Shown here piece by piece: positions 1 to 64,000 of a stretch of DNA of 64,000 nucleotides. The DNA is from Desulfuromusa kysingii. Its GTDB lineage: Bacteria > Desulfobacterota > Desulfuromonadia > Desulfuromonadales > Geopsychrobacteraceae. Position numbers and translations under genes: made by a program. The notes under the pieces are model-generated. The model saw only the letters and a list, made by a program, of their open reading frames with translations. It did no database searches and was not told the origin of the DNA. Numbering within the stretch: the first letter of the stretch is position 1; each line of letters starts with the position of its first letter. The stretch lies in the NCBI RefSeq assembly GCF_900107645.1, contig NZ_FNQN01000001.1, positions 517,390 through 581,389 on the forward strand, given 5' to 3'.

Positions 1-57
1 CCCTGCCCACCCTTCTGGTCAGGGCTTGTTCTGTGTTGCGATAAAACAGGGAAATTT

Positions 58-2286
58 ATGAATCCAGCTTTTTTAAAAAAAGTGAAACGGAATGACCGGA
101 TTGCTAGATGGGTTATTACCGTTGGTGGGATGGCGATTATTTTCAGTGTCATTTTTATTCTGATTTTGATCGCAGAGGTCTCTTTGCCGCTATTCCTCTC
201 TCCGGATAAAGATCTGCATGCCAGTTTTCAGTTAGAAGGTAGGGCTGCTGAAGAGAAAATTCTGGCTATGGGGGTGGATGAATATCTGGAGACTGGATAC
301 CGTCTGGATCAAGCCGGGAGGGTCAATTTTTTTAATATCGCTGATGGTTCTGCTATTGACAGCCTTCAACTTGTCAGTGACACAGGGTCGAGACGCTTGA
401 TAACGGCCCAAACTTATGGTCGCCTGAACCATATGCTGGTGTGGGATGATGGCAGTGTGACGATTGAGAGAGTTAAGTTTTTTCCGTTTTTTGATGAAGC
501 TGATGACAATCAGCGCAGTATCAGACATGAATTGGAGCATCGTGCCATATTTGCCCCGCCAAGCTATGGATTGCCTGTTAAAACTATGGCGCGCGTCAAT
601 GATGAGGGACGACAGGTGCGTGTTGACCTGTTCCGCTCAGGGATCTTTCAAATCACAATCATAGAAGAAGAGGAGAGCCTTTTTGGTGCCGGTGAACGAG
701 TTCAGGAAAGCCATCAACTAGAGATTGATAGCGTCGGTGAAGTGACCGCAATGACACTGTCAACCGATGGGATTAAACTGTATCTAGGCACCTCTAAAGG
801 TGAAATTCTACGCTGGGATCTCAGCGAGATTGATCACCCGGTGCTCGAAGAAACGACGCAGGCATTCCTTGACCAACGTGAAATTACAGCTCTAAACATG
901 GTCTTTGGTGATGTTTCGCTGATTGTTGGTGATCAGCAAGGTGGTGTTTCCACCTGGTTCCCGGTCCGGGATGCTGATGTGGGCTGGAAGCTGACGCAGA
1001 TTCATCAGTTGCATGGACATGCCCATGCAGTGCAGGACGTACAGCCGAGTCCACATGATAAGTCAGTTCTCAGTATTGCCGCTGATGGTATTAATGTGAG
1101 CCATATGACGAGTGAACGTTTCCTCGTCAATATCGCTAACGGGGCTGAGAAGATTGAAGCCTTTGCGCAGTCCACCCGTGGCAACGGAATTATTACTCTT
1201 AGCGATCATGGCACCGTGCAAAGTTGGAAGCTCGATATCCCTCACCCCGAAGTCAGCCTTAAGACTCTTTTTGGAAAAGTCTGGTACGAAGGGTACCCGG
1301 AGCCAACCTGGGCCTGGCAGTCATCTGCGGGAACTGACGACTATGAACCAAAATTAAGCTTAACCCCGCTGATTTTTGGTACCCTCAAAGGAACCTTCTA
1401 CGCCATGCTCTTCGCGGTCCCTCTGGCGATCTTCGGTGCGATCTATACCAGTCAGTTTGCCCGGCCAAAATTCAAGGGGATTATCAAGCCTGCAGTTGAG
1501 GTGATGGCCGCTATCCCGACAGTTATCATCGGTTTTCTCGCGGCACTCTGGCTTGCCCCATTAATCGAACGCTCACTCGGATCGATGTTTTTGAGCCTGA
1601 TTCTGGTTCCAGCGGCACTAATGCTCAGTATTGCTCTGTGGCAAGGGGCACGAAAATTGTCCCCATTGAAACAGGTTGAGCGAGGATATGAGTTTCTTGT
1701 TATTGCTCCAGTGATTGTCCTCGCCGTTGCAATAGCGGCGATTCTTGGCCCAGGTTTGGAGGACTGGCTTTTTGCTGGTGATCTGAAACAGTGGCTGTTT
1801 AATGAGACTGGCACCCGTTATGATCCACGCAATTGTATTATCATCGCTTTTGCCATGGGTTTTGCCGTAATCCCGATCATCTTCACGATTTCTGAGGACT
1901 CACTGTCCAACGTTCCACCGAGCCTGAAAGCGGCATCCTTGGCCCTTGGAGCCAGCCGTTGGCAGACTGTTTGGCGAGTTATCCTACCATCAGCCAGCCC
2001 CGGAATCTTTGCCGGAACCATGATCGGTTTTGGTCGTGCCGTTGGTGAAACCATGATTGTGCTTATGGCCACCGGGAATACCGCTATTATGGATCTGAGC
2101 ATCTTTAATGGCATGCGTCCGCTATCGGCTAACATAGCGGTGGAAATACCGGAAGCGCCTGTGGATGGTTCTCTCTATCGGACCTTATTTCTGTCTGCAG
2201 TGATTCTCTTTATTATGACTTTTATTGTTAACACGGTAGCAGAAATTGTGCGTCAGCGACTGCGAGCTAAATATGGTCGCTTTTAG
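58..2286 (+). CDS. pstC: Phosphate ABC transporter permease PstC, long form
   Basis: Inner-membrane permease of the high-affinity phosphate importer. A first membrane helix lies at about residues 18-47. It is followed by a roughly 380-residue soluble region with WD40-like repeats (e.g. KLYLGTSKGEILRWDL), then a permease domain from about residue 435. The permease EAA loop near residue 620 contains ALGASRWQTVWRVILP and GRAVGETM. At 742 aa it is more than twice the E. coli length of about 320, but matches the long Pseudomonas-type PstC. The ATG follows CAGGGAAATTT. It is the first gene of pstC-pstA-pstB-phoU seen here; a pstS may lie upstream of the window. Assignment is firm; the role of the propeller-like insert is unknown. 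Confidence 0.93.
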   Translation: MNPAFLKKVKRNDRIARWVITVGGMAIIFSVIFILILIAEVSLPLFLSPDKDLHASFQLEGRAAEEKILAMGVDEYLETGYRLDQAGRVNFFNIADGSAIDSLQLVSDTGSRRLITAQTYGRLNHMLVWDDGSVTIERVKFFPFFDEADDNQRSIRHELEHRAIFAPPSYGLPVKTMARVNDEGRQVRVDLFRSGIFQITIIEEEESLFGAGERVQESHQLEIDSVGEVTAMTLSTDGIKLYLGTSKGEILRWDLSEIDHPVLEETTQAFLDQREITALNMVFGDVSLIVGDQQGGVSTWFPVRDADVGWKLTQIHQLHGHAHAVQDVQPSPHDKSVLSIAADGINVSHMTSERFLVNIANGAEKIEAFAQSTRGNGIITLSDHGTVQSWKLDIPHPEVSLKTLFGKVWYEGYPEPTWAWQSSAGTDDYEPKLSLTPLIFGTLKGTFYAMLFAVPLAIFGAIYTSQFARPKFKGIIKPAVEVMAAIPTVIIGFLAALWLAPLIERSLGSMFLSLILVPAALMLSIALWQGARKLSPLKQVERGYEFLVIAPVIVLAVAIAAILGPGLEDWLFAGDLKQWLFNETGTRYDPRNCIIIAFAMGFAVIPIIFTISEDSLSNVPPSLKAASLALGASRWQTVWRVILPSASPGIFAGTMIGFGRAVGETMIVLMATGNTAIMDLSIFNGMRPLSANIAVEIPEAPVDGSLYRTLFLSAVILFIMTFIVNTVAEIVRQRLRAKYGRF

Positions 2287-2295
2287 GATTTGATG

Positions 2296-3906
2296 ATGTC
2301 TACAACGACTAAAAATATGAATAAATACTGGCGGATTGGTGAGCCGATGGTGTGGCTTTCCGGTGCTTCATTGGCGATAACATTGCTGACGGCGATTATT
2401 CTTCTGGCGGTGATTATGATCAACGGGTTAGGGGTTTTCTGGCCGGCAGAACTGCAACGTCTTGAGCTGCAAGACGGCAATCAGGTTATTGGCAGGTTAA
2501 TTAAGTCTGAACCGACAGCAGATGGAAGTGCCCTTAGACGACAATATAAGATTGCGAATAGGGATCTGTATGGACTCGACTTTCGCTGGATTGATGAAGA
2601 TCAAATTGTCAGTCAGGAGGTCCCGCGGAATCTGCTTGTTCTGGAGCGGATTGAGCATGGTGACTTTTATGGTGAGCTGAAGAGTCTGAACCTTAACGGG
2701 ACAACCCGGACCGCCTCATTACCGGACCTGACTAAGGCGTTAATTGAGGTTGAAACAGAGATTCGCGGGCTTAGAGAACTGGAGGGGAAGCTCAAGGATG
2801 CCAGTTATCTGATGGAACAGTTGCGGTTGAAAAAGTTGAAATTTGATTACAAAGGAGTTCCCGCGAACGATCCTAAACAGGTAGCGTTGAGTCAAGAGAA
2901 AGCTATTCTTGATGAAGAGTTTGGCCACTTGATCGATATTCAGACTCGGCAAAACGCCCGGGCTCGTGAAGATACCGCGATGTTTACTGACGCTTCAGGT
3001 CGGGAAAAAGAGATTGTCCTCGCAGATATCTTTCAAGTGTATGCACCCAATAGTATGGGGTTGGGTGACAAAATTGCTTTTTACTCCGCCAAATTGCTTG
3101 AACTGTTTGTCGGCCAACCACGTGAGTCGAACACCGAGGGTGGGTTGTTCCCTGCGATATTTGGCACTGTTATGCTTATCTTTGTGATGAGCTTGTTCTC
3201 TTTTCCTTTAGGGGTTATCGCCGCGATCTACTTGCGTGAGTATGCCAAAGAGGGGATCGTTGTCCGGATCGTCAGGATTGCGGTTAATAACCTGGCCGGG
3301 ATCCCTTCCATTGTTTATGGAATTTTTGGTCTGGGTTTCTTTGTTTATGGTATCGGTCATTCGATCGACAGTTTCTTTTTTCCAGAGCGGCTACCGACGC
3401 CTACTTTTGGGACGGGAGGACTGCTTTGGGCCAGTTTGACCCTTGCCCTGTTGACGGTTCCGGTGGTGATTGTCTCTACTGAAGAAGCTCTTGGTGCCAT
3501 TCCCCGTGAAATGCGTGAAGGCTCCTATGCTCTCGGTTCGACCAAGTTTCAGACGCTGGTGCGCATTCTGTTGCCGATGGCATCACCGGGGATTATGACG
3601 GGATTGATTCTCGCCATGGCGCGCGCCGCTGGAGAGGTTGCACCGTTGATGATTACTGGCGTGGTCAAGCTGGCACCAGCGCTTCCCATTGATGGTAATT
3701 TTCCATTCTTTCATCTTGATCGCAAGTTTATGCATTTGGGTTTTCATATCTACGATATTGGTTTCCAGTCCCCTAATGTTGAGGCGGCGAAGCCGATGGT
3801 TTTTGTTACCACTCTGTTATTGGTGTTGATTGTCTTGCTGATGAGCAGTGTTGCCATCCGGTTACGTAACAAGATGAAAAAACGCTACACTTTCGGGACT
3901 TTTTAG
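2296..3906 (+). CDS. pstA: Phosphate ABC transporter permease PstA, long form
   Basis: Second permease of the Pst importer, 536 aa from ATG 2296; an in-frame ATG at 2293 is equally possible. AGGA of the pstC stop region (TTTTAGGATTTG) serves as ribosome site. One N-terminal helix (about 20-45) is followed by a charged, helical, probably coiled-coil stretch (about 150-235). The permease domain starts near residue 290, with EAA loop ALGSTKFQTLVRILLP and ARAAGEVAPL. The usual PstA is about 300 aa, so this is the long type that pairs with long PstC. Nine bases separate it from pstC. Confidence 0.93.
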   Translation: MSTTTKNMNKYWRIGEPMVWLSGASLAITLLTAIILLAVIMINGLGVFWPAELQRLELQDGNQVIGRLIKSEPTADGSALRRQYKIANRDLYGLDFRWIDEDQIVSQEVPRNLLVLERIEHGDFYGELKSLNLNGTTRTASLPDLTKALIEVETEIRGLRELEGKLKDASYLMEQLRLKKLKFDYKGVPANDPKQVALSQEKAILDEEFGHLIDIQTRQNARAREDTAMFTDASGREKEIVLADIFQVYAPNSMGLGDKIAFYSAKLLELFVGQPRESNTEGGLFPAIFGTVMLIFVMSLFSFPLGVIAAIYLREYAKEGIVVRIVRIAVNNLAGIPSIVYGIFGLGFFVYGIGHSIDSFFFPERLPTPTFGTGGLLWASLTLALLTVPVVIVSTEEALGAIPREMREGSYALGSTKFQTLVRILLPMASPGIMTGLILAMARAAGEVAPLMITGVVKLAPALPIDGNFPFFHLDRKFMHLGFHIYDIGFQSPNVEAAKPMVFVTTLLLVLIVLLMSSVAIRLRNKMKKRYTFGTF

Positions 3907-3921
3907 GAGAATTAAAAGGAT

Positions 3922-4698
3922 ATGACAGCTGTTATAAACGAGAATCCGATCATCCAGGTAAATAATCTGAAATTTTTCTATCCCGGTGATGCCCGAGCAT
4001 TGCACGGAATCGACCTCAGCTTTCCAGAAAAGAATGTGACTGCTTTGATTGGCCCATCGGGGTGCGGGAAGAGTACCCTGCTACGTTGTTTGAATCGGAT
4101 GAATGACCTGATTGACGGTTGCCGGGTTGAGGGCGAAATCACTCTGGAAGGGGAAAATATTTACGGTAAGAATACCGATATTATTGAGCTGCGGCGACGG
4201 GTTGGGATGGTCTTCCAAAAGTCAAATCCGTTTCCTAAATCCATCTACGAAAATGTTATTTACGGCTTACGGATTGCCGGTGAAAAAGATAAAAAATTGT
4301 TCGATGAGCGAGTTGAAAAAAGTTTAAAAGCCGCCGCTCTCTGGGATGAAGTCAAAGATCGACTGCAGGAGAGTGCGCTAGGTTTATCTGGAGGGCAAAT
4401 GCAGCGCCTTTGCATTGCCAGGGCGATTGCGGTGAACCCGAAGGTTATCCTCATGGACGAACCCTGTAGTGCCCTGGATCCAAAATCGACAGCGCGGGTT
4501 GAAGAGACCATCAAAGATCTCCGGGATGATTTTACCATCATTATTGTGACCCATAACATGCAGCAAGCTGCGCGGGTTTCTGATCATACCGCCTTCCTGT
4601 TTGAAGGGAATTTGATAGAGTATGGTCTCACCGATCAGTTGTTTGTGAAGCCGCAAGTTAAGCAAACTGAAGATTATATTACCGGTCGTTTCGGCTGA
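3922..4698 (+). CDS. pstB: Phosphate ABC transporter ATP-binding protein PstB
   Basis: Cytoplasmic ATPase that drives phosphate import through PstCA. At 258 aa it has the normal family length. Visible motifs: Walker [10 protein letters not shown] (about residue 43), ABC signature LSGGQMQR (about 154), Walker [14 protein letters not shown] and the switch His in [11 protein letters not shown]. The start follows AAAAGGAT at good spacing, 15 bases after pstA. No residue looks out of place. Confidence 0.97.
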
Positions 4699-4720
4699 GT
4701 TGAGGGAAAGGGAGAATCGT

Positions 4721-5386
4721 ATGGCTGTTTTAATGGAACAAGAACTCAATGTTTTAAAAAAGGAACTTCTGACCCTTGGAGCTGAAGTCGAAGGACGTGT
4801 GCAACAGGCAGTGCAGGCCCTTCTTACTGGAGACCGGAAACTGGCACAACAGGTCAGGGGTGGCGATAGTCAGATCGATAACATGGAGATTGAGCTGGAA
4901 GAAGAGTGTCTGAAGATCCTGGCATTACACCAGCCGGTGGCGACAGATTTGCGTTTTATTGTCTCAGTGCTGAAAATCAACAACGACTTGGAGCGTGTCG
5001 CCGACTTTGCTGTCAATATCGCCGAACGGGCGTTGGACCTCGATCATGTGATCAAAGTTGACTGTCCATATGATATTGCTACGATGGCCAAAGTGGTGGA
5101 AACAATGTTGAAAATGGCACTGGATTCCCTGGTGGAACGAAATTCTGACTTGGCACGCCAGACAATTCGCCTGGATGATGAGGTCGATGCTTTACACAAA
5201 GGCAATTTTTCACGCGTCAAGCAGGCAATCCGAGACGATATGAACTCCATGGACGGATTGATTAATTATTTGTCTATCTCTCGCTATTTGGAACGGATGG
5301 GCGATCTGGCAACGAATATTGCTGAAGATATTATCTATCAAGTCGATGGTGAAATTATCCGCCACGGCGGTATGCAGATCTCTTAA
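4721..5386 (+). CDS. phoU: Phosphate transport regulator PhoU
   Basis: PhoU links Pst transport to the phosphate two-component system. The 221-aa protein has the two repeated three-helix halves expected, with the metal-binding-type motif VLKINNDLERVADFAVNIAE in the first half and SRYLERMGDLATNIAEDI in the second. ATG 4721 is preferred over an upstream TTG at 4700 because GGGAAAGGGAG sits just before it. It closes the pst operon, 22 bases after pstB. No phoBR genes are in this window. Confidence 0.95.
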   Translation: MAVLMEQELNVLKKELLTLGAEVEGRVQQAVQALLTGDRKLAQQVRGGDSQIDNMEIELEEECLKILALHQPVATDLRFIVSVLKINNDLERVADFAVNIAERALDLDHVIKVDCPYDIATMAKVVETMLKMALDSLVERNSDLARQTIRLDDEVDALHKGNFSRVKQAIRDDMNSMDGLINYLSISRYLERMGDLATNIAEDIIYQVDGEIIRHGGMQIS

Positions 5387-5506
5387 CTGATGGAACGGAT
5401 ATTTCTTAAGTATTGATTCTCGCCGATTAAACATAAAATACTATTGTCCTTCCCCGACTCAGCGCGTTATAAATATCGCACTATTCTGCAGTAAGGGAGG
5501 ACAGAT

Positions 5507-5701
5507 ATGCTTGAGGACCTACAAGAACGGGTGATGGAACTGGAGATTCGCTTCAGCCATCAAAGTCAATTACTTGATGAACTCAATGAGGAGCTTACTG
5601 ATTGTAATCGGCGGATTGATCGGTTGAGGATTGACAATCAGCATCTTCGAGAAGCTGTCAGCACCCTATCCCCGGCACTCGAAGAGTCTCCAGATGAGTA
5701 G
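5507..5701 (+). CDS. slyX: SlyX family protein
   Basis: Small 64-aa acidic coiled-coil protein of the SlyX family, whose function is poorly defined. Evidence is the length, the heptad pattern (MELEIRFSHQSQLLDELNEE) and the Pro-rich end. A strong ribosome site (TAAGGGAGGACAGAT) precedes the ATG. Its stop overlaps the start of the rhodanese gene by 8 bases, so translation is probably coupled. Confidence 0.8.
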   Translation: MLEDLQERVMELEIRFSHQSQLLDELNEELTDCNRRIDRLRIDNQHLREAVSTLSPALEESPDE

Positions 5702-6233
5702 TCCCGCCCGCATGATCCCTTGGCAGCGCATTATTCTGGAAGCTTTTATTCTCTGTGTTTTGGCCGTTGCCGTTGGCCTGAGTTTGAATTTTAACCTGAT
5801 ATTTAACGCCTTTTCTGGAGCCGTTATCTCTGTTCCACAAGATGCGAACCTTGTCGTTGCAACCGAGTCGTCGGAACCATTTGCTCCTGCACTTGCCTTT
5901 CCAATTCCTGTGTCGCTGAATGAAGTTGATGAGCTGTTGGCATCTGGAGCCATCCTGGTTGATGCTCGGACCAGTCATGCTTATACTCAGAGCCATTTAG
6001 CCGGGGCTCTCTCTCTCCCTTATGCCGACTTGGATAATCGACTCGCTGCATTCAAACAGCTGGTTTCCCTTGGTGAAACCCTGATCACTTATTGTAGTGG
6101 TTATGGTTGCTCTGATTCTTTTGACTTGGGGGAGCGGTTGTTACAAGAGGGATATACCGATGTCCTAGTTTACGAAGGGGGAGTCCCCGAGTGGCAATCG
6201 GCAGGACGCCCACTGGTGGGAGGAGAAGAATGA
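5694..6233 (+). CDS. Membrane-anchored rhodanese-like protein
   Basis: 179-aa protein with an N-terminal membrane helix (about residues 9-33) and a rhodanese domain (about 75-175), presumably facing the periplasm. The active-site loop contains Cys134 in YCSGYGCSDS, so persulfide chemistry is possible. The DARTSHAYTQSHLAGALSLP segment is the standard CH2-type motif before it. ATG 5694 lies inside the slyX end and is chosen because the protein then starts just before the hydrophobic helix. Its stop overlaps the next start (ATGA). The linkage to a MauE/DoxX-like protein suggests a thiol or sulfane-sulfur redox function. Confidence 0.85.
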   Translation: MSSPARMIPWQRIILEAFILCVLAVAVGLSLNFNLIFNAFSGAVISVPQDANLVVATESSEPFAPALAFPIPVSLNEVDELLASGAILVDARTSHAYTQSHLAGALSLPYADLDNRLAAFKQLVSLGETLITYCSGYGCSDSFDLGERLLQEGYTDVLVYEGGVPEWQSAGRPLVGGEE

Positions 6234-6670
6234 CCCTTTTGACTAAAATCCTCTATCATGCGAGTCGGCTGCTTCTGGCCGCAGTTTTTATCTATGCCGG
6301 GATGATTAAGGCCAATGATATTGCCGCTTTTGCGGGTCAGGTTGCTAACTATAAAATTCTCCCCTATGCCTGGAACTATTTAGTGGCTGCAATTCTCCCT
6401 TATCTTGAACTTTTATGTGGAGTCTTACTGTTGCTCAATAAACGTGTTCGTCCTGCAGTTCTGGTTCTCTTCATCTTGAATATTGTTTTTATTCTGGCTC
6501 TGTCATCGGTTATCAGTCGTGGATTTGACATTGATTGTGGTTGCTTTAATCCCAATGCAACGACATCAACCAGTCCTGTGGCGGCGTTGCTACGTGATTT
6601 TGGCTTGATTGTGCTGATGATTGTGACTTGGTGTCTGTATTCTGTGTCACAAGCTGAAGGGGCCGAATAA
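6230..6670 (+). CDS. MauE/DoxX family redox-associated membrane protein
   Basis: 146-aa polytopic protein with about four helices (residues 8-28, 45-70, 73-95, 120-140). A Cys pair in DIDCGCF near residues 103-105 is typical of MauE/DoxX-like proteins that work with thiol or disulfide partners. ATG 6230 overlaps the rhodanese stop as ATGA and is preceded by GGGAGGAGAAG. Its own TAA shares one base with the KamA-like start. The exact substrate cannot be told from sequence. Confidence 0.8.
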   Translation: MTLLTKILYHASRLLLAAVFIYAGMIKANDIAAFAGQVANYKILPYAWNYLVAAILPYLELLCGVLLLLNKRVRPAVLVLFILNIVFILALSSVISRGFDIDCGCFNPNATTSTSPVAALLRDFGLIVLMIVTWCLYSVSQAEGAE

Positions 6671-7719
6671 TGGCTCAGGAAGAATGGCAACAATCGCTGA
6701 AGCAAAGCGTGACCAGTGTCAAACAGTTGGCCGATGACTTTGATTTTGATCAACGTCAACTTGAGGCTGTTGCAGCCCGCTATCCCATGCGGATTAGTCC
6801 CTACTATCTGGGATTGATTGAGCAGGTTGGAGACCCTATCTGGAAGCAATGTGTGCCGGATGTTCGCGAATTAGATCCGAGCGGCATGACCGATCCCCTT
6901 GCTGAAGAGGATTTTTCACCGACTCCCGCAGTGATTCATCGTTATCCTGATCGAGTGATATTTCTGGTTTCAGGGAGCTGCGCCAGTTATTGCCGTTTTT
7001 GTACCCGGAAACGAAAAGTGGGATGTACTGACATGTCCTTGAGCTTTCGTGAGCTGCGTGCTGGTATTGATTATATTGCTGCAAACGCACAAATTCACGA
7101 TGTTATTTTCTCCGGTGGAGATCCCTTACTGCTGCCCGATTCTGTCCTCCAGGATTTACTCGCGCGGATTTATGCTATCCCACATGTCGAAATTATCCGT
7201 ATTGGCACCCGGGTCCCGGTGACCCTGCCAGAGCGAATCACCGAACGACTCTGTGCCATGCTGAAAAAATTTCCCCCCCTTTATATTAATACTCATTTCA
7301 ACCATCCACGTGAGTTGACATCGCAGGCAACGGAAGCCTGTGCCCGTTTGGCTGATGCGGGAATTGTCTTGGGCAATCAAACCGTGCTGTTACGGGATGT
7401 CAATGATCAACCGGAGATTATCAGCGAGCTGTTTCGCGGTTTATTGAAGATGCGGGTGCGCCCCTATTATTTGCATCATATGGATCTCACTCGGGGGACG
7501 GGACACTTCCGAACCTCAGTTAAGACCGGTTTACAGATCATGTATTCACTGCGTGGGCCGGTGTCGGGCTTGGCATCACCACATTATGTTATTGATCTCC
7601 CCAACGGCAAAGGGAAGGTTCCGTTGATCCCTCAGTATGTCAAAAGAAAAGGCAATGATCTAATGATTTATGCGGCCGATGGCAGTGTTGTGGAATACTC
7701 TGACATTGTCGATGGATAG
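6670..7719 (+). CDS. KamA/EpmB-family radical SAM aminomutase-like protein
   Basis: 349-aa radical SAM enzyme of the lysine 2,3-aminomutase family. The cluster motif CASYCRFC lies near residues 104-111, and a PLP-lysine motif PNGKGKVPLIPQY near residue 313. YYLHHMDLTRGTGHFR matches the family. Its length is nearer EpmB (about 340 aa) than clostridial KamA (about 416 aa), so beta-lysylation of EF-P or another lysine isomerisation is possible. No epmA or efp is in view. It is translationally coupled to the MauE/DoxX gene. Confidence 0.85.
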   Translation: MAQEEWQQSLKQSVTSVKQLADDFDFDQRQLEAVAARYPMRISPYYLGLIEQVGDPIWKQCVPDVRELDPSGMTDPLAEEDFSPTPAVIHRYPDRVIFLVSGSCASYCRFCTRKRKVGCTDMSLSFRELRAGIDYIAANAQIHDVIFSGGDPLLLPDSVLQDLLARIYAIPHVEIIRIGTRVPVTLPERITERLCAMLKKFPPLYINTHFNHPRELTSQATEACARLADAGIVLGNQTVLLRDVNDQPEIISELFRGLLKMRVRPYYLHHMDLTRGTGHFRTSVKTGLQIMYSLRGPVSGLASPHYVIDLPNGKGKVPLIPQYVKRKGNDLMIYAADGSVVEYSDIVDG

Positions 7720-7725
7720 CTCAAT

Positions 7726-7759
7726 CTCCCACGTTCTGCAACTTGCTCTTGTGTGGGAG
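7726..7759 (+). terminator. Stem-loop after the slyX-kamA operon
   Basis: CTCCCAC (7726-7732) pairs with GTGGGAG (7753-7759) around a 20-base loop just after the KamA-like stop. A T-rich TTCTTT follows a few bases later, so this is at best a weak terminator. Confidence 0.35.
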
Positions 7760-7814
7760 GGGGATGATTCTTTAGCTGTAAAGCTCTGTCTGGCCCCATC
7801 TGGAGGAAAATAGT

Positions 7815-8744
7815 ATGTCAATCGCAATTATTTATCCGCATCGAAATGTCAGCGACTGGATCCAGGCGCTACACACACATGGGCCCGATCTGAAGATTGA
7901 GGTATGGCCAGATATCTCTGCCCCCGAAGAGGTTGAGCTTGCCTTGTGCTGGAACCATCCGGATGGCAGCTTGCAGCAGTTTCCGAATCTGAAATGTATT
8001 TCCTCACTCGGTGCCGGAATTAACCAGTTGTTGGATGATGATTCCCGTCCCACAGAAATTCCACTGGTACGACTTGTTGATGACAACCTGAAGCAGTCGA
8101 TGGCTGAGTATGTCATGGCTGGAGTTCTTGAGCAATTTCGTCGTTTTAAAGATTATCGTCAGCAACAAAGTGAAAAGCGGTGGGCAGAGCTGGAGATCCC
8201 GCATATTTCTGAGTTGTGCGTCGGCATTATGGGCTGTGGCGAGATCGGTCGCTTTGTTGGCAATAAACTGGCCGATTTTGGTTTTACTGTTCGTGGTTGG
8301 AGTCGTACACAGCAAGATTGTGGCCAGTTTCATATCTATGCTGGTGATGACGAATTAGAATCATTTCTTAGTCACGCCAATATCCTTGTCTGTTTATTAC
8401 CATTGACGCCGAAAACTGAAAATATTCTTAACTTGCAGGTCTTCAACCAATTGCCGAAAAATGCATTTTTGATCAATGCCGCCAGAGGGTCTCATCTTGT
8501 TGAGGCAGACTTGTTATCGGCACTCGAAAGTGGACAGCTTTCTGGGGCCTTACTTGATGTTTGCAGGCAAGAACCACTCTCGGAACAGCACCCGTTCTGG
8601 ACGCACAGTAAAATCAGCATCACCCCGCATATTGCCAGCCCTACAAATCCTGAGTCGGCAGCAGAACAGATCGTTGACAACTACCATCGTGTCCTCAGCG
8701 GAGAATCACTCCTAAACCTCGTGGATATTGAATGCGGCTACTGA
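7815..8744 (+). CDS. D-2-hydroxyacid dehydrogenase, GhrA-like
   Basis: 309-aa NAD(P)-dependent dehydrogenase resembling glyoxylate/hydroxypyruvate reductase A. The Rossmann motif GIMGCGEIG lies near residues 136-144. The catalytic triad is visible: Arg in NAARGSHLVE (about 222), Glu in CRQEPLSEQHPFW (about 252) and His in TPHIASPT (about 272). The start follows TGGAGGAAAATAGT. It appears monocistronic. Substrate is not certain; glyoxylate or hydroxypyruvate is the usual guess for this subgroup. Confidence 0.88.
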   Translation: MSIAIIYPHRNVSDWIQALHTHGPDLKIEVWPDISAPEEVELALCWNHPDGSLQQFPNLKCISSLGAGINQLLDDDSRPTEIPLVRLVDDNLKQSMAEYVMAGVLEQFRRFKDYRQQQSEKRWAELEIPHISELCVGIMGCGEIGRFVGNKLADFGFTVRGWSRTQQDCGQFHIYAGDDELESFLSHANILVCLLPLTPKTENILNLQVFNQLPKNAFLINAARGSHLVEADLLSALESGQLSGALLDVCRQEPLSEQHPFWTHSKISITPHIASPTNPESAAEQIVDNYHRVLSGESLLNLVDIECGY

Positions 8745-8971
8745 TTGGCTGATTTGAACTGAAAAAAGTGTTTTTTTTCTGAGGTTTAGATCTGTTTCGT
8801 ATCGGCTGTTCGTTGCAAATGCGATAACAAGGTGAAACCTTTTTCTTTTCTCACTGAGCCAGACCTCTGTGGAAAACTCTCTTTCAATACCAACTTCTCA
8901 TCTCTTGATGATGATCTTATTGACGCTTCACCGTCGGTCAAGAAATTCGGCTTCGATCATTAACTATGGAC

Positions 8972-9020
8972 TTGACAATAGATAGCTGGCTATGTAAAAA
9001 GCATAGTCAGCTATCTATTG
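8972..9020. promoter_or_regulatory. Promoter with double MarR-type operator
   Basis: A -35 box TTGACA (8972-8977) is followed at 17 bases by a weak -10 TAAAAA (8995-9000). Across it lie two 19-bp arms (8976-8994 and 9002-9020) that form an inverted repeat with 18 of 19 matches. Each arm contains a short palindrome: ATAGCTGGCTAT at 8982-8993 (perfect) and ATAGTCAGCTAT at 9003-9014 (nearly so). Their centres are 21 bp apart, two helical turns. The arrangement fits two repressor dimers covering the promoter of the MarR gene directly downstream. Confidence 0.75.
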
Positions 9021-9031
9021 TTGAGGTGTGT

Positions 9032-9472
9032 ATGGAAAATCAGGTCATCGATAATTTGGGATACAAGTTGCGTTATCTGGCGCGATTGATGATGGGTCAC
9101 TTGAGTGATCAAATTAAATCGCAAGGCGTATCGCCGGGCCAATTGCCGGTCCTCTGTTGTTTGAATGATGCCGAGGGGCAGACACAGGCAGAACTGTGTC
9201 GCCACATTCAGGTGGAACAACCGACGATGGCAAACACTTTGAGACGGATGGAAAGGGATGACCTGATCCAGCGCATTCCCTGTAAAAAAGATAAACGACA
9301 AACACGTATATTTTTAACCAGTAAGATTCGGCCAACGGTCGATTTGCTGCAACAAAAGCGGGATGATGTCCTCTCTGAAATGACTCGATTGATGTCGTCA
9401 GCAGAGGTGGCAACATTTCATCGACTTCTTGATAGTGCTATGCAGGCACTTGAAGATAACGAAAAAGCATAG
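9032..9472 (+). CDS. MarR family transcriptional regulator
   Basis: 146-aa winged-helix regulator. The recognition region reads QVEQPTMANTLRRMERDDLIQR, followed by the beta wing KKDKRQTRIFLT. ATG 9032 is chosen because GAGGTGTGT precedes it, and because the alternative start at 8966 would put the operator inside the gene. It probably represses itself and the flavoprotein 11 bases downstream through the double operator. Ligand unknown. Cysteines are present (e.g. CNLDxx-type sites are absent, but VLCCLND and IPCKKDK are seen), so thiol sensing is possible but unproven. Confidence 0.88.
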   Translation: MENQVIDNLGYKLRYLARLMMGHLSDQIKSQGVSPGQLPVLCCLNDAEGQTQAELCRHIQVEQPTMANTLRRMERDDLIQRIPCKKDKRQTRIFLTSKIRPTVDLLQQKRDDVLSEMTRLMSSAEVATFHRLLDSAMQALEDNEKA

Positions 9473-9483
9473 GAGAAAAATAG

Positions 9484-10842
9484 ATGCAATCTTTTGACGT
9501 TGTTGTGATTGGTGGAGGCCCGGGAGGGATGACCGCTGCTATGACCTTGAACCAGTTGGGAAAGACAGTCGCTATCGTCCAGGCAGAACATGACAGTATT
9601 GGCGGAGTCTGCCTTAATCGTGGTTGTATGCCGACGAAATCATTACTGAAGGCGGCAACGGCTTACCGTTATGCCAAGCAGGGTGATAAATATGGTCTGA
9701 ACCTGTCTGCGGAGAAGGTTGATCTGCAACGTCTGCGCACCATCGTTGACACTGATCTTGACGCCTTGCGCGGCATGATCGCCGGGATGATGGGGCAGGC
9801 TCAGGTTGAGGTTTTTTATGGCTTCGGATCGTTTCAGTCTGCACACGAAGTGATGATTTCTCAAGCTGATGGTAGCAGTCAGGTTATTCGTGGTGAACAG
9901 ATCGTCATCTCCACAGGGTCAGAAACCGTTGAACTTCCCTTCGCCCCCTTTGATGGCCAACATATCCTTTCCAGTGACCAGATGTTGCAGAACACTGAGA
10001 TCCCAGAAAAGCTATTGATTATCGGCGGTGGAGCCATCGGTTGTGAATTTGCAACCCTCTACCATACCTTTGGTAGCGAGGTGACCGTTGTTGAAGCCCT
10101 GCCGACCCTGCTCCCACGGGAAGATCAGGAGGCAGGAAGGGCGTTGCAACAAGCCTTTGAAGCTCAAAATATTACCGTGAAAACCGGTGTTAAGGTCGAA
10201 CAGATCAAAGTGGAAGGTGGCAAAGTCAGAGTAAAGTTCGATGGGATTGATACCGCTGAAGTTGTGGATATGGTTCTCATCGGCGTTGGCCGCAGGCCGA
10301 TAATTGACAACCTTAATCTGGACGCTGCTGGTGTTGTGATTGAGAGGGGTGCGGTCAAGGTTAATTCAGCCATGCAAACCAATGTCCCGCATATTTATGC
10401 TGTCGGTGATGTGAGCGGTGGGGTGATGCTGGCGCACGCCGCAGAAGTCGCAGGGCAAATGCTCGCGAAGAACATGGTTGAGGGAACAAGCGTCTCTCTT
10501 GCAGACGGTGCCATCCCACGTGTTGCTTTCAGCCATCCGGAAGTGGCCGGGATCGGTGCCAGCAAAGAGAGTGACGGCATCCGCAGTTTTACCATGTCGG
10601 TGGTTCCCAATGGTCGTTCCGTTGTCGATAAAGTCGCACCAGCCTTTGTTAAGCTGTTTGTCGAAGAGGAGAGTTCAGTCGTGGCAGGAGGGATCATTGT
10701 CGGTGAAGCCGCGACAGAAATGATACATGAATTGGCTCTTGCAGTAGAAAACCGCTTAACTCTGGAGCAAGTCGGCAAGACTGTTCATGCCCATCCGACC
10801 CATTCTGCCAATGTGGCAACAGCCGTACATATGTTCCGTTGA
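9484..10842 (+). CDS. Dihydrolipoamide dehydrogenase-like flavoprotein disulfide reductase
   Basis: 452-aa class I pyridine nucleotide-disulfide oxidoreductase. It has FAD motif GGGPGG (about residues 10-15), redox-active pair CLNRGC (Cys43/Cys48), NAD motif GGGAIG (about 180) and second FAD motif YAVGDV. The C-terminal dimer motif reads HAHPTHSAN. In lipoamide dehydrogenases this is HPTxSE, and the Glu of the His-Glu dyad is Ala here. It follows MarR by 11 bases behind GGAGAAAAATAG and is likely inducible through it. A true lpd is possible, but a stress-related disulfide or quinone reductase fits the MarR context as well. Confidence 0.82.
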   Translation: MQSFDVVVIGGGPGGMTAAMTLNQLGKTVAIVQAEHDSIGGVCLNRGCMPTKSLLKAATAYRYAKQGDKYGLNLSAEKVDLQRLRTIVDTDLDALRGMIAGMMGQAQVEVFYGFGSFQSAHEVMISQADGSSQVIRGEQIVISTGSETVELPFAPFDGQHILSSDQMLQNTEIPEKLLIIGGGAIGCEFATLYHTFGSEVTVVEALPTLLPREDQEAGRALQQAFEAQNITVKTGVKVEQIKVEGGKVRVKFDGIDTAEVVDMVLIGVGRRPIIDNLNLDAAGVVIERGAVKVNSAMQTNVPHIYAVGDVSGGVMLAHAAEVAGQMLAKNMVEGTSVSLADGAIPRVAFSHPEVAGIGASKESDGIRSFTMSVVPNGRSVVDKVAPAFVKLFVEEESSVVAGGIIVGEAATEMIHELALAVENRLTLEQVGKTVHAHPTHSANVATAVHMFR

Positions 10843-10881
10843 GTTGCCAGGGGGACAACCTGCTGTCTTAGTTGCAGATGA

Positions 10882-10922
10882 ACAGGCCGAATATCTTAGC
10901 TTTAATTGGATATTCGGCCTGT
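10882..10922 (+). terminator. Stem-loop downstream of the lpd-like gene
   Basis: A perfect 14-bp stem (10882-10895 with 10909-10922) and a 13-base loop lie 40 bases after the flavoprotein stop, between convergent genes. No T-tract follows on either strand, so it may be a transcript-end stabiliser rather than a full intrinsic terminator. Confidence 0.5.
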
Positions 10923-11018
10923 GAGTGCAGTAGATCTGAGGCCGGTTGTTTCTCTGTTTGTTTGCTGTAGAGAAAACCGGTGATCTCAATCCAGTTAAGT
11001 CGTCTGACCATTATCAGA

Positions 11019-11408
11019 TTATAACGTGCTGGATTGTATGTTTTTTGCTGCTACAGCTTTCAGGCTGCTGGGACATCCTTCCTCATCCAGATGGACAAAA
11101 GTCACCGAGATACTGAAGACCTCTTTTTCTTGAGGTGCTCCTGGAGCATCGGCAAAAACGACGACACTGTAGGTCGCGGAGGTGCGTCCTTGCTTAATCT
11201 TCTCAATGTGGAAGCGTAAAATCGAACCATTCTCAACGCGATGTTTGAAACGACAGGCGTCCATGCCAACGGTCACGAGGTTGCAACCCGAAAATTCTCG
11301 TGAGGCTGCCATCCAGGCGTTTTCATCGACCCATTTCAGCATGACTCCACCAAACAGATAGCCATGATGATTCAGATGTTCTGGACGGACGATCGTGAAG
11401 TTATCCAT
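11019..11408 (-). CDS. Hotdog-fold acyl-CoA thioesterase
   Basis: 129-aa protein of the YciA/cytosolic acyl-CoA thioesterase group. The family motif NHHGYLFGGVMLKWVDENAW carries the catalytic-type Asp, and HVENGSILRFHIEK and SISVTFVHLDEEG fit the fold. ATG 11408 is chosen because AGGAGTAAT precedes it and only one base separates it from the lipA stop. Coupling to lipA suggests a role in acyl-chain or lipoyl-precursor balance, but that is inference. Confidence 0.85.
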   Translation of the reverse strand: MDNFTIVRPEHLNHHGYLFGGVMLKWVDENAWMAASREFSGCNLVTVGMDACRFKHRVENGSILRFHIEKIKQGRTSATYSVVVFADAPGAPQEKEVFSISVTFVHLDEEGCPSSLKAVAAKNIQSSTL

Positions 11409-11409
11409 A

Positions 11410-12282
11410 TTACTCCTGTCTGCTGGCGTCATACTGCTCTTCTGCGTGATAAGAAGAACGAACCAAGGGGCCTGCTTCTACGTGAGCAAAACCCAGGGCC
11501 AGCCCTTTTTCAACGTAGCTAGAAAATTCGTCTGGAGTGACGTAACGTTGTACCGGAAAGTGGTCGCGTGTGGGTGCCAGATATTGACCCAGTGTCAGTA
11601 ACTGACAGTTATGCTTACGCAGATCACTCATGACCTGCAGAACCTCGTCCTCTGTTTCCCCCATTCCCAGCATTAATCCTGATTTGGTAATAATTTTTGG
11701 ATCCTGCTGGTAGGTTTCTGCCAGCAGGGACAGGCTGCGCTGGTATTCTGCTTCCGGTCGTACCTGCGGATAGAGTCTGGGGACTGTTTCGACATTGTGA
11801 CCGAGGATATCCGGTTTTTCTGCCAGGATGGTTTTCAGCGCGTCCCAATTCCCTTGAAGGTCAGAAATCAACAGCTCAATCCGGCATTCGCTGGTGAGCT
11901 TGCGGATCTCTTTGATTAAATCAGCAAATTGACTTGCGCCACCATCCACCAGATCGTCGCGGGTTACCGTAGTGATGACCGCATGCTTGAGTTGTAATTC
12001 ATAGATAGCTTTAGCGATCTTGGCGGGTTCCTCGGGGTCTGGAGGGCTGGGATGTCCGCTGCCAACATTACAAAAACGACAGTGCCGGCTACAAACAGTC
12101 CCAAGAATCATAAAAGTCGCAGTTCCTTTACTCCAGCACTCCCCTTGATTTGGACATGCTGCGCTACGGCAGACAGAATTCAAGCCGTTGAGTCGGTGGT
12201 AACGATCGATTCTGGTGTAACTTTCTCCAGCAGGAAACTTGACCTTAAGCCAGTCCGGTTTGCGAATATGTTTCTCTTTCAT
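11410..12282 (-). CDS. lipA: Lipoyl synthase LipA
   Basis: 290-aa radical SAM enzyme that inserts two sulfurs into octanoyl groups on lipoyl domains. Auxiliary-cluster cysteines are Cys38, Cys43 and Cys49 (CRSAACPNQGEC), the radical SAM cluster is Cys64, Cys68 and Cys71 (CSRHCRFC), and the C-terminal RSSYHAEE motif binds the auxiliary cluster serine. All ligands are intact. No lipB is adjacent. The start follows GGGAAAGAGAGAT. Confidence 0.96.
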   Translation of the reverse strand: MKEKHIRKPDWLKVKFPAGESYTRIDRYHRLNGLNSVCRSAACPNQGECWSKGTATFMILGTVCSRHCRFCNVGSGHPSPPDPEEPAKIAKAIYELQLKHAVITTVTRDDLVDGGASQFADLIKEIRKLTSECRIELLISDLQGNWDALKTILAEKPDILGHNVETVPRLYPQVRPEAEYQRSLSLLAETYQQDPKIITKSGLMLGMGETEDEVLQVMSDLRKHNCQLLTLGQYLAPTRDHFPVQRYVTPDEFSSYVEKGLALGFAHVEAGPLVRSSYHAEEQYDASRQE

Positions 12283-12364
12283 ATCTCTCTTTCCCTTTTC
12301 ATCTTATTTTTTATAGATAGTATGGGAAAACAAGTTTCTGTGTCTGTAAATATAATTGCTGATT

Positions 12365-12406
12365 AAAAAAAACAAGGCTCGATTGTTAGATAACAATCGA
12401 GCCTTG
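12365..12406 (-). terminator. Intrinsic terminator of the rubredoxin gene
   Basis: A perfect 16-bp stem (12373-12388 with 12391-12406) is followed on the minus strand by eight T residues (complement of 12365-12372). It lies 24 bases after the rubredoxin stop and ahead of lipA, so it separates the two transcription units. Confidence 0.92.
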
Positions 12407-12430
12407 AGATTGATTCGAAATCGGCTAAAA

Positions 12431-12589
12431 TTATGCTGGTTCGAAGTCCGATTTAGCCACGCCACAGAGTGGGCAGACCCAATCTTCTGGAATATCCGCA
12501 AAGCTGGTTCCTGGCTCAATACCGTTATCAGGATCACCTATAGCTGGATCGTAAATATAACCACAGACAATACACACATATTTTTGCAT
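12431..12589 (-). CDS. Rubredoxin
   Basis: 52-aa Fe(Cys)4 electron carrier. The two knuckles are CIVCG (Cys6, Cys9) and CPLCG (Cys39, Cys42), with the classic [14 protein letters not shown] and [11 protein letters not shown] segments. A strong AGGAGG lies 7 bases before the ATG, and a clean intrinsic terminator follows. Rubredoxins pass electrons to oxygen- and peroxide-detoxifying enzymes in anaerobes; the flavodiiron protein at 41.0 kb is a plausible partner. Confidence 0.96.
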
Positions 12590-12702
12590 CTGAACCTCCT
12601 TCGTTTTAAAAGTTAAATAGAATGAGCTGGAACTTATCAGTTTTAACCGATCATTACAATACTCGATTGCACAGTTTAGTTATGAAAATTTCTTCTGTCG
12701 GA

Positions 12703-13374
12703 CTACGTCGATGGGCCAATCATCTGCATCAGCGCTGCGACAGTTTTCTCGATCCCTTCAGCCGCTTCACTGATATTTCCTGCCAGCATATAGGCGGGAG
12801 AGGTGATGATTTTGTTTTTTGAATCGACGACAAATTCATTGACCGGACAAGACAGGTGGGTTGCCCCCAGAGCTGTCAAGGTTTCCGCTGTCTCCTTGTC
12901 GGTTCCAATGGTCACTTGTGGCTCCAACTGGTTGTCACCAAGGACCTTGGCAACCAGTGCTGGAGCAATACAGACAGCGGCTAAGGGTTTCTTTGCGGTG
13001 ACGATCTCTTTGACGACGCGGGCGACTTCGGGGTGAACTTCGCAGTTACTGCCTTTTTCGGCAAAATTGCAGAGGTTTTTTGCAGCGCCAAAACCACCGG
13101 GAAGAAACAGGGCGTCCAGTTCAGCGGTATCAACTGTAGCGATATCACGTATGTCACCGCGTACGATCCGTGCCGATTCTTCCAGAACATTGCGAGTCAC
13201 CCCTGCAACAGGTTCTCCGGTCAAGTGATTAACAATGGTCTGTTCCATATTGGGAGCCATGCAGATAACGTCTGCACCAGCACGATTAAGAGCCAGCAAG
13301 GTAATGACGGCTTCGTGGATTTCACTGCCATCGTAGACACCGCAGCCAGAAAGAATAACTCCAACTTTTGCCAT
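12703..13374 (-). CDS. elbB: ElbB-like glyoxalase (DJ-1/PfpI superfamily)
   Basis: 223-aa class I glutamine amidotransferase-like protein. It has the ElbB signatures SGCGVYDGSEIHEAV at the N terminus, FLPGGFGAAKNLCNFA near residues 90-105 and the nucleophile-elbow Cys in AAVCIAPALVAK. ElbB has weak glyoxalase activity; its older link to isoprenoid synthesis is indirect. TTGGAGG precedes the ATG. It is monocistronic and points the same way as rubredoxin. Confidence 0.92.
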   Translation of the reverse strand: MAKVGVILSGCGVYDGSEIHEAVITLLALNRAGADVICMAPNMEQTIVNHLTGEPVAGVTRNVLEESARIVRGDIRDIATVDTAELDALFLPGGFGAAKNLCNFAEKGSNCEVHPEVARVVKEIVTAKKPLAAVCIAPALVAKVLGDNQLEPQVTIGTDKETAETLTALGATHLSCPVNEFVVDSKNKIITSPAYMLAGNISEAAEGIEKTVAALMQMIGPST

Positions 13375-13474
13375 GGTTAACCTCCAAGTAAATGATGGAT
13401 GTTGTTAGCAGATAAATTTAAAAATACCACATAGAAGTCTAGCAGAACAATTTTGTTTTGTGTTTATAAAAGTT

Positions 13475-14068
13475 TTAATTTCGGGGATAAAGAACCGCAA
13501 TTCCATGTGCTATCTGGGTGCCCAGAGCCCTGAGCCGATGTGGCTCATTTGAATCCCAGTAGACGGAATCTCCAGCATTGAGGATGTAGGTTTCTTTGCC
13601 ATGCCTTAGCTCGATCTGCCCCTCTAAGATGTAAAAAAATTCCTCACCGGCATGGCTAACAGGCAGAGATTGATCCGTTTGCTTCGGATCGAATTCAACC
13701 AGAAAAGGTTCCATGTGCTTATGTTTTTTTCCGTAAGCCAGAGAATGATAGAAATAGGGTTGCGGAGAACCACTATGACCGGGACTGCGGTTCATCTGTT
13801 TGGCATCATCGGCGCGAATAACCAGACACTTTTGTTGATTGTCTTCTTCTTCAAAGAAGGTTTGCAGTGGCACCCTGAGCCCTTTGGCGACCCGCAACAG
13901 CGTTGCCAGAGGAGGGATGACCTGATCATTTTCGATCTGTGACAATAACGGTTTGGACAACTCGATGGTGTCAGAGAGATCTTGCAAGGTCATACGTCGC
14001 AGTTGTCGCAGTTGGCGGATCTTCTGACCGATTTGCAACTCCTTGACTTCTGTTCTGAATTCGTTCAT
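13475..14068 (-). CDS. XRE-family regulator with C-terminal cupin domain
   Basis: 197-aa regulator. The helix-turn-helix is at about residues 14-70 (LRQLRRMTLQDLSDTIELSK, LLSQIENDQVIPPLATLLRV). The cupin sensor is at about 110-190 (HAGEEFFYILEGQIELRHG, LNAGDSVYWDSNEPHRL). This architecture is typical of PuuR/SutR-like regulators that sense a small ligand. It is divergent from the HAD phosphatase gene, and inverted repeats fill the space between them. Confidence 0.88.
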   Translation of the reverse strand: MNEFRTEVKELQIGQKIRQLRQLRRMTLQDLSDTIELSKPLLSQIENDQVIPPLATLLRVAKGLRVPLQTFFEEEDNQQKCLVIRADDAKQMNRSPGHSGSPQPYFYHSLAYGKKHKHMEPFLVEFDPKQTDQSLPVSHAGEEFFYILEGQIELRHGKETYILNAGDSVYWDSNEPHRLRALGTQIAHGIAVLYPRN

Positions 14069-14088
14069 TGCTATCCTTCTATGGCAGT

Positions 14089-14157
14089 GTTCTTACGAAC
14101 TTTTAGCGTCCATTAGCTTTGTAGTCAAGTGTTCATAACGAAGTCGCTATTGGACGC
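14089..14157. promoter_or_regulatory. Inverted repeats between XRE-cupin and HAD genes
   Basis: GTTCTTACGAAC (14089-14100) is a small interrupted palindrome. A related GTTCATAACGAAG occurs at 14131-14143. GCGTCCATTAGC (14106-14117) is repeated inverted as GCTATTGGACGC (14146-14157) with 11 of 12 matches. A minus-strand TTGACT and TAAAAG at 17-base spacing fall within it. An autoregulatory operator for the XRE-cupin protein is likely but not proven. Confidence 0.5.
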
Positions 14158-14212
14158 GTATTTCATCTCTGTGGTAAAAATAGTTATGACACTTTTAAAG
14201 ACAGGGAGCTCT

Positions 14213-14953
14213 ATGTCCAAAACAAGGCAGAAGAACGCAATTAAAGCCGTGTTGTTTGATCTTGATGGAACCTTACTTCGCGCCCAGATGCGAGAGTTTA
14301 TTCCCCGTTATCTCCGGGCTCTGTCGGCATATTGTGCTGATACTGTCGCTCCTGAAAAATTCGCAAAAACGCTTCATGGAATTATCCGCGACCTCATCCA
14401 TACTGAAGGGGATGGATTGAGAACCAACGAGGAGCGGGTCTACTCCAAGGTCGATAACGATCTTGCTATTTCCGAATCGAAAATGCGTGAATGCCTGGCG
14501 CAGTTTGAGAAGAATGATTTACCCGGATTGCAGAGTTTCATCCGCCCAATTCCTTTGGCTAAACAGATTATCAAGGATTGTCATGCTGCTGGCGTCCCTC
14601 TGGTGTTGGCGACGAATCCGGTGTTTCCGATGTTTATGATCAAGGCGCGAATGCAATGGGCCGAATTGGAGGAAGAATCCTTCGCCTTTATGACTAGCTA
14701 TGAGAACAGTTACTATTGCAAGCCGCAGTCAGGGTATTTCGAAGGCATCGCTGCCCAGCTTGGTCTCGCTTCAGAAAATTGCCTGATGGTTGGCAACGAT
14801 ATCAATCATGATTTGGCTGCGGGGGCGACAGGGATGAAAACCTATTTAGTGGATACTTGGCTGGTAGACCGCGACGGCCCCGAATGGCCTTGCGAAAATC
14901 GTGGTGACCACAGTTCCCTGCAGAAATTCTTGCAGCAGGAATTGGATTACTGA
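14213..14953 (+). CDS. HAD family hydrolase
   Basis: 246-aa haloacid-dehalogenase-superfamily phosphatase. Motif I is VLFDLDGTLL near residues 15-24, motif II LATNP (about 140), motif III Lys in YYCKPQSGYF (about 170), and motif IV GNDINHDLAAG (about 200). All key residues are present. ATG 14213 follows GGGAGCTCT; an in-frame upstream start at 14129 would run through the operator and lacks a ribosome site. Substrate not predictable. Confidence 0.85.
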   Translation: MSKTRQKNAIKAVLFDLDGTLLRAQMREFIPRYLRALSAYCADTVAPEKFAKTLHGIIRDLIHTEGDGLRTNEERVYSKVDNDLAISESKMRECLAQFEKNDLPGLQSFIRPIPLAKQIIKDCHAAGVPLVLATNPVFPMFMIKARMQWAELEEESFAFMTSYENSYYCKPQSGYFEGIAAQLGLASENCLMVGNDINHDLAAGATGMKTYLVDTWLVDRDGPEWPCENRGDHSSLQKFLQQELDY

Positions 14954-15012
14954 GCAGAAAACTTGTTGCATCTGTCCCGGGGATATTGCCGGAGCACAGA
15001 AAGGATGGTTTT

Positions 15013-15528
15013 GTGAGTAAAATAACCGAAGAAATTATTTATCAGGGGCGTATCCTGGATTTAGTCAGTGAAGTCCATCTCATGCCCAATAACAGCGAAT
15101 CACGCTTCGAAATTATAAAGCATCCCGGAGGGGCCGCAGCCTTGCCGATTCTGGCTGATGGACGGCTGTTACTGATCCGTCAATATCGCCCTGCTGTCGA
15201 AGATTATGTTTATGAAATTCCGGCGGGACGATTAGAAATTGGAGAAACCCCTTCAGATTGTATCGCACGAGAACTGGAAGAAGAGATCGGTTATCGTCCA
15301 AAGAAGCTTGAATCTTTGGGGTATGTCTATAGCAGTGTTGGTTTCTGTACGGAAAAAATATTTATTTTTATCGCCACGGAGCTTGAGCAAACGCAAACAG
15401 CTCTTGAGCCCGATGAATTTATCGAGCCCTGGATCGTTACTCTGGATAAAGCCTTAGAGATGATCTCTGCGGGAACGATTACCGATGCAAAGACTCAGCT
15501 TGCGCTCATGCGTTATGCACTGAAATAA
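15013..15528 (+). CDS. Nudix hydrolase, ADP-ribose pyrophosphatase type
   Basis: 171-aa NUDIX enzyme close to NudF/ADP-sugar pyrophosphatases. The Nudix box GRLEIGETPSDCIARELEEE is complete, and the upstream strand LLLIRQYRPAVEDYVYEIPA is typical of ADP-ribose enzymes. GTG 15013 is chosen because AAAGGATGG lies 7 bases before it; an upstream TTG at 14986 has no ribosome site. It is the first of three Nudix proteins within 4 kb. Confidence 0.86.
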   Translation: MSKITEEIIYQGRILDLVSEVHLMPNNSESRFEIIKHPGGAAALPILADGRLLLIRQYRPAVEDYVYEIPAGRLEIGETPSDCIARELEEEIGYRPKKLESLGYVYSSVGFCTEKIFIFIATELEQTQTALEPDEFIEPWIVTLDKALEMISAGTITDAKTQLALMRYALK

Positions 15529-15684
15529 AGACTTGAAACTGTGGGTGAATCGACGAATAATAATGAAATTATTGATTTGTCTAACGTATTTTATGCGTCA
15601 CTGAAGCCATAAGGTCAGCGCACCCTTTGTCGCCCTTATCCTGCATGGGCACATACCAATCCAGAACAAAGAGAAAGCATCACG

Positions 15685-16554
15685 ATGTCACAACACCATC
15701 CTTCTCCTTCGCCAGTTGATCTCCCTTTCAACCGGGCCAGCCTTGATACCGACTTTCAACTTGCAACTCCTGACCAAGATCCCGGAGGGGAAGGTGTCTG
15801 GTTGCCACTGCAAGGGCAGAACCTCATAACTATGACCACTGATCAGGGGGCGACGTTGCCAGAGGGGGAGAACTTCTCTTTGGCGCCAATGTCTCTGCCC
15901 CTTTATATCGGGCAGTGGCAAGGGCGTCCTTGCCGGTTGTTGCATATTGATAATCGTGTCGAGTTGCCTCCGCAACTGCAAGCGCAGTCTTTGCGGGCGA
16001 CAGTTGAAAACCTGCCGGTTGCTATCCTTTCTCTGGCTGGTGTCGGACAGATGATCCTCCATTGGGAACAGTGCAGCAGCCATTGTGGGGATTGTGGTGA
16101 ACCGATGGTGCGACTACCAAAGCAGTGGGGGAAAGCATGTCCATCGTGTAGAAAGCATCATTTTCCCCGAATCCATCCCTGTGTGATCGGTCTGGTTGTT
16201 AAGGGGGATGAAATTCTCCTTGCCCATAAAGGGGAATGGGTTGATGGACGCTACAGTTTGGTTGCCGGGTTTGTTGAGTTTGGTGAATGTCTGGAAGAGG
16301 CGATGGCACGGGAAACACTGGAAGAGACCAATATCAAGATCAAGAATATCCGTTACATTGGTAGTCAATCCTGGCCTTTTCCCAGCCAGTTGATGTGTGG
16401 ATTTGTTGCTGACTATGCCGGGGGGGAGATTGCCTTGAATGATAAAGAACTGGCCGATGCCAAATGGTTCCGTCTGGATCAGCTTCCGACGCTGCCGCCG
16501 AGCCGCAGTATTGCTCGCCACTTAATTGATCGAGCCGCAGAATTTTTGCGCTAG
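15685..16554 (+). CDS. nudC: NAD(+)/NADH diphosphatase NudC
   Basis: 289-aa enzyme that cleaves NAD(H) and can remove NAD caps from RNA. A zinc ribbon CSSHCGDC ... CPSCRKH lies near residues 130-155. The Nudix box [20 protein letters not shown] follows, then the NudC-specific [11 protein letters not shown] tail. Length and motif order match the family. It is followed 50 bases later by endonuclease IV. Confidence 0.95.
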
Positions 16555-16603
16555 AACCAGACCTTTAGAAACCCACAATCGCAGAAAGAGAACTGTTTTT
16601 ATT

Positions 16604-17455
16604 ATGAAATATATTGGTGCCCACGTCAGTGCGGCGGGTGGCGTTTTTAACGCTCCTCTTAATGCTGCCGAGATCGGTGCAACGGCTTTCGCCCTGTTCA
16701 CCAAAAATCAGAAGCAGTGGAAGAGCTCGCCTCTGAGCGAAGATGTTATCGCCAAATTCCAACAGAATTGTCAGCAATGTCACTTCAATCCTGAACAGAT
16801 TCTTCCTCATGACAGTTATCTGATTAACCTGGGTCATCCTGAAACAGATAAGCTGGAAAAATCACGGCAAGCCTTTGTTGATGAGCTCCACCGTTGCCAA
16901 CAGTTAGGGTTGATCTATCTCAACTTTCACCCCGGATCGCATTTGAAGCAGCTCGATGAATCTGCCTGTCTGAGCCGGATCGCCGAATCAATCAATTTAG
17001 CCCTACAACAAACACGGGGTGTCACTGCTGTGATCGAGAATACCGCAGGGCAGGGGAGCAATCTCGGCTATCGTTTTGAGCAGTTGGCTCAGATTATTGA
17101 CCAAGTGGATGATAAGACGCGTGTTGGTGTTTGTCTGGATACTTGTCACACTTTTGTCTCTGGTTATGATCTGCGCGGAGCAACAGCCTGCGAGGATACT
17201 TTTGCTGAATTTGAAACGGTCGTGGGCTTCCATTACTTGAAGGGGATGCATCTCAACGACAGTAAAACTCCGTATGCCAGTCGTGTTGACCGTCATGCTC
17301 CTCTTGGTGCTGGAGAGATCGGCTGGGACTGTTTCAAATATATTCTTGCTGACGCCCGTTTTGACGGCATACCGCTGATTCTGGAGACCACTGATACGGA
17401 TCTGTGGCCACAAGAAATTTCAGAGTTGAAGCGTCTGGCCGGTCTGGCCGCTTGA
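16604..17455 (+). CDS. nfo: Endonuclease IV (AP endonuclease)
   Basis: 283-aa TIM-barrel enzyme that cuts DNA at abasic sites. Metal ligands appear in the expected order: [51 protein letters not shown] and ILETTD. ATG 16604 ([13 protein letters not shown]) matches the family start; 26 extra in-frame codons upstream are unlikely to be used. Only a weak AAGAG precedes it. Confidence 0.96.
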
Positions 17456-17477
17456 CTTCTTCCCGACAGGGGGCTTT

Positions 17478-18824
17478 GTGAAGATCATTGATTCTGTTGC
17501 TGGAGTCTTTTGTCATCAGGATTTTGTCTTTGCGGTGCGACGTCAGTCACATCTTCAGGCTTTTCCAGGCTATGAGTCTTTTCCCGGTGGTAAAATTGAC
17601 CGGGAAGACAGTCCTCAGCAACATCCATCCCCCTTTCTTTGTGATTTTGACGGTCAATCTATCCATGCTCTGGTTCGGGAAATTGCCGAAGAATTAGGTT
17701 ATGATCTGGTCGCTGCTATCTCTGCAGGAGAAGTCACAGCGGTTAAATTTCTTGCAACCGCTTTAGCTCCAGCGACCGCTCCGGTTCGTTTCCGCGTGCA
17801 TTTTTTCCGTATCGATCTGCAGTCGCGCCCTTTATTTGAACTGGATGCCGGGGAGATTGCTGCAGGTTTCTGGAACCGACCTGAACAATTACTGGCAAGA
17901 TTCCGTCGGGGTGACGCCTTGATGGTTCCACCTTTCCGCTGGGTCCTGGAACGCTTGCAACGGAATCCAGCCGACTATAACTTGGGGAACCTATCACCAC
18001 AGACGGACGAAACATTATTTGTTCCCCGGTTTGAACTGCTGAGCGGTCTGATGACCCTCTCGGTCCCTTCGAATACCTTTCCACCCGAAAAACGGACGAA
18101 CGCCTTTCTGCTTGGAGATCCACAGGCTCCTCAGGTTCTTGTTGACCCTTCGCCTGAAGCTCCTCAGGTTTTTGAGCGGTTAGTGCGAACCCTTGAAGCT
18201 GATGATCTTGCAGCGATTTTTTTGACCCACCATCACCACGATCATCATGAGTTCGCTCCAGAATTAGCAAAACACCTGAATATCCCTATTTGGTTGAGTG
18301 CAGATACTCTGGACCGCATTCTGCAGAAACAGGGGAAAGACTATTTCTCCGCAGTCACTGTCGAAGTGCGGCAGGCTGGAGATTGTTTGACCACCTGGAA
18401 AGGTGAGAGCGTACGGGTTTATTCCGTCCCCGGACATGATGCCGGGCAACTCGCCCTTGCTCCCGATTCATTGCGCTGGTTTCTGGTTGGCGACCTTATC
18501 CAGAGTTTTGGAACGGTTTTAATCTCAGCCCCAGAAGGTGACATGACGGATTATTATCAGACTTTGAAGCAGATTATTGCCCTTGATCCTGCGGTTATCA
18601 TTCCATCTCATGGGATGCCGATGCGCAGTACTTTCCGGTTGCACTCAACGTTGCAGCATCGAATGAAACGTGAAAATAAAATCCTCACCATGCATGCCAG
18701 TGGAAAAACCCCGGTCGAGATGCTTAATTCCATCTATCAAGGGGTGGACCAGCGGCTCTTCCCCTTTGCTCTGGAAACGATTAAGTCCCATCTCCGCAAA
18801 TTGCAGCAGGAAGGGAAAATCTGA
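17478..18824 (+). CDS. Nudix / metallo-beta-lactamase fusion hydrolase
   Basis: 448-aa two-enzyme protein. Residues 1-165 form a Nudix domain (FPGYESFPGGKIDRED and LVREIAEELGYD), separated by an insert in the box region. Residues 190-390 form an MBL-fold domain with THHHHDHHE near 250, SVPGHDAGQLAL and PSHGMPM. The tail (about 395-448) looks like the winged-helix domain of LACTB2-type hydrolases. The start shortly after nfo follows AGGGGGCTTT. Substrate unknown; a nucleotide or CoA-derived ester is plausible. Confidence 0.85.
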   Translation: MKIIDSVAGVFCHQDFVFAVRRQSHLQAFPGYESFPGGKIDREDSPQQHPSPFLCDFDGQSIHALVREIAEELGYDLVAAISAGEVTAVKFLATALAPATAPVRFRVHFFRIDLQSRPLFELDAGEIAAGFWNRPEQLLARFRRGDALMVPPFRWVLERLQRNPADYNLGNLSPQTDETLFVPRFELLSGLMTLSVPSNTFPPEKRTNAFLLGDPQAPQVLVDPSPEAPQVFERLVRTLEADDLAAIFLTHHHHDHHEFAPELAKHLNIPIWLSADTLDRILQKQGKDYFSAVTVEVRQAGDCLTTWKGESVRVYSVPGHDAGQLALAPDSLRWFLVGDLIQSFGTVLISAPEGDMTDYYQTLKQIIALDPAVIIPSHGMPMRSTFRLHSTLQHRMKRENKILTMHASGKTPVEMLNSIYQGVDQRLFPFALETIKSHLRKLQQEGKI

Positions 18825-18874
18825 TTCCAGAGCTCAGAGGTAACGATGAGATCGCTCTGACTTTTCTTATTTGT

Positions 18875-20656
18875 TTAAGCTTTCGGCCAACTGTCAAAGG
18901 CTTGTTTTTCAAATTTCATTTGACCATCCTTGCCCTGATAGATATTGATCCAGGCATTCCAGTTTTTCCTGTCGATGTCTGGGTAATCAAGACGGTAATG
19001 ACTGCATCGACTCTCTTTGCGCATCAGCGACGCCTTTAACTTCATCTCAGCATTGACGATCATGTTGGCGGTTTCGTGAGCCAAGCGTAATTCATGCAGA
19101 TCCGCGGCGCGGAGCAGTGGCAGGTGGTGGTCGCGCAACTCTTCAATATAGGCGAGGGCTGCCTTTAACAAGCTCTCTTTTTTGATATAGAGGATAAAGT
19201 TGGGGATCATGATCCCCTGCAATGTCTGGGTGACCCAGGCAGGACCGTAACCCTTCTCTCTTTTGAGTGGTGCAAGAATCTCTTCTCTGAGGGCCTTGAT
19301 CTTTGCCAGCGAGATGCTGGGCATTTCCAACCCGTGGCAATATTCAGCGGCTGCTTCAGAAACGATCGCCCCTTGCACCGCTGAACCGGCCAAAGAAGAT
19401 CCTACTTGTGTATAGATGGCTCCAGCCATGTATGAGCCAAGAGCATCTCCTGCCGCATAGAGTCCAGGAATATTGGACGCCCCTTTGTCGTTGATGGGGA
19501 CCAATCCTTCGGACTTATGAATTGACATCCCAGCTGAGGAACCGCCAACGGAACTACCATTGGACATGCCGGGAGGAGGGCCACCACCTTCGTCGTGGTG
19601 ACCTCCTGGAGGAGGATTACCCCTTTTGTTGTTGCCATCACCTGGGGGCGGTCCAGGACGCCGGTCCTTTTCGCTGAATTCAGCCGGGCGAGTGGGACCG
19701 CCGCTGATCTGTTTGCCGGTGTTCCGACCCGGAGGGCCACCAGCAAGCGGGTTCCCCGCCATGTAAGCTTGATAATTCATCTCCACGCCAAGATCATGAT
19801 GGACTTCAACTCCGGTTAAGCCCGGCTTGCGGTCAAACATCCCGTGCCAACCGTCGTAGCAGGCCGCAGCGTTGGTTGCCTGCCCGATGTGGCCGTCGTT
19901 CCATTCTTTACCTGTTACCTTGGCACCTATTCTATAGGCCATGACAGTGCCATCGTGGGTGAGGTCACAGATCGGAAATCCGTTTGGTTTGAATCCTCCA
20001 GCGCCAGAGCAGAGGATGACGCTCTTGGCTTTGAAGATGTGCACCTTGGCTTCATCAACGCTGAAACCCGCTGCACCGGCAATCTTGCCGTTCTCTTTGA
20101 TCAGGTGGGTGATCATGACCCGCTCGATGATCGGGACGTTGCGCTCGTTGAGGGGCTTGCTGAAAGAGTTAAAGTAGAGGGGAGAATCAAAGAAACCCCA
20201 CTCTCTCAAATCTTTAACCCGAGCTAGAGAATGTTCGGCCATCTGCCGGGTAAAAACCGGGTTATTGGTTCCCAGTGCCGAACGGGAGACGGTCGCAACA
20301 AATTCGTCCAGACTTAACTTCTCTTTGGCCGGATCGTAGCTAAAGATCCCTTTGGCAAATGGGGTCTGGCCCGAGGAACCAAGGCGACCTTTGGAAACCA
20401 TCATCACTCTGGCTCCAGCATCGTGTCCTTTTACGGCTGCGAATAATCCGGCAATACCGCTACCGACGACCAGGATGTCTGTTTCATTTTCCTGGTAAGT
20501 TATTTCATTGAGATCGATTTCACGGATATTTGCTTGCAGTTCAGACTCTCTTGCCGAGATGCCTATTGTAGCCATCGCTGCCAGTCCCGCAGCGCCGCCA
20601 GCCAGAGCCATAAAATTGCGGCGTGTCAGACCGTTATTGTGTTTTTGTGATTTCAT
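18875..20656 (-). CDS. Tat-exported FAD-dependent oxidoreductase (fumarate reductase/AprA-like)
   Basis: 593-aa flavoprotein. A twin-Arg signal LTRRNFMALAGG lies at about residues 10-21, followed by a hydrophobic Ala/Gly stretch, so export to the periplasm is likely. FAD motif VVGSGIAGL is near residue 57, and the second FAD-binding block is IPGLYAAGDALGSYMAG. The C-terminal SRCSHYRLDYPDID segment resembles SdhA/AprA-type proteins. Between about residues 300 and 375 a Pro/Gly-rich hydrophilic insert (PGPPPGDGNNKRG, NPPPGGHH) interrupts the region where relatives have a substrate-capping domain. Start ATG 20656 overlaps the upstream stop (ATGA). The electron acceptor is unknown. Confidence 0.84.
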   Translation of the reverse strand: MKSQKHNNGLTRRNFMALAGGAAGLAAMATIGISARESELQANIREIDLNEITYQENETDILVVGSGIAGLFAAVKGHDAGARVMMVSKGRLGSSGQTPFAKGIFSYDPAKEKLSLDEFVATVSRSALGTNNPVFTRQMAEHSLARVKDLREWGFFDSPLYFNSFSKPLNERNVPIIERVMITHLIKENGKIAGAAGFSVDEAKVHIFKAKSVILCSGAGGFKPNGFPICDLTHDGTVMAYRIGAKVTGKEWNDGHIGQATNAAACYDGWHGMFDRKPGLTGVEVHHDLGVEMNYQAYMAGNPLAGGPPGRNTGKQISGGPTRPAEFSEKDRRPGPPPGDGNNKRGNPPPGGHHDEGGGPPPGMSNGSSVGGSSAGMSIHKSEGLVPINDKGASNIPGLYAAGDALGSYMAGAIYTQVGSSLAGSAVQGAIVSEAAAEYCHGLEMPSISLAKIKALREEILAPLKREKGYGPAWVTQTLQGIMIPNFILYIKKESLLKAALAYIEELRDHHLPLLRAADLHELRLAHETANMIVNAEMKLKASLMRKESRCSHYRLDYPDIDRKNWNAWINIYQGKDGQMKFEKQAFDSWPKA

Positions 20657-21294
20657 ACTTTTTCCCCTGTTTTCTGGTCTTTGGACGTGTAGCTGTTGAG
20701 CAGTAAATAGAGTCCGCCTGTTGTTAACAGAGTGATGAAGATGATCATGGGGAAACCGCTGTGACGACCAAGATAGAAGACATGAAAGGTGGCACATAAA
20801 GCGCTTAAAGATGCCAATACAGCATGGAAAACCCGCCATGTTTGATATCTTATAGGGAGTTGTTTGCGGCACAAAGAGGTTACGCCGATAAGTAGCATCA
20901 AGCTCCAGGCGAGAAGACCGAGCACAACCCCCTGACTGGTGAATGTCGTTACGATTGTTGTGAAGGCCTCAAACGGTGCAATACCAGCTTCGAAAAAACG
21001 TGGTATCACCAACGTAACTGGGTGGAGTAGCAGCAGTGTGACCGCTGTATATCCGATGAACTTATGCAGTCCGATTAACGTGCTGAACTTCATTTTATTG
21101 ACAACAGATTGATTGGTTCTCGACAGGTAGAACAGGCTTATCATCAAGCTGAAAGCGACGAGAGTGACAATCGATAATGACTCTTTTAACAGTGTTCGTT
21201 GTGGTTCATTGCTAACGGACCAGATCATCAGTGGCAGAATAATAGAGGCTATCAGAATCTGCAGATGGACGTTTTTTTTAATGTATGCAACCAT
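20653..21294 (-). CDS. Ferric-reductase-like di-heme b membrane protein
   Basis: 213-aa protein with about six helices. Two His pairs, each with 13 residues between them, lie on neighbouring helices (LHKFIGYTAVTLLLLHP and FHAVLASLSALCATFH), the pattern of ferric-reductase/NOX-type b-heme binding. There is no FAD/NAD domain, so it must pass electrons to or from partners. ATG 21294 follows a GGGG ribosome site and sits just after the ferredoxin stop; ATG 21306 is an alternative. Context suggests it links the cytoplasmic ferredoxin to the exported flavoprotein. Confidence 0.8.
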   Translation of the reverse strand: MVAYIKKNVHLQILIASIILPLMIWSVSNEPQRTLLKESLSIVTLVAFSLMISLFYLSRTNQSVVNKMKFSTLIGLHKFIGYTAVTLLLLHPVTLVIPRFFEAGIAPFEAFTTIVTTFTSQGVVLGLLAWSLMLLIGVTSLCRKQLPIRYQTWRVFHAVLASLSALCATFHVFYLGRHSGFPMIIFITLLTTGGLYLLLNSYTSKDQKTGEKV

Positions 21295-21296
21295 TT

Positions 21297-21512
21297 TTAA
21301 CCCCATGAAACGATGACCGGAATGGATTTGTCCGGTGTAATAGTGATGGCATCTACCGGACAATACATCCGGCATAGATGGCAGATCTGGCAATCGGCCG
21401 GATACTTGATGAATGCTTTGCCGGTTTTTTCATCAGGGCGGATCACATCTGTCGGGCAGGTCTGGATGCAAGTTCCGCAGCCGATGCAACCTTTAATCTG
21501 TTTGATGGCCAT
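21297..21512 (-). CDS. Two-[4Fe-4S] ferredoxin
   Basis: 71-aa ferredoxin with clusters CIGCGTCIQTCP and CQICHLCRMYCP. It lacks a signal peptide and is therefore probably cytoplasmic, unless carried out with the Tat substrate. ATG 21512 follows AGGG at 8 bases; the TTG at 21518 is less likely. Its 5' end overlaps the receiver gene by 20 bases. The small ferredoxin plus flavoprotein pair resembles AprBA in layout but is not clearly AprB. Confidence 0.86.
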   Translation of the reverse strand: MAIKQIKGCIGCGTCIQTCPTDVIRPDEKTGKAFIKYPADCQICHLCRMYCPVDAITITPDKSIPVIVSWG

Positions 21513-21957
21513 GTTCAAATCCCTGTAACTGGTAGAGTACTTTTCGATTTTTTAAGTTTAATTCGTAAGATATAGACGTTTTTTCTTGCAGCACATACTG
21601 CAACGAATTGACAAGCCCTTCTAGCTCATAGGGTTTATTGATCACGAGATCAAAGTTACTATCATCGAAGCAGAGGGATGCGGTCAAAGCAACGACGGGA
21701 GTCTTCTTGCTAATGTTATGAATATATTGAGCCAGAATGTTGCCATTGATCCCGGGCATATCGACGTCGGTCAGCACCAGATCAAAGTCTTCGTGATTGA
21801 ACCTTTCCAGTGCTTCATATCCACTATTCACGGTAACGACGGTAAAACCACTTTCTCGCAACCAGATATTCAGCAGTTGCAAGTGGGTTCTGTTGTCATC
21901 GACAACGAGAATCTTATAATGACTGACATCCATCTTTTCATTTTTTGCTGCTAACAT
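21493..21957 (-). CDS. Stand-alone receiver domain protein
   Basis: 154-aa CheY-like protein with acidic pair in LVVDDN (about 20-21), phospho-acceptor Asp64 (LVLTDVDMPGING), Thr in ALTAS and Lys in INKPYE, so phosphorylation is possible. A 30-residue tail follows the receiver, with no output domain. It heads the operon receiver-ferredoxin-cytochrome b-flavoprotein, overlapping the ferredoxin gene by 20 bases. AAAGGAAACCCA precedes ATG 21957. Confidence 0.83.
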   Translation of the reverse strand: MLAAKNEKMDVSHYKILVVDDNRTHLQLLNIWLRESGFTVVTVNSGYEALERFNHEDFDLVLTDVDMPGINGNILAQYIHNISKKTPVVALTASLCFDDSNFDLVINKPYELEGLVNSLQYVLQEKTSISYELNLKNRKVLYQLQGFEHGHQTD

Positions 21958-21975
21958 TGGGTTTCCTTTCCGCCT

Positions 21976-22012
21976 CCTCAGCAGGAATTCTGCAACAGTA
22001 TTCCTGCTGAGG
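21976..22012 (-). terminator. Stem-loop between lipoprotein and receiver genes
   Basis: A perfect 13-bp stem (21976-21988 with 22000-22012) with an 11-base loop lies 8 bases after the lipoprotein stop. On the minus strand it is followed by AGGCGGAAAGG, not by T residues, so partial attenuation or RNA processing seems more likely than full termination. Confidence 0.5.
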
Positions 22013-22019
22013 ATCTTGA

Positions 22020-22289
22020 TTATGAACGAGGAGGACCACCTTTGGGCATATCTTCTGGTACGGCAACGATTTGTCCGTCAACCTCTTGACAGGTGGATTT
22101 AATGGACTCGCCTTCCCGACCCGTAAAGGTGACACTGTCACCGACACTTTTTCCTTCGCAAGCGGCGATTGCTTCCGGTGGCGGCCCCTGGGGACGTCCT
22201 TTGCCGCCGCTGGCGCAGCCGACGATTGGTAACAATATGACCAGAGTTAAAATCAAGACAGTCTTGGTCAACAGCTGTTTTTTCATCAT
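22020..22289 (-). CDS. Small Pro/Gly-rich lipoprotein
   Basis: 89-aa predicted lipoprotein with a Lys-rich start, hydrophobic helix and lipobox IVGC. The mature part begins with a flexible RPQGPPPEA stretch. It holds a compact region with two Cys (AACEGKSVGDSVTF and STCQEVDGQIVAVP) and ends in PKGGPPRS. I recognise no enzyme motif. The two Cys could form a disulfide. AAAGGAG precedes ATG 22289 (ATG 22286 also possible). It lies between the EF-hand gene and the flavoprotein operon, all on the minus strand. Confidence 0.7.
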   Translation of the reverse strand: MMKKQLLTKTVLILTLVILLPIVGCASGGKGRPQGPPPEAIAACEGKSVGDSVTFTGREGESIKSTCQEVDGQIVAVPEDMPKGGPPRS

Positions 22290-22395
22290 GAAACTCCTTT
22301 GTGTTAATGGCATTAATTTGTTGATTGGAATCGTAGTGAGAAAATAAGGAGAGAATAGGGAAGAAATATGGAAATAGCCGAGTGACAGTACAAGA

Positions 22396-22431
22396 CGAAA
22401 AAACCTGAATCCGGTATTCCGGATTCAGGTT
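22396..22431 (-). terminator. Intrinsic terminator after the EF-hand gene
   Basis: AACCTGAATCCGG (22402-22414) pairs perfectly with 22419-22431 around a TATT loop. On the minus strand a T-rich TTTTCGTC follows, so it would terminate transcripts from the EF-hand gene before the lipoprotein gene. Confidence 0.8.
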
Positions 22432-22484
22432 ATGGGGGATCGTCAAGTTGTTGCAAAAAGTTATTTTTATCAATCTGTGGAGGG

Positions 22485-22952
22485 TTAGGCGGTTGCCTCC
22501 AGTGAAGAGTAGGTCACTTCACTTTCGCTGTTGCCGGTTAAGAGTTCAATCAGCTGGCTGATCGTATCTTCGCCACTATTGGCCTCATAGGCAGAACTCG
22601 CTTGTTGTGGTGGTGGCGGGGGTGGTGGCATCATTTCCGAATCACTACTTTCACCACTGACCATCCCTCCAGGATTAAATCCTTGACTGGATAACAGTCC
22701 AAACAGCTCTTCGCCGCTTAAACCGCCATCCCCGTCGGCATCGTATGTTGCAAGTGTTTCTTCAACGTCAATACTGTTGCCGGTGAGTTCTTCTATTCCT
22801 GCGGCCAGCGTTTCCAGCTCGGTTGAGGATACCAGCCCGCTACTGTCTGAGTCCGCCACTTGAAAAACATCTTTGTCCTGTGGTGGCGGTTGTCGCTGCA
22901 TAGAGCTGGTGCCCATTGTCGACATGCTGCTCATGCTTACACTGTTAATCAT
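22485..22952 (-). CDS. EF-hand calcium-binding protein
   Basis: 155-aa Ser/Met-rich protein with two EF-hand loops, DSDSSGLVSSTE (about residues 34-45) and DADGDGGLSGEE (about 70-81), both with the 1,3,5,12 acidic pattern. A run of seven prolines follows. There is no obvious Sec signal. GGAGG lies 5 bases before ATG 22952. It has its own terminator. Position next to the lipoprotein and two-component genes suggests Ca-dependent signalling or structure, which is inference. Confidence 0.82.
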   Translation of the reverse strand: MINSVSMSSMSTMGTSSMQRQPPPQDKDVFQVADSDSSGLVSSTELETLAAGIEELTGNSIDVEETLATYDADGDGGLSGEELFGLLSSQGFNPGGMVSGESSDSEMMPPPPPPPQQASSAYEANSGEDTISQLIELLTGNSESEVTYSSLEATA

Positions 22953-23057
22953 TGTGACCTCCAAAATTTAGGTTGTCTGCTTCCATCTGTTCATCGACGG
23001 TCTTCCCATCTCTTTCTTATCGAACGGTGGCAAGAAGATGTTTGTGGTGATTTTGTC

Positions 23058-23792
23058 TCATGAATGTAACAGTTTGTAGCTTTCTTGCGAGTGTATGGGC
23101 TGTTCGCTAGATGCAGCAACGAACTGGTAACCAACACCGCGAACAGTTTTCAGGTAACGAGGGGCGACGGGATTATCGCCAATCTTCTTTCGTATTCTGG
23201 AGATGTAGATGTCTATTCCCCGGTCGTATCCGTTATAGGATGAGTTGTAGAGTTCGTTGTGGATGCGTTCGCGGCTGACAACGCGACCGGCCTGTTTCAC
23301 TAGCAGCCAGAGCAGATTAAATTCAACCGTTGACAACTGCGCCGGTTGCCCAGTAATGAAAACATCCCGCCTGTTTGCATCAACCGTCAAGTGACCAAAG
23401 GTTTGTACCGGTTCAGGTTCGCAGGTTACGAAGCGTCGCAGAAGAGCTTTAATTTGAGCCGTTATCAGGGCGGTCCCAGCATTTAGCGGCAGGACAATGT
23501 CAGCGCCCATTTCCAAGGCGAGGAGGTTCAGAGATGGATCTGGTTTTTCTGTAATCAAGATCAATATCCCATGATAATCATTGCGTATTTGACGACATAG
23601 GCGTAACCCCTCAACCTCTGGGCTCGGGCAGATCAAAACCACAAATTGCAAATCATCGGAACCGATCTCCGAATGAAGATTTTCCCAGCGCTCAACCAGG
23701 CTGGTTTCGATATTCTCCAGCTTCAGGTTTTGAGTCAGGTTAATGAGAGGTGCTGTTGTTTTGGAGATGATAAAAACGGTCATTGTTCTCAT
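23058..23792 (-). CDS. OmpR-family regulator with degenerate receiver
   Basis: 244-aa protein with an N-terminal receiver-like domain and a C-terminal winged helix (LSTVEFNLLWLLVKQAGRVVSR, RGIDIYISRIRKKIGD, TVRGVGYQF). The phospho-Asp position is occupied by Cys (FVVLICPSPEVEG), and the acidic pair is missing (VFIISKTT), so classical phosphorylation is unlikely. It is divergent from the histidine kinase gene. Start could be 23783 instead; neither has a strong ribosome site. Confidence 0.82.
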   Translation of the reverse strand: MRTMTVFIISKTTAPLINLTQNLKLENIETSLVERWENLHSEIGSDDLQFVVLICPSPEVEGLRLCRQIRNDYHGILILITEKPDPSLNLLALEMGADIVLPLNAGTALITAQIKALLRRFVTCEPEPVQTFGHLTVDANRRDVFITGQPAQLSTVEFNLLWLLVKQAGRVVSRERIHNELYNSSYNGYDRGIDIYISRIRKKIGDNPVAPRYLKTVRGVGYQFVAASSEQPIHSQESYKLLHS

Positions 23793-24110
23793 TGTCTGTG
23801 TTATTCGTTTTTTGTCTGGTTCCTCTGCAAAACGGGATGACAGCTCAGGTAGACAGAAGATCTGGATGTTATCTCTTTCACCAAAGCTTCAAAACAATGA
23901 CGCCATAATGCACAGTAAATGAGGAAGAAATAAGGATTCTGGCCGGATGAAGACATCTTTTTTGGAGGGGAATGGTGACTGCCATGGTCGATGACGTATT
24001 TTCTCCCATTCATATTTCTTTCACATTCAGAAATTATGATTTATTGGTTGGGAAAAAATGCTAGGTTATTTCATGATTTGCCGCTCTTAAAAAGGAAACA
24101 AAGGGTTTGT
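23793..24110. other. Divergent intergenic region, regulator / kinase
   Basis: About 318 bases between the atypical regulator (minus) and the histidine kinase (plus). I see the kinase ribosome site AAAGGGTTTGT just before 24111, but no RNA gene, no clear promoter pair and no strong inverted repeat. Confidence 0.5.
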
Positions 24111-25505
24111 ATGAAACTGCAGATTAGGCACAAACTATTTTTTACCCTCCTTCTGACCAGCATTGTTGTCTCTAGCGGGATGTTCCTGTTCATGCAGTGG
24201 AGTTTTGACCGTGGTTTTCTTAATTACGTCAACAATCAGGAGTTGCAGGAACTTGATCAACTTTCTGAACGACTTATGACCAGTTATGCGGAGCATGGGA
24301 GCTGGAATTTTTTAGTGGGGAATCCTTTCCTCTGGGAAGAATTTCTGCGTGCTGCTGAAAATGAGAGTGCACGGCCAGAGCCGCGTATGGAACAAAGGGG
24401 CAATCGCCCCGCTGGTCTGCCGCCAAAAAGAGGGCCACGGGTCGCTCTTTATGATGCGCAAAAACAGAGTATTTTTGGCCCTCCGGCAAAAGTGGATCAT
24501 TTCCAACTGCAACCACTCTTGTTTCAAAAGGAGGTTGTTGGTTATCTGGCGATTCTGCCGGTTGAAAAGATTTTTGCTTCTGGTGACCTGCTGTTTGTCG
24601 AAGAGCAAACAGAATCCTTTGCTCTGATTGCATTGGTGATGGCGGTGCTCTCGTTGCTGCTTGCTTACCCGCTGACCATTCACTTGCTGCGACCGATCAA
24701 AGAGTTGACAGCGGGGACCCGTAAGCTGATCGCTGGAGAGTATAATACCCGAATTCCTATTATCACCAACGATGAATTGGCACAGCTATCGACCGATTTT
24801 AACAGTCTGGCTCGCACCTTGGAGAAGAACGAAGAAATTAGGCGACAATGGGTCGCCGATATATCTCATGAGCTACGGACCCCTTTGGCGATTCTGCATG
24901 GTGAAGTAGAGGCATTGCAGGATGGTATCCGCCAGCCCGGTACCGAAACATTTGCAGCGTTACACAGTGAAACGACGCATCTGGGGCGATTGGTTGATGA
25001 TCTCTACAAACTTTCCATGTCAGATTCAGGGGCCCTAAATTACAAAAGAGTGACCCTCAACCCTGTTGCTATCCTGACTGGAACCATAGAACTCTTCGAG
25101 TCTCGTTTTGCTGCCAAGAACATCCAGATTCACAACGAAATATCACCAGGCTGTGCACCGCTTCTCCTTGCAGACCCCGACCGATTGCAACAACTGTTCA
25201 GCAACCTCATGGAAAACAGTTTGCGCTACACCGATTCTCCTGGTCAACTAACGATCCGGATGGCACTCGACAAGGAGAATCTCTTCTTCTATTTTGAGGA
25301 CTCAGCCCCCGGCGTTGCAGACGAACAACTCAGTAAACTTTTTGATCGCCTTTATCGCGGCGAATCCTCACGCAATCGAGCCAATGGTGGCGTAGGACTC
25401 GGAATGGCTATTTGTAGTAATATTGTTGAGGCTCATCAAGGCGAAATCAGTGCCAGTCACTCTTCAATGCAGGGGCTAGCCATTACCATTAAACTTCCGC
25501 TATGA
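24111..25505 (+). CDS. Sensor histidine kinase, BaeS-like
   Basis: 464-aa membrane kinase. TM1 is about residues 10-28. A periplasmic region (about 29-165) contains an unusual Pro/Arg-rich stretch EPRMEQRGNRPAGLPPKRGP. TM2 is about 166-188, HAMP about 190-240, HisKA with His in DISHELRTPLA near 253, and HATPase with ENSLRYTDSPG, FEDSAPGV and GVGLGMAI. ATG 24111 is preferred because AAAGGG precedes it. It overlaps the response regulator gene by 4 bases if that starts at 25502. Confidence 0.9.
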   Translation: MKLQIRHKLFFTLLLTSIVVSSGMFLFMQWSFDRGFLNYVNNQELQELDQLSERLMTSYAEHGSWNFLVGNPFLWEEFLRAAENESARPEPRMEQRGNRPAGLPPKRGPRVALYDAQKQSIFGPPAKVDHFQLQPLLFQKEVVGYLAILPVEKIFASGDLLFVEEQTESFALIALVMAVLSLLLAYPLTIHLLRPIKELTAGTRKLIAGEYNTRIPIITNDELAQLSTDFNSLARTLEKNEEIRRQWVADISHELRTPLAILHGEVEALQDGIRQPGTETFAALHSETTHLGRLVDDLYKLSMSDSGALNYKRVTLNPVAILTGTIELFESRFAAKNIQIHNEISPGCAPLLLADPDRLQQLFSNLMENSLRYTDSPGQLTIRMALDKENLFFYFEDSAPGVADEQLSKLFDRLYRGESSRNRANGGVGLGMAICSNIVEAHQGEISASHSSMQGLAITIKLPL

Positions 25506-25519
25506 AATTGGGAACCGTT

Positions 25520-26194
25520 ATGAATAGCAAGATTCTTATTGTTGAAGACGAACAAAAACTGGCTGAATTGCATCGTGATTATTTGCAGAAATCTGGATAT
25601 ACCACCGCATGGTTGGCCGACGGATTACAAGTTATCTCTTGGGTCAGAGAGAACTCTCCCGATTTGATTCTCCTGGATTTGATGTTGCCCGGCAAAGATG
25701 GGTTGGATATCTGCAAAGAGATCCGGACCTTCTCCAGTGTCCCGATTATTATCGTGACCGCTCGTGTTGAAGAGATCGACAGGCTGCTGGGGTTGGAATT
25801 AGGGGCTGATGATTACATATGCAAACCCTTTAGTCCCCGTGAGGTTGTCGCGCGGGTCAAAACCGTGTTACGTCGCAGTGCCCCGCAAACAGACGAAGAG
25901 CAACAGCTTTTAGTCTTGGATGAAGAGCGTTACCAAGCCACATTGAAGGGGACAAATCTTGATCTGACTCCTGTCGAATTTAAACTTTTGAGCATCTTTT
26001 CCCAACGCCCGGGTCGGGTCTTTTCCCGCAATCAGGTGATGGATCTCCTCTATTCTGATCAGCGCATCGTCTGTGATCGGACTATTGACAGCCACATCAA
26101 AAAACTACGTAAAAAAATAGCGATTGCAGCGCCGGAACTCGAGTTGATTCATTCAATCTACGGAATTGGGTATAAATACGAACCGTCGCCATAG
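25520..26194 (+). CDS. OmpR-family response regulator, BaeR-like
   Basis: 224-aa regulator with an intact receiver (acidic pair in IVEDE, Asp53 in LLDLMLPG, Lys in ICKPFSPRE) and a winged helix (LTPVEFKLLSIFSQRPGRVFSR, TIDSHIKKLRKKI, GIGYKYEP). ATG 25520 gives the family N terminus and follows GGGAACCGTT; ATG 25502, overlapping the kinase stop, is the alternative. It is the cognate partner of the kinase just upstream. Targets may include the neighbouring EF-hand and flavoprotein operons, but no shared box was found by eye. Confidence 0.92.
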   Translation: MNSKILIVEDEQKLAELHRDYLQKSGYTTAWLADGLQVISWVRENSPDLILLDLMLPGKDGLDICKEIRTFSSVPIIIVTARVEEIDRLLGLELGADDYICKPFSPREVVARVKTVLRRSAPQTDEEQQLLVLDEERYQATLKGTNLDLTPVEFKLLSIFSQRPGRVFSRNQVMDLLYSDQRIVCDRTIDSHIKKLRKKIAIAAPELELIHSIYGIGYKYEPSP

Positions 26195-26243
26195 AAAGGT
26201 CTTTGTCCCAATAGTCTTTCCAGGAACAGAACCCGTTTGCCAG

Positions 26244-27047
26244 CTATAAATTTAGATCGAGTGGCAATGACGCGCCACGAATCTGTCTGGGCTTATAAAA
26301 TGCGATGGCATTATCATAGAATACTTTGGCCGCAAGCTTTTCACCAACAGCTTCAATAACAAGCAGATAATCATCGTCCAGATATGGTCGAATTGCCCGC
26401 GTTGAAGGTAAGTCGGTACCGAAAATAAGGCAGTTGGGGTTGGTGGAAACGATCTGCTGTAATGCTTGTTTAACATTAAAATCAACGCGATAAAATCCTG
26501 TCGCTTTAACGGTGATCCCTCTTTCTGCTAATTTCAACAATGTTGCAAAACCTGATTTTGACAGTCCTAAATGAGCGATTGACACCGAAGGGAGTGAAAT
26601 CAGAAGTTCATATAGATCTGCCAGATCTGATGAATCAATATACAACTCGACGTGCCAACCAGCCAGTTCATAGAGTCTACATGCAAAAGCCTCGAGGTTT
26701 TCCAGACCCTCTGATCCTCCCCGTTTCAGGTTGAAACGTACCCCCCTGACTCCAGCCGCATTCAGAGTTAAAATCTCTTCGTCAGCAACAGTTGCAGGTA
26801 ATTGGGTCACGCCAACATATTCAGGACCCAGTTGCTGCAGAGCTGCAATCAGGTAGTTCTGGTCAAATCCTTGAAATGATCCAGAGACAATCGCGCCTCC
26901 AGCCAGATCATAATCTTTGAGCCTTTCTGCATAAGCGGTACCGGGGAAGGGCTCAGGTAAAAAGCCGTTGTTTTCTACTAGTGGAAAACGCGGGTCGATA
27001 ATATGAAAATGACTATCGAATAATTTAAAATCTTTTGTTGTTTTCAC
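26244..27047 (-). CDS. Amidohydrolase-2 family metal-dependent hydrolase
   Basis: 267-aa TIM-barrel hydrolase with the N-terminal metal motif FDSHFHIIDPRFP, later His in IAHLGLSKSG and Asp in FGTDLPSTR. It resembles the 2-pyrone-4,6-dicarboxylate hydrolase/ACMSD group. Being last in the tct-GntR run, it probably acts on the imported carboxylate or a product of it. Confidence 0.82.
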   Translation of the reverse strand: MKTTKDFKLFDSHFHIIDPRFPLVENNGFLPEPFPGTAYAERLKDYDLAGGAIVSGSFQGFDQNYLIAALQQLGPEYVGVTQLPATVADEEILTLNAAGVRGVRFNLKRGGSEGLENLEAFACRLYELAGWHVELYIDSSDLADLYELLISLPSVSIAHLGLSKSGFATLLKLAERGITVKATGFYRVDFNVKQALQQIVSTNPNCLIFGTDLPSTRAIRPYLDDDYLLVIEAVGEKLAAKVFYDNAIAFYKPRQIRGASLPLDLNL

Positions 27048-27073
27048 TTTCTATAACCTTTTTCTGTGTCAAT

Positions 27074-27808
27074 CTAGCGAATGACGATATGGTAGCGAAA
27101 GCTTTCGCCACGCCCAAAACTGCGTCGCCATTCAACCGGAATGTCTTCATAGGTATGTGCTAATCGTTCAACACACATAACCGGGGCACCTATTTCTATC
27201 CCCAGTGCTTCAGCGGTTTCCTGATCCGCAATCCCCGGTTGAAGATATTCATCTGCCCAAATAATTGGGGTCGAAAATTTCTCATTATAAATAGGGTAAA
27301 GTAGTTTGTTTTCGATTAAAGATTTATCCATCCCCTTGAATCTTTCATAGGGGAGAAACAGTTCTTCTATGGAAAATGGAGTTTTCTGCAAGGTTCTGAC
27401 TCTTTTGATCTTTAGTACTTCAGTGCCTGCAGCTAAATGTAATATCTCTGCAATCTGTGAATCAGCTTTGATAACAGTCATATCAAGGATGACACTACCA
27501 GGGCTGTCACCGGACAAATCGCCGGTCTGCCCATAACGGAAAAAGCGGCTGAAACTCTTTGAGAAATCAGGAGTAGCAACAAAGGTTCCTTTTCCCTGAC
27601 GCCGGAAAAGAACTCCTTCCTGAACAAGTAATCCCAAGGCTTTTTTGACCGTACCGACAGAGACATCAAGCTCTCTGGAGAGCTCATTTTCTGAGGGGAT
27701 CATCATGCCGATTTTCCAGATATTACTGGAAATCTTTTGCTTGATAGCCTCGGCCAGTTGCAGGTAGAGAGGCTTTTCGTTTTTGAAGTCGATACTCGTC
27801 TGATTCAT
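27074..27808 (-). CDS. GntR/HutC family regulator with UTRA domain
   Basis: 244-aa regulator. The winged helix is about residues 10-75 (IPSENELSRELDVSVGTVKKAL, FRRQGKGTFVA) and the UTRA ligand domain about 95-240 (KIKRVRTLQKTPFSIEELFLP, VERLAHTYEDIPVEWRRSFG). It lies between the transporter and hydrolase genes on the same strand, so it likely controls them through the palindrome at 31.03-31.09 kb. Confidence 0.9.
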   Translation of the reverse strand: MNQTSIDFKNEKPLYLQLAEAIKQKISSNIWKIGMMIPSENELSRELDVSVGTVKKALGLLVQEGVLFRRQGKGTFVATPDFSKSFSRFFRYGQTGDLSGDSPGSVILDMTVIKADSQIAEILHLAAGTEVLKIKRVRTLQKTPFSIEELFLPYERFKGMDKSLIENKLLYPIYNEKFSTPIIWADEYLQPGIADQETAEALGIEIGAPVMCVERLAHTYEDIPVEWRRSFGRGESFRYHIVIR

Positions 27809-27911
27809 ATTTCAATCCATCATAGTGTGAGTTTTTATTGCCACAAAATTGACATACCTTGATGCAGAGAAACTAAGCAGTCATTCTCTGCGCGCAGGAT
27901 GTTACCTCAAA

Positions 27912-29453
27912 CTAAGAGTTTTCGTCTTCATTTTCAATTGTCTCTACTCCAGATAGAGCTGTTTTTCCACTTCTGACCATTTTAGCTAAGATGACTGGAA
28001 GGGCCAATACCGCGATTGTCGCAATGAAAATAACCAGAGCAATCGGGCGCAGAAAGCTGTCAATGCCGCCGATTTCCACTGCCCAGAAAAAATTCCGCTC
28101 GGCTAAAGGACCTAAAAGTAATCCCAGCAAAAAAGCGGGTACTGAGTATCCGAAACGCGTTAACAGCGCACCAAAAACCCCGAAAATCACGACCAAATAC
28201 ATATCAAATAGCATCTGCCGTGATGCAAATGCTCCGATGAGGCAAAAAAGAGCGATGATCGGTACCAAATATTTGTTAGGGACTGAAGTGACATTTGACG
28301 CAAGGCGGGCAACCACCAGACCGATAGGCAGCAGTAAAATATTTGCAACAACCAGAGAAAAAAGGATCGCGTATGCTTCAACAGCATGCTCGCCAAAAAA
28401 ACTGGGTCCTGGTGTCACACCATTGATCATCAAGGCTGCCATAATGACCAACGTCGTTCCAGATCCGGGGATTCCTAAGGTGACAGTTGGGATTAGCGCG
28501 CCTCCGGGAACCCCGTTATTGCAAGCATCTGCGGCGACCAATCCTTCATCATGGCCGGTTCCAAATTTATCTGGGGTTTTACTCCATTGTTTGGCTTGTC
28601 CATAACTGACCCAAGTGGCAATAGCTGCTCCGGTGCCAGGTATCAAACCGACGAGGATGCCGATCAGTCCAGAACGAACCATGTTGATCTTATGTTTCAT
28701 TGAGGCTTTGAGTCCTTCTATTATTGGACCAAATCCATTGACCTTTTTTATCCCCTCAGCGACGAGATTTTTTTCTCCGACCAGACTGAAAAGTTCACTG
28801 AAACCAAAAACACCGAGCAGTACTGGAATCAGGGGGAAGCCCTCATAGAGCTCGAAGAATCCAAAACTGGCTCGTGTATAACCTTCTTGAAACTCTGTTC
28901 CTACACAGGCAACAAACAATCCTAGTGCCGAAGAAAAAAGGCCTTTTAATAGTGATTTTCCAGTCAGAGAACCAACAGCTGTCATGCCAAAAATTGCCAT
29001 CATGAACAGCTCGGCTGGACCAAAATTCAAGGCGTAAATACCGACCACCGGGGTTATAACTAGGGCAACCAATGCTGACAAGATTCCCCCGACTGTTGAA
29101 GCACCAATCGATAAACCCATGGCATATCCAGCTCGACCCTGTCGGGTCATCTTAAAGCCCTCAAGACAAGTTGGAGCATTTGAGGGGGTCCCAGGGATAT
29201 TGAGTAAAATCGCAGGAAAAGATCCTGCAGCTTGTGAGGCACAAAAACATGCCATCATAAAAACAACAGCATTCATTGGACCGAGATAAACAGTGAAAGG
29301 GAGGACCATTGCTAAAAAATTAGTGTCATTGAACCCTGGTATCGCCCCAATCAAGAGCCCGGCAAGCATTCCGAGCGGGAGCCACATAAGATGTTCAGGT
29401 TGTAGTAGTAGTCCCAAACCAGAAAGGATAACGTCTAAACTTGCTATACCCAC
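27912..29453 (-). CDS. Tripartite tricarboxylate transporter, large permease TctA
   Basis: 513-aa permease with about 12 helices and the TctA motifs LGMLAGLLIGAIPGFND, PAILLNIPGTPSNA and VGLIPGTGAAIATWVSYG. GTG 29453 is chosen because AGAGGTGATATC precedes it and it then follows the TctB stop by 10 bases; the longer TTG start at 29483 would overlap TctB without a ribosome site. It imports carboxylates, driven by an ion gradient, with TctB and the binding protein. Confidence 0.92.
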   Translation of the reverse strand: MGIASLDVILSGLGLLLQPEHLMWLPLGMLAGLLIGAIPGFNDTNFLAMVLPFTVYLGPMNAVVFMMACFCASQAAGSFPAILLNIPGTPSNAPTCLEGFKMTRQGRAGYAMGLSIGASTVGGILSALVALVITPVVGIYALNFGPAELFMMAIFGMTAVGSLTGKSLLKGLFSSALGLFVACVGTEFQEGYTRASFGFFELYEGFPLIPVLLGVFGFSELFSLVGEKNLVAEGIKKVNGFGPIIEGLKASMKHKINMVRSGLIGILVGLIPGTGAAIATWVSYGQAKQWSKTPDKFGTGHDEGLVAADACNNGVPGGALIPTVTLGIPGSGTTLVIMAALMINGVTPGPSFFGEHAVEAYAILFSLVVANILLLPIGLVVARLASNVTSVPNKYLVPIIALFCLIGAFASRQMLFDMYLVVIFGVFGALLTRFGYSVPAFLLGLLLGPLAERNFFWAVEIGGIDSFLRPIALVIFIATIAVLALPVILAKMVRSGKTALSGVETIENEDENS

Positions 29454-29463
29454 GATATCACCT

Positions 29464-29928
29464 CTATAGGATAAATGAGCCAATTTCCAAACGAGGTAGC
29501 GACATTTGCATCAATAAAACCATCGCAACGTAAAGAACGGCTGTAATAGTAAACGCGATTATTGTATTTCTGGACCATGATTTCCCACCTAGCCATCTAA
29601 ACAACAGTGTTAGAAACACAAAACTGCTTAAAGCGAATCCAAGGTAGGGCATCGTTGCGATATACAATAGAGGAGCAATCAGAATAATAAGAGGTTTATA
29701 TTTGTTTGCTGGTGTATCCGTTTTTTCTTTTTTCACTGGGATAGAAAAAACATAAGTGAAGATAATTCCCAGTAAAAATAAACCAGTGAGTGTCCCTAAC
29801 CCATAGGCCCACTTGATAGCAATCCAAGAAGCATCTGCAGTCTGAACAAAGTAGGCAATACCGAATAAGAGCGAGATTCCCGGAACGATTGCTTCATTCG
29901 GATTAAATCTTTTTTTATTTTTTTCCAT
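29464..29928 (-). CDS. Tripartite tricarboxylate transporter, small permease TctB
   Basis: 154-aa protein with four predicted helices (about 15-35, 40-60, 75-100, 115-145) and low sequence conservation, as usual for TctB. It is identified mainly from size, topology and position between TctC and TctA. A charged linker lies between helices 2 and 3. Confidence 0.85.
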   Translation of the reverse strand: MEKNKKRFNPNEAIVPGISLLFGIAYFVQTADASWIAIKWAYGLGTLTGLFLLGIIFTYVFSIPVKKEKTDTPANKYKPLIILIAPLLYIATMPYLGFALSSFVFLTLLFRWLGGKSWSRNTIIAFTITAVLYVAMVLLMQMSLPRLEIGSFIL

Positions 29929-29996
29929 AGTGGCCTCTTCTTAGGTGTGGCAGGGACATAAGTCCTAGCCACACCTGCAATCTCAAGCTGAAAAAA

Positions 29997-30953
29997 TCAC
30001 ATCAGATGCTTATATTCTTCCCAGACACTTTGAAATTCCTGCACGTAAGCATCACATTCTTCAGGTGTCCAGTAGTCGATAAAAGGAGCCATCCCTTGTT
30101 GCTCTGCAAACTCCAATGTTGAAGGAAGAGAGACCGCTTCTTTAAAGGTGGTAACAAGTTTGTTGTAGTTTTCTGGTGATTTTTGCATCACATCGCGTTT
30201 GATCATGAAAGCAAAAGGTTCTACTAGGTTTGGAAAATTTTTACCTGTGGCTTCTGTCAAAGTGGGAATGTCCCATAATCCTGAATAAACTTTCTTGTTT
30301 GTGAAAGAGGCCAGCGCTTTAATGAATTCTTTCTTTGATGAAGCCGAGAAATAAGGACCGATACAAGCATCAACCTGTTTGCCAGCGAGGGCGTTACGAG
30401 CTTTAGACCCACCATCAAAAGGAACAACTTTAGCGTTAATACCTGTCAGTTCGATGAGAATCTTAGCGGCCAGAGTTGAAACCGCTTTGGGATGAGAAGT
30501 TGAAATTGTTAGCGGTTTCTTCGCTGTTTTGCCTGCTTTAATAAATTCTTCAATCGTTTTGTAAGGGGAATCATTGTGCACGAGTAAGACATTGGGGTCG
30601 GTGATGAGGTTACCGACAAAACCGACTTTGTCCCATCCTGCCTTAGCTACGCCAGTGTTTACATTCATCGCATACATTGCAATGGTCGTCATGATGGTTG
30701 TGTATCCATCAGATGGTCTGGCCATCATTTTACCGAATCCAATGGCACCAGAAGCTCCTGGTGAATAATCGAAGGTAATTGGTTGGCCTAGAATTTTTTC
30801 CCAGCCTACTGCCTGAACTCTTGATGAGCGGTCAAAGCCACCACCAGCTTTCGCAGGAACAATATGAGTTATTGGTTTTGATGGAAAATCCGCTGCGAAT
30901 GAAATGCTTGTGGACAGTAAAACGAGAGCAATAATTAGGCTGAGCTTTTTCAT
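29997..30953 (-). CDS. Tripartite tricarboxylate transporter substrate-binding protein TctC
   Basis: 318-aa periplasmic binding protein. Signal peptide residues 1-22 end in SFAADFPSK. The TctC motif ITHIVPAKAGGGFDRSSR and the G-A-S-G-A-I-G-F block follow. AGGAGGTCAGTC precedes ATG 30953. It is the first gene of the tct operon, consistent with needing the highest expression. Ligand cannot be told; an aromatic-derived or short dicarboxylate fits the hydrolase next door. Confidence 0.93.
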   Translation of the reverse strand: MKKLSLIIALVLLSTSISFAADFPSKPITHIVPAKAGGGFDRSSRVQAVGWEKILGQPITFDYSPGASGAIGFGKMMARPSDGYTTIMTTIAMYAMNVNTGVAKAGWDKVGFVGNLITDPNVLLVHNDSPYKTIEEFIKAGKTAKKPLTISTSHPKAVSTLAAKILIELTGINAKVVPFDGGSKARNALAGKQVDACIGPYFSASSKKEFIKALASFTNKKVYSGLWDIPTLTEATGKNFPNLVEPFAFMIKRDVMQKSPENYNKLVTTFKEAVSLPSTLEFAEQQGMAPFIDYWTPEECDAYVQEFQSVWEEYKHLM

Positions 30954-31034
30954 GACTGACCTCCTGAAAATCGGTTGCTGGTAACGAGTGCATTCGTAGT
31001 TGGGGTTGGTGGTTGTTGTGCTAGTAATGACAGA

Positions 31035-31095
31035 AAGAACATACATCTCATCTAACTTATATAGATAAGTTAGATGAGATGTATGTTCTTGTCAA
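31035..31095 (-). promoter_or_regulatory. 56-bp perfect palindrome overlapping the tct promoter
   Basis: Two 26-bp arms (31035-31060 and 31065-31090) are exact reverse complements around ATAG. On the minus strand TTGACA (complement of 31090-31095) is followed at 17 bases by TAACTT (31067-31072), so the -10 and spacer lie in the palindrome. It sits about 80 bases before tctC. Repressor binding there, probably by the GntR protein, would block transcription. Confidence 0.8.
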
Positions 31096-31297
31096 CTAAA
31101 AATATATCGCTGTTATAAATTCGTGATAGAAGTGGATATTGCTAAGCAGATTTGATTCCTATGATCAGAGGCCGTACTGATTCAAAGGGCTTAAAGATGC
31201 CCCTGATATTGTGGCCGAAAGGATGAGGAAGAAACGAAATCGCGGGCATGCTTTGCTGGTTACGCCGACAAGTCGATCGACAATGTCACTTTGACGA

Positions 31298-31315
31298 GAC
31301 CGCTCAATAGCGGTC
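31298..31315 (-). terminator. Small stem-loop after the Rieske gene
   Basis: GACCGCT (31298-31304) and AGCGGTC (31309-31315) form a perfect 7-bp stem with a CAAT loop just past the Rieske stop. No T-tract follows on the minus strand, so termination strength is doubtful. The rest of 31096-31297 shows nothing recognisable. Confidence 0.4.
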
Positions 31316-31319
31316 ACAT

Positions 31320-31760
31320 TCATCGATTAGTTGCTTGTTCTACAATTGAAATGATTAGTCGCCCCTGATTCTTTTCTACTGGAAAGTTGGCGACCGGGCG
31401 ACGCGCAGGCCCTTCAATTTTTGCACCACAACAATCAAAGGTTGAATGATTGATGCTGCAACATTGTACTGTGTTTGTCCCTGGCACTGGGTCCAGACGG
31501 CGGTGGCCGATATGAGTGCACCTGTTGTGATAAGCCCGATATTCTCCATCCTCACTGTTGACCACCAGAACCCGTAGCGGCAGGTTGTTTCCCTCCAGAC
31601 GTAAGGCGCCACCAGAAACCGTTAATTCCGGGGCCTTTTGCAGATCGATGGTCAGTTTTCCCTCTGCATAGTTCCAGCACTGGGATTCTGCAGGTTTTTG
31701 TGTCGCGGGAGTCCCCATGACTCTTTGTAAAAAACTTCTTTTGAGTCTTTTTTCAGCCAT
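31320..31760 (-). CDS. Rieske [2Fe-2S]-like protein, non-standard second motif
   Basis: 146-aa protein with a Rieske fold. The first ligand motif is CTHIGH (Cys81-x-His83). The second is CCSINHSTFD, where His105 is three residues after Cys101 and four after Cys100, instead of the usual CxxH. Two more Cys follow (110, 111). ATG 31760 follows AAGGAGGAAGCG. No oxygenase or cytochrome bc partner is adjacent. It may be a ferredoxin or a divergent relative with altered cluster binding. Confidence 0.75.
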   Translation of the reverse strand: MAEKRLKRSFLQRVMGTPATQKPAESQCWNYAEGKLTIDLQKAPELTVSGGALRLEGNNLPLRVLVVNSEDGEYRAYHNRCTHIGHRRLDPVPGTNTVQCCSINHSTFDCCGAKIEGPARRPVANFPVEKNQGRLIISIVEQATNR

Positions 31761-31814
31761 CGCTTCCTCCTTGTTGAAATGCAAATTTTTTGTCTTAGCC
31801 AGTGAAAATGTTCA

Positions 31815-32501
31815 TCACAAGTCAGAGTTATGGTTTGGAATTTCTTCTGGTAATTCGATCAAGCTCTGAACCGTAATCGTTGGTTCAATTCCCCAGGGGT
31901 CGAAGAGCGCGTCTGGAGAGCGCTTGACCCAGGCTGCTTTCATTCCGGCTGACATTGAGCCGATGATATCAAAGGGATTGCTGGAAATCAGCCATGTGTT
32001 GGCGCCTGTTGATGCTGATCGCTTGAGAAAGTGATGATAGATCTCTGGATTCGGCTTGAAGGTCTTGATTTCATCAGCGCTGACAACATCAAGAAACAGA
32101 TCTCGGATGTCAGCATTGTTCAGCAATGCTTCGAGAGCGTTTGCCGCGCCATTTGAAAAGGCAAAAAGTTGAAAGCCAGCAGTCTGCAGTTGAGTGAGGC
32201 CTTTTTTAACATCATTAAACGCGGGCAGGACACGATAAATGCTCATGAGTTCTGTTTTTTGCTCGTCGTTCAAGTTGGATTGATAATAAGCGCAGGTATA
32301 ATCAAGGGCCTGACGGGTGCAGATGGCAAAGTTTGCATAGTTTTGCATCAAACCTTTGCGAAACGAATACTCTAATTGTTTGTCTCTCCAGGTGTCCGAA
32401 AAGGCTTTTGCCTTATCACCGACCAGAACTTTTAGTGCACTTAGAACACCATGAGTGTCGATCAAGGTTCCATAAACATCGAAAGCTAAGGTTGTCTGCA
32501 T
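31815..32501 (-). CDS. Haloacid dehalogenase type II
   Basis: 228-aa HAD enzyme. Nucleophile Asp is in FDVYGTLID (about residue 8), motif II is FSNGAANAL, Lys in DEIKTFKPNPEIYHH, and SSNPFDIIGSMSAGMKAAWV matches L-2-haloacid dehalogenase-type proteins. Hydrolysis of 2-haloacids is possible, but many close relatives have other substrates. It lies in a run of minus-strand detoxification-type genes. Confidence 0.85.
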   Translation of the reverse strand: MQTTLAFDVYGTLIDTHGVLSALKVLVGDKAKAFSDTWRDKQLEYSFRKGLMQNYANFAICTRQALDYTCAYYQSNLNDEQKTELMSIYRVLPAFNDVKKGLTQLQTAGFQLFAFSNGAANALEALLNNADIRDLFLDVVSADEIKTFKPNPEIYHHFLKRSASTGANTWLISSNPFDIIGSMSAGMKAAWVKRSPDALFDPWGIEPTITVQSLIELPEEIPNHNSDL

Positions 32502-32566
32502 GAAGGACTCCTGTTGTTATGAGAATGCTTCTTTAAGCCGAATGGTTCTGTCACCACTCTGCTCAT

Positions 32567-33214
32567 CTATGACAGTTTGCTCTGTTCTGTCAATATTTGC
32601 TTATAAACAGCGATCGGTTGAGCGCCAGTGAGAACCTCTGAGCGGTTGATGATGACTGTCGGTACCGATGAAATGCCCGTGTTGTACCAATGCATCTCCT
32701 GTTCCAGAATGCGTTTTCGGGCCCCATTATCGTCCAATCGGGATAAACCTTCAGCGACATTTAAGCCAACATTTTGCAACGCCTGCTCAAGAATTTGTCG
32801 ATCAGAGATATCTTGTCGATCACTGAAAAAACTGTAGAAAAGTTGGGTGTTTAACTTTGTTTGGAGTCCCAGTTCTTTTGCGTAATCGAGCAATATGTGT
32901 GCGTCCCGAGTGTTGACAACTTTCATTCCGTTGAAAAAATCAAACTTGAACTCAAGTTCTTCACCCAACTTTGTTATCATCGCGCGATTGCGGGCCCCTT
33001 CCTCTGCGGTTGAGCCGTACTTACGCGTCCCATAAGCCTGTATCTCTTCACCTGCTGCGGGCATATCTGGATTGATCTCAAATGGTTGCCATTGTAGCTC
33101 AACTTTATCTTCAATTCCCATCTCCAAGATGGCTGTTTTCAGTCGTTTATAACCAATGATACACCAGGGGCAAACGACATCGGAAATAATCTCCAGTCTG
33201 ATCTTCTCTGCCAT
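32567..33214 (-). CDS. DsbA-family FrnE-like oxidoreductase
   Basis: 215-aa thioredoxin-fold protein with CPWC in SDVVCPWCIIGYKRL (about residues 11-25) and the C-terminal cis-Pro loop GISSVPTVIINRSE. There is no signal peptide, so it is cytoplasmic, as for FrnE/2-hydroxychromene-2-carboxylate isomerase relatives. AAAGGAGCTATT precedes ATG 33214, and this ribosome site is complementary to an upstream segment. Confidence 0.9.
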   Translation of the reverse strand: MAEKIRLEIISDVVCPWCIIGYKRLKTAILEMGIEDKVELQWQPFEINPDMPAAGEEIQAYGTRKYGSTAEEGARNRAMITKLGEELEFKFDFFNGMKVVNTRDAHILLDYAKELGLQTKLNTQLFYSFFSDRQDISDRQILEQALQNVGLNVAEGLSRLDDNGARKRILEQEMHWYNTGISSVPTVIINRSEVLTGAQPIAVYKQILTEQSKLS

Positions 33215-33216
33215 AA

Positions 33217-33284
33217 TAGCTCCTTTTCTGCAGCCTTATCTATAACTATCAGCCGCTCAGCTTGTCGGCTCCTCAAAGGAGCTA
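33217..33284 (-). promoter_or_regulatory. Possible Shine-Dalgarno-sequestering leader of the FrnE-like gene
   Basis: In the minus-strand leader TAGCTCCTTT (complement of 33275-33284) can pair perfectly over 10 bases with the ribosome site AAAGGAGCTA (33217-33226). The same anti-site can instead form a local hairpin, GCTCCT with AGGAGC, across 33268-33282. These two structures exclude each other, as in a riboswitch or thermometer platform. Confidence 0.5.
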
Positions 33285-33364
33285 TCCCGGATGTAATGTT
33301 AGAAGAAGCATCAGTCATGCGCGGGACGACAAGCTAAAAGCGGCATATTTTTATTGATTATTGA

Positions 33365-33916
33365 TTATTGCTTTGTCCACGCATATTTCTTAAATGGTGT
33401 ATCGACCGGTGTTTCAGCAATAGCGTTGACATAGTTGCTGATCACTTTTTGCGACAGACCGAGGATGATTTCCAGTAGCTGCTGTTTGTTGTATCCGGCA
33501 GCATAAAAAGTCTCAACTTCAGCATCTGTCAAGCGTCCGCGACTACGGACCATGGCCAGTGTTGTTGTGTGCAGGGCCTGGAGCTTCTCGTTGGGCATCG
33601 GGGTTTGATTTCTCAGCGCTTCGGTTATGGCAGAATCGACCTGCATCATATTCGCTATCCCTGTATGGGCGGGGACACAATAGTGACACCCATGCTCGAC
33701 ATTAATTGTCTGCCAGACAACGGTGAGCTCGTCGTTATTGAAGGATGAATTTTGAAACAGCCCGTGGAGAACTTGATAGGCATCTAGAAGGCCAGGGGCT
33801 TCTGCGAGGACACCGTGCAGACCAGGGACTCTGCCAAATGCTTTACGGGATTTTTCCAACAGCAGTTTACTTTCTCTCGGGGCGGATTCGATTGTATGGA
33901 TAGTTAGCTTGTTCAT
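33365..33916 (-). CDS. Carboxymuconolactone decarboxylase/AhpD-like protein
   Basis: 183-aa helical protein with the AhpD-type site EHGCHYCVPAHT (CxxC plus His, about residues 79-90). AhpD-like proteins reduce peroxiredoxin systems; other members act on ring-cleavage products. The promoter upstream carries a palindrome shared with the TetR promoter, so both are probably one regulon. Confidence 0.86.
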   Translation of the reverse strand: MNKLTIHTIESAPRESKLLLEKSRKAFGRVPGLHGVLAEAPGLLDAYQVLHGLFQNSSFNNDELTVVWQTINVEHGCHYCVPAHTGIANMMQVDSAITEALRNQTPMPNEKLQALHTTTLAMVRSRGRLTDAEVETFYAAGYNKQQLLEIILGLSQKVISNYVNAIAETPVDTPFKKYAWTKQ

Positions 33917-33979
33917 AAAAGTTAATCTCCTTGAAAGGATGAATGGTTCTTCTGTCAGTCGACTTTGTTGTCCGTTCTC

Positions 33980-34008
33980 TTTAAAACGATCGTTCTGAAA
34001 TTGGTCAA
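33980..34008 (-). promoter_or_regulatory. TetR-type operator in the AhpD-like promoter
   Basis: On the minus strand TTGACC (complement of 34003-34008) and TTTAAA (33980-33985) are 17 bases apart. Between them lies the near-palindrome AAAACGATCGTTCT (33983-33996). The block CGTTCTGAAA..GGTCAA is also found at the TetR promoter (34651-34666). Confidence 0.65.
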
Positions 34009-34035
34009 AAAAAATCTTTTGAACTGTCTCTGTGC

Positions 34036-34617
34036 TTAGTTCTTGAGGATTGCGAGTGCAACTGTCGTCATTGTTGTCAACTTTTCTTTGTCGGGTGCTG
34101 TTTTACTCATAACCATCATTCCTGCGGTTACGTTCAGCAGGTAAAAGGCCAGGGCCCGGCAATCCTTTTCTGGTGGAATCCCTCCAGCCTTTTGTTCGGC
34201 AAGGAGACACTGATAGAAGCTCTCTTCTAACAGGGTAAGATAGTGCTCTACCTGTTTGAATGCCTCTTCGTCGAGAAGTTCCTTCTCGATAGCACTATTG
34301 ATCAACAGACAACCGGGGCTTTTACTGGAGGTTGCATGATCGAGTCGGCGCCGAAAGAACTCTTCGATATTGTTAAGCCCCAGTGGTTGCTGGCTTAGAA
34401 CGTTAGTCTCTTCTCTGTTTATTTTCAGGACATAGTTGTCGAGACACTCGCGAAAGAGCCCCTCTTTGTTGCCAAATTCCTGATACATGCTGTGTTTGTT
34501 CAAACCTGTCACGGCCACCAGATCACTGACTGCGGTCCCTTTGAAACCTTTGACCCAGAAAATCTGGGTTGCAGCATCCAGAACTTCTTCACGCATATAT
34601 TCTTTGTTTCTTGCCAT
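34036..34617 (-). CDS. TetR/AcrR family regulator, NemR-like
   Basis: 193-aa regulator. The helix-turn-helix is at about residues 10-50 (AATQIFWVKGFKGTAVSDL, LNKHSMYQEFGNKEGLF). The ligand domain contains the SPGCLLINSAIE block seen in NemR and related electrophile sensors, with a Cys that could be a sensor. Its own promoter holds a TAGACC-type operator similar to NemR boxes. It likely represses itself and the AhpD-like gene. Confidence 0.88.
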   Translation of the reverse strand: MARNKEYMREEVLDAATQIFWVKGFKGTAVSDLVAVTGLNKHSMYQEFGNKEGLFRECLDNYVLKINREETNVLSQQPLGLNNIEEFFRRRLDHATSSKSPGCLLINSAIEKELLDEEAFKQVEHYLTLLEESFYQCLLAEQKAGGIPPEKDCRALAFYLLNVTAGMMVMSKTAPDKEKLTTMTTVALAILKN

Positions 34618-34636
34618 GTTTGGCTCCTTTTAAACA

Positions 34637-34666
34637 ATACTAGACCAACCGTTCTGAAAAGGTCAA
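34637..34666 (-). promoter_or_regulatory. TetR promoter with autoregulatory operator
   Basis: Minus-strand TTGACC (complement of 34661-34666) and TAGTAT (34637-34642) are 18 bases apart. The plus-strand TAGACCAACCGTTCTG (34641-34656) is an imperfect palindrome over the -10 and spacer and matches the operator at 33983-33996. Confidence 0.65.
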
Positions 34667-34713
34667 GCTACCATCTGCTTTTTTTAGGGAGCGAGTTATA
34701 AGCTGATGGCTTG

Positions 34714-34776
34714 TCATTCAGTGAGCTCAGCCAATACCGCCTCGATAACGCCCATAATGACTGCGGTTTTTTGCAT
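34714..34776 (-). CDS. Candidate 20-residue peptide
   Basis: A short frame, MQKTAVIMGVIEAVLAELT plus Glu, begins at ATG 34776 behind a very good ribosome site (GGAGGAAAAATT) 44 bases after the nitroreductase stop. It is mainly hydrophobic and could be a leader, a membrane peptide or the remnant of a larger gene. No homology is claimed. Confidence 0.3.
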   Translation of the reverse strand: MQKTAVIMGVIEAVLAELTE

Positions 34777-34820
34777 AATTTTTCCTCCTTCAAAACGTCA
34801 GAATGACGGGGTGTCGAAGC

Positions 34821-35543
34821 TCAAGCCCAGCTGACGATATCTTCAATCTTACGGCGGGTCTTGACATGTGGTGGCTCGTCAACACGATATCCAAAAGCGA
34901 CCATGACCACAGGTTTGTAGCGCGTGGGATCGATCCCAAAGTGCTCTTCGAGGACTGCCATGGTCTTATCCACTTCAAACCCTTCGATAGGACAGGAATC
35001 GATGCCCATCAACGCGGCTGCAGTCATCATGTTTCCTAACGCGATATAAGCCTGACGTGCGGACCAATCATTGATTTGACGGTCCCCGGAAATATGAAAA
35101 TCCTGTTCTTGAAATTTCTGGTAGGCAGAGTTGATAAATGCAACAATTTCGTCGGGTAACTGCTTGACCTCTTTCAGGTGTTTTTGCAAGTAGGTGGAAT
35201 GATGCGTCATCGTCGTCCCGGTATGCCCCAGAAAGATGCCAAAGTGGCTGGCTGTACCAAGTTGTCCGGCAGTCCCGTTCGTCGCCCCATTGGCTCCCCA
35301 AGCAAATTCTCGGAACAACTCACGTTTTTCCGGAGTTTGGATGATCAGCAGCTGCCAGGGTTCCATACCGAAAGAGCTGGGTGACAGCCGTGCGGTTTCA
35401 AGAATAGTGTTGAACTCACCGGCATCAATTTTGCGATGTGGATCAAACACCTTGGTCGCATGCCGGAAATTGAAAGCTTCGATGATCTGGCGTTGCACAT
35501 TATGTTGAGAGTTGGATTTGTCGATGGTCTTAGTTTGCATCAT
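34821..35543 (-). CDS. NAD(P)H-dependent nitroreductase, NfsB-like
   Basis: 240-aa flavin reductase of the nitroreductase family. The FMN motif FNFRHATKVFDPHRKI lies near residues 23-38, and RLSPSSFGMEPWQLLII and the C-terminal VVMVAFGYRVDEPPH follow. GGAG lies 6 bases before the ATG. It is divergent from the LysR gene, which probably controls it. Substrates may include nitroaromatics, quinones or flavins. Confidence 0.92.
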   Translation of the reverse strand: MMQTKTIDKSNSQHNVQRQIIEAFNFRHATKVFDPHRKIDAGEFNTILETARLSPSSFGMEPWQLLIIQTPEKRELFREFAWGANGATNGTAGQLGTASHFGIFLGHTGTTMTHHSTYLQKHLKEVKQLPDEIVAFINSAYQKFQEQDFHISGDRQINDWSARQAYIALGNMMTAAALMGIDSCPIEGFEVDKTMAVLEEHFGIDPTRYKPVVMVAFGYRVDEPPHVKTRRKIEDIVSWA

Positions 35544-35665
35544 TTTTATCTCCGTTTTAGTGTCGAGTGTTGTGCCATTTATTATTTTCAGATCATAGCC
35601 CTTGATGAATTCCAGTTAAACAGTATAATGATTGAAATATTATCAAATTATTTTGGAGAATGGCA

Positions 35666-36634
35666 ATGTTGGTAGAAGATCTTCAGTTTATCCTCAAGGT
35701 CGCTGAATTTCGTAGTATCACTGCAGCTGCAACTCATTTGGGGATGCGGACAGCGACCGCAAGTGCTGCTCTTAAGCGGGTGGAAAGTGCCTTGGGGGTG
35801 GAGTTGTTTATCCGTACAACTCGGAGTCTTCGTTTGACCAGTGCGGGAGAAAGATACCTCCCACAGTGTGAACAGGCGCTGCTGATGCTCGATCAGGCTA
35901 AACTGAAAATTAAGGATGACCAGGATATTGTCGATGGGGAACTGCGGATCGCGGTGTCATCCGATCTAGGGAGAAATCTGGTGATGCCCTGGCTCGATGA
36001 ATTTATGGAAAGTCATCCTCAGGTCACCTTGAGGGCCGATATTAGTGATCGAAAAATTGATTTTTATCGTGATCTCGTCGATATGGCATTGCGTTATGGG
36101 TCACCAACTGATGCGAGCTTGTATGGATTTAAGATCTGCAACGTTCCAGGAGTTTTGTGTGCGACCCAAGAGTATCTCGATCAGTCTGGGACCCCCAAAC
36201 ACCCTCATGATTTAACCTCACATAATGGACTTTTTTATCAACTTAACGGGATGACTCATGATGTCTGGGAGTTTTCACGGAATGGGACGGACTATAAAGT
36301 CAAGATGAGTGGAAATCGTGCCTCGAATGATGGTGATCTGGTCCGGCGTTGGTGTGTCACCGGGAAGGGGTTCGCGGTCAAGTCCTGTCTCGATATGTCT
36401 GCTGATTTACTCTCAGGCAAAGTGATAAGTGTCATGCCCGAGTTCATCCCCAGATCGACCGAACTCTGGCTTATTTGCCCGAGTCGGCAACTGATTACCC
36501 CGGCGGTTCGATTGTTACGAGATATGTTTCATGTAAAGTGTGGAGAAATTATGCAACAATTGATTGAACAGGGAATATTTGGTGATCATGTCCGGCAAAA
36601 AGGCTTATTGTCTGCTGATAACCTTTTTCCATAG
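35666..36634 (+). CDS. LysR family transcriptional regulator
   Basis: 322-aa regulator. The N-terminal winged helix (FILKVAEFRSITAAATHLGM, ATASAALKRVESALGVELF) is followed by a periplasmic-binding-type effector domain from about residue 90. It ends about 25 residues after the usual domain end. ATG 35666 is used because GGAG lies 7 bases before it. Divergent from the nitroreductase and 44 bases before the flavoprotein, it may regulate both. Confidence 0.93.
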   Translation: MLVEDLQFILKVAEFRSITAAATHLGMRTATASAALKRVESALGVELFIRTTRSLRLTSAGERYLPQCEQALLMLDQAKLKIKDDQDIVDGELRIAVSSDLGRNLVMPWLDEFMESHPQVTLRADISDRKIDFYRDLVDMALRYGSPTDASLYGFKICNVPGVLCATQEYLDQSGTPKHPHDLTSHNGLFYQLNGMTHDVWEFSRNGTDYKVKMSGNRASNDGDLVRRWCVTGKGFAVKSCLDMSADLLSGKVISVMPEFIPRSTELWLICPSRQLITPAVRLLRDMFHVKCGEIMQQLIEQGIFGDHVRQKGLLSADNLFP

Positions 36635-36678
36635 ATGTTACCCCCCTATATTTTATTTGAGAACTCAGGAAACCCGTT

Positions 36679-37263
36679 ATGAAAATACTTGCTATCAATG
36701 GCAGTCGTAGAAAGCAGGGCAATACCAGCATCCTGCTGCAATCCATTTTGAAAGCTGCGGATCAGGCTCAGCATGCTATTGAGATGATATCTCTTGGTGA
36801 TTACCGCATTGAAGCTTGTACCGGTTGTGAAGGTTGTAGTGGTTCCTGGGACTGTGTCATTAAAGACGATTATGCTGAACTGATTCATAAGTTGGATCAA
36901 GCTGACGCTGTCATTCTTGGCTCACCAACTTACTGGTACACCGTCACCTCAGACATGAAGCGATTTATTGACCGCTGTTACAGCTTGATCCAGTATCCGC
37001 ACAATCGTCAGCAATGGATTGGTAAGTATCAGGATAGCCATAAGGTTTGTGTGACCGCAGCTGTTTGTGAGCAGCCAGAAGAGTCAATGATGGGTAATAC
37101 CTTGACCCTTCTATCAGATTTTTCCCGTGATATCGGTTTGCAATTAATTGATTCTGTGGCGGCACTGCATTGTTTTGAAGCCGGAAGGGTAAGAGGGGAA
37201 ACTACGGTTCTGGAGAAAGCCGAGCAGGCCGGGACAATGATGCTACAAGCGCTGGAGCGTTAA
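36679..37263 (+). CDS. Iron-sulfur flavoprotein / FMN reductase-like protein
   Basis: 194-aa flavodoxin-like protein with the FMN motif NGSRRKQGNTSILL (about 7-20), GSPTYWYTVTSDMKRFIDR and a compact cysteine motif Cys47-x2-Cys50-x2-Cys53-x5-Cys59. This fits the [4Fe-4S] motif of archaeal/clostridial iron-sulfur flavoproteins, which act in oxygen or peroxide defence. It lies 44 bases after the LysR stop with no clear terminator between. Confidence 0.86.
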   Translation: MKILAINGSRRKQGNTSILLQSILKAADQAQHAIEMISLGDYRIEACTGCEGCSGSWDCVIKDDYAELIHKLDQADAVILGSPTYWYTVTSDMKRFIDRCYSLIQYPHNRQQWIGKYQDSHKVCVTAAVCEQPEESMMGNTLTLLSDFSRDIGLQLIDSVAALHCFEAGRVRGETTVLEKAEQAGTMMLQALER

Positions 37264-37390
37264 TCTATATCACCCACTGTTTAAGTCAAGAGATTCATCC
37301 GCTTTGCTTCGTTCCCGATCCAATCTCTGGACCACTTTATCTTTCGTCTGCGACATCCTTTGAGGTCATTCCACTTTATTTAATCCATTA

Positions 37391-37462
37391 TGTGTATATG
37401 CACAAATATTTCTTGACAAGGGCCGCTTTCAGAGCTAGTCTTATTATGTGCATATGCACATA
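37391..37462 (+). promoter_or_regulatory. Promoter flanked by two palindromic operators
   Basis: TGTGTATATGCACA (37391-37404) and TATGTGCATATGCACATA (37445-37462, perfect) are the same palindrome type, centred 56 bp apart. TTGACA (37413-37418) lies between them. Candidate -10 boxes are TAGTCT (37436-37441) and TATTAT (37442-37447). It controls the ORP-like cluster. No regulator gene for this site is in the window. Confidence 0.7.
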
Positions 37463-37542
37463 GTGGTTGCGGTTATTGAGTCTGTAACTGGGACTCCCGC
37501 AAGCAATACTTTCATAAACAACTTAATTTAAAGGAGGCAGTT

Positions 37543-37779
37543 ATGCCAGGTAGAGATGGAACAGGACCACAAGGGCAAGGTGCAATGACCGGAAGAGGTT
37601 TAGGCGTTGCCGGTCAAGGGCAAGGTGTAAGGGCTGGAAATGGCCAAGGTCAACGCTTGGGCTTAGGTCAAAATCAAGGTCCCAATAATCAACAAGGGCG
37701 CGGGTTAGGTGCCAGACGCGGTGATGGCATGGCAACTGGTCGTGGCCAAGGTATGGGACGCGGCAGAGGCAGACGTTGA
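37543..37779 (+). CDS. DUF5320-like Gly/Arg/Gln-rich protein
   Basis: 78-aa low-complexity protein beginning MPGRDGTGPQGQGAMTGRG, the signature of DUF5320-type proteins next to NifX/MinD genes. The rest repeats G-Q-G-Q and R-G units and ends GRGRGRR. It has no Cys. AAAGGAGGCAGTT precedes the ATG. Function unknown; metal- or protein-complex assembly is a common guess from context only. Confidence 0.85.
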   Translation: MPGRDGTGPQGQGAMTGRGLGVAGQGQGVRAGNGQGQRLGLGQNQGPNNQQGRGLGARRGDGMATGRGQGMGRGRGRR

Positions 37780-37787
37780 TAGTTCTT

Positions 37788-37817
37788 CATTGGGGCAGCC
37801 GGTTGGCTGCCCCAATG
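37788..37817 (+). terminator. Strong intercistronic stem-loop
   Basis: CATTGGGGCAGCC (37788-37800) pairs perfectly with 37805-37817 around GGTT, just after the DUF5320-like stop. No T-tract follows, so it may be an attenuator or stabiliser that sets the ratio of the first protein to the rest. Confidence 0.6.
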
Positions 37818-37868
37818 GCGTAGCCTGCAGGCGAACCTGGAGGCACAAGCATTGGAGTACAAACGCAT

Positions 37869-38390
37869 ATGTTAATCGCAATAACCGCACAGGAAAATTC
37901 CTTGCAATCAGAGATCGATCCAAGGTTTGGCAGGGCCGCTTATTATCTGATTATTAATACTGAAACTGACGAAGTCACCGGGCACGATAACAGTGCCGGT
38001 ATCAATGCGGCAAATGGTGCTGGAACCGGGGCCGCACAAACATTATCTGAATATGGAGTCGAAGCCCTTTATACGGGGAAAGTTGGCCCGAAAGCCGCTG
38101 AAGTTTTAAATCAGGCCAAGATCCCTTATTTTGAGGATATCTCAGGAACGGTTCAAGATGTCCTTGATCAAATAAAGGGGGGAGGCTCGCCCAAACAGGC
38201 TATTGCAAACAGTAATACGCCAACTGCAAGTCAAACCGTCATAAACCCAGATTCGGATGTTGCATCTCGATGCCCCGGGGCGTTGACTGGCGCCGGTCGG
38301 AGAATGGGAAATGGCTGTGGGCAGGGGCAGGGGAAGAGATGTGGTTCTGGTCGCGGGCAAGGACAAGGGCGTGGGGGCTGTCGACGTTAG
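37869..38390 (+). CDS. ORP/NifX-NafY family protein with Gly/Arg/Cys-rich tail
   Basis: 173-aa protein. The N-terminal half (about 1-105) is a dinitrogenase FeMo-cofactor binding (NifX/NafY) domain: IDPRFGRAAYYLI, NGAGTGAAQTLSEYGVEALY and VGPKAAEVL. The last 45 residues form a Gly/Arg/Gln tail with several Cys (GNGCGQGQGKRCGSGRG). The family includes the Mo-Cu orange protein of Desulfovibrio. Tail resembles the DUF5320-like neighbour. No nitrogenase genes are in view. Confidence 0.88.
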   Translation: MLIAITAQENSLQSEIDPRFGRAAYYLIINTETDEVTGHDNSAGINAANGAGTGAAQTLSEYGVEALYTGKVGPKAAEVLNQAKIPYFEDISGTVQDVLDQIKGGGSPKQAIANSNTPTASQTVINPDSDVASRCPGALTGAGRRMGNGCGQGQGKRCGSGRGQGQGRGGCRR

Positions 38391-38539
38391 CAATTTATCT
38401 CAAGGGTAGATTCAGTGGATAAAATTTTACTATAATGGGCTTCGTTGTGTTCACGATCGTCCCAATTTGAATCATACTGAGTTAGAGGGGTTGTCGTTTA
38501 CAGTTTTATAATTCACTTAACAATGGAGCTAAGCATACT

Positions 38540-39274
38540 ATGATTATCGCAGTAACTGCCAAGGAAGCGTCTTTACAATCAGAAGTTGATCCAAGGTTTG
38601 GCCGTGCCGCCTACTTTTTAATCGCCAACAGCGCAACGGGTGAGGTCTACGCTCACGACAACACTGAAGGGATTGAAGCTGACAACGGTGCTGGGACCGG
38701 TGCATCGCAACAGCTGGCAGAATTCAAAGTGGATGTCCTCTATACCGGTCATGTTGGACCCAAAGCTGCAGAGGTGCTAGATAAGGCGAAGATTGCCTAC
38801 CACGAAAATACCACTGGAACGGTCGAAGAGGTTTTATCCCGGATTCCTCAGGAGTCTCAGCCACAGGAGGCCCCGAAAGAAACTGTCTCTGCTCCAGAAA
38901 ATGGAGCATTCCGTTTGGCGATACCAGCGGATTCTGACGCGGGATTGACCGCACAACGGTCAGGCCATTTTGGTAAGTGTGCTTATTACACTTTGATAGA
39001 TATTAAAGATCAAGAGGTGCAACAGGTTGTTGCCATGAAGAATGGTGGCCATGTTCAGGGTGGTTGCTCGGTTCCGGTGATATTGTTGAACGCCAATCAT
39101 GTCGATAAGCTGATTGTTGCCGGAATTGGTGGTCGTCCCTTGCAGGGCTTCCGTGATGCCGGGATTGAAGTTTATGCCGGAGCAGGGCAAACGGTGCAGG
39201 AGTCGGTTGATTTGTTCCTGGCTGAGCAACTTGCACCAATCAGCAATGATCAGGTTTGCGGTGGGGGCGCATAG
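38540..39274 (+). CDS. Tandem NifX/NafY-domain protein
   Basis: 244-aa protein with two NifX/NafY domains. The first (about 1-112) is nearly the same as the previous gene's (VDPRFGRAAYFLI, GAGTGASQQLAEFKVDVLY). The second (about 125-230) is divergent (AQRSGHFGKCAYYTLID, KLIVAGIGGRPLQGFRDAG). It ends in CGGGA. The duplication suggests local gene growth by domain copying. Stop shares one base with the following GTG start, so expression is coupled. A TATAAT at 38431-38436 could give an internal promoter. Confidence 0.88.
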   Translation: MIIAVTAKEASLQSEVDPRFGRAAYFLIANSATGEVYAHDNTEGIEADNGAGTGASQQLAEFKVDVLYTGHVGPKAAEVLDKAKIAYHENTTGTVEEVLSRIPQESQPQEAPKETVSAPENGAFRLAIPADSDAGLTAQRSGHFGKCAYYTLIDIKDQEVQQVVAMKNGGHVQGGCSVPVILLNANHVDKLIVAGIGGRPLQGFRDAGIEVYAGAGQTVQESVDLFLAEQLAPISNDQVCGGGA

Positions 39275-40104
39275 TGATCATCTCAGTTGTCAGTGGCAAA
39301 GGTGGTGCGGGAAAAACCACCCTTGCCGCATCAATTGCCCAGGTCTTTTCTGCGGAATTCTATGATCTGGATGTTGATGCCCCCAATGCGGAATATTTTC
39401 TGCAACCGAAATTTTCCCAAACAACCCCGGTCACTCAACCCGTGCCGGTGTTTGCAGAGGATCTTTGCGATGGCTGCGGTATTTGTACCAAAGAGTGTCG
39501 TTTTCATGCCCTCTATAAAATTCTTAAGACCGTCTATCTCACCGAAACTCTCTGTCATGGTTGTGGTCTCTGTGAAAAGGTCTGTCCACAACAAGCTATC
39601 AGTTATCAACAGGCTTCTGTCGGCAATATCCGAACGGGTTACTCGCAGAAAATTGACAATATGGTGCATATCGGTGACCTGACTATTGGTTCCACCCGTG
39701 GTACCTATCTGATTGGTGAGATGGTCAAAAAGATAGATCGGCAGAAGCTTTCGGTCATTGACGGTCCTCCCGGTAATTCTTGTGCCGCAGTTGCAGCGTT
39801 GAAGCCAGCGGATCTGGTTGTTCTGGTGGTTGAACCAACGCCATTCGGTTTTCATGACATGCAACAGACAGAGCAGATTGTGCAACAGATGGGAAAAAAT
39901 TACCTGATTATCGCTAATAAAGCGATGGGTTCTGAGAGTGTCGATCAATTCTTTCAGGGTAAATCCAAACAGACGGCATTGACAATCCCCTTGGACGATC
40001 GTTATCACAAAGCGAATTTACGGGGAGAGATCCTGAGCCAGAAATTCAGTGAGATTCACCAGGGACTGCATACTGCAGTTAGTCGGGAGCTGGAAAAACT
40101 ATGA
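39274..40104 (+). CDS. MinD-type ATPase with inserted two-cluster ferredoxin domain
   Basis: 276-aa P-loop ATPase. Walker A SGKGGAGKTTL is near residues 7-17. Two [4Fe-4S] motifs, CDGCGICTKECRFH and CHGCGLCEKVCPQ, are inserted around residues 67-105, and the switch/Walker B region is VIDGPPGNSC. GTG 39274 is chosen from overlap with the previous stop and GGTGGGGGC before it. These ATPases occur in pairs with ORP-family proteins and probably insert or move metal clusters. Confidence 0.93.
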   Translation: MIISVVSGKGGAGKTTLAASIAQVFSAEFYDLDVDAPNAEYFLQPKFSQTTPVTQPVPVFAEDLCDGCGICTKECRFHALYKILKTVYLTETLCHGCGLCEKVCPQQAISYQQASVGNIRTGYSQKIDNMVHIGDLTIGSTRGTYLIGEMVKKIDRQKLSVIDGPPGNSCAAVAALKPADLVVLVVEPTPFGFHDMQQTEQIVQQMGKNYLIIANKAMGSESVDQFFQGKSKQTALTIPLDDRYHKANLRGEILSQKFSEIHQGLHTAVSRELEKL

Positions 40105-40970
40105 CACGCCAGATTGCCATCCTCAGTGGGAAGGGGGGGGCTGGAAAGACCTCAATCACCGCTTCGATAATTAAAATGATGGATTCAGTTGTTGCCGTTG
40201 ATGCCGATGTCAACGCTTCAAACCTGCCTATTCTTCTCCCCTATGTTTCACAATCAAGCAGTGCCTATTATGGGATGGACATTGCTCAGGTTGATCATAA
40301 TCAGTGTACCCGTTGTGGCCTCTGCCTCTCGACCTGCCAGTTTGACGCCATCAGTCAAGATGACGATGGTAAAATTTTCATTGATTCTGATTGTGAAGGT
40401 TGTGCCGCTTGTGCCTTTGTCTGTCCAGTCAATGCAATCAGCATGACTGATCGTAAAGGTGGCGATTGGTATGTCAGCACTATTGATAACGGTTTTCTGG
40501 TGCATGCTGACTTAATTCCAGGTGAAGATAATAGTGGAAAATTGATTACCAAGGTTCGGGGGGAAGCATCAACTCTTGCAAAAGCGAACAATATTGCCTA
40601 CATTGTTATCGATGGACCGCCGGGGACCAGTTGTCAGGCGATTTCATCAATCACTGGAGTTGATCTGGTTCTGGCCGTTGTCGAAGAGAGCCTTTCTGGT
40701 CTTTCTGATTACCGCCGTCTGGCAGAGCTGATACAGAAATTTTCTATCCCCCATGTTGTCCTGCTTAATAAGGCCGGGTTCAACGCAGAGGTTGAAAATA
40801 AGATAGTTCAGGCTGTTGAAGAATTTAATGGAAAAATTATTGCCCGGATTCCTTTCGACCATAAAATTCCTCAAGCATTGCAACATCTGCAATCACTGGC
40901 AGACATGGATGGTTATCGAGAGATCATTGCTAAACTCCTTGAAAATATGAAAATATCCCTGAAAGACTAA
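40101..40970 (+). CDS. Second MinD-type ATPase with ferredoxin insert
   Basis: 289-aa paralogue of the preceding ATPase. Walker A LSGKGGAGKTS, cluster motifs CTRCGLCLSTCQFD and CEGCAACAFVCPV, and VIDGPPGTSCQAI are intact. The start overlaps the previous stop as ATGA. The two probably form a heteromeric complex, as proposed for the orange-protein system of Desulfovibrio. Confidence 0.93.
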   Translation: MTRQIAILSGKGGAGKTSITASIIKMMDSVVAVDADVNASNLPILLPYVSQSSSAYYGMDIAQVDHNQCTRCGLCLSTCQFDAISQDDDGKIFIDSDCEGCAACAFVCPVNAISMTDRKGGDWYVSTIDNGFLVHADLIPGEDNSGKLITKVRGEASTLAKANNIAYIVIDGPPGTSCQAISSITGVDLVLAVVEESLSGLSDYRRLAELIQKFSIPHVVLLNKAGFNAEVENKIVQAVEEFNGKIIARIPFDHKIPQALQHLQSLADMDGYREIIAKLLENMKISLKD

Positions 40971-41000
40971 TCCCATACAAACCGACAAAGGATCTGGACG

Positions 41001-42224
41001 ATGAAGGCTGTAAAAATTACCGATGGAATATACTGTTTACCTGTTAACCTGGAAAGCTATCAGTTGTTTGAAGGCATGTGGCCGATGCCTAATGGGATTT
41101 CAATTAATTCCTACATTGTCCAAGGTGATAAAACCGCCATAATTGATCTGGTCGAAGACACTGATGGCAAACCGGCAGAATTAGAGGCGGAAATTCATTC
41201 TATCCCGCTCGATCAAAAAAATATTGACTATATGATTATCAATCATATGGAGCCCGATCACACCAGTTGGCTCCCCGAGTTTTACCGAAAAAACCCGCAA
41301 CTGCAATTTTATCTGACCGGGAAAGCCGCAGGCCTGTTGAAATCGTTTTGTGGTATTGAAGAGAATGTTCACATTGTTAAAGACGGTGACACCCTGGATC
41401 TGGGACAAGGCAAAGTGCTCAGCTTTCACGAAACCCCGAATATCCATTGGCCCGAAACGATGATGACCTTTGAACAGAGTAGCGGCACTTTGTTCTCTTG
41501 TGATGCCTTTGGTTCTTACGGGAAACTGGAAAGAGTCTTTTTCGATGATCGCCTCTCCACCGAACAGCACACCTTTTTCAGCAATGAAGCGCTGCGTTAT
41601 TATGCCAATATTGTTGCGAGTTTTTCGACTTTTGTTACCAGAGGGATTGAAAAATTAAGCGCCTTGGACATCAAGGTGATAGCACCATCTCACGGCATCG
41701 TCTGGCGGGAAAACCCGAAACAGATCATCGACTCTTATGCCCGTTTTGCTGAATATATGAATGGCCCGGCCGAAGCTGAAGTGACGGTTATCTGGTCAAG
41801 TATGTACGGCAATACTGAAAAGCTGGTCAGCAATATTGTGCAGGGCGTGCGCAAAGAGGGCTTACCGGTGCATGTTCACCGTGTTCCCGATGAGCATGTT
41901 GGAATTCTCCTCGCCTCTGCCTGGCGATCCGCTGGCCTTATCCTCGGTATGCCAACATATGAATACGAAATGTTCCCACCTATGGCGTGGGTGCTTGATA
42001 TGTTCCGGCGGAAAAAGGTCCTGAATAAAAAAGTTCTCCGCTTCGGTTCAGCTGGTTGGTCTGGCGGTGCCCAGCGTGAACTGGATAAGTTGACTGAGAA
42101 ACTCAAGTGGGAATTTATCGATCCCATCGAATGGATGGGAGCTCCTGGCGAGCACGAGCTGGATCTGGCCTTGAGTCAGGGACAAGCTCTGGCAAGGCAG
42201 GTCAAGGATTTCTGCTCCAAGTAG
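41001..42224 (+). CDS. Flavodiiron protein (FprA family)
   Basis: 407-aa enzyme that reduces O2 (and often NO). The N-terminal MBL-type domain holds diiron ligands in NHMEPDHTSW, HWPETMMTF, SCDAFGSYG and APSHGIVW. The C-terminal flavodoxin domain begins VIWSSMYGNTEKLVSNI. No rubredoxin domain is attached; the rubredoxin at 12.4 kb could donate electrons. It follows the MinD gene by 30 bases with AAAGGATCTGG, so it may be co-transcribed with the ORP-like genes. Confidence 0.95.
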   Translation: MKAVKITDGIYCLPVNLESYQLFEGMWPMPNGISINSYIVQGDKTAIIDLVEDTDGKPAELEAEIHSIPLDQKNIDYMIINHMEPDHTSWLPEFYRKNPQLQFYLTGKAAGLLKSFCGIEENVHIVKDGDTLDLGQGKVLSFHETPNIHWPETMMTFEQSSGTLFSCDAFGSYGKLERVFFDDRLSTEQHTFFSNEALRYYANIVASFSTFVTRGIEKLSALDIKVIAPSHGIVWRENPKQIIDSYARFAEYMNGPAEAEVTVIWSSMYGNTEKLVSNIVQGVRKEGLPVHVHRVPDEHVGILLASAWRSAGLILGMPTYEYEMFPPMAWVLDMFRRKKVLNKKVLRFGSAGWSGGAQRELDKLTEKLKWEFIDPIEWMGAPGEHELDLALSQGQALARQVKDFCSK

Positions 42225-42250
42225 AGATCGTCTGGAACAGTTAAGTTATA

Positions 42251-42291
42251 GAAACAGGGGAGTGGATCAAATAGGTCGACTCCCCTGTTTC
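42251..42291 (+). terminator. Terminator after the flavodiiron gene
   Basis: GAAACAGGGGAGT (42251-42263) pairs perfectly over 13 bp with 42279-42291 around a 15-base loop, 26 bases after the stop. Only a short T-rich run follows, but it closes the cluster. Confidence 0.65.
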
Positions 42292-42349
42292 GTCTTCCCT
42301 CCAAAGCCATTGATAGAGTTACCCTGTCCAGTATCGTGACGTTCTCGAG

Positions 42350-42377
42350 TTGTTATCATTGCCGTCATTGCTATACT
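42350..42377 (+). promoter_or_regulatory. Candidate promoter of the AmrS-like gene
   Basis: TTGTTA (42350-42355) and TATACT (42372-42377) are 16 bases apart within the 237-base gap before the radical SAM gene. I see nothing else in that gap. Confidence 0.4.
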
Positions 42378-42528
42378 TAAATCCTGGACACAATCATCTC
42401 GACGGTTTTTTAGTTCTGCGACTGAGGAATGAGAATTTCCTTGAGATGACAGTGAGTCCCGTGGATTTTGTCGCTGCGCTTTTGCGTCTCTGGAGCGGAA
42501 CGGATCTGTTTTGAAATAGGGGTTATTT

Positions 42529-43545
42529 ATGCAGGAAGCGCTTTTGTACCAGAAGTTGACAGGAGGTCAGGTTTGCTGTCACCTCTGTGCCCATTATTGT
42601 GTTATCGACGCAGGTCAAAGGGGGCTTTGTCAGGTTCGCGAAAATCAGAATGGGATCCTCTACACTTTGGTCTATGGTCGGACCATCAGTCAAGGTGTCG
42701 ATCCCATTGAGAAGAAGCCTCTATACCATTTTTATCCTGGCAGCCAGTCTTTTTCAATTGCGACCCCCGGATGTAATTTTCGTTGCGCTTGGTGTCAGAA
42801 CTGGGAGATTTCGCAAATGCCCCGAGAACAGCATTTTATCGCTGGAGACGACCTTCTCCCCGCTGATGTTGTTGCTGCTGCACAGAAATCTGCTTGTCGT
42901 TCGATCGCCTATACATACACTGAACCGACGATTTTCTTTGAATACAGCTATGATGTTGCAACTTTGGCACGCAATGCCGGGATCAATAATATTTATGTCA
43001 GTAATGGTTATATGTCGGAAGAGATGCTGGAATTGTTTCACCCTTGGCTTGATGCAGCCAATATCGACCTGAAAGCCTTTCGGGATGAGACCTATCGAAA
43101 ATATGTGGGTGGCAGATTACAGCCGGTCCTTGACAGCTTGAAACGGCTTTCCTCTTATGGGGTTTGGTTGGAAGTGACGACACTGTTGATTCCAGGGATC
43201 AATGATGATCCTCATGAATTGCAGGATCTGGCGACATTTATCGCCACCGAACTGGGGACCGATACCCCTTGGCATGTGAGCAGATTTTTTCCGCAGTATC
43301 GCTTGCAACAAATCCCGAAGACCGCTCAGGAAGAGCTGTTACGGGCTGTAGCCATCGGGCATAAGGCCGGTCTTAAATATGTTTATATGGGGAATGTCGG
43401 TGAGGAGACAAACACTTATTGTCCGACTTGTCACCATCTCTTGATTCGCCGGAATCGTTATGAGATCAGCAATCAGTTGAATGTGAAGGGGGAATGTTGC
43501 CATTGTGGGGAACAGATTGCCGGGGTTGGTATGGCAGGGGCATGA
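42529..43545 (+). CDS. amrS: AmmeMemoRadiSam-type radical SAM enzyme
   Basis: 338-aa PflA-like radical SAM protein. The cluster motif is CNFRCAWC in the context TPGCNFRCAWCQNWEISQ, preceded by an N-terminal zinc-ribbon-like CHLCAHYCVIDAGQRGLC. A C-terminal ribbon CPTCHHLL ... CCHCGEQ follows. SRFFPQYRLQQIPKT is typical of the family. The usual AMMECR1 and Memo-like partners are not adjacent. GGGGTTATTT precedes the ATG. Confidence 0.9.
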   Translation: MQEALLYQKLTGGQVCCHLCAHYCVIDAGQRGLCQVRENQNGILYTLVYGRTISQGVDPIEKKPLYHFYPGSQSFSIATPGCNFRCAWCQNWEISQMPREQHFIAGDDLLPADVVAAAQKSACRSIAYTYTEPTIFFEYSYDVATLARNAGINNIYVSNGYMSEEMLELFHPWLDAANIDLKAFRDETYRKYVGGRLQPVLDSLKRLSSYGVWLEVTTLLIPGINDDPHELQDLATFIATELGTDTPWHVSRFFPQYRLQQIPKTAQEELLRAVAIGHKAGLKYVYMGNVGEETNTYCPTCHHLLIRRNRYEISNQLNVKGECCHCGEQIAGVGMAGA

Positions 43546-43553
43546 GCGCGATA

Positions 43554-43844
43554 TTATTTTTGCAGGTGGCGTAGATAATCGTCCCATTCCATGGGCAGGA
43601 GGTTTTTCTTTTGATTGTTGCAGTCCTTACAGGCTGGCACACAGTTGCCCTTGGTTGACCGTCCACCTCTGGCGACAGGAACAACATGATCAAGGGTCAG
43701 TTCTTTGGGCGGGACCGATTTGCCACAATAGTGACAAACGCCTCTTCCGATCCGGTTCTTCCACCAGCTCTGTTTGCGTAGCTCCCGGGCCTTGTTCCTT
43801 TCTCTGCGGATTTGCTCTTCGTCGATATCCAGTTCCCAATCCAT
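43554..43844 (-). CDS. HNH endonuclease-like protein
   Basis: 96-aa protein with the HNH signature HYCGKSVPPKELTLDHVVPV, GGRSTKGNCVPACKDCNNQK, including two CxxC zinc knuckles. A Lys/Arg-rich N-terminal segment precedes it. ATG 43844 follows AAAGGAGATGAG. Small free-standing HNH proteins like this are common near housekeeping genes; no mobile element is visible around it. Biological role unknown. Confidence 0.88.
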   Translation of the reverse strand: MDWELDIDEEQIRRERNKARELRKQSWWKNRIGRGVCHYCGKSVPPKELTLDHVVPVARGGRSTKGNCVPACKDCNNQKKNLLPMEWDDYLRHLQK

Positions 43845-43950
43845 CTCATCTCCTTTCACAGTGCCCAGATTATTGCACAATTTACCGATTTATGCGATCT
43901 TGTCGAATTGTTTTTCATCTAAAAACATATTGGAATGGAAGAGATAACTT

Positions 43951-45303
43951 ATGAAAATCCTTGTTGTTGGCTCCGGTCAGGTCGGCTATTTTTTGTGTGA
44001 CCGCTTGTCGCGTGAGGGGCATGAAGTGACTCTGGTTGATCAGGATGAAGCTGTTGTCGAACGGGCTCAGGATCGTTTGAATGTCCTTGGTGTCGTCGGC
44101 AATGGAGCGAGCGCCGAGGTCTTAGAGCAGGCTGGCATTAACAACGTAGATATCTTTATTGCCGTGACCAATATGGATGAGGTCAATATTCTTGCCTGTT
44201 TGCTAGCGCGTGAATATAAGGTCAAAATCCTCGTCGCACGGACCAAGAATATTGAGTACACCAGTCGAAAAGCTATACTTTCAAAAGAAAAACTCGGGAT
44301 TGATCTATTGATCAACCCCGATGATGCGGTTGCTGAAGAACTCTCTAAATTGGCTTGTAATTCCAAAGCCTTTGATGTCGCTGAATTTGCCGATGGTCAG
44401 ATTCTGTTTCAAGGTTACAGGATCGATGCAGAAAGCCCTCTGTGTGATTTAACCCTTGCAGAGCTTGGTGAATTACGAGGGATGTACCGTTTTCTTGTCG
44501 TTGCTATCAGTCGCGGGAATGATACGATTATCCCGCGAGGAGATGACATAATTCAGGCCGGCGATAGAATTTTTATCTTTGCACCGCAACAAGAACTCCC
44601 AGCGATCAATTACCTGTTACAATCTGAGCGATTAGAAGAAAAATCAAGCCGCAGGGTGTTTGTTCTTGGGGGCAGTCGGATTGGGTTGCAGGTCGCTCAG
44701 AATATGGAAAAGCTCCATTTTCAGATCAAGTTGATCGAAAAGGACGAGGATCGTTGCTACAAGTTAGCTGAACAGTTAAATAAGGCGGTTGTCATCAACG
44801 CTGAAGGGTTAGATGTTCAAACCCTGATTGATGAAGGTCTGACCGATGCCGATGTTTTTATTGCTGTCACTGAAAATGACCAAACAAATATCCTGACCTG
44901 TTTATTGGCGAGGCAACATAACGTTCGCCGTACATTGGCGTTGGTGAGTCAACCCGAGTTGATTGGGCTGGCTTCTGACTTGGGGATTGACGCCTGTATT
45001 TCACCCCGTCTGGCGGCAGCTGGAGCCATCCTGAAATTTGTACGGCGGGGCGATATTATTTCTCTGACGGCGGTTGAGGGGAGTAACTCCGAAGTTTTAG
45101 AATTGGAGATCGGCAAAGACAGTGGCCTGTTGACAACCCCTTTAAGTAGTTTACATTTTCCGCGTGGAGCTATTATTGGAGCGATTGTCCGGGGTGATAA
45201 ATATGAGATCCCCAGCGGTGACAGTATGCTTGAAGTCGGGGATCGAGTTGTTGTCTTCACCCTTCCTGAAGCGTTGCAGAAAGTTGAAAGGTTTTTTGCC
45301 TGA
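43951..45303 (+). CDS. trkA: Trk potassium uptake regulator TrkA
   Basis: 450-aa cytoplasmic protein with two NAD-binding RCK_N domains (ILVVGSGQVGYFLCDRL at the start, VFVLGGSRIGLQVAQNM near 232), each followed by an RCK_C domain ending in RIFIFAPQQELP or RVVVFTLPEAL. It gates the TrkH channel. Next gene starts immediately after the stop. Confidence 0.95.
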   Translation: MKILVVGSGQVGYFLCDRLSREGHEVTLVDQDEAVVERAQDRLNVLGVVGNGASAEVLEQAGINNVDIFIAVTNMDEVNILACLLAREYKVKILVARTKNIEYTSRKAILSKEKLGIDLLINPDDAVAEELSKLACNSKAFDVAEFADGQILFQGYRIDAESPLCDLTLAELGELRGMYRFLVVAISRGNDTIIPRGDDIIQAGDRIFIFAPQQELPAINYLLQSERLEEKSSRRVFVLGGSRIGLQVAQNMEKLHFQIKLIEKDEDRCYKLAEQLNKAVVINAEGLDVQTLIDEGLTDADVFIAVTENDQTNILTCLLARQHNVRRTLALVSQPELIGLASDLGIDACISPRLAAAGAILKFVRRGDIISLTAVEGSNSEVLELEIGKDSGLLTTPLSSLHFPRGAIIGAIVRGDKYEIPSGDSMLEVGDRVVVFTLPEALQKVERFFA

Positions 45304-46749
45304 ATGAATCTTATTTTGACATTACGTATTCTGGGGGCGTTACTTCTCTTTCTTGGCGGATCGCTTTTTGTCCCACTCCCTTTTTCCTGGTACTACGCCG
45401 ATGGTGTTTGGGCTGCTTTTCTTGTTTCCGCCGCGATCTGTTTTGGTGTCGGTGGACTGTTGTTCTGGTTTTGTAAGAGTCCAAAAGAGTTGACGTTGCG
45501 TGAAGGGTTTGCCGTTGTAACATTTGGATGGACTGTATTTGCGATCTTTGGTGCACTTCCTTATCTGTTTTCCGGAGCGATTGCTTCACCTCTCGATGCC
45601 ATTTTTGAAACCATGAGTGGCTTCACGACAACGGGCTCCACCATCTTGACTGAAATCGAAGCGATGCCACAGAGTCTATTGTTTTGGCGCGCGTTGACCC
45701 ATTGGCTTGGTGGTATGGGGATTATTGTCCTCTCTTTGGCAATTTTACCGATGTTGGGTGTTGGTGGTATGCAGCTATTTAAAGCTGAGGTCCCCGGACC
45801 CACTGCTGACCGCCTGAAGCCACGGATTCAAGATACCGCGAAAATGCTCTGGGGTGTCTATGTGTTGCTGACGGTGGTTGAAACCTTGTTGCTTATGTTT
45901 GGGGGGATGAGTTTTTTTGATGCTCTTTGTCACTCTTTTGCGACGTTGGCAACTGGTGGTTTTTCAACGAGAAATAGTTCCTTGGCCGCTTATGATAGCA
46001 GCTATATTGATGGTGTGGTGACCCTGTTTATGATCCTGGCTGGGATTAACTTTGCGCTCCACTTTCAGATATTACGGGGAAAAGGCAAAGATTTTTTTCA
46101 GAGTGAAGAGTTGCGGGTTTATCTTGGGATTATTCTGGCCGCTACCCTCACGATTATGTATTTCAATTGGTCTGGCGGGATTTATCAGCACATTGGCGAT
46201 AATCTCCGTTACTCCATCTTTCAGGTCTCTTCCATCATGACCACAACAGGATTTGGCACAGCTGATTTTGAGTTGTGGCCGGTTGTGGTTCAATATATTT
46301 TATTATTGTTGATGTTTATCGGTGGCTGTGCGGGTTCGACAGGTGGCGGTATGAAAGTGGCTCGAATCTTACTGCTCTTTAAACATGCACAAGTTCAGGT
46401 TTTCCGCCTCATTCATCCTCGGGCAATCAGGTTGGTGAAGCTTGGAAATCGTCCCGTTGATAAAGAAGTTCTGCAAGCCATTTTGGGCTTTTTTGCTCTT
46501 TTTATCGGGGTTTTTGTGATTGGTTCCCTCTTGGTCGCTGCGAGTGGTATGGACCTTGTGTCTGCAGGTTCTGCGGTTGTCGCTTGCCTTGCGAATATTG
46601 GCCCAGGACTTGGTTCTGTCGGACCTGTCGATAACTTTGCTCATGTCCCCGGGTTTGGTAAAATTGTCCTGATCACCTGTATGTTGATGGGACGACTCGA
46701 ACTTTTTACTGTTCTGGTTCTCTTTTTCCCATCGTTCTGGCGAAAATAA
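45304..46749 (+). CDS. trkH: Trk potassium transporter TrkH
   Basis: 481-aa membrane channel with the repeated selectivity-filter-type loops SGFTTTGST (about 103), ATGGFST (about 218), TTTGFGT (about 315) and ANIGPGLG. It pairs with TrkA, whose stop abuts this ATG. Normal family length. Confidence 0.95.
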   Translation: MNLILTLRILGALLLFLGGSLFVPLPFSWYYADGVWAAFLVSAAICFGVGGLLFWFCKSPKELTLREGFAVVTFGWTVFAIFGALPYLFSGAIASPLDAIFETMSGFTTTGSTILTEIEAMPQSLLFWRALTHWLGGMGIIVLSLAILPMLGVGGMQLFKAEVPGPTADRLKPRIQDTAKMLWGVYVLLTVVETLLLMFGGMSFFDALCHSFATLATGGFSTRNSSLAAYDSSYIDGVVTLFMILAGINFALHFQILRGKGKDFFQSEELRVYLGIILAATLTIMYFNWSGGIYQHIGDNLRYSIFQVSSIMTTTGFGTADFELWPVVVQYILLLLMFIGGCAGSTGGGMKVARILLLFKHAQVQVFRLIHPRAIRLVKLGNRPVDKEVLQAILGFFALFIGVFVIGSLLVAASGMDLVSAGSAVVACLANIGPGLGSVGPVDNFAHVPGFGKIVLITCMLMGRLELFTVLVLFFPSFWRK

Positions 46750-46766
46750 ACCGCTTTAAAAATCGA

Positions 46767-46800
46767 AAGTCCCCATCATCGGCTACGATGATGGGGACTT
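46767..46800. terminator. Strong hairpin between convergent trkH and pgeF
   Basis: A perfect 15-bp stem (46767-46781 with 46786-46800) with GCTA loop. It is followed by a T-rich sequence on the minus strand (TTTCGATTTTT) and could end transcripts from either side, better for the minus strand. Confidence 0.75.
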
Positions 46801-46929
46801 CCCCCCTCCGGAACATCAAAATCGAAAAAATCAATAACATAAATCGTTTATGAGTATAGTCGATAATTCTGACAAAAATCTGAACTGACCCCCCTGATTC
46901 AATAAAAATTCAAAATTCTATATAATTTG

Positions 46930-47721
46930 TTAGCTTAATTTTAAAAAACTTATTTGCCGCCCGGTCACACCGTTGTCGCGTCGATGGGAAAAGAACAATT
47001 CTGGATGGCAGCAAGTGCACTGTTTTGCCGTTTCTATGTTTTCTACTTTAAGACCAGCTTGCTCAAGTTGCAGCTGACAACTAAGGGAGATATTGAGTTG
47101 CCAATGCCCCAAGCTGATCTCTTTGGAAATTTCCTTCCAGAATCCTGTTCCCTGTCTGAATGCATCACGCACGGGGCGATCAACTTCATAGGTATGGGCG
47201 CCAATTCCAGGGCCAATCGCAGCTTGAAGTTCCTCAATCGGGCAGTCGAAATGGGTATGGATTGTTTGTATCGTTTTAGCGATTAACCCATTTGCGGCCC
47301 CACGCCAGCCTATATGAACAGTTGAGATAATTTTTTTGTTTTCGTGCCAGATGAGCAAAGGAAAGCAATCTGCAGTCAAAATTCCGATCATGATTTCTGG
47401 TTGATTGGTAATAATCGCATCAACTTCTACGGCTAAAAAATGACTGAGATCCGCGTTATTTTCGTCAATCAGGAGGATATCGTCTCCATGAGCCTGTTTA
47501 ACTGTCAGTAATTGGTGTGGGGAGAGGTCGAAGGCGCGTGTAAATGCGGCTCGGTTACTCTCCACATTTGTCGGTTGGTCTGCAGTATCTGTCCCCATAT
47601 TCAAAGAATTAAAAGGGGGGCGACTGACACCACCATTCCGGGTGCTAAATCCCGCAACCATTCCGGTTGGCAGCTTGGTGGGTTGTAGATACGAGATTTT
47701 ACCTTTGCGAACAAGTTTCAT
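46930..47721 (-). CDS. PgeF/YfiH-type purine nucleoside phosphorylase or laccase-domain protein
   Basis: 263-aa Cu-oxidase_4 (YfiH) family protein. It contains GFSTRNGGVS near residue 30, KQAHGDDILLIDE, ADCFPLLIWHENKK, HIGWRGAANGLIAKTI, CCHPELFFSHRRDNGVTGRQ, with the His-Cys-His zinc ligands in place. Members edit peptidoglycan precursors or act on purine nucleosides. ATG 47721 follows GGAGTTTTTG. Neighbouring rluD is a common arrangement. Confidence 0.88.
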   Translation of the reverse strand: MKLVRKGKISYLQPTKLPTGMVAGFSTRNGGVSRPPFNSLNMGTDTADQPTNVESNRAAFTRAFDLSPHQLLTVKQAHGDDILLIDENNADLSHFLAVEVDAIITNQPEIMIGILTADCFPLLIWHENKKIISTVHIGWRGAANGLIAKTIQTIHTHFDCPIEELQAAIGPGIGAHTYEVDRPVRDAFRQGTGFWKEISKEISLGHWQLNISLSCQLQLEQAGLKVENIETAKQCTCCHPELFFSHRRDNGVTGRQISFLKLS

Positions 47722-47808
47722 CAAAAACTCCGTGATTGAAAAGTGGCATAAATACACTTGCCAAGGCTGAATTATTGGTCCATTGAGAAAATTATGAAAA
47801 AGGTTTGA

Positions 47809-48774
47809 TTATAGAAAAATATTATCTAAATAAGTGATGATATTAGAAAGAGTTTCAGGCATTTCACTGGAAAACTCCATATATTTTTCACTTCTTGGAT
47901 GAATAAAACCAAGTTTTTGCGCGTGAAGAGCTTGGCCCGGCAACTGACTTATTAATTGTCGTAAGTGTCCATCCTTGATAGCCGTCGTTCTGGATTTGTT
48001 GCCATAGAGTGGGTCGCCGACAAGAGGACAATTTATCTCTGAAAAATGGACTCTGATTTGATGAGTCCGTCCTGTTTCCAGCTTCAGTTCAATCAGGGTT
48101 AATTTGCTGTTATTGTACTGCTTTATAGTTTTCCAGTGGGTGACCGCCCGTTTTCCATTTTTGGACTTTCCACTCATTTTTTTCCGTTGGGTTGGATGTC
48201 TGCCAATGGGATGGTCAATGGTCCCTGATGGTTGCACCGGGAAACCATGAACCAATGCCAGATAGCGTCTATTAATGGAGTGATCTTTGAACTGGGCGGC
48301 AAGATGGTGATGACTCAGGTCATTTTTAGTGGCGATGATGACTCCAGAGGTGTCCTTGTCAATCCGGTGGACGATGCCGGGACGTAACTCCCCACCGATG
48401 CCAGCAAGATCTTGGCAATGGTACAGCAGCGCGTTAACGAGAGTGCCGTTGAAGTGACCCGCTGCCGGGTGAACAACCATTCCCGCTGGTTTGTTGATGA
48501 CGATGACGTCCTGATCTTCATAAAGAATGTGCAGAGGGATGTTTTCTGGACATGCTGTAACGGGTTCTGGTTCAGAGAAAACCACTTGAATGGATTCACC
48601 ACCCCTTAATTTGTTGCTGGATTTGGTCGGAGATCCATTGAGGGTGATTTGACCGTTATCTATCAATTTTTTTAACTGAGAGCGGCTGATATTGGGAAAA
48701 CACTCTGATAAAAAAGTATCGAGCCGCTCCGCAGGGCGATCTTCTGAAAAGAGTAGCTGCTGACTTTCTTCCAT
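47809..48774 (-). CDS. rluD: 23S rRNA pseudouridine synthase RluD
   Basis: 321-aa synthase with an S4 RNA-binding domain (RLDTFLSECFPNISRSQLKKLI, residues 16-75) and catalytic Asp in VHRIDKDTSGV (about 135). EPVTACPENIPLHILYEDQD and GRTHQIRVHF match RluC/RluD. The substrate is most likely 23S helix 69, by family. It starts directly after the stop of the small upstream gene. Confidence 0.93.
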   Translation of the reverse strand: MEESQQLLFSEDRPAERLDTFLSECFPNISRSQLKKLIDNGQITLNGSPTKSSNKLRGGESIQVVFSEPEPVTACPENIPLHILYEDQDVIVINKPAGMVVHPAAGHFNGTLVNALLYHCQDLAGIGGELRPGIVHRIDKDTSGVIIATKNDLSHHHLAAQFKDHSINRRYLALVHGFPVQPSGTIDHPIGRHPTQRKKMSGKSKNGKRAVTHWKTIKQYNNSKLTLIELKLETGRTHQIRVHFSEINCPLVGDPLYGNKSRTTAIKDGHLRQLISQLPGQALHAQKLGFIHPRSEKYMEFSSEMPETLSNIITYLDNIFL

Positions 48775-49044
48775 CTACCAAATCTGACTTTCAATCTTTC
48801 CCGCCTGTTTGATCATGACATCAACAATTGCGCGTTCGTACAGCTGGTCACGATTTTTCATTTCGGGGGAAACTCTAGTGAAAAAGTGCTCTCGCCCCTC
48901 TTCCAGTTCCTCATTCATCAACTCAAAGATACTATCACTTTTGATCCCTTCAGATACCTTGTCCTGATTGTACAAGGCGATATCTGAAACAATCGCACGT
49001 GCTAAACGGAATGCAAGATCGGGATTTTCAACCATTCTGGCCAT
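48775..49044 (-). CDS. Small acidic hypothetical protein upstream of rluD
   Basis: 89-aa soluble, helical, charged protein. I recognise no family. ATG 49044 follows GGAGG at 8 bases; the TTG at 49059 is less likely. It has one candidate DNA- or protein-binding feature only, an Arg/Lys-rich stretch around PEMKNRDQLYERA. No gap to rluD, so it is translated from the same message. Confidence 0.7.
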   Translation of the reverse strand: MARMVENPDLAFRLARAIVSDIALYNQDKVSEGIKSDSIFELMNEELEEGREHFFTRVSPEMKNRDQLYERAIVDVMIKQAGKIESQIW

Positions 49045-49419
49045 AGGGTCAGCCTCCAACTCGCTGATAATTTATTGATTCGTATCGGGTATTGGATTTA
49101 AGTTTATTAATTTTTGCTCAAGATAGCAAGTACTAATCGGGTTTTCTCATTTTGATGTTAAATATTGTTGAGCATTAATGATTGATATGTTAATGTTTTT
49201 TTATTTTATCATGCTTTAGTTTCCTTTAGTTGTAACGTTGAAAATCAGGAACTGGAAATCGTTATGGCTCTGGTCAGTTTGCCAACCAATGCTATTAATT
49301 GTATTCATCGTTGATAGAATGCAGGGTATGGCGACACGGCGAGATGACTGTTAATTGTGGACTCGGACAAGAGACGTCATTCACGTAAAAACACCTCTTG
49401 ATCTGAGAAGATAAAAATA
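49045..49419. other. Intergenic region before the degenerate receiver gene
   Basis: 375 AT-rich bases between divergent genes. I see no tRNA, no clear promoter, no strong inverted repeat and no supported ORF; only a weak ribosome site GAGAAGAT before 49420. Confidence 0.5.
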
Positions 49420-50238
49420 ATGGTGAAAATGATAAAAATTCTCTGTGTCAATAACGATCGAAGTGTCCTCAATGCTCTCAGTTCTCTTTTGGTGGAAAGG
49501 GGCAACTATGAAATTTTAGTTGCAGAATCAGCCGCAGCAGGGTTTAAAATCCTTGAGAATGAGGCTGATATCCACATGGTCATTGCTGCCCTGCGTACGC
49601 CGGAAATGTCAGGGGTTGAATTTTTGCGACAAGCCCATGAACGCTGGCCTGAAACCATGAGAATTGTGTTGTCTGATGCTGCTGACACGGGGGCGATGGT
49701 TGCGGCTGTGAATCAAGGTGAGATTGATAAATTTATTCTGCAACCTTGGAACGATGATGAGCTGTTACAGACGATCTCTTCGGCATTGGATTCTCAGGCG
49801 TTACGGTTCGAAAATAAACAGCTTAGCCAAAAATTGCAGTCGATTCATATCGAGTTGGAGCAAGCGCATAAAAGTTTAGAACAGCAGGTGGCTAAACGGA
49901 CGGAAGCTTTGGATATCCGCAATCGCATATTGCAAGTATCTCAAGGGGTTTTGGATGTTCTTCCGGTCGTTGTTTTTGGTATTGACCCGGAAGATTTGAT
50001 CGTCCACTGTAATGAATATGCGCGTGAATTGTTCCCGCATGGGGGGATGGGTCCGTTGGGAAATGAGCGCAAAGATGTGTTTCCAGATGAAATCAATGAT
50101 TTAATTGATCGCTTGGAGACCGAGCGCTTGCCGAGGGCGGATATTACAGTGCGCAAGCAAATGTTTCGCGCTGAAGTGAGACGTCTGCATGATCCTCGGT
50201 TACAGGGTATTGTTCTGGTATTGATACCTGGTTTGTGA
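49420..50238 (+). CDS. Degenerate receiver plus coiled-coil and PAS-like domain
   Basis: 272-aa protein. The N-terminal receiver resembles RpfG/HD-GYP-type regulators (WPETMRIVLSDAADTGAMV), but the acidic pair is Asn-Asn (VNNDRS, 11-12), the phospho-Asp is Ala57 (VIAALRTPEMSG), and the conserved Lys is Gln (ILQPWNDDEL). A coiled coil (about 130-170) and a PAS-like region (about 175-270, VFGIDPEDLIVHCNEYARELF) follow. No enzymatic output domain. It cannot be controlled by classical phosphotransfer. Confidence 0.82.
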   Translation: MVKMIKILCVNNDRSVLNALSSLLVERGNYEILVAESAAAGFKILENEADIHMVIAALRTPEMSGVEFLRQAHERWPETMRIVLSDAADTGAMVAAVNQGEIDKFILQPWNDDELLQTISSALDSQALRFENKQLSQKLQSIHIELEQAHKSLEQQVAKRTEALDIRNRILQVSQGVLDVLPVVVFGIDPEDLIVHCNEYARELFPHGGMGPLGNERKDVFPDEINDLIDRLETERLPRADITVRKQMFRAEVRRLHDPRLQGIVLVLIPGL

Positions 50239-50281
50239 CTCGTGTGTGGTTACCAAACGTCAAAGACGAGGGGTTTTATAC

Positions 50282-50668
50282 ATGTCTGGAGAATTAACTG
50301 GCACCACCAAGAAGCATATTCTTTATGTGGATGATGAGGAGTGTCTTGCCTTGCTGGGGGCGGAACTTCTGGATGATTGTGGTTATGCTGTCACCTGTGA
50401 ATTTAATGGCACGGCGGCGTTGGAAAAGTTTCAGCAGCAGGTCGAAACTTTTGATCTGGTAGTCACCGATGAGTCAATGCCTGGAATGAGTGGGATTGAG
50501 TTGGCGCAGGCTATCTTCAAGATCTCTCCAGTAACGCCAGTCATCCTCTGTTCTGGCCATATGTTGACAATGGCGGAAGAAGGGATAGAGCAAACAAATA
50601 TTGCGGCGGTATTGGCGAAAACAGAGGTCTGTGGTCTCCTTCCCGGGATGATCGAGAAACTGCTGTGA
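50282..50668 (+). CDS. Stand-alone response regulator receiver
   Basis: 128-aa CheY-like protein with acidic pair YVDDEE, phospho-Asp63 in VVTDESMPGMSG and Ser in CSGH. The usual Lys-Pro is Lys-Thr (LAKTEV). ATG 50282 follows GAGGGG; the earlier start at 50246 is not needed. It is 43 bases after the degenerate receiver gene, so they may act together. Confidence 0.86.
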   Translation: MSGELTGTTKKHILYVDDEECLALLGAELLDDCGYAVTCEFNGTAALEKFQQQVETFDLVVTDESMPGMSGIELAQAIFKISPVTPVILCSGHMLTMAEEGIEQTNIAAVLAKTEVCGLLPGMIEKLL

Positions 50669-50754
50669 TTTAAGGTGCTGGGCAATAAGCTGGCCTGATA
50701 CCAGCGATTGATTTTTATGGGGGATGAGCGGTGCAAGGTGACCGTTACTGCCAA

Positions 50755-51078
50755 TTAAACCATATAGGTAGCGAGCATTAACAGGATCACAAAAGCAATA
50801 ATGACGATTGACAGTAACGAAATACCCGGCTCTGGTTTTTCTGCCCCGACAGTTTTCGATTCAATCTGACCGACCAGAGGGAAGCCCTCAATGACCGTTT
50901 TAAGATGTGGTGCCTGTCTCAACTCTGCGGTCAGATCTTGCCCTGCACGATGTTCCCCTTCATGAAGACCGTCTTGCCAATATGAGCTGGCGCTGACATC
51001 ATAAACTTTTCCATTCACTGCAACATAGGCCGGTTGTCCATCACGACCATCAAACTTAGCTAACTCTGTTATTGTCAT
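50755..51078 (-). CDS. Membrane-anchored cytochrome b5-like heme protein
   Basis: 107-aa protein with an N-terminal cytochrome b5-like heme/steroid-binding domain (about 1-72, GRDGQPAYVAVNGKVYDVS, HEGEHRAGQDLT, APHL). The His residues could be heme ligands. A C-terminal helix (about 85-107) anchors it. ATG 51078 follows GGAGTGACAGCT. Electron partner unknown. Confidence 0.85.
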   Translation of the reverse strand: MTITELAKFDGRDGQPAYVAVNGKVYDVSASSYWQDGLHEGEHRAGQDLTAELRQAPHLKTVIEGFPLVGQIESKTVGAEKPEPGISLLSIVIIAFVILLMLATYMV

Positions 51079-51118
51079 AGCTGTCACTCCGGGTAAAAAT
51101 ACTCCACTGCCAGGATAT

Positions 51119-53032
51119 TCAAACGTTAAAGTATGTTTGACCGTTCAGTTGGGCTGAAAAATGGTTGAGAATCTGTTGTCGTTCTTTGACGTTGATCTTC
51201 TTTTTCTTCACCGCTAACTCAACTTTGTCCCGGAACCCTTTATAAAATAAGGTCGGGTTGTATTCTAAAATGCTGAGCACTTCTGAGATAGTGTCCCCTG
51301 ATTGCTCCTTGGTAACATCGAATCCTCCCTCTTTATTAATGCGAATACTGATGACGTTGGTATAGCCAAAAAGATTATGAAGATCCCCCATTGTCTCTTG
51401 ATATGCTCCCATTAAAAATGCACCAAGAATATAGTCTTCTTCAGCTTTTAGCGAATGCAGTGGCAGCGTTTTGCTTTCACCCCCAGCAAGAACAAAGCGA
51501 TCGAGCTTGCCATCACAGTCACAGGTCAGATCGGATATGGTGGCATTTCTGTCTGGACATTCGTTGAGACGATGAACTGGCATGACCGGAAACATCTGCC
51601 CGATTGCCCAAGTGTCAGGCAAGGATTGAAAGACGCTGAAATTGCCATAATAGATGTCGGCCAGACTTTGCTTCAACGAGTCCAATGGCAGTGGTATTTT
51701 TTCCAGTTGATCCAACTTTTTAGCGATAGTCTGAGCAATCGCGAGAAAAAGATTCTCTGCCATAGCGCGCTCACGCAGATTGATGACGCCACTTCTGAAC
51801 AGTTCTCTGATCTTGTCCCGGTTGGTGAGTGCTTCGACATAACCTTCGCTGGGAGAGATTACCTCTGCCTGCTGGTATAGCTGATATTGGCGTGTGACGA
51901 GGGGGTGACAATGTTCTGGACAATCCTCAGGCAGATCATTTGCTTCATAGCGAACGACGTTGAGGATCTCGAACAATAAAATCGACGTATGAGCAACCGT
52001 AGCACGACCTGATTCAGTGACAATCGTAGGATGATCAATGTTATGTGGTGCAAGAGTCTCTTTAATCGTCTCAACAAGACAGCGGCAATAGTCCGCTAAA
52101 TTGTAGTTGGGAGAATGGCTATGAAGTGACTGATTGCCAATATAATCAACCGCCAGACCGCCACCGAGATCAAGATATTTCAAAGGGACGTTTTCTGTTG
52201 CCAGGTCGGCATAAAAACGGGCTGCTTCACGAACGGCAACCTTAATCTCTTCGATATCAGGAATTTGAGAACCGAGGTGGCAATGCAGTAACTGCAGACA
52301 ATCGAGCATTTTTGCTTGGCGCAGTTGATCGACTGTTGCAATTAACTGAGCAGTGCTGAGGCCAAAACTGCTGCGATCACCACTGGTCTCAGTCCAAAGC
52401 CCACCGACCTTGGAGGAAATTTTGATCCGTAGTCCTATCAGTGGTTTGATCCCCAACTTCTGACTGCGTGCAATAATCAGAGGGAGTTCGCTTGGGGATT
52501 CGATGACAAAGAAACATTGATGCCCAAGCCTGTTTGCCCACAGCCCCAGATCAATAAAATTTTGATCTTTACTTCCATTACAGATCAGCAACCCGTTGTC
52601 ATTCAGGTTGGCGAGACAAAGTAACAGTTCTGCTTTGCTTCCCGCTTCCAAACCATGACCGAAATCTGTGCCAAAGCGACTGATTTCTTCAATGACAGAG
52701 CATTGCTGGTTAACTTTGACTGGAAATACGCCCCGATATTCCGCCTTGTAGCCAGCGTGTTCGATCGCCTGTTGAAAGGTTTCATTGATTTCTGAAACTC
52801 GAGCATCCAAAAGGTTTTCTATCCGCAGAAGCAATGGTAGCTCATGATCGCGATCACGGGCTGCTTGAATGATGTCGACAATCGGAATAGCAACGTCACC
52901 GGTATCAAAAGGGATCGTCACGGTAACCTCACCGGCGCTGGAGATAGAAAAATTTTTCTGTCCCCAGCCGTCAATCCCGTAGAGACTCGCAGAATCTGCG
53001 ACCTGCCAGCTTTTCACTTGTTGAGTCTTCAT
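51119..53032 (-). CDS. speA: Biosynthetic arginine decarboxylase SpeA
   Basis: 637-aa PLP enzyme converting arginine to agmatine. PLP Lys lies in GVFPVKVNQQCSVIEEI (about residue 104), with GLEAGSKAELLLCLA, HCHLGSQIPDIEEIKVA, YLDLGGGLAVDY and SDLTCDCDG. Length matches SpeA. Its start overlaps the speE stop by 4 bases. Agmatinase or agmatine deiminase genes are not in view. Confidence 0.96.
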   Translation of the reverse strand: MKTQQVKSWQVADSASLYGIDGWGQKNFSISSAGEVTVTIPFDTGDVAIPIVDIIQAARDRDHELPLLLRIENLLDARVSEINETFQQAIEHAGYKAEYRGVFPVKVNQQCSVIEEISRFGTDFGHGLEAGSKAELLLCLANLNDNGLLICNGSKDQNFIDLGLWANRLGHQCFFVIESPSELPLIIARSQKLGIKPLIGLRIKISSKVGGLWTETSGDRSSFGLSTAQLIATVDQLRQAKMLDCLQLLHCHLGSQIPDIEEIKVAVREAARFYADLATENVPLKYLDLGGGLAVDYIGNQSLHSHSPNYNLADYCRCLVETIKETLAPHNIDHPTIVTESGRATVAHTSILLFEILNVVRYEANDLPEDCPEHCHPLVTRQYQLYQQAEVISPSEGYVEALTNRDKIRELFRSGVINLRERAMAENLFLAIAQTIAKKLDQLEKIPLPLDSLKQSLADIYYGNFSVFQSLPDTWAIGQMFPVMPVHRLNECPDRNATISDLTCDCDGKLDRFVLAGGESKTLPLHSLKAEEDYILGAFLMGAYQETMGDLHNLFGYTNVISIRINKEGGFDVTKEQSGDTISEVLSILEYNPTLFYKGFRDKVELAVKKKKINVKERQQILNHFSAQLNGQTYFNV

Positions 53033-53874
53033 TCGGCAATATTATCCCGGGCAAAGGTGGGGAGCATAAACGCTCCGCGATGCAGTTCCTCATTGTAATA
53101 ACGGGTTTTAAAATTTCTGTTTTTGGCGCGATCATGATCGAAGTCTTTCGTCGGATGATAGATTTTGCTGGAAAACGCGAAACTCCAGAAGCCGCTGGGG
53201 TAAGTGGGAATAAAGGCTTGATACATCTCGACAATAGGGAAGACCGCCCGTAAGTTGTGATACATGCTTTTTTGGATGTCGGCGTGATAAAAGGGAGACT
53301 CGCTCTGGGCGATCATGATCCCATCATCCTTTAATGCAGAAAAAACCAGCCGATAGAAGTTCTCTTCGAAAAGTCCCACGGCTGGACCGATTGGGTCGGT
53401 TGAATCCACCAGAATGACGTCAAATTCATTCTGATGATCACGAATATAGGCGAGGCCATCATCGACATGAAGTTTGACTCGTGGATTGCTGCCGTTAATT
53501 GCTGATGCCATCGTGGGGAGATATTCGATCGATTTTTCGATCACCAGACCGTCAATTTCACAGAGTACCGCAAGTTCAACTTCAGGGTGTTTCATGATTT
53601 CCCGGATACTCCCGCCGTCACCGCCACCAATGACGAGAACCTTTTTGGGATTGGGATGGGTGAACAATGCCGGGTGGGTGATCATATCGTGATAGATGAA
53701 CTCGTCCCGTTCAGTGACCATGACTAAGCCATCCAGAAGCATCATTCGGCCAAATTCCAAAGTTTCGACGATATCCAATTGTTGATATTGACTCTTCCCT
53801 GAAAACAGGGTCTTGGTTGTTTTTATAGTGATCCCGACATTGTCGCTGTGTTTTTCGGTGTACCAGAGATCCAT
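53029..53874 (-). CDS. speE: Spermidine synthase SpeE
   Basis: 281-aa aminopropyltransferase with the decarboxy-SAM motif VIGGGDGGSIREIMKHPEV (about 83-102), the catalytic-type DDGLAYI and VDSTDPIGPAVGLF. It is first in the speE-speA pair, with ATGA overlap. Normal length. Confidence 0.96.
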   Translation of the reverse strand: MDLWYTEKHSDNVGITIKTTKTLFSGKSQYQQLDIVETLEFGRMMLLDGLVMVTERDEFIYHDMITHPALFTHPNPKKVLVIGGGDGGSIREIMKHPEVELAVLCEIDGLVIEKSIEYLPTMASAINGSNPRVKLHVDDGLAYIRDHQNEFDVILVDSTDPIGPAVGLFEENFYRLVFSALKDDGIMIAQSESPFYHADIQKSMYHNLRAVFPIVEMYQAFIPTYPSGFWSFAFSSKIYHPTKDFDHDRAKNRNFKTRYYNEELHRGAFMLPTFARDNIAE

Positions 53875-54048
53875 AATTGATTCCTTATCAGTATGCGAAG
53901 CAAATAATTATGCCACAATACCCTTTTCTGCAGATGAAATTTTTACCCTGCTGTGCTAAACAAATCAAGTCTGATGGTGACACCATCAGCGCTTTTTTAG
54001 AAAAACTGTTCGATTCCGTTTCTTACCATTGAAATAAAGGGGTAAATC

Positions 54049-54861
54049 ATGACAAATGCTCATAAAATAGGTTTTATCGGTGGTGGCAATATGGCCGAAG
54101 CCCTGATTAAAGGTTTGCTGTCGGGAGTCCTCCCGGCTGACCACATTATGGCCTCAGAGCCAAGCGAACTTCGCCGTGAGCATCTTATCGAATCTTTTGG
54201 CATTAAGCTGGCCGACAACAACATGGCGTTGATGCAAGAGTGCGACATTGTGGTCCTGTCGATCAAGCCACAAATTGTGGTGGAAGTTTTGGAAGAGGTT
54301 GCCGGAACTTACAGTAACGACAAGCTGATTATTTCGATCCTTGCTGGAGTGACCACAGCGTCAATTGAGAAGTTTTTTCAGGGAGCTCCCAGAGTTGTCA
54401 GGGTGATGCCGAACACCCCGGCGTTGGTTGGAGAAGCTGCCAGCGCTATGTGTCGTGGGCATTATGCCAGTCAAGAAGATCTGATGCTGGTGAAGGAACT
54501 TTTCGAGTCTGTTGGCAAGGTGCAGCTCATCGATGAGCGGCAGATGGATGCTGCAACCGGTCTGTCCGGATCTGGACCGGCCTACATTTATACGGTCATT
54601 GAAGCACTGGCTGACGGAGGAGTTCGTGAAGGTTTACGACGCGATATTGCCCATGCCTTGGCGGTTCAAACAGTTGTCGGTGCGGCATTGATGGTTCGTG
54701 AAACGGGGGAACATCCGGCGATTTTGCGTGATCAGGTCTGTTCCCCTGGAGGGACGGCAATCGCCGGTATCAGCACTCTGGAAAAACATGGACTGCGCAC
54801 GACTCTGATGGAAGCCGTCTCGGCGTCAGCTGCTCGTTCTCGTGAACTTGGTGACAATTGA
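54049..54861 (+). CDS. proC: Pyrroline-5-carboxylate reductase ProC
   Basis: 270-aa enzyme for the last step of proline synthesis. N-terminal NAD(P) motif IGFIGGGNMAEALIKGLL, then VRVMPNTPALVGEAASAM and the substrate motif GLSGSGPAYIYTVIEALADGGV. All motifs present. The ATG follows AAAGGGGTAAATC. Confidence 0.97.
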   Translation: MTNAHKIGFIGGGNMAEALIKGLLSGVLPADHIMASEPSELRREHLIESFGIKLADNNMALMQECDIVVLSIKPQIVVEVLEEVAGTYSNDKLIISILAGVTTASIEKFFQGAPRVVRVMPNTPALVGEAASAMCRGHYASQEDLMLVKELFESVGKVQLIDERQMDAATGLSGSGPAYIYTVIEALADGGVREGLRRDIAHALAVQTVVGAALMVRETGEHPAILRDQVCSPGGTAIAGISTLEKHGLRTTLMEAVSASAARSRELGDN

Positions 54862-54923
54862 TCATCTCCTCTCCTTCTTCGGGTTTGTAATTGTAAAGAT
54901 TATCCGACTGATACGGTTTTGTC

Positions 54924-55562
54924 ATGATTGATCAATTTTGGACTTTTTTTATTGCCATAACGTTATTGACCTTATTCCCCGGAGTCGATTCGTTATTAGT
55001 TGTCAGAAACTCCTCCCGTGGTGGGTGGAAGGATGGCATTGCGACCAGCACCGGGATTTGTTCTGGCCTATTTGTTCACGCAACGGTCTCGGCTTTAGGC
55101 ATTTCAGCACTGCTCTTGCAGTCAGCTATCGCTTTTAATCTCCTTAAATTGATCGGTGGTGGTTATCTCCTTTGGTTGGGAAGCTGTAGCTTATGGAATG
55201 CCCTGCATCGGAAAGAGGTGACCTTCTCGGCAGTGCAACCGGCAGTTCCACGCATATTTTTATGGTCACGGTCGCTACGTGAAGGGTTTGTCTGTAATGT
55301 GTTTAACCCGAAAACCCTCCTTTTTTATATGGCCTTTCTGCCACAATTTATTGATCCAAGCCGCTCACCAATAGTGCAGTCATTGTTTATGGCCGCGGTC
55401 CATTTCTGCATCGCTATGGTTTATCAGGGGGGGCTGGCCATCTTGGCCTGTCGAATTAGCGATTGGTTTAAGGGGAGTTCAACGGGGCGTTTGCTAGAGG
55501 GATTGGCCGGAGTGATCCTTGTTTCGTTCGGACTGAGAATTTTTCTGGAGAGACGGATATGA
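54924..55562 (+). CDS. LysE/RhtB family amino-acid exporter
   Basis: 212-aa membrane protein with six predicted helices and the family motif FPGVDSLLVVRNSSRGGWKDGI near residues 19-40, plus NPKTLLFYMAFLPQF. Exported substrate unknown (homoserine, threonine or a thiol amino acid are typical). It directly precedes the MFS gene, 7 bases away. Confidence 0.9.
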   Translation: MIDQFWTFFIAITLLTLFPGVDSLLVVRNSSRGGWKDGIATSTGICSGLFVHATVSALGISALLLQSAIAFNLLKLIGGGYLLWLGSCSLWNALHRKEVTFSAVQPAVPRIFLWSRSLREGFVCNVFNPKTLLFYMAFLPQFIDPSRSPIVQSLFMAAVHFCIAMVYQGGLAILACRISDWFKGSSTGRLLEGLAGVILVSFGLRIFLERRI

Positions 55563-55569
55563 ATTTATC

Positions 55570-56814
55570 GTGTCAACTTTTGATGTTGGACTTTTAGTGA
55601 AGAAGCTCCCTTTTCATTATGGCTGGCTGATCGTTTTCACCGGGACCCTGACCCTGTTCTCGTGTCTTGGTTTAGCGCGCTTTGCTTTTGGGATGTTGCT
55701 CCCGAGTATGGGCGCTGGACTTGAGTTGGCTTATGATCAAATGGGCTATCTGGGGACGGGGAATTTTTCCGGTTATCTTTTTGCGGTCGCTATCACTCCG
55801 ACTGTTCTGAATAAACTCCGTCCCCGGACCACGATTAGCGTCGGATTGTTTCTGGTCGCCACGACTCTCGCAGGGATGTCTCAAGCCAATTTTTTCTGGC
55901 AGTTGTTACTTCTTTATGTTTTGACCGGGGTCGGTAGTGGCTTGGCGAATATCTCCACCATGGTTCTTATTGCTCATTGGTTCAGACGTGAAAAACGTGG
56001 ATTAGCTGCTGGGTTGATGGTCTTTGGCAATGGCCTGGGGATTATCTTTTCAGGGCTGATGGTCCCCCTTCTGAACCAGAATTATGCTCATAACGGTTGG
56101 CGTGTCAGTTGGTTGTTGCTGGCAGGAATCACCTTCAGTATCAGCTTGCTTGCTGCCTTCCTGGTCAGGAATGAACCTGAATCCCTTGGCTTGGATCCGG
56201 TCGGTTCGAAGACCCCCTTTTCCGGGGAAGAACTTCGCTATTCAGGATCCACGAAGAGTAGTCGGGTGCTTATCTCTTTAGGTTTATTGTATATGGCTTT
56301 CGGGGCCACCTACATGGTTTACGGGACCTTTGTTGTGACCAGTATGGTTGAAGAGTATGGCTTCAGTGAAGTGGTTGCTGGTCGATTCTGGTCCTGGGTT
56401 GGTTTTTTCAGTCTTTTCTCTGGAGTTGTTTTTGGAACCCTCTCTGACCGGCTTGGACGTAAGAGTGGGCTTATCATTGTTTTTGCGGTTCAGACCTTGG
56501 CGTATCTGCTGGCGGGCTCAGGTCTGGGCGCTGCGGCTTTACTGCTGTCAGTTTTTTTGTATGGCATTGCGGTGTGGGCGGTTCCTGCGATTATGACTGC
56601 AGCAGTGGGCGATTACCTTGGAGTGACGAAAGCAGCGGCAGGGTTTTCTTTTATCACCTTCTTTTTTGCGGCCGGTCAAACTATCGGTCCCGCTATTGCC
56701 GGGATGCTGGCAGAACATTCTGGGAGCTTTTCCCCAGCATTCCTCCTCTCGGCACTCATTACCGGGGTGGCTATCTTGTTTGCACTCAGTTTACCGCAAC
56801 CAGCAGAGAGTTAA
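55570..56814 (+). CDS. MFS transporter, YbfB-like
   Basis: 414-aa transporter with 12 predicted helices and the MFS loop FGTLSDRLGRKSGL between helices 8 and 9. YbfB/OFA-like members often carry small organic acids or drugs. GTG 55570 follows the LysE stop closely, with only a distant GGAGAGACGG; the GTG at 55597 is an alternative. Confidence 0.87.
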   Translation: MSTFDVGLLVKKLPFHYGWLIVFTGTLTLFSCLGLARFAFGMLLPSMGAGLELAYDQMGYLGTGNFSGYLFAVAITPTVLNKLRPRTTISVGLFLVATTLAGMSQANFFWQLLLLYVLTGVGSGLANISTMVLIAHWFRREKRGLAAGLMVFGNGLGIIFSGLMVPLLNQNYAHNGWRVSWLLLAGITFSISLLAAFLVRNEPESLGLDPVGSKTPFSGEELRYSGSTKSSRVLISLGLLYMAFGATYMVYGTFVVTSMVEEYGFSEVVAGRFWSWVGFFSLFSGVVFGTLSDRLGRKSGLIIVFAVQTLAYLLAGSGLGAAALLLSVFLYGIAVWAVPAIMTAAVGDYLGVTKAAAGFSFITFFFAAGQTIGPAIAGMLAEHSGSFSPAFLLSALITGVAILFALSLPQPAES

Positions 56815-56822
56815 ATCATCCT

Positions 56823-57953
56823 TCAGAGCAGTTTTCCCCGAGTCGTGAAATAGCGTTGGTAGGGATTGAAGGTTTTACGGTGCTGACGGGTTGCGATAAT
56901 GACAATATTGATGATGCTGGCAATTGGAACGCCGATGATCATCCCCAATATCCCGTAAAGCTTCCCGCCCATAACAATCGCTAAAATAACCCAGAGCGGG
57001 TGAAGGTTTGAGACTTTGGAGATAAGGATCGGAATGAGAATAAAATTATCAACAAGTATCTGCGCGATGAGCAGGTAAACACAAAGAATCCACCAGAACT
57101 CGCCCCCCATCCCTAAATCAGCCAGCGCAATCACCAGGCCGGGGATCATACCGACGATCGGTCCGATGTAAGGGATTAAATTGCTAGCTCCAGCAACGAC
57201 GGCCAGAATTGGTGCGTAACGGATATCAGTGAGAGATAAACCCACCCAGACAACCAGACCAACGATCAATGCTTCGAGGACTCTGCCGCGAATAAAATGA
57301 GATAGCTGCCAACTTACAGTCGCGTAAATATCGAGCACCATTTCAAAGTAACGGTTTGGGGTCAGCGAAATCAGACTTCGCACGATCCGGCGACTATCGC
57401 GCAGGAAGAAGAAGGTGAATAGCGGTACAAGTAATAACAAGCTCCCGATACGCATAGCTGAACGTGGGGTTTCTTTAAGGATCATCCCCAAAAATGATTG
57501 GGATGCAGAGCTGATGCGCTCGGCGATATCATAGTGGACAATAAAAGGAAAGTGTTCCTGGGCAACGACTAACAATCGGTTCAAGAACTCAATGGCTTGT
57601 TCTATGTAGCGCGGAAAATCAGCTTTGAGGGCTTGAGCCATTCCTTTCCAATTGGGTGGGCCAATGATGAATAGAAGTAAACCGACGAACGAAAATATCA
57701 ACAGATAGACAATGAAGATACTGAGGGTGCGATTGATCTTGTTGCCTTCAAAAAAATAAACCAGCGGATCAAGGAGAAAAGAGACAATCAGCGAAATTAA
57801 CAACGGGAGAAACAAACCTGCTGTTGCTGTTTTTAACAATGCCGTAATTGTTGAAGCCGAAGAGTAAATCGCGATCCCAGAGGCGATCGCTGTCGTCAAT
57901 ATCAGATAAAGAACGGCAACTTGGGCACGGCTCATATTGTTTTGACTAAGCAT
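56823..57953 (-). CDS. AI-2E/PerM family permease
   Basis: 376-aa protein with about eight helices and the AI-2E motifs FLRDSRRIVRSL and NLIPYIGPIVGMIPGLVIAL near residue 255. Substrate unknown; some relatives are ion/proton antiporters. Overlaps the cyclic nucleotide-binding gene by 8 bases, so the two are coupled. Confidence 0.9.
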   Translation of the reverse strand: MLSQNNMSRAQVAVLYLILTTAIASGIAIYSSASTITALLKTATAGLFLPLLISLIVSFLLDPLVYFFEGNKINRTLSIFIVYLLIFSFVGLLLFIIGPPNWKGMAQALKADFPRYIEQAIEFLNRLLVVAQEHFPFIVHYDIAERISSASQSFLGMILKETPRSAMRIGSLLLLVPLFTFFFLRDSRRIVRSLISLTPNRYFEMVLDIYATVSWQLSHFIRGRVLEALIVGLVVWVGLSLTDIRYAPILAVVAGASNLIPYIGPIVGMIPGLVIALADLGMGGEFWWILCVYLLIAQILVDNFILIPILISKVSNLHPLWVILAIVMGGKLYGILGMIIGVPIASIINIVIIATRQHRKTFNPYQRYFTTRGKLL

Positions 57954-58476
57954 CTGTTAGTTGCTCTCGATTATCATTAAGTTGAGTTTTTAATTTAGTC
58001 AGCTCGAGGCTGCATTGTAGTAGGCGATCACTGATGACCCGGTTCAAGCCCAGCATGATCTTGGCTGATGGGGCAGGGTGACGTCGCACCGCCTCCATCA
58101 TGTCGGAGCGGAATAATCCAACCAATACAGTGGGTTCTGTTGTTCGGGCTGAGGCGCAACGTGGGCGCGATGCGGTCAAAGCAATCTCACCAAAAAAATC
58201 CCCGGGATTCAGTATCGCTTGCTCGGTTTCTTGACCTTGATCATCGAGGTTGTAGATCTGCACTTGTCCTGAGCGAATAGAATACATTCCTGAACCGATA
58301 TCTCCTTCGTTGAAGACAATTTCATCAGCTTCATAGTTGCGCACATGAACGATATTTTCTAGAAAGGTCAACTCGCGTTTGTTCAGCATTTTAAACATCG
58401 GCATGGTGCTGAGAAAGTAGGTGAGAGTTTGTTCGTATCCGCTACGGCGGAAGATGTTGTCCCAGAATGGATTCAC
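57946..58476 (-). CDS. Cyclic nucleotide-binding domain protein
   Basis: 176-aa protein with a Crp-type domain (about 30-150; VFNEGDIGSGMYSIRSGQVQIY, GDFFGEIALTASRPRCASAR), but no helix-turn-helix after it. It is therefore a sensor or effector subunit, not a usual transcription factor. It is translationally coupled to the PerM-like permease, which it may regulate. The motif GEIAL..RCAS resembles a cAMP pocket. Confidence 0.86.
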   Translation of the reverse strand: MNPFWDNIFRRSGYEQTLTYFLSTMPMFKMLNKRELTFLENIVHVRNYEADEIVFNEGDIGSGMYSIRSGQVQIYNLDDQGQETEQAILNPGDFFGEIALTASRPRCASARTTEPTVLVGLFRSDMMEAVRRHPAPSAKIMLGLNRVISDRLLQCSLELTKLKTQLNDNREQLTDA

Positions 58477-58620
58477 GCCTTATTCCTTCATGCAAGTGGA
58501 GCGTCGATTGAGTTTACGTTAGCTTGTTATTATAGCAATAAGTTCAGTAAGTGCCAGACAAAAAGGAATCGGTGTAAAGAGGACTTTATTTCGATATCAT
58601 TCTTGATCTATCCTGTAAAT

Positions 58621-60456
58621 ATGATTTCCATTGATTTAAAAAAATACCCATTGGCTCCCGGTGTTTATCTAATGTTCGGTAAAGATGATGAGGTTCTTTA
58701 CGTTGGCAAAGCCAAACTATTGCGCAATCGCTTGCGCAGTTATTTTTCAGCCCGTGGTGATGGTCGCTTACATATTCCTCTGTTGATGGAAAAGGTGCTG
58801 CGGATTGAGGTCATTATCACCGACACTGAAAAAGAAGCCTTGTTGCTGGAAAATACCCTGATTAAGAAATATCGCCCCCACTACAATATTGATTTGCGTG
58901 ATGATAAGACCTATGTCTCGGTCAGAATTGACCTTAAGGATCCTTTTCCAATGTTGCAGGTCGTGCGTCAGGTCAAGAGTGATGGTGCTCACTATTTTGG
59001 CCCTTACTCCTCTGCTTCGGCGATTCGTGAAACGCTCAAGGAAATCTATCGAATTTTCCCTCTGCGCCACTCTTCCATCCAGCGCTGTAGCAAGCGGAGT
59101 CGGCCTTGTCTGTTTCATCAGATCGGGCAATGCAGCGCCCCCTGTCATGGTAAAATCACTCAAGACGATTATCGTAAACTGGTGGAAGGGGTGATTCAAC
59201 TTCTGGAAGGGCGGGAGTCAGAAGTGATAGCTCAATTACAGCAACGGATGGGAATCGCTGCTGCAGAGATGCGTTTTGAGGATGCCGCGCGGTTACGTGA
59301 TCAGATTAATGCCATTGAGAAAAGTGTCGAAAAACAAAAAGTGACTGAATATGGAGGTGGAAACCAAGATGTGATTGGTTTGCATGAAGATGGTGGTGAG
59401 GTTGAGGTGACGTTGCTGTTTGTCCGTCACGGCAGGCTGATTGGCCGGCGTAGCTATCCTCTTGAGTGGAAACTTGATCTGCCCGAATTGCTCAGTAGCT
59501 TTTTACAGGAATATTACTCACGCCAGGTGATTCTCCCCGATCAACTGTTGCTCCCTTTCACCTTAGAGGGAGCTGAATTGCTGGGCGAGTGGTTGAGTGA
59601 GAAACGGGGCAAAAAAGTGCGCTTACTGGCTCCACAACGGGGTGAAAAAAAGCGGCTCTGTGAAATGGCACAACGCAATGCTGCTGAATCCTATCGTCAA
59701 AGAGGGCAACGAAAGCACGCGCGTGAGCAGTTGCTTGAGGAGTTGCGGCTCAAATTTCATCTCCCCTGTTTGCCCGAACGGATTGAGTGTTATGACATCT
59801 CAAATGTGCAGGGGAATCAATCGGTTGGGAGTATGGTTGTCTTGCTCAATGGTGAGCCTGCCAAAGGAGAATATCGGCGTTTCAAAATTAAAACGGTTGC
59901 AGGAGCCGATGACTATGCCTCTTTACTGGAAGTCTTGCGCCGCCGCTTAGCGCGGGGCGTTGATGACGGTGTCCTTCCAAACATGATTTTGATCGATGGC
60001 GGCAAGGGACAGCTGGGGGTTTTAACCACGGTGTTGGCAGAATTCCAATTACAAGCCAGTATTGGTGCCGTCGGCATAGCTAAAAGCCGAGTGATGGCCA
60101 ATGTCCGTGGCAAAGCTGTAGAACGCAGTGAAGAACGCTTTTTTCTGCCGGGAAGGAAAAATCCGGTCAGTTTTCGTCATGGGTCTGCCAGTTTGTTTTT
60201 ATTGGAACGATTGCGTGACGAAGCTCATCGTTTTGCGATTACCTATCATCGCAAGTTGCGGGGTAAGGCAAGTTTACGATCGTCATTAGAAGATATCTCC
60301 GGTGTCGGTCCCAGTCGTCGTAAAACTCTATTGAAATACTTTGGGAGCTTGAAAAAAATCCGCGCTGCTTCCGTGGAGGAATTACAACAGATGCCTGGAA
60401 TGCCTGCGGGGTTGGCTGAAACTATTTACCGCAGCTTGCGGGAAGAAAAACCATAA
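58621..60456 (+). CDS. uvrC: UvrABC excinuclease subunit UvrC
   Basis: 611-aa nucleotide excision repair nuclease. GIY-YIG domain at the N terminus (PGVYLMFGKDDEVLYVGKAK), UVR motif (AEMRFEDAARLRDQINAIEK, about 205-225), RNase H-like C-terminal domain (ECYDISNVQGNQSVGSMVVL) and helix-hairpin-helix (SGVGPSRRKTLLKYFGS). ATG 58621 gives the family start; the ribosome site is weak. Confidence 0.96.
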   Translation: MISIDLKKYPLAPGVYLMFGKDDEVLYVGKAKLLRNRLRSYFSARGDGRLHIPLLMEKVLRIEVIITDTEKEALLLENTLIKKYRPHYNIDLRDDKTYVSVRIDLKDPFPMLQVVRQVKSDGAHYFGPYSSASAIRETLKEIYRIFPLRHSSIQRCSKRSRPCLFHQIGQCSAPCHGKITQDDYRKLVEGVIQLLEGRESEVIAQLQQRMGIAAAEMRFEDAARLRDQINAIEKSVEKQKVTEYGGGNQDVIGLHEDGGEVEVTLLFVRHGRLIGRRSYPLEWKLDLPELLSSFLQEYYSRQVILPDQLLLPFTLEGAELLGEWLSEKRGKKVRLLAPQRGEKKRLCEMAQRNAAESYRQRGQRKHAREQLLEELRLKFHLPCLPERIECYDISNVQGNQSVGSMVVLLNGEPAKGEYRRFKIKTVAGADDYASLLEVLRRRLARGVDDGVLPNMILIDGGKGQLGVLTTVLAEFQLQASIGAVGIAKSRVMANVRGKAVERSEERFFLPGRKNPVSFRHGSASLFLLERLRDEAHRFAITYHRKLRGKASLRSSLEDISGVGPSRRKTLLKYFGSLKKIRAASVEELQQMPGMPAGLAETIYRSLREEKP

Positions 60457-60471
60457 TCTCTGCCACCAAGA

Positions 60472-60603
60472 AAACCAAGAAATGCCTTCAACGGAGAAGC
60501 CCTGAGCTGGAGAGAAACCTAGATTTTATTTAACATTTGAATGTAGTTTGTTCATCTCTGCAGCTCTCGAACTGTCCCTTAAGGTTTTTGTCTTTCTTGG
60601 TTT
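60472..60603. repeat. 132-base imperfect palindromic element
   Basis: AAACCAAGAAA (60472-60482) is exactly inverted at 60593-60603. Inside, CCTT, GGA and GAGCTGGAGAG are matched in order by their complements, and the centre is ACATTTGAATGT (60533-60544). All share one centre near 60538. It lies between uvrC and the chemoreceptor terminator. It looks like a dispersed palindromic repeat or a structured RNA, but copies elsewhere cannot be checked here. Confidence 0.55.
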
Positions 60604-60620
60604 ATAATAATATTTTTGAC

Positions 60621-60654
60621 AAAAAAGCCCGATCATCTTGGCGATAATCGGGCT
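60621..60654 (-). terminator. Terminator of the chemoreceptor gene
   Basis: AGCCCGAT (60626-60633) pairs with ATCGGGCT (60647-60654). On the minus strand six T residues follow (complement of 60621-60626), 28 bases after the chemoreceptor stop. Confidence 0.85.
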
Positions 60655-60682
60655 ATATTTTCAGATCTATTATGATTGATTC

Positions 60683-62491
60683 TTAGAATTTGCCAAATTC
60701 ATCATCGTCCAGAGCAATCGTTTGTCGTGGGCTGTTGTGAGCAGCTTGTCCCCAACCAGCGCTCAATCTGTTTTGGGGCGCAGGTGCTGTTACTGTTCGC
60801 TTGATGGCCTGCTGCTGAACTTGCCCTCTTAATTGAAAACGCTTCAACATACTGAGGAGTTCCTCGGCTTGACTGGATAACTCTTCAGCCGCAGCGGCAC
60901 TTTCCTCTGCTGTAGCGGTATTCTGTTGGATCGCTTGGTCAATCTGACCTAACCCCTCATTGATCTGACCAATGCCGTCGGCCTGTTCGTTTGAAGCTGC
61001 AGCAATTTCCTCCGCGAGGACAGAAACCTTTAACACGCCGCCATACACTGATTCCAGCGATTCAGCGGTTTGATTCGCAATCAACGCGCCATTTTCTGTC
61101 TTCTTTACCGAGCCTTCGATTAATTCAGCCGTCTCTGAGGCGGCTTTGGCACTCCGGGCAGCAAGGTTTCGAACTTCTTCAGCGACAACTGCAAATCCTT
61201 TCCCATGTTGTCCGGCACGCGCCGCCTCAACGGCAGCGTTTAATGCCAATAGGTTGGTTTGGAAGGCGATTTCATCGATAACTTTAATGATTTTATTAAT
61301 ACTTTTTCCCGCATCACTGATATCGGTCATGGCGGCAACCATCTGTTCCATTTTGCTTTTTCCTTCTTCAGTTGCCTGCTTTGCTTCGCTGGAGAGAAGA
61401 TTGACCTGGCTTGCATTGTCCGCATTGAGTTTAGTTTGGCTCGCCATTTGATTGAGTGAGCTGGATATCTCTTCCAATGACGCCGCTGATTCTGTCGCCC
61501 CTTCTGAAAGGGTTTGACTGGAGTCAGCTATCTGTTCGCTCGCCGAAGTTATTTGTTCCCCAGCTCTTTGGATTTGCTGCATTGTTTCATTGAGATTGTC
61601 GCTGACTTTTTTTAACGCAATGCGAGTGCCATCGTTATCATCTCGCGGCACCGGATTAAAGGTGATATCTCCATCGGCTAATCGATTTAAGGTGGGCAAT
61701 AGAACGGTCTCAAAATTGTCGTTCAAATTGTCCATGGCTGCTCCGAGATGGCCAATTTCATCTTTCCTTTGCAGGTTGAGACGAATCTGATAATGCCCCT
61801 TCTCAATTTCGTCAATCATGTCGACGGTTTGTTTTATGGGGTGAGACAGCGAGCGTGCGAGCACATATGCCATTGCGACAGAAGCTAGAATTACCAACGA
61901 CACAATTGCTAATATTGAATAGAATATCGCGTTAACTTTACTTCCCAAATCATCAATATAAACACCACAGCCGACAATCCAGTTCCAACTCTTGGTTCGC
62001 TGGACAAATGACATTTTAGGTTGGGGCTTATCCTTGCCAGGTTTTTCCCACATATAATTAACGAAACCTGCCCCGTCTTTTGCTGTAATTTTGACCATTT
62101 CCATGAATAGTTGTTTGCCGGTGGGATCAATTGATTGAGACAAGTCGCTACCGTCGAGTGCTGGATTAATCGGATGCATGATCATTTTGGGGTGCGTATC
62201 GTTGATCCAGAAATACAGTTTTCCCTGCTCAATACGTAATTTTTTAATTGTTTCTATCGCGTTGTTTTGCGCTTCTTCGGTAGTGATAAGACCTTCATCG
62301 GCCATTTGACTGTTATGATCAATGATCCCCACAGCCGTTTCAACTGCCGCTTTGAGTTTCAACTCAGCTGTTTTGTGGATCTGGTCGCGGTAGCCAGTGT
62401 AAATCCAGCTAATTCCGCAGGTGAAAACCAAGATTATCAAGGCAATAACCAAATATATTTTGGTGCTTATTTTAAGATTTTCAAAACCCAT
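60683..62491 (-). CDS. Methyl-accepting chemotaxis protein with Cache sensor
   Basis: 602-aa chemoreceptor. TM1 is about residues 11-31, the periplasmic single-Cache_2-type domain about 35-190 ([36 protein letters not shown]), TM2 about 192-212, HAMP about 213-265, and signalling domain about 300-560 with the hairpin [21 protein letters not shown]. No C-terminal CheR-tether pentapeptide is clear. The domain commonly senses small organic acids. Confidence 0.94.
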
Positions 62492-62643
62492 GAGTGCTCC
62501 TTTGACATGTTAACAAGCTGTTTGCACTCGGAATCTCTTCCGAGAATCTGGGTGCGTTGTGATAACTTTTATAATGATGTTTTGTTTGACGTTAGACTTG
62601 GCTAACTATATTGTCAACATGAAAATTATTTTACATCCCTAAG

Positions 62644-62680
62644 GACAAAAAAAGCCTCTGGACAATGCCAGAGGCTTTTG
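62644..62680 (-). terminator. Terminator of the OB-fold lipoprotein gene
   Basis: AAGCCTCTGG (62651-62660) pairs with CCAGAGGCTT (62667-62676) around ACAATG. Seven T residues follow on the minus strand, so this is a good intrinsic terminator, 30 bases after the stop. Confidence 0.85.
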
Positions 62681-62707
62681 AAGGGTTGGAAATAGAGGGT
62701 GTGACTG

Positions 62708-63529
62708 TTATTCGACGGTGACGGCGGCATTCTCCATGATAAGGTTATATTTATAACCGTAACCGAAGTCTTTATCCAGAGTCAGAGGACCACTGGCAAC
62801 GATAGTGTCACCCACATTTACCTGGATTCCACTGGTCACGGTCAGATCATTGGTCCCCGCAGCCTGATCGCCGCTGCCATCTTGGAGGTGGATCCAGTTG
62901 GTTCCCATGATCTGTGGGCTGAATTTAACCACTTTGCCGCGGAGGGTCACGGTCTTCCCAGACAGGTCCGCTTTGCTGGAGTAGATTTCACCAATGGTTA
63001 GTCCCCCCTCGGCTTTTTGAACCGCAGTTAGATCAACTTCAGGTGGTACTGAGGTCGTATCAATTGGTGGGTGACCTTCAGGCATCTGCATGCCGGCGGT
63101 AGAAGCGGCTGCTCCCATTGCCGCAGTCCCAACGTTTGGATTGCTGGCATTGAGGACAGCTTCAACAAAGTAGACAACATCAAAATCACGATCCAATGTT
63201 TGACTGTGATAGTTATGCATCGCCATCCCCTCCGGGATCATGACTTCATCACCAACGCTGACAGCAAATTCAGGTGCCGCTGCCCAGATTTTTTCTGTGC
63301 CATTATCCACATAAACGTAGGTATAACCGGCAGCATTCATTGTTTCAACGACAGTCCCGGCTGTTTGACCCGGCACATTGGCAGACCCTGGATTTGGGGC
63401 CGCTGCAGGAGCAGGAGATTCTGCTGCAGCAGAATTCTGGGCTGCAGGTTGTGCTGAATCAGTTTTGCTGCAGGCAATCAGAGGTGAAAACATAAACAAT
63501 GCAATGAACAGGGTCGTTAGTTTTTTCAT
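62708..63529 (-). CDS. Lipoprotein with two OB-like/GW-type domains
   Basis: 273-aa secreted lipoprotein. Signal peptide with lipobox LIAC (Cys20), then an Ala/Pro-rich linker. A first beta domain (about 57-125; VVETMNAAGYTYVYVDNGTEKIWAA) and a second OB-fold-like domain (about 180-273; KTVTLRGKVVKFSPQIMGTNWIHLQDGSGD) follow. The second resembles bacterial nucleic-acid-binding-like OB domains, but no enzyme motif is seen. Function unknown. Confidence 0.8.
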   Translation of the reverse strand: MKKLTTLFIALFMFSPLIACSKTDSAQPAAQNSAAAESPAPAAAPNPGSANVPGQTAGTVVETMNAAGYTYVYVDNGTEKIWAAAPEFAVSVGDEVMIPEGMAMHNYHSQTLDRDFDVVYFVEAVLNASNPNVGTAAMGAAASTAGMQMPEGHPPIDTTSVPPEVDLTAVQKAEGGLTIGEIYSSKADLSGKTVTLRGKVVKFSPQIMGTNWIHLQDGSGDQAAGTNDLTVTSGIQVNVGDTIVASGPLTLDKDFGYGYKYNLIMENAAVTVE

Positions 63530-63631
63530 TATAGCTCTCCATATGAGTGGTGCAGAAAAGATTGTTGACCTTTTTTATCTACGATTGATGCTGCGAAAAA
63601 TAGCATGGCTTTTTAAGGACAGACAAGTGGA

Positions 63632-64000
63632 TTACGACCTCGGTGGCATTTCTGCGGGAATGCACAGGTTGCGTCCGTACAAATGTGACATGTTTTTTAA
63701 GCGGTTCATGATTGCTGTGGATATTGCTCCAGAATGATAACGCCATTGCCAATTTCCTGTTGCTGTCCCCGGGATATTCATGCGACTTGATGCTGGGAGG
63801 GAGAGTATGTCCTGCAGGGGAATAATGGCGAGGTTGGCTGCGCTTGACATGGCTGTTTCGATCAATGCCCATGGCATGTCATCACAGGAGGTCTGGAGAA
63901 AGTTGCGGACGCGTTGTTGCCCATCATTATCAAGTCCCTGCCACCAGCCGATGGTCGTGTTGTTGTCATGAGTCCCGGTATAGATGACAGCGTTAGCATT
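63632..64000 (-). CDS. malQ: 4-alpha-glucanotransferase MalQ, 3' part
   Basis: The last 122 codons of a gene entering from the right edge. The reading frame is open to base 64000 and encodes YTGTHDNNTTIGWWQGL, ETAMSSAANLAIIPLQDILS and MNIPGTATGNWQWR, all classic MalQ C-terminal motifs, ending after a Pro-Arg-Ser. It transfers maltodextrin units in glycogen/maltose metabolism. Truncated by the window, not broken. Confidence 0.93.
   Translation of the reverse strand, partial: NANAVIYTGTHDNNTTIGWWQGLDNDGQQRVRNFLQTSCDDMPWALIETAMSSAANLAIIPLQDILSLPASSRMNIPGTATGNWQWRYHSGAISTAIMNRLKNMSHLYGRNLCIPAEMPPRS

Follow-up and report, generated by a model that had tools for sequence, protein, structure and literature searches.

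A Tat-tagged flavoprotein and its neighbouring ferredoxin as a candidate exported APS/PAPS-reductase-like pair in Desulfuromusa kysingii

In Desulfuromusa kysingii, genes for a receiver domain, a two-cluster ferredoxin (FDX), a membrane cytochrome (CYB) and a flavoprotein with an export signal (FAD) lie side by side, and this arrangement raises the question of whether the ferredoxin serves the cytochrome or the flavoprotein. The window, i.e., the whole stretch of 64,000 nt that was analysed, covers forward-strand positions 517,390–581,389 of contig NZ_FNQN01000001.1 (GCF_900107645.1). Its features were as follows (window coordinates).

18875..20656, minus strand: FAD, 593-aa flavoprotein with Tat signal, APS/PAPS-reductase alpha / SdhA superfamily
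20549..20656, minus strand: twin-arginine signal region of FAD
19544..19750, minus strand: Gly/Pro-rich stretch midway along FAD, poorly conserved in sequence
20653..21294, minus strand: CYB, MsrQ-like / ferric reductase-type membrane protein without a dehydrogenase domain
21297..21512, minus strand: FDX, two-cluster ferredoxin with 8 Cys and a conserved C-terminal tail, no signal peptide
21493..21957, minus strand: stand-alone receiver domain protein
22020..22313, minus strand: LIPO, small protein, probably exported, showing a GPPPEA...C...C pattern
22485..22964, minus strand: XopAW-like EF-hand protein (below the family cut-off) containing a Pro-rich stretch
23058..23792, minus strand: response regulator of the OmpR type whose receiver is degenerate (Response_reg below cut-off)
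23991..25505, plus strand: histidine kinase, divergent from the module
25502..26194, plus strand: response regulator of the OmpR type, forming a pair with the kinase

The four genes at 18875–21957 are all on the minus strand and overlap or nearly abut; the operon described in an earlier sequence-only reading is supported. FAD starts at the ATG at 20656, and its first 4 bases overlap the end of CYB; a longer GTG reading frame extending to 20872 was not supported by homologues. CYB starts at the ATG at 21294, directly after the FDX stop. The FDX start (ATG at 21512) was conserved in all 22 aligned sequences, and FDX overlaps the receiver gene by 20 bases. Pfam assigned FAD_binding_2 and Succ_DH_flav_C to the flavoprotein, Ferric_reduct (PF01794, 1.8e-11) to CYB, Fer4 models to FDX and Response_reg to the receiver. 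Two further points of that reading were supported: the flavoprotein carries a twin-arginine motif (TRRNFM), and CYB, with two H-x13-H pairs, is a membrane protein of the di-heme type with no flavin domain of its own.

Gene order was counted over 24 loci, i.e., the window, 20 loci of a 25-locus set, and L058, L059 and L060. Loci with too little DNA upstream of FAD (L043, L046, L050, L051, L054) were left out, as were L057, which shares a contig with L031, and L065–L067. The alignments held 22 rows for FDX, 18 for CYB and 20 for FAD, the last without the loci in which FAD is partial or broken (L044, L046, L047, L049–L054). FDX was upstream of FAD in all 24 loci, though broken in L049 and separated from FAD by two more flavoproteins in L060. 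The order FDX-CYB-FAD, found in 18 of the 24, recurs beyond chance; hence, the observation of linked genes is real. The sequence-only reading was to be refuted by homologous operons without the cytochrome and the ferredoxin. This applied to one half: all 24 loci had the ferredoxin, but the cytochrome, present in 19, proved dispensable.

FDX had 8 or 9 Cys in each of the 22 aligned sequences, and the first Cys was always residue 9 from the conserved start; there is therefore no room for a signal peptide. The FDX profile matched the beta subunit of PAPS reductase (8a8o_C, 4e-10, residues 1–59), but it matched polyferredoxin domains far better (MvhB, 1e-31). A ferredoxin that lacks a signal peptide, abuts CYB and stands first in the commonest gene order could stay in the cytoplasm and feed CYB, which would carry the electrons across the membrane to exported FAD, as had been proposed from the letters of this locus. 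Against such a chain, FDX persisted in the five loci without CYB, and in L048 (Oceanobacter) it was kept beside a CYB fused to FAD_binding_8 and NAD_binding_1, i.e., one with NAD(P)H/FAD domains of its own. No CYB was found when the genomes of four of the five CYB-less loci (L032, L044, L045, L049) were searched, and the same query recovered the fused, divergent CYB of Oceanobacter (33% identity). It may be noted that two of these four genomes carry a broken set (an in-frame stop in FAD in L044, disrupted frames in L049), and that the two with an intact FDX-FAD pair, L032 and L045, are both MAGs and may be incomplete.

Flavoproteins related to FAD but devoid of a Tat signal also bear on this chain. 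Six records out of 20 were inspected, and in five of them a small ferredoxin gene adjoined the flavoprotein directly; in the remaining one, H3, the ferredoxin was not adjacent. Two such flavoproteins, both plasmid relatives, were read and scanned: they had no signal peptide and passed the PRK08275 cut-off, and their ferredoxins showed 38–45% identity to FDX over 47–58 residues. On this evidence a cytoplasmic FDX feeding the cytochrome is unlikely. Because FDX is retained without CYB and beside a CYB with NAD(P)H domains, it would belong with FAD, most likely as its second subunit and as a hitchhiker on its Tat export.

The Ilyobacter cluster contains two further flavoproteins without signal peptide, and for this reason a cytoplasmic use of FDX is possible in that organism.

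The two H-x13-H pairs of CYB, which we take to be heme-ligand histidines, were present in 17 of the 18 aligned rows; the exception, L053, is a truncated reading frame with one pair. Against NCBIfam, CYB gave no match up to an E value of 0.1, to a curated MsrQ model or to any other. Its neighbour is FAD, not an MsrP molybdoenzyme. In Ilyobacter, a NapH-like FMN-binding membrane protein lies beside the FDX and FAD genes. Judged from this variation in gene content, CYB is most likely an exchangeable electron donor. The electrons could also run the other way, FAD and FDX forming a periplasmic dehydrogenase that passes electrons from its substrate through CYB to quinone, and the SDH superfamily does include oxidising enzymes. 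This direction is improbable, since the Oceanobacter CYB, with its FAD- and NAD(P)H-binding domains, has the layout of the NOX and MsrQ/Fre systems, which are described as sending electrons outward (PMC11031084).

When the FAD profile was compared with the PDB, the best match was APS reductase (1jnr, 8e-35), nearly level with the SDH of Mycobacterium (7d6v, 2e-33); PAPS reductase (8a8o_A) followed at 5e-26. With the window protein alone, phmmer ranked SDH 7d6v first (1e-22). By these profile comparisons FAD is closest to the alpha subunit of APS reductase, with SDH nearly as close, and is a relative only. The AlphaFold model was poor (pLDDT 53), too low for mapping the active site; a fold search with this low-confidence model placed APS/PAPS reductases at ranks 1–4, which gives weak support to the kinship. 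With the NCBIfam aprA equivalog model, whose cut-off is 641.75, FAD scored 78.8 bits. The best model, PRK08275 (1.9e-46), was likewise below its cut-off, and the best 25 of the 87 matching models all fell far short (best 158.6 of 587 bits).

At the position of the SDH/FRD HGxNRLG motif where SDH 7d6v has Arg, presumably the residue that binds the dicarboxylate, all 20 FAD rows had Tyr (Tyr415). Two histidines, H256 and H380, were present in 20/20 and align with His of SDH and L-aspartate oxidase, to which we ascribe a substrate-side role. Between them no Arg or Lys was conserved in at least 16 of the 20 rows. Fumarate-type substrates are unlikely because of the Tyr at the carboxylate position, and the proposal of fumarate, urocanate or methacrylate as acceptor was not supported. 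That the set is an ordinary exported fumarate-reductase-like respiratory enzyme, using one of these or acrylate, is suggested by the shared superfamily and the two aligned histidines but is very improbable given Tyr415, the missing conserved Arg/Lys and the low NCBIfam scores. The cofactor is probably bound non-covalently, since no His was found at what we take to be the usual attachment site. R12, R13 and F15 of the twin-arginine motif were invariant in 20/20, and FAD is probably exported via Tat.

We favour, with a probability of about 0.6, the explanation that an exported APS/PAPS-reductase-like enzyme has FAD as its alpha and FDX as its beta subunit, with CYB as the donor. FDX and FAD would assemble and receive their cofactors in the cytoplasm, and the pair would cross the membrane on the Tat signal of FAD by a hitchhiker mechanism, much as the hydrophilic subunits of methylmenaquinol:fumarate reductase do. 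CYB, an MsrQ-like predicted di-heme protein, would take electrons from quinol or from a donor in the cytosol and pass them outward, and in the periplasm they would run from CYB through the FDX clusters to FAD, which would reduce a small non-dicarboxylate substrate. The donor would be interchangeable: the short CYB in most loci, the NAD(P)H-dehydrogenase-fused form in Oceanobacter, the NapH-like protein in Ilyobacter, and none recognised in others. The sequences themselves show the gene order, the conservation, the Tat motif, the domain architectures and the missing Arg; from these we infer the heterodimer, its co-export, the direction of electron flow, the regulation and the function. With low confidence, we suggest that the chemistry is protective or accessory, an oxidised sulfur compound or another small electrophile being reduced in the periplasm. 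Precedents are contained in PMC2680327, PMC4148689, PMC8238504, PMC11031084 and PMC10322725.

How does such a pair compare with known systems? AprBA and PAPS reductase are cytoplasmic enzymes whose substrate is nucleotide-activated sulfate. In AprBA and the Methanothermococcus enzyme (8a8o), an alpha subunit that binds FAD and belongs to the fumarate reductase family is described together with an 8-Cys ferredoxin-like beta subunit (PMC10322725). The present set resembles them, at the level of genes, in the ferredoxin encoded upstream of FAD at every locus; they match FAD best by profile and by fold, and are one match among several for FDX. Unlike them, the window FAD is Tat-tagged. For the active site of APS reductase, Asn-A74, Trp-A234, Arg-A265 and His-A398 are named (PMC2211403); Asn-A74 falls in an insertion unaligned with the FAD profile, and the other three within a stretch outside the alignment. 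FAD has, between the two conserved histidines, the Gly/Pro-rich stretch (39–60% G+P in 20/20).

The 8-methylmenaquinol:fumarate reductase of Wolinella and Campylobacter (SdhABE/MfrABE) likewise has a flavoprotein with a Tat signal, and its hydrophilic subunits are described as reaching the periplasm (PMC2680327). That enzyme, however, reduces fumarate and has SdhB and SdhE as its Fe-S and membrane subunits, whereas the window set has a small ferredoxin and an MsrQ-like protein, and its carboxylate Arg is replaced by Tyr. MsrPQ and MsrQ-like systems share a PF01794 protein with an exported partner, but in them the partner either is a molybdoenzyme or binds FMN and is not a flavoprotein–ferredoxin pair. 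The PRK08275-type pairs of alphaproteobacteria and cyanobacteria share the adjacent ferredoxin gene noted above; they differ in that neither of the two proteins read has a signal peptide, and they show about 27–33% identity over part of the length. No cytochrome was annotated in the stretches seen, for which the gene table is incomplete.

If our explanation is true, a ferredoxin resembling a cytoplasmic donor is a periplasmic subunit, and an enzyme architecture familiar from sulfate chemistry in the cytoplasm includes a branch that is exported and acts on a new substrate. The FRD/MsrQ-type cytochromes would also gain a second partner; MsrQ is presented in PMC11031084 as the only prokaryotic member with a clearly identified physiological function. 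We rate at about even odds that the set is a distinct, undescribed family: an APS-reductase-like alpha-beta pair exported through Tat, with Tat translocase genes adjacent in some bacteria, an active site not made for dicarboxylates with a Gly/Pro-rich stretch next to it, docking to interchangeable MsrQ-, NOX- or NapH-like membrane donors, a scatter over six phyla, and a periplasmic reduction as its task. In the open-access literature, judged by title and start of abstract, no publication describing the gene set was found.

The set occurs sporadically in distantly related bacteria, scattered across Desulfobacterota, Spirochaetota, Bacteroidota, Neomarinimicrobiota, Pseudomonadota and Fusobacteriota. 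Cultured bacteria with an intact set include Desulfosarcina alkanivorans (L037), Desulfoluna limicola (L055) and Labilibaculum filiforme (L033). Matches at E ≤ 1e-60 were obtained in 4 of 44 family genomes, and at E ≤ 1e-100 in 1 of 395 sampled phylum genomes, the window's own. This patchy distribution suggests gene gain and loss. A tree of the 20 FAD sequences, with good support for 7 of 17 inner branches, is compatible with transfer and with no transfer, and neither proves nor excludes it.

The receiver, which the sequence-only reading had placed at the head of the module, was found in two of the 24 loci, the window and L031, both of the same genus, and is thus ruled out as a core part. It retains the Asp-Asp, Asp, Thr and Lys which, read from the sequence, we take to serve phosphorylation in such receivers. 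A divergent kinase/OmpR pair lies near the gene set in 7/24 loci; linked to it by proximity alone, the pair may regulate it. Besides the window, kinases occur near the module in L032, L035, L041, L049, L058 and Paracoccus. The OmpR regulator with the degenerate receiver has homologues in L031 and L035; the EF-hand protein has one near the module in L031 and a weak one in L035, and LIPO has homologues in 9 of the 23 other loci.

In two spirochaete loci, L038 and L040, tatC directly follows FAD (two tatC copies were found in the L038 genome and one in that of L040, a MAG), and in Ilyobacter FAD is followed by tatA/tatC. Lcl_C proteins (Pfam) were present in the neighbourhoods of L032, L041, L044 and L055, and CotH, VTC and DUF4956 genes recurred near the module. 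These recurring neighbours suggest general envelope biology, not a particular substrate; as general envelope genes indicate no substrate, deducing the function from neighbours was dropped. MacAB-TolC-like genes and Spy-like small proteins, recognised by eye or by BLAST cluster alone, also recurred nearby.

The gene set is real and conserved. The four closely packed genes recognized in the sequence-only reading (receiver, ferredoxin, membrane cytochrome-type protein and Tat flavoprotein) were all found on the minus strand of the window, with overlaps of 4 and 20 bases:

Start 20656 (ATG), minus strand: FAD, Tat flavoprotein; 4-base overlap with CYB
Start 21294, minus strand: CYB, MsrQ/ferric-reductase-type membrane protein
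Start 21512, minus strand: FDX, 8-Cys ferredoxin; 20-base overlap with the receiver gene

Domain models assigned FAD to the FAD_binding_2/SDH-type flavoproteins (with a Tat motif), CYB to PF01794, FDX to the two-cluster ferredoxins and the fourth gene to the receivers. The same strand carries, upstream, genes for LIPO (a small, probably exported protein), an EF-hand protein and a regulator of the OmpR type. Two further genes, for a histidine kinase and another OmpR regulator, run divergently. The operon is adjoined, convergently, by a gene for a metallo-beta-lactamase domain and winged helix fused to a Nudix domain (17478-18824).

Gene order was counted over 24 homologous loci with upstream DNA visible. 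FDX was upstream of FAD in every one (broken in locus L049), and CYB stood between them in 18, including L053 with its broken frames. In the Oceanobacter locus (1/24), a larger CYB fusion (Ferric_reduct, FAD_binding_8 and NAD_binding_1) precedes FDX. CYB was absent at the remaining five (L032, L044, L045, L049 and the Ilyobacter locus L060). A whole-genome search covering eight genomes did not find CYB in those of L032, L044, L045 and L049, and was positive in the other four. The gene copies in L044 and L049 are broken; L032 and L045 have FDX and FAD intact, but their genomes are MAGs. Upstream in Ilyobacter lies the gene for a membrane protein that resembles NapH and carries an FMN-binding domain; tatA/tatC lie downstream. 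Two extra flavoproteins of the family, without signal peptide, are encoded there between FDX and FAD (L060:5562-8877).

Because FDX is kept where the cytochrome is lost or self-sufficient, it is most likely FAD's second subunit. The same persistence, at CYB-less loci and beside the fusion with its own NAD(P)H-type domains, argues against the earlier proposal of a cytoplasmic ferredoxin feeding an electron chain; the better reading would be an alpha-beta enzyme that is exported and served by interchangeable membrane donors. Nor is a receiver at the head of the operon general, being present in just 2/24 loci. LIPO occurs in 10/24, and a kinase/OmpR pair lies nearby in seven, the window included. 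Near the module, CotH genes were seen in L044 (Pfam) and in L033, L042 and L058 (BLAST cluster), a DUF4956 gene in L044 (Pfam), and VTC genes in L042 (Pfam) and L033 (cluster), the stretches concerned being L042:3015-6816, L033:12199-15914 and L044:10499-17214.

When the FAD profile was compared with solved structures, APS reductase alpha was nearest (8e-35), with Mycobacterium SDH almost as close (2e-33) and PAPS reductase at 5e-26; a single-sequence search ranked Mycobacterium SDH first. The FDX profile matched the PAPS reductase beta subunit (4e-10), and polyferredoxin domains more strongly. PAPS reductase is an alpha2-beta2 enzyme that combines an FAD subunit with a ferredoxin-like one holding two clusters (PMC10322725). 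Among FAD relatives without a Tat signal, a ferredoxin gene was adjacent in 5 of the 6 records viewed, of 20 listed. Two of these flavoproteins were scanned; both passed the PRK08275 cut-off, and their ferredoxins are similar to FDX.

As to export, R12, R13 and F15 of the Tat motif are invariant in 20/20 aligned FAD sequences. In the spirochaete loci tatC follows FAD directly, after 5 bases (L038) and 9 bases (L040); that copy is the single tatC match in the L040 genome (a MAG) and one of two in the L038 genome. The first Cys of FDX is residue 9 from the conserved start (22/22). In the Wolinella enzyme, the hydrophilic subunits are reported to be exported with a Tat flavoprotein of the same superfamily (PMC2680327).

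MsrQ, NOX and other FRD proteins carry electrons outward from the cytoplasmic side (PMC11031084), and MsrQ-like and NapH-like proteins accompany many extracytosolic partners (PMC8238504). The Oceanobacter fusion fits NAD(P)H as donor. Taken together, these points make FAD most likely a reductase.

H256 of FAD aligns with a His found in both SDH and aspartate oxidase, H380 with one in aspartate oxidase, and Tyr415 falls on the Arg of the SDH motif; each is invariant (20/20). The matching SDH-family residues have roles at the substrate site. No Arg or Lys conserved in at least 16 of the 20 sequences was found between H256 and H380. This absence, with Tyr415 at the SDH Arg position, makes dicarboxylates an unlikely substrate. 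The same interval holds a stretch, 44-77 residues long, in which Gly and Pro make up 39-60%. In a set of 66 long ORFs picked automatically from the window, GPP/PPG/PPP tripeptides number 22, ten in FAD and six in the EF-hand protein. Gly/Pro-rich stretches of similar composition occur in FAD (19544-19750), the EF-hand protein (22485-22964) and LIPO; inspection by eye also showed them in sensor parts of neighbouring kinases at several loci.

FAD was found at E <= 1e-60 in 4/44 genomes of the window's family, and at E <= 1e-100 in 1/395 of the phylum sample, the window's own. A scan of species genomes gave 25 loci with close relatives, by record name in Desulfobacterota, Bacteroidota, Spirochaetota, Pseudomonadota and Neomarinimicrobiota. 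Plasmid records with any FAD match number 88, including Paracoccus seriniphilus (64% identity) and Ilyobacter polytropus (47%). It is the patchy occurrence, not the tree, that suggests horizontal transfer of the gene set, since the 20 FAD sequences group mostly by phylum and 7/17 inner branches are well supported. FAD is broken by stops or frame breaks at 4/25 loci (L044, L049, L050, L053), possibly through assembly error; three of these records are labelled MAG and L044 is not. A 60-residue FAD piece (68% identity) on contig C11 of the window's own genome (L056:8170-8932) may be the remnant of a second copy; it adjoins a fragment clustering with Lcl_C proteins.
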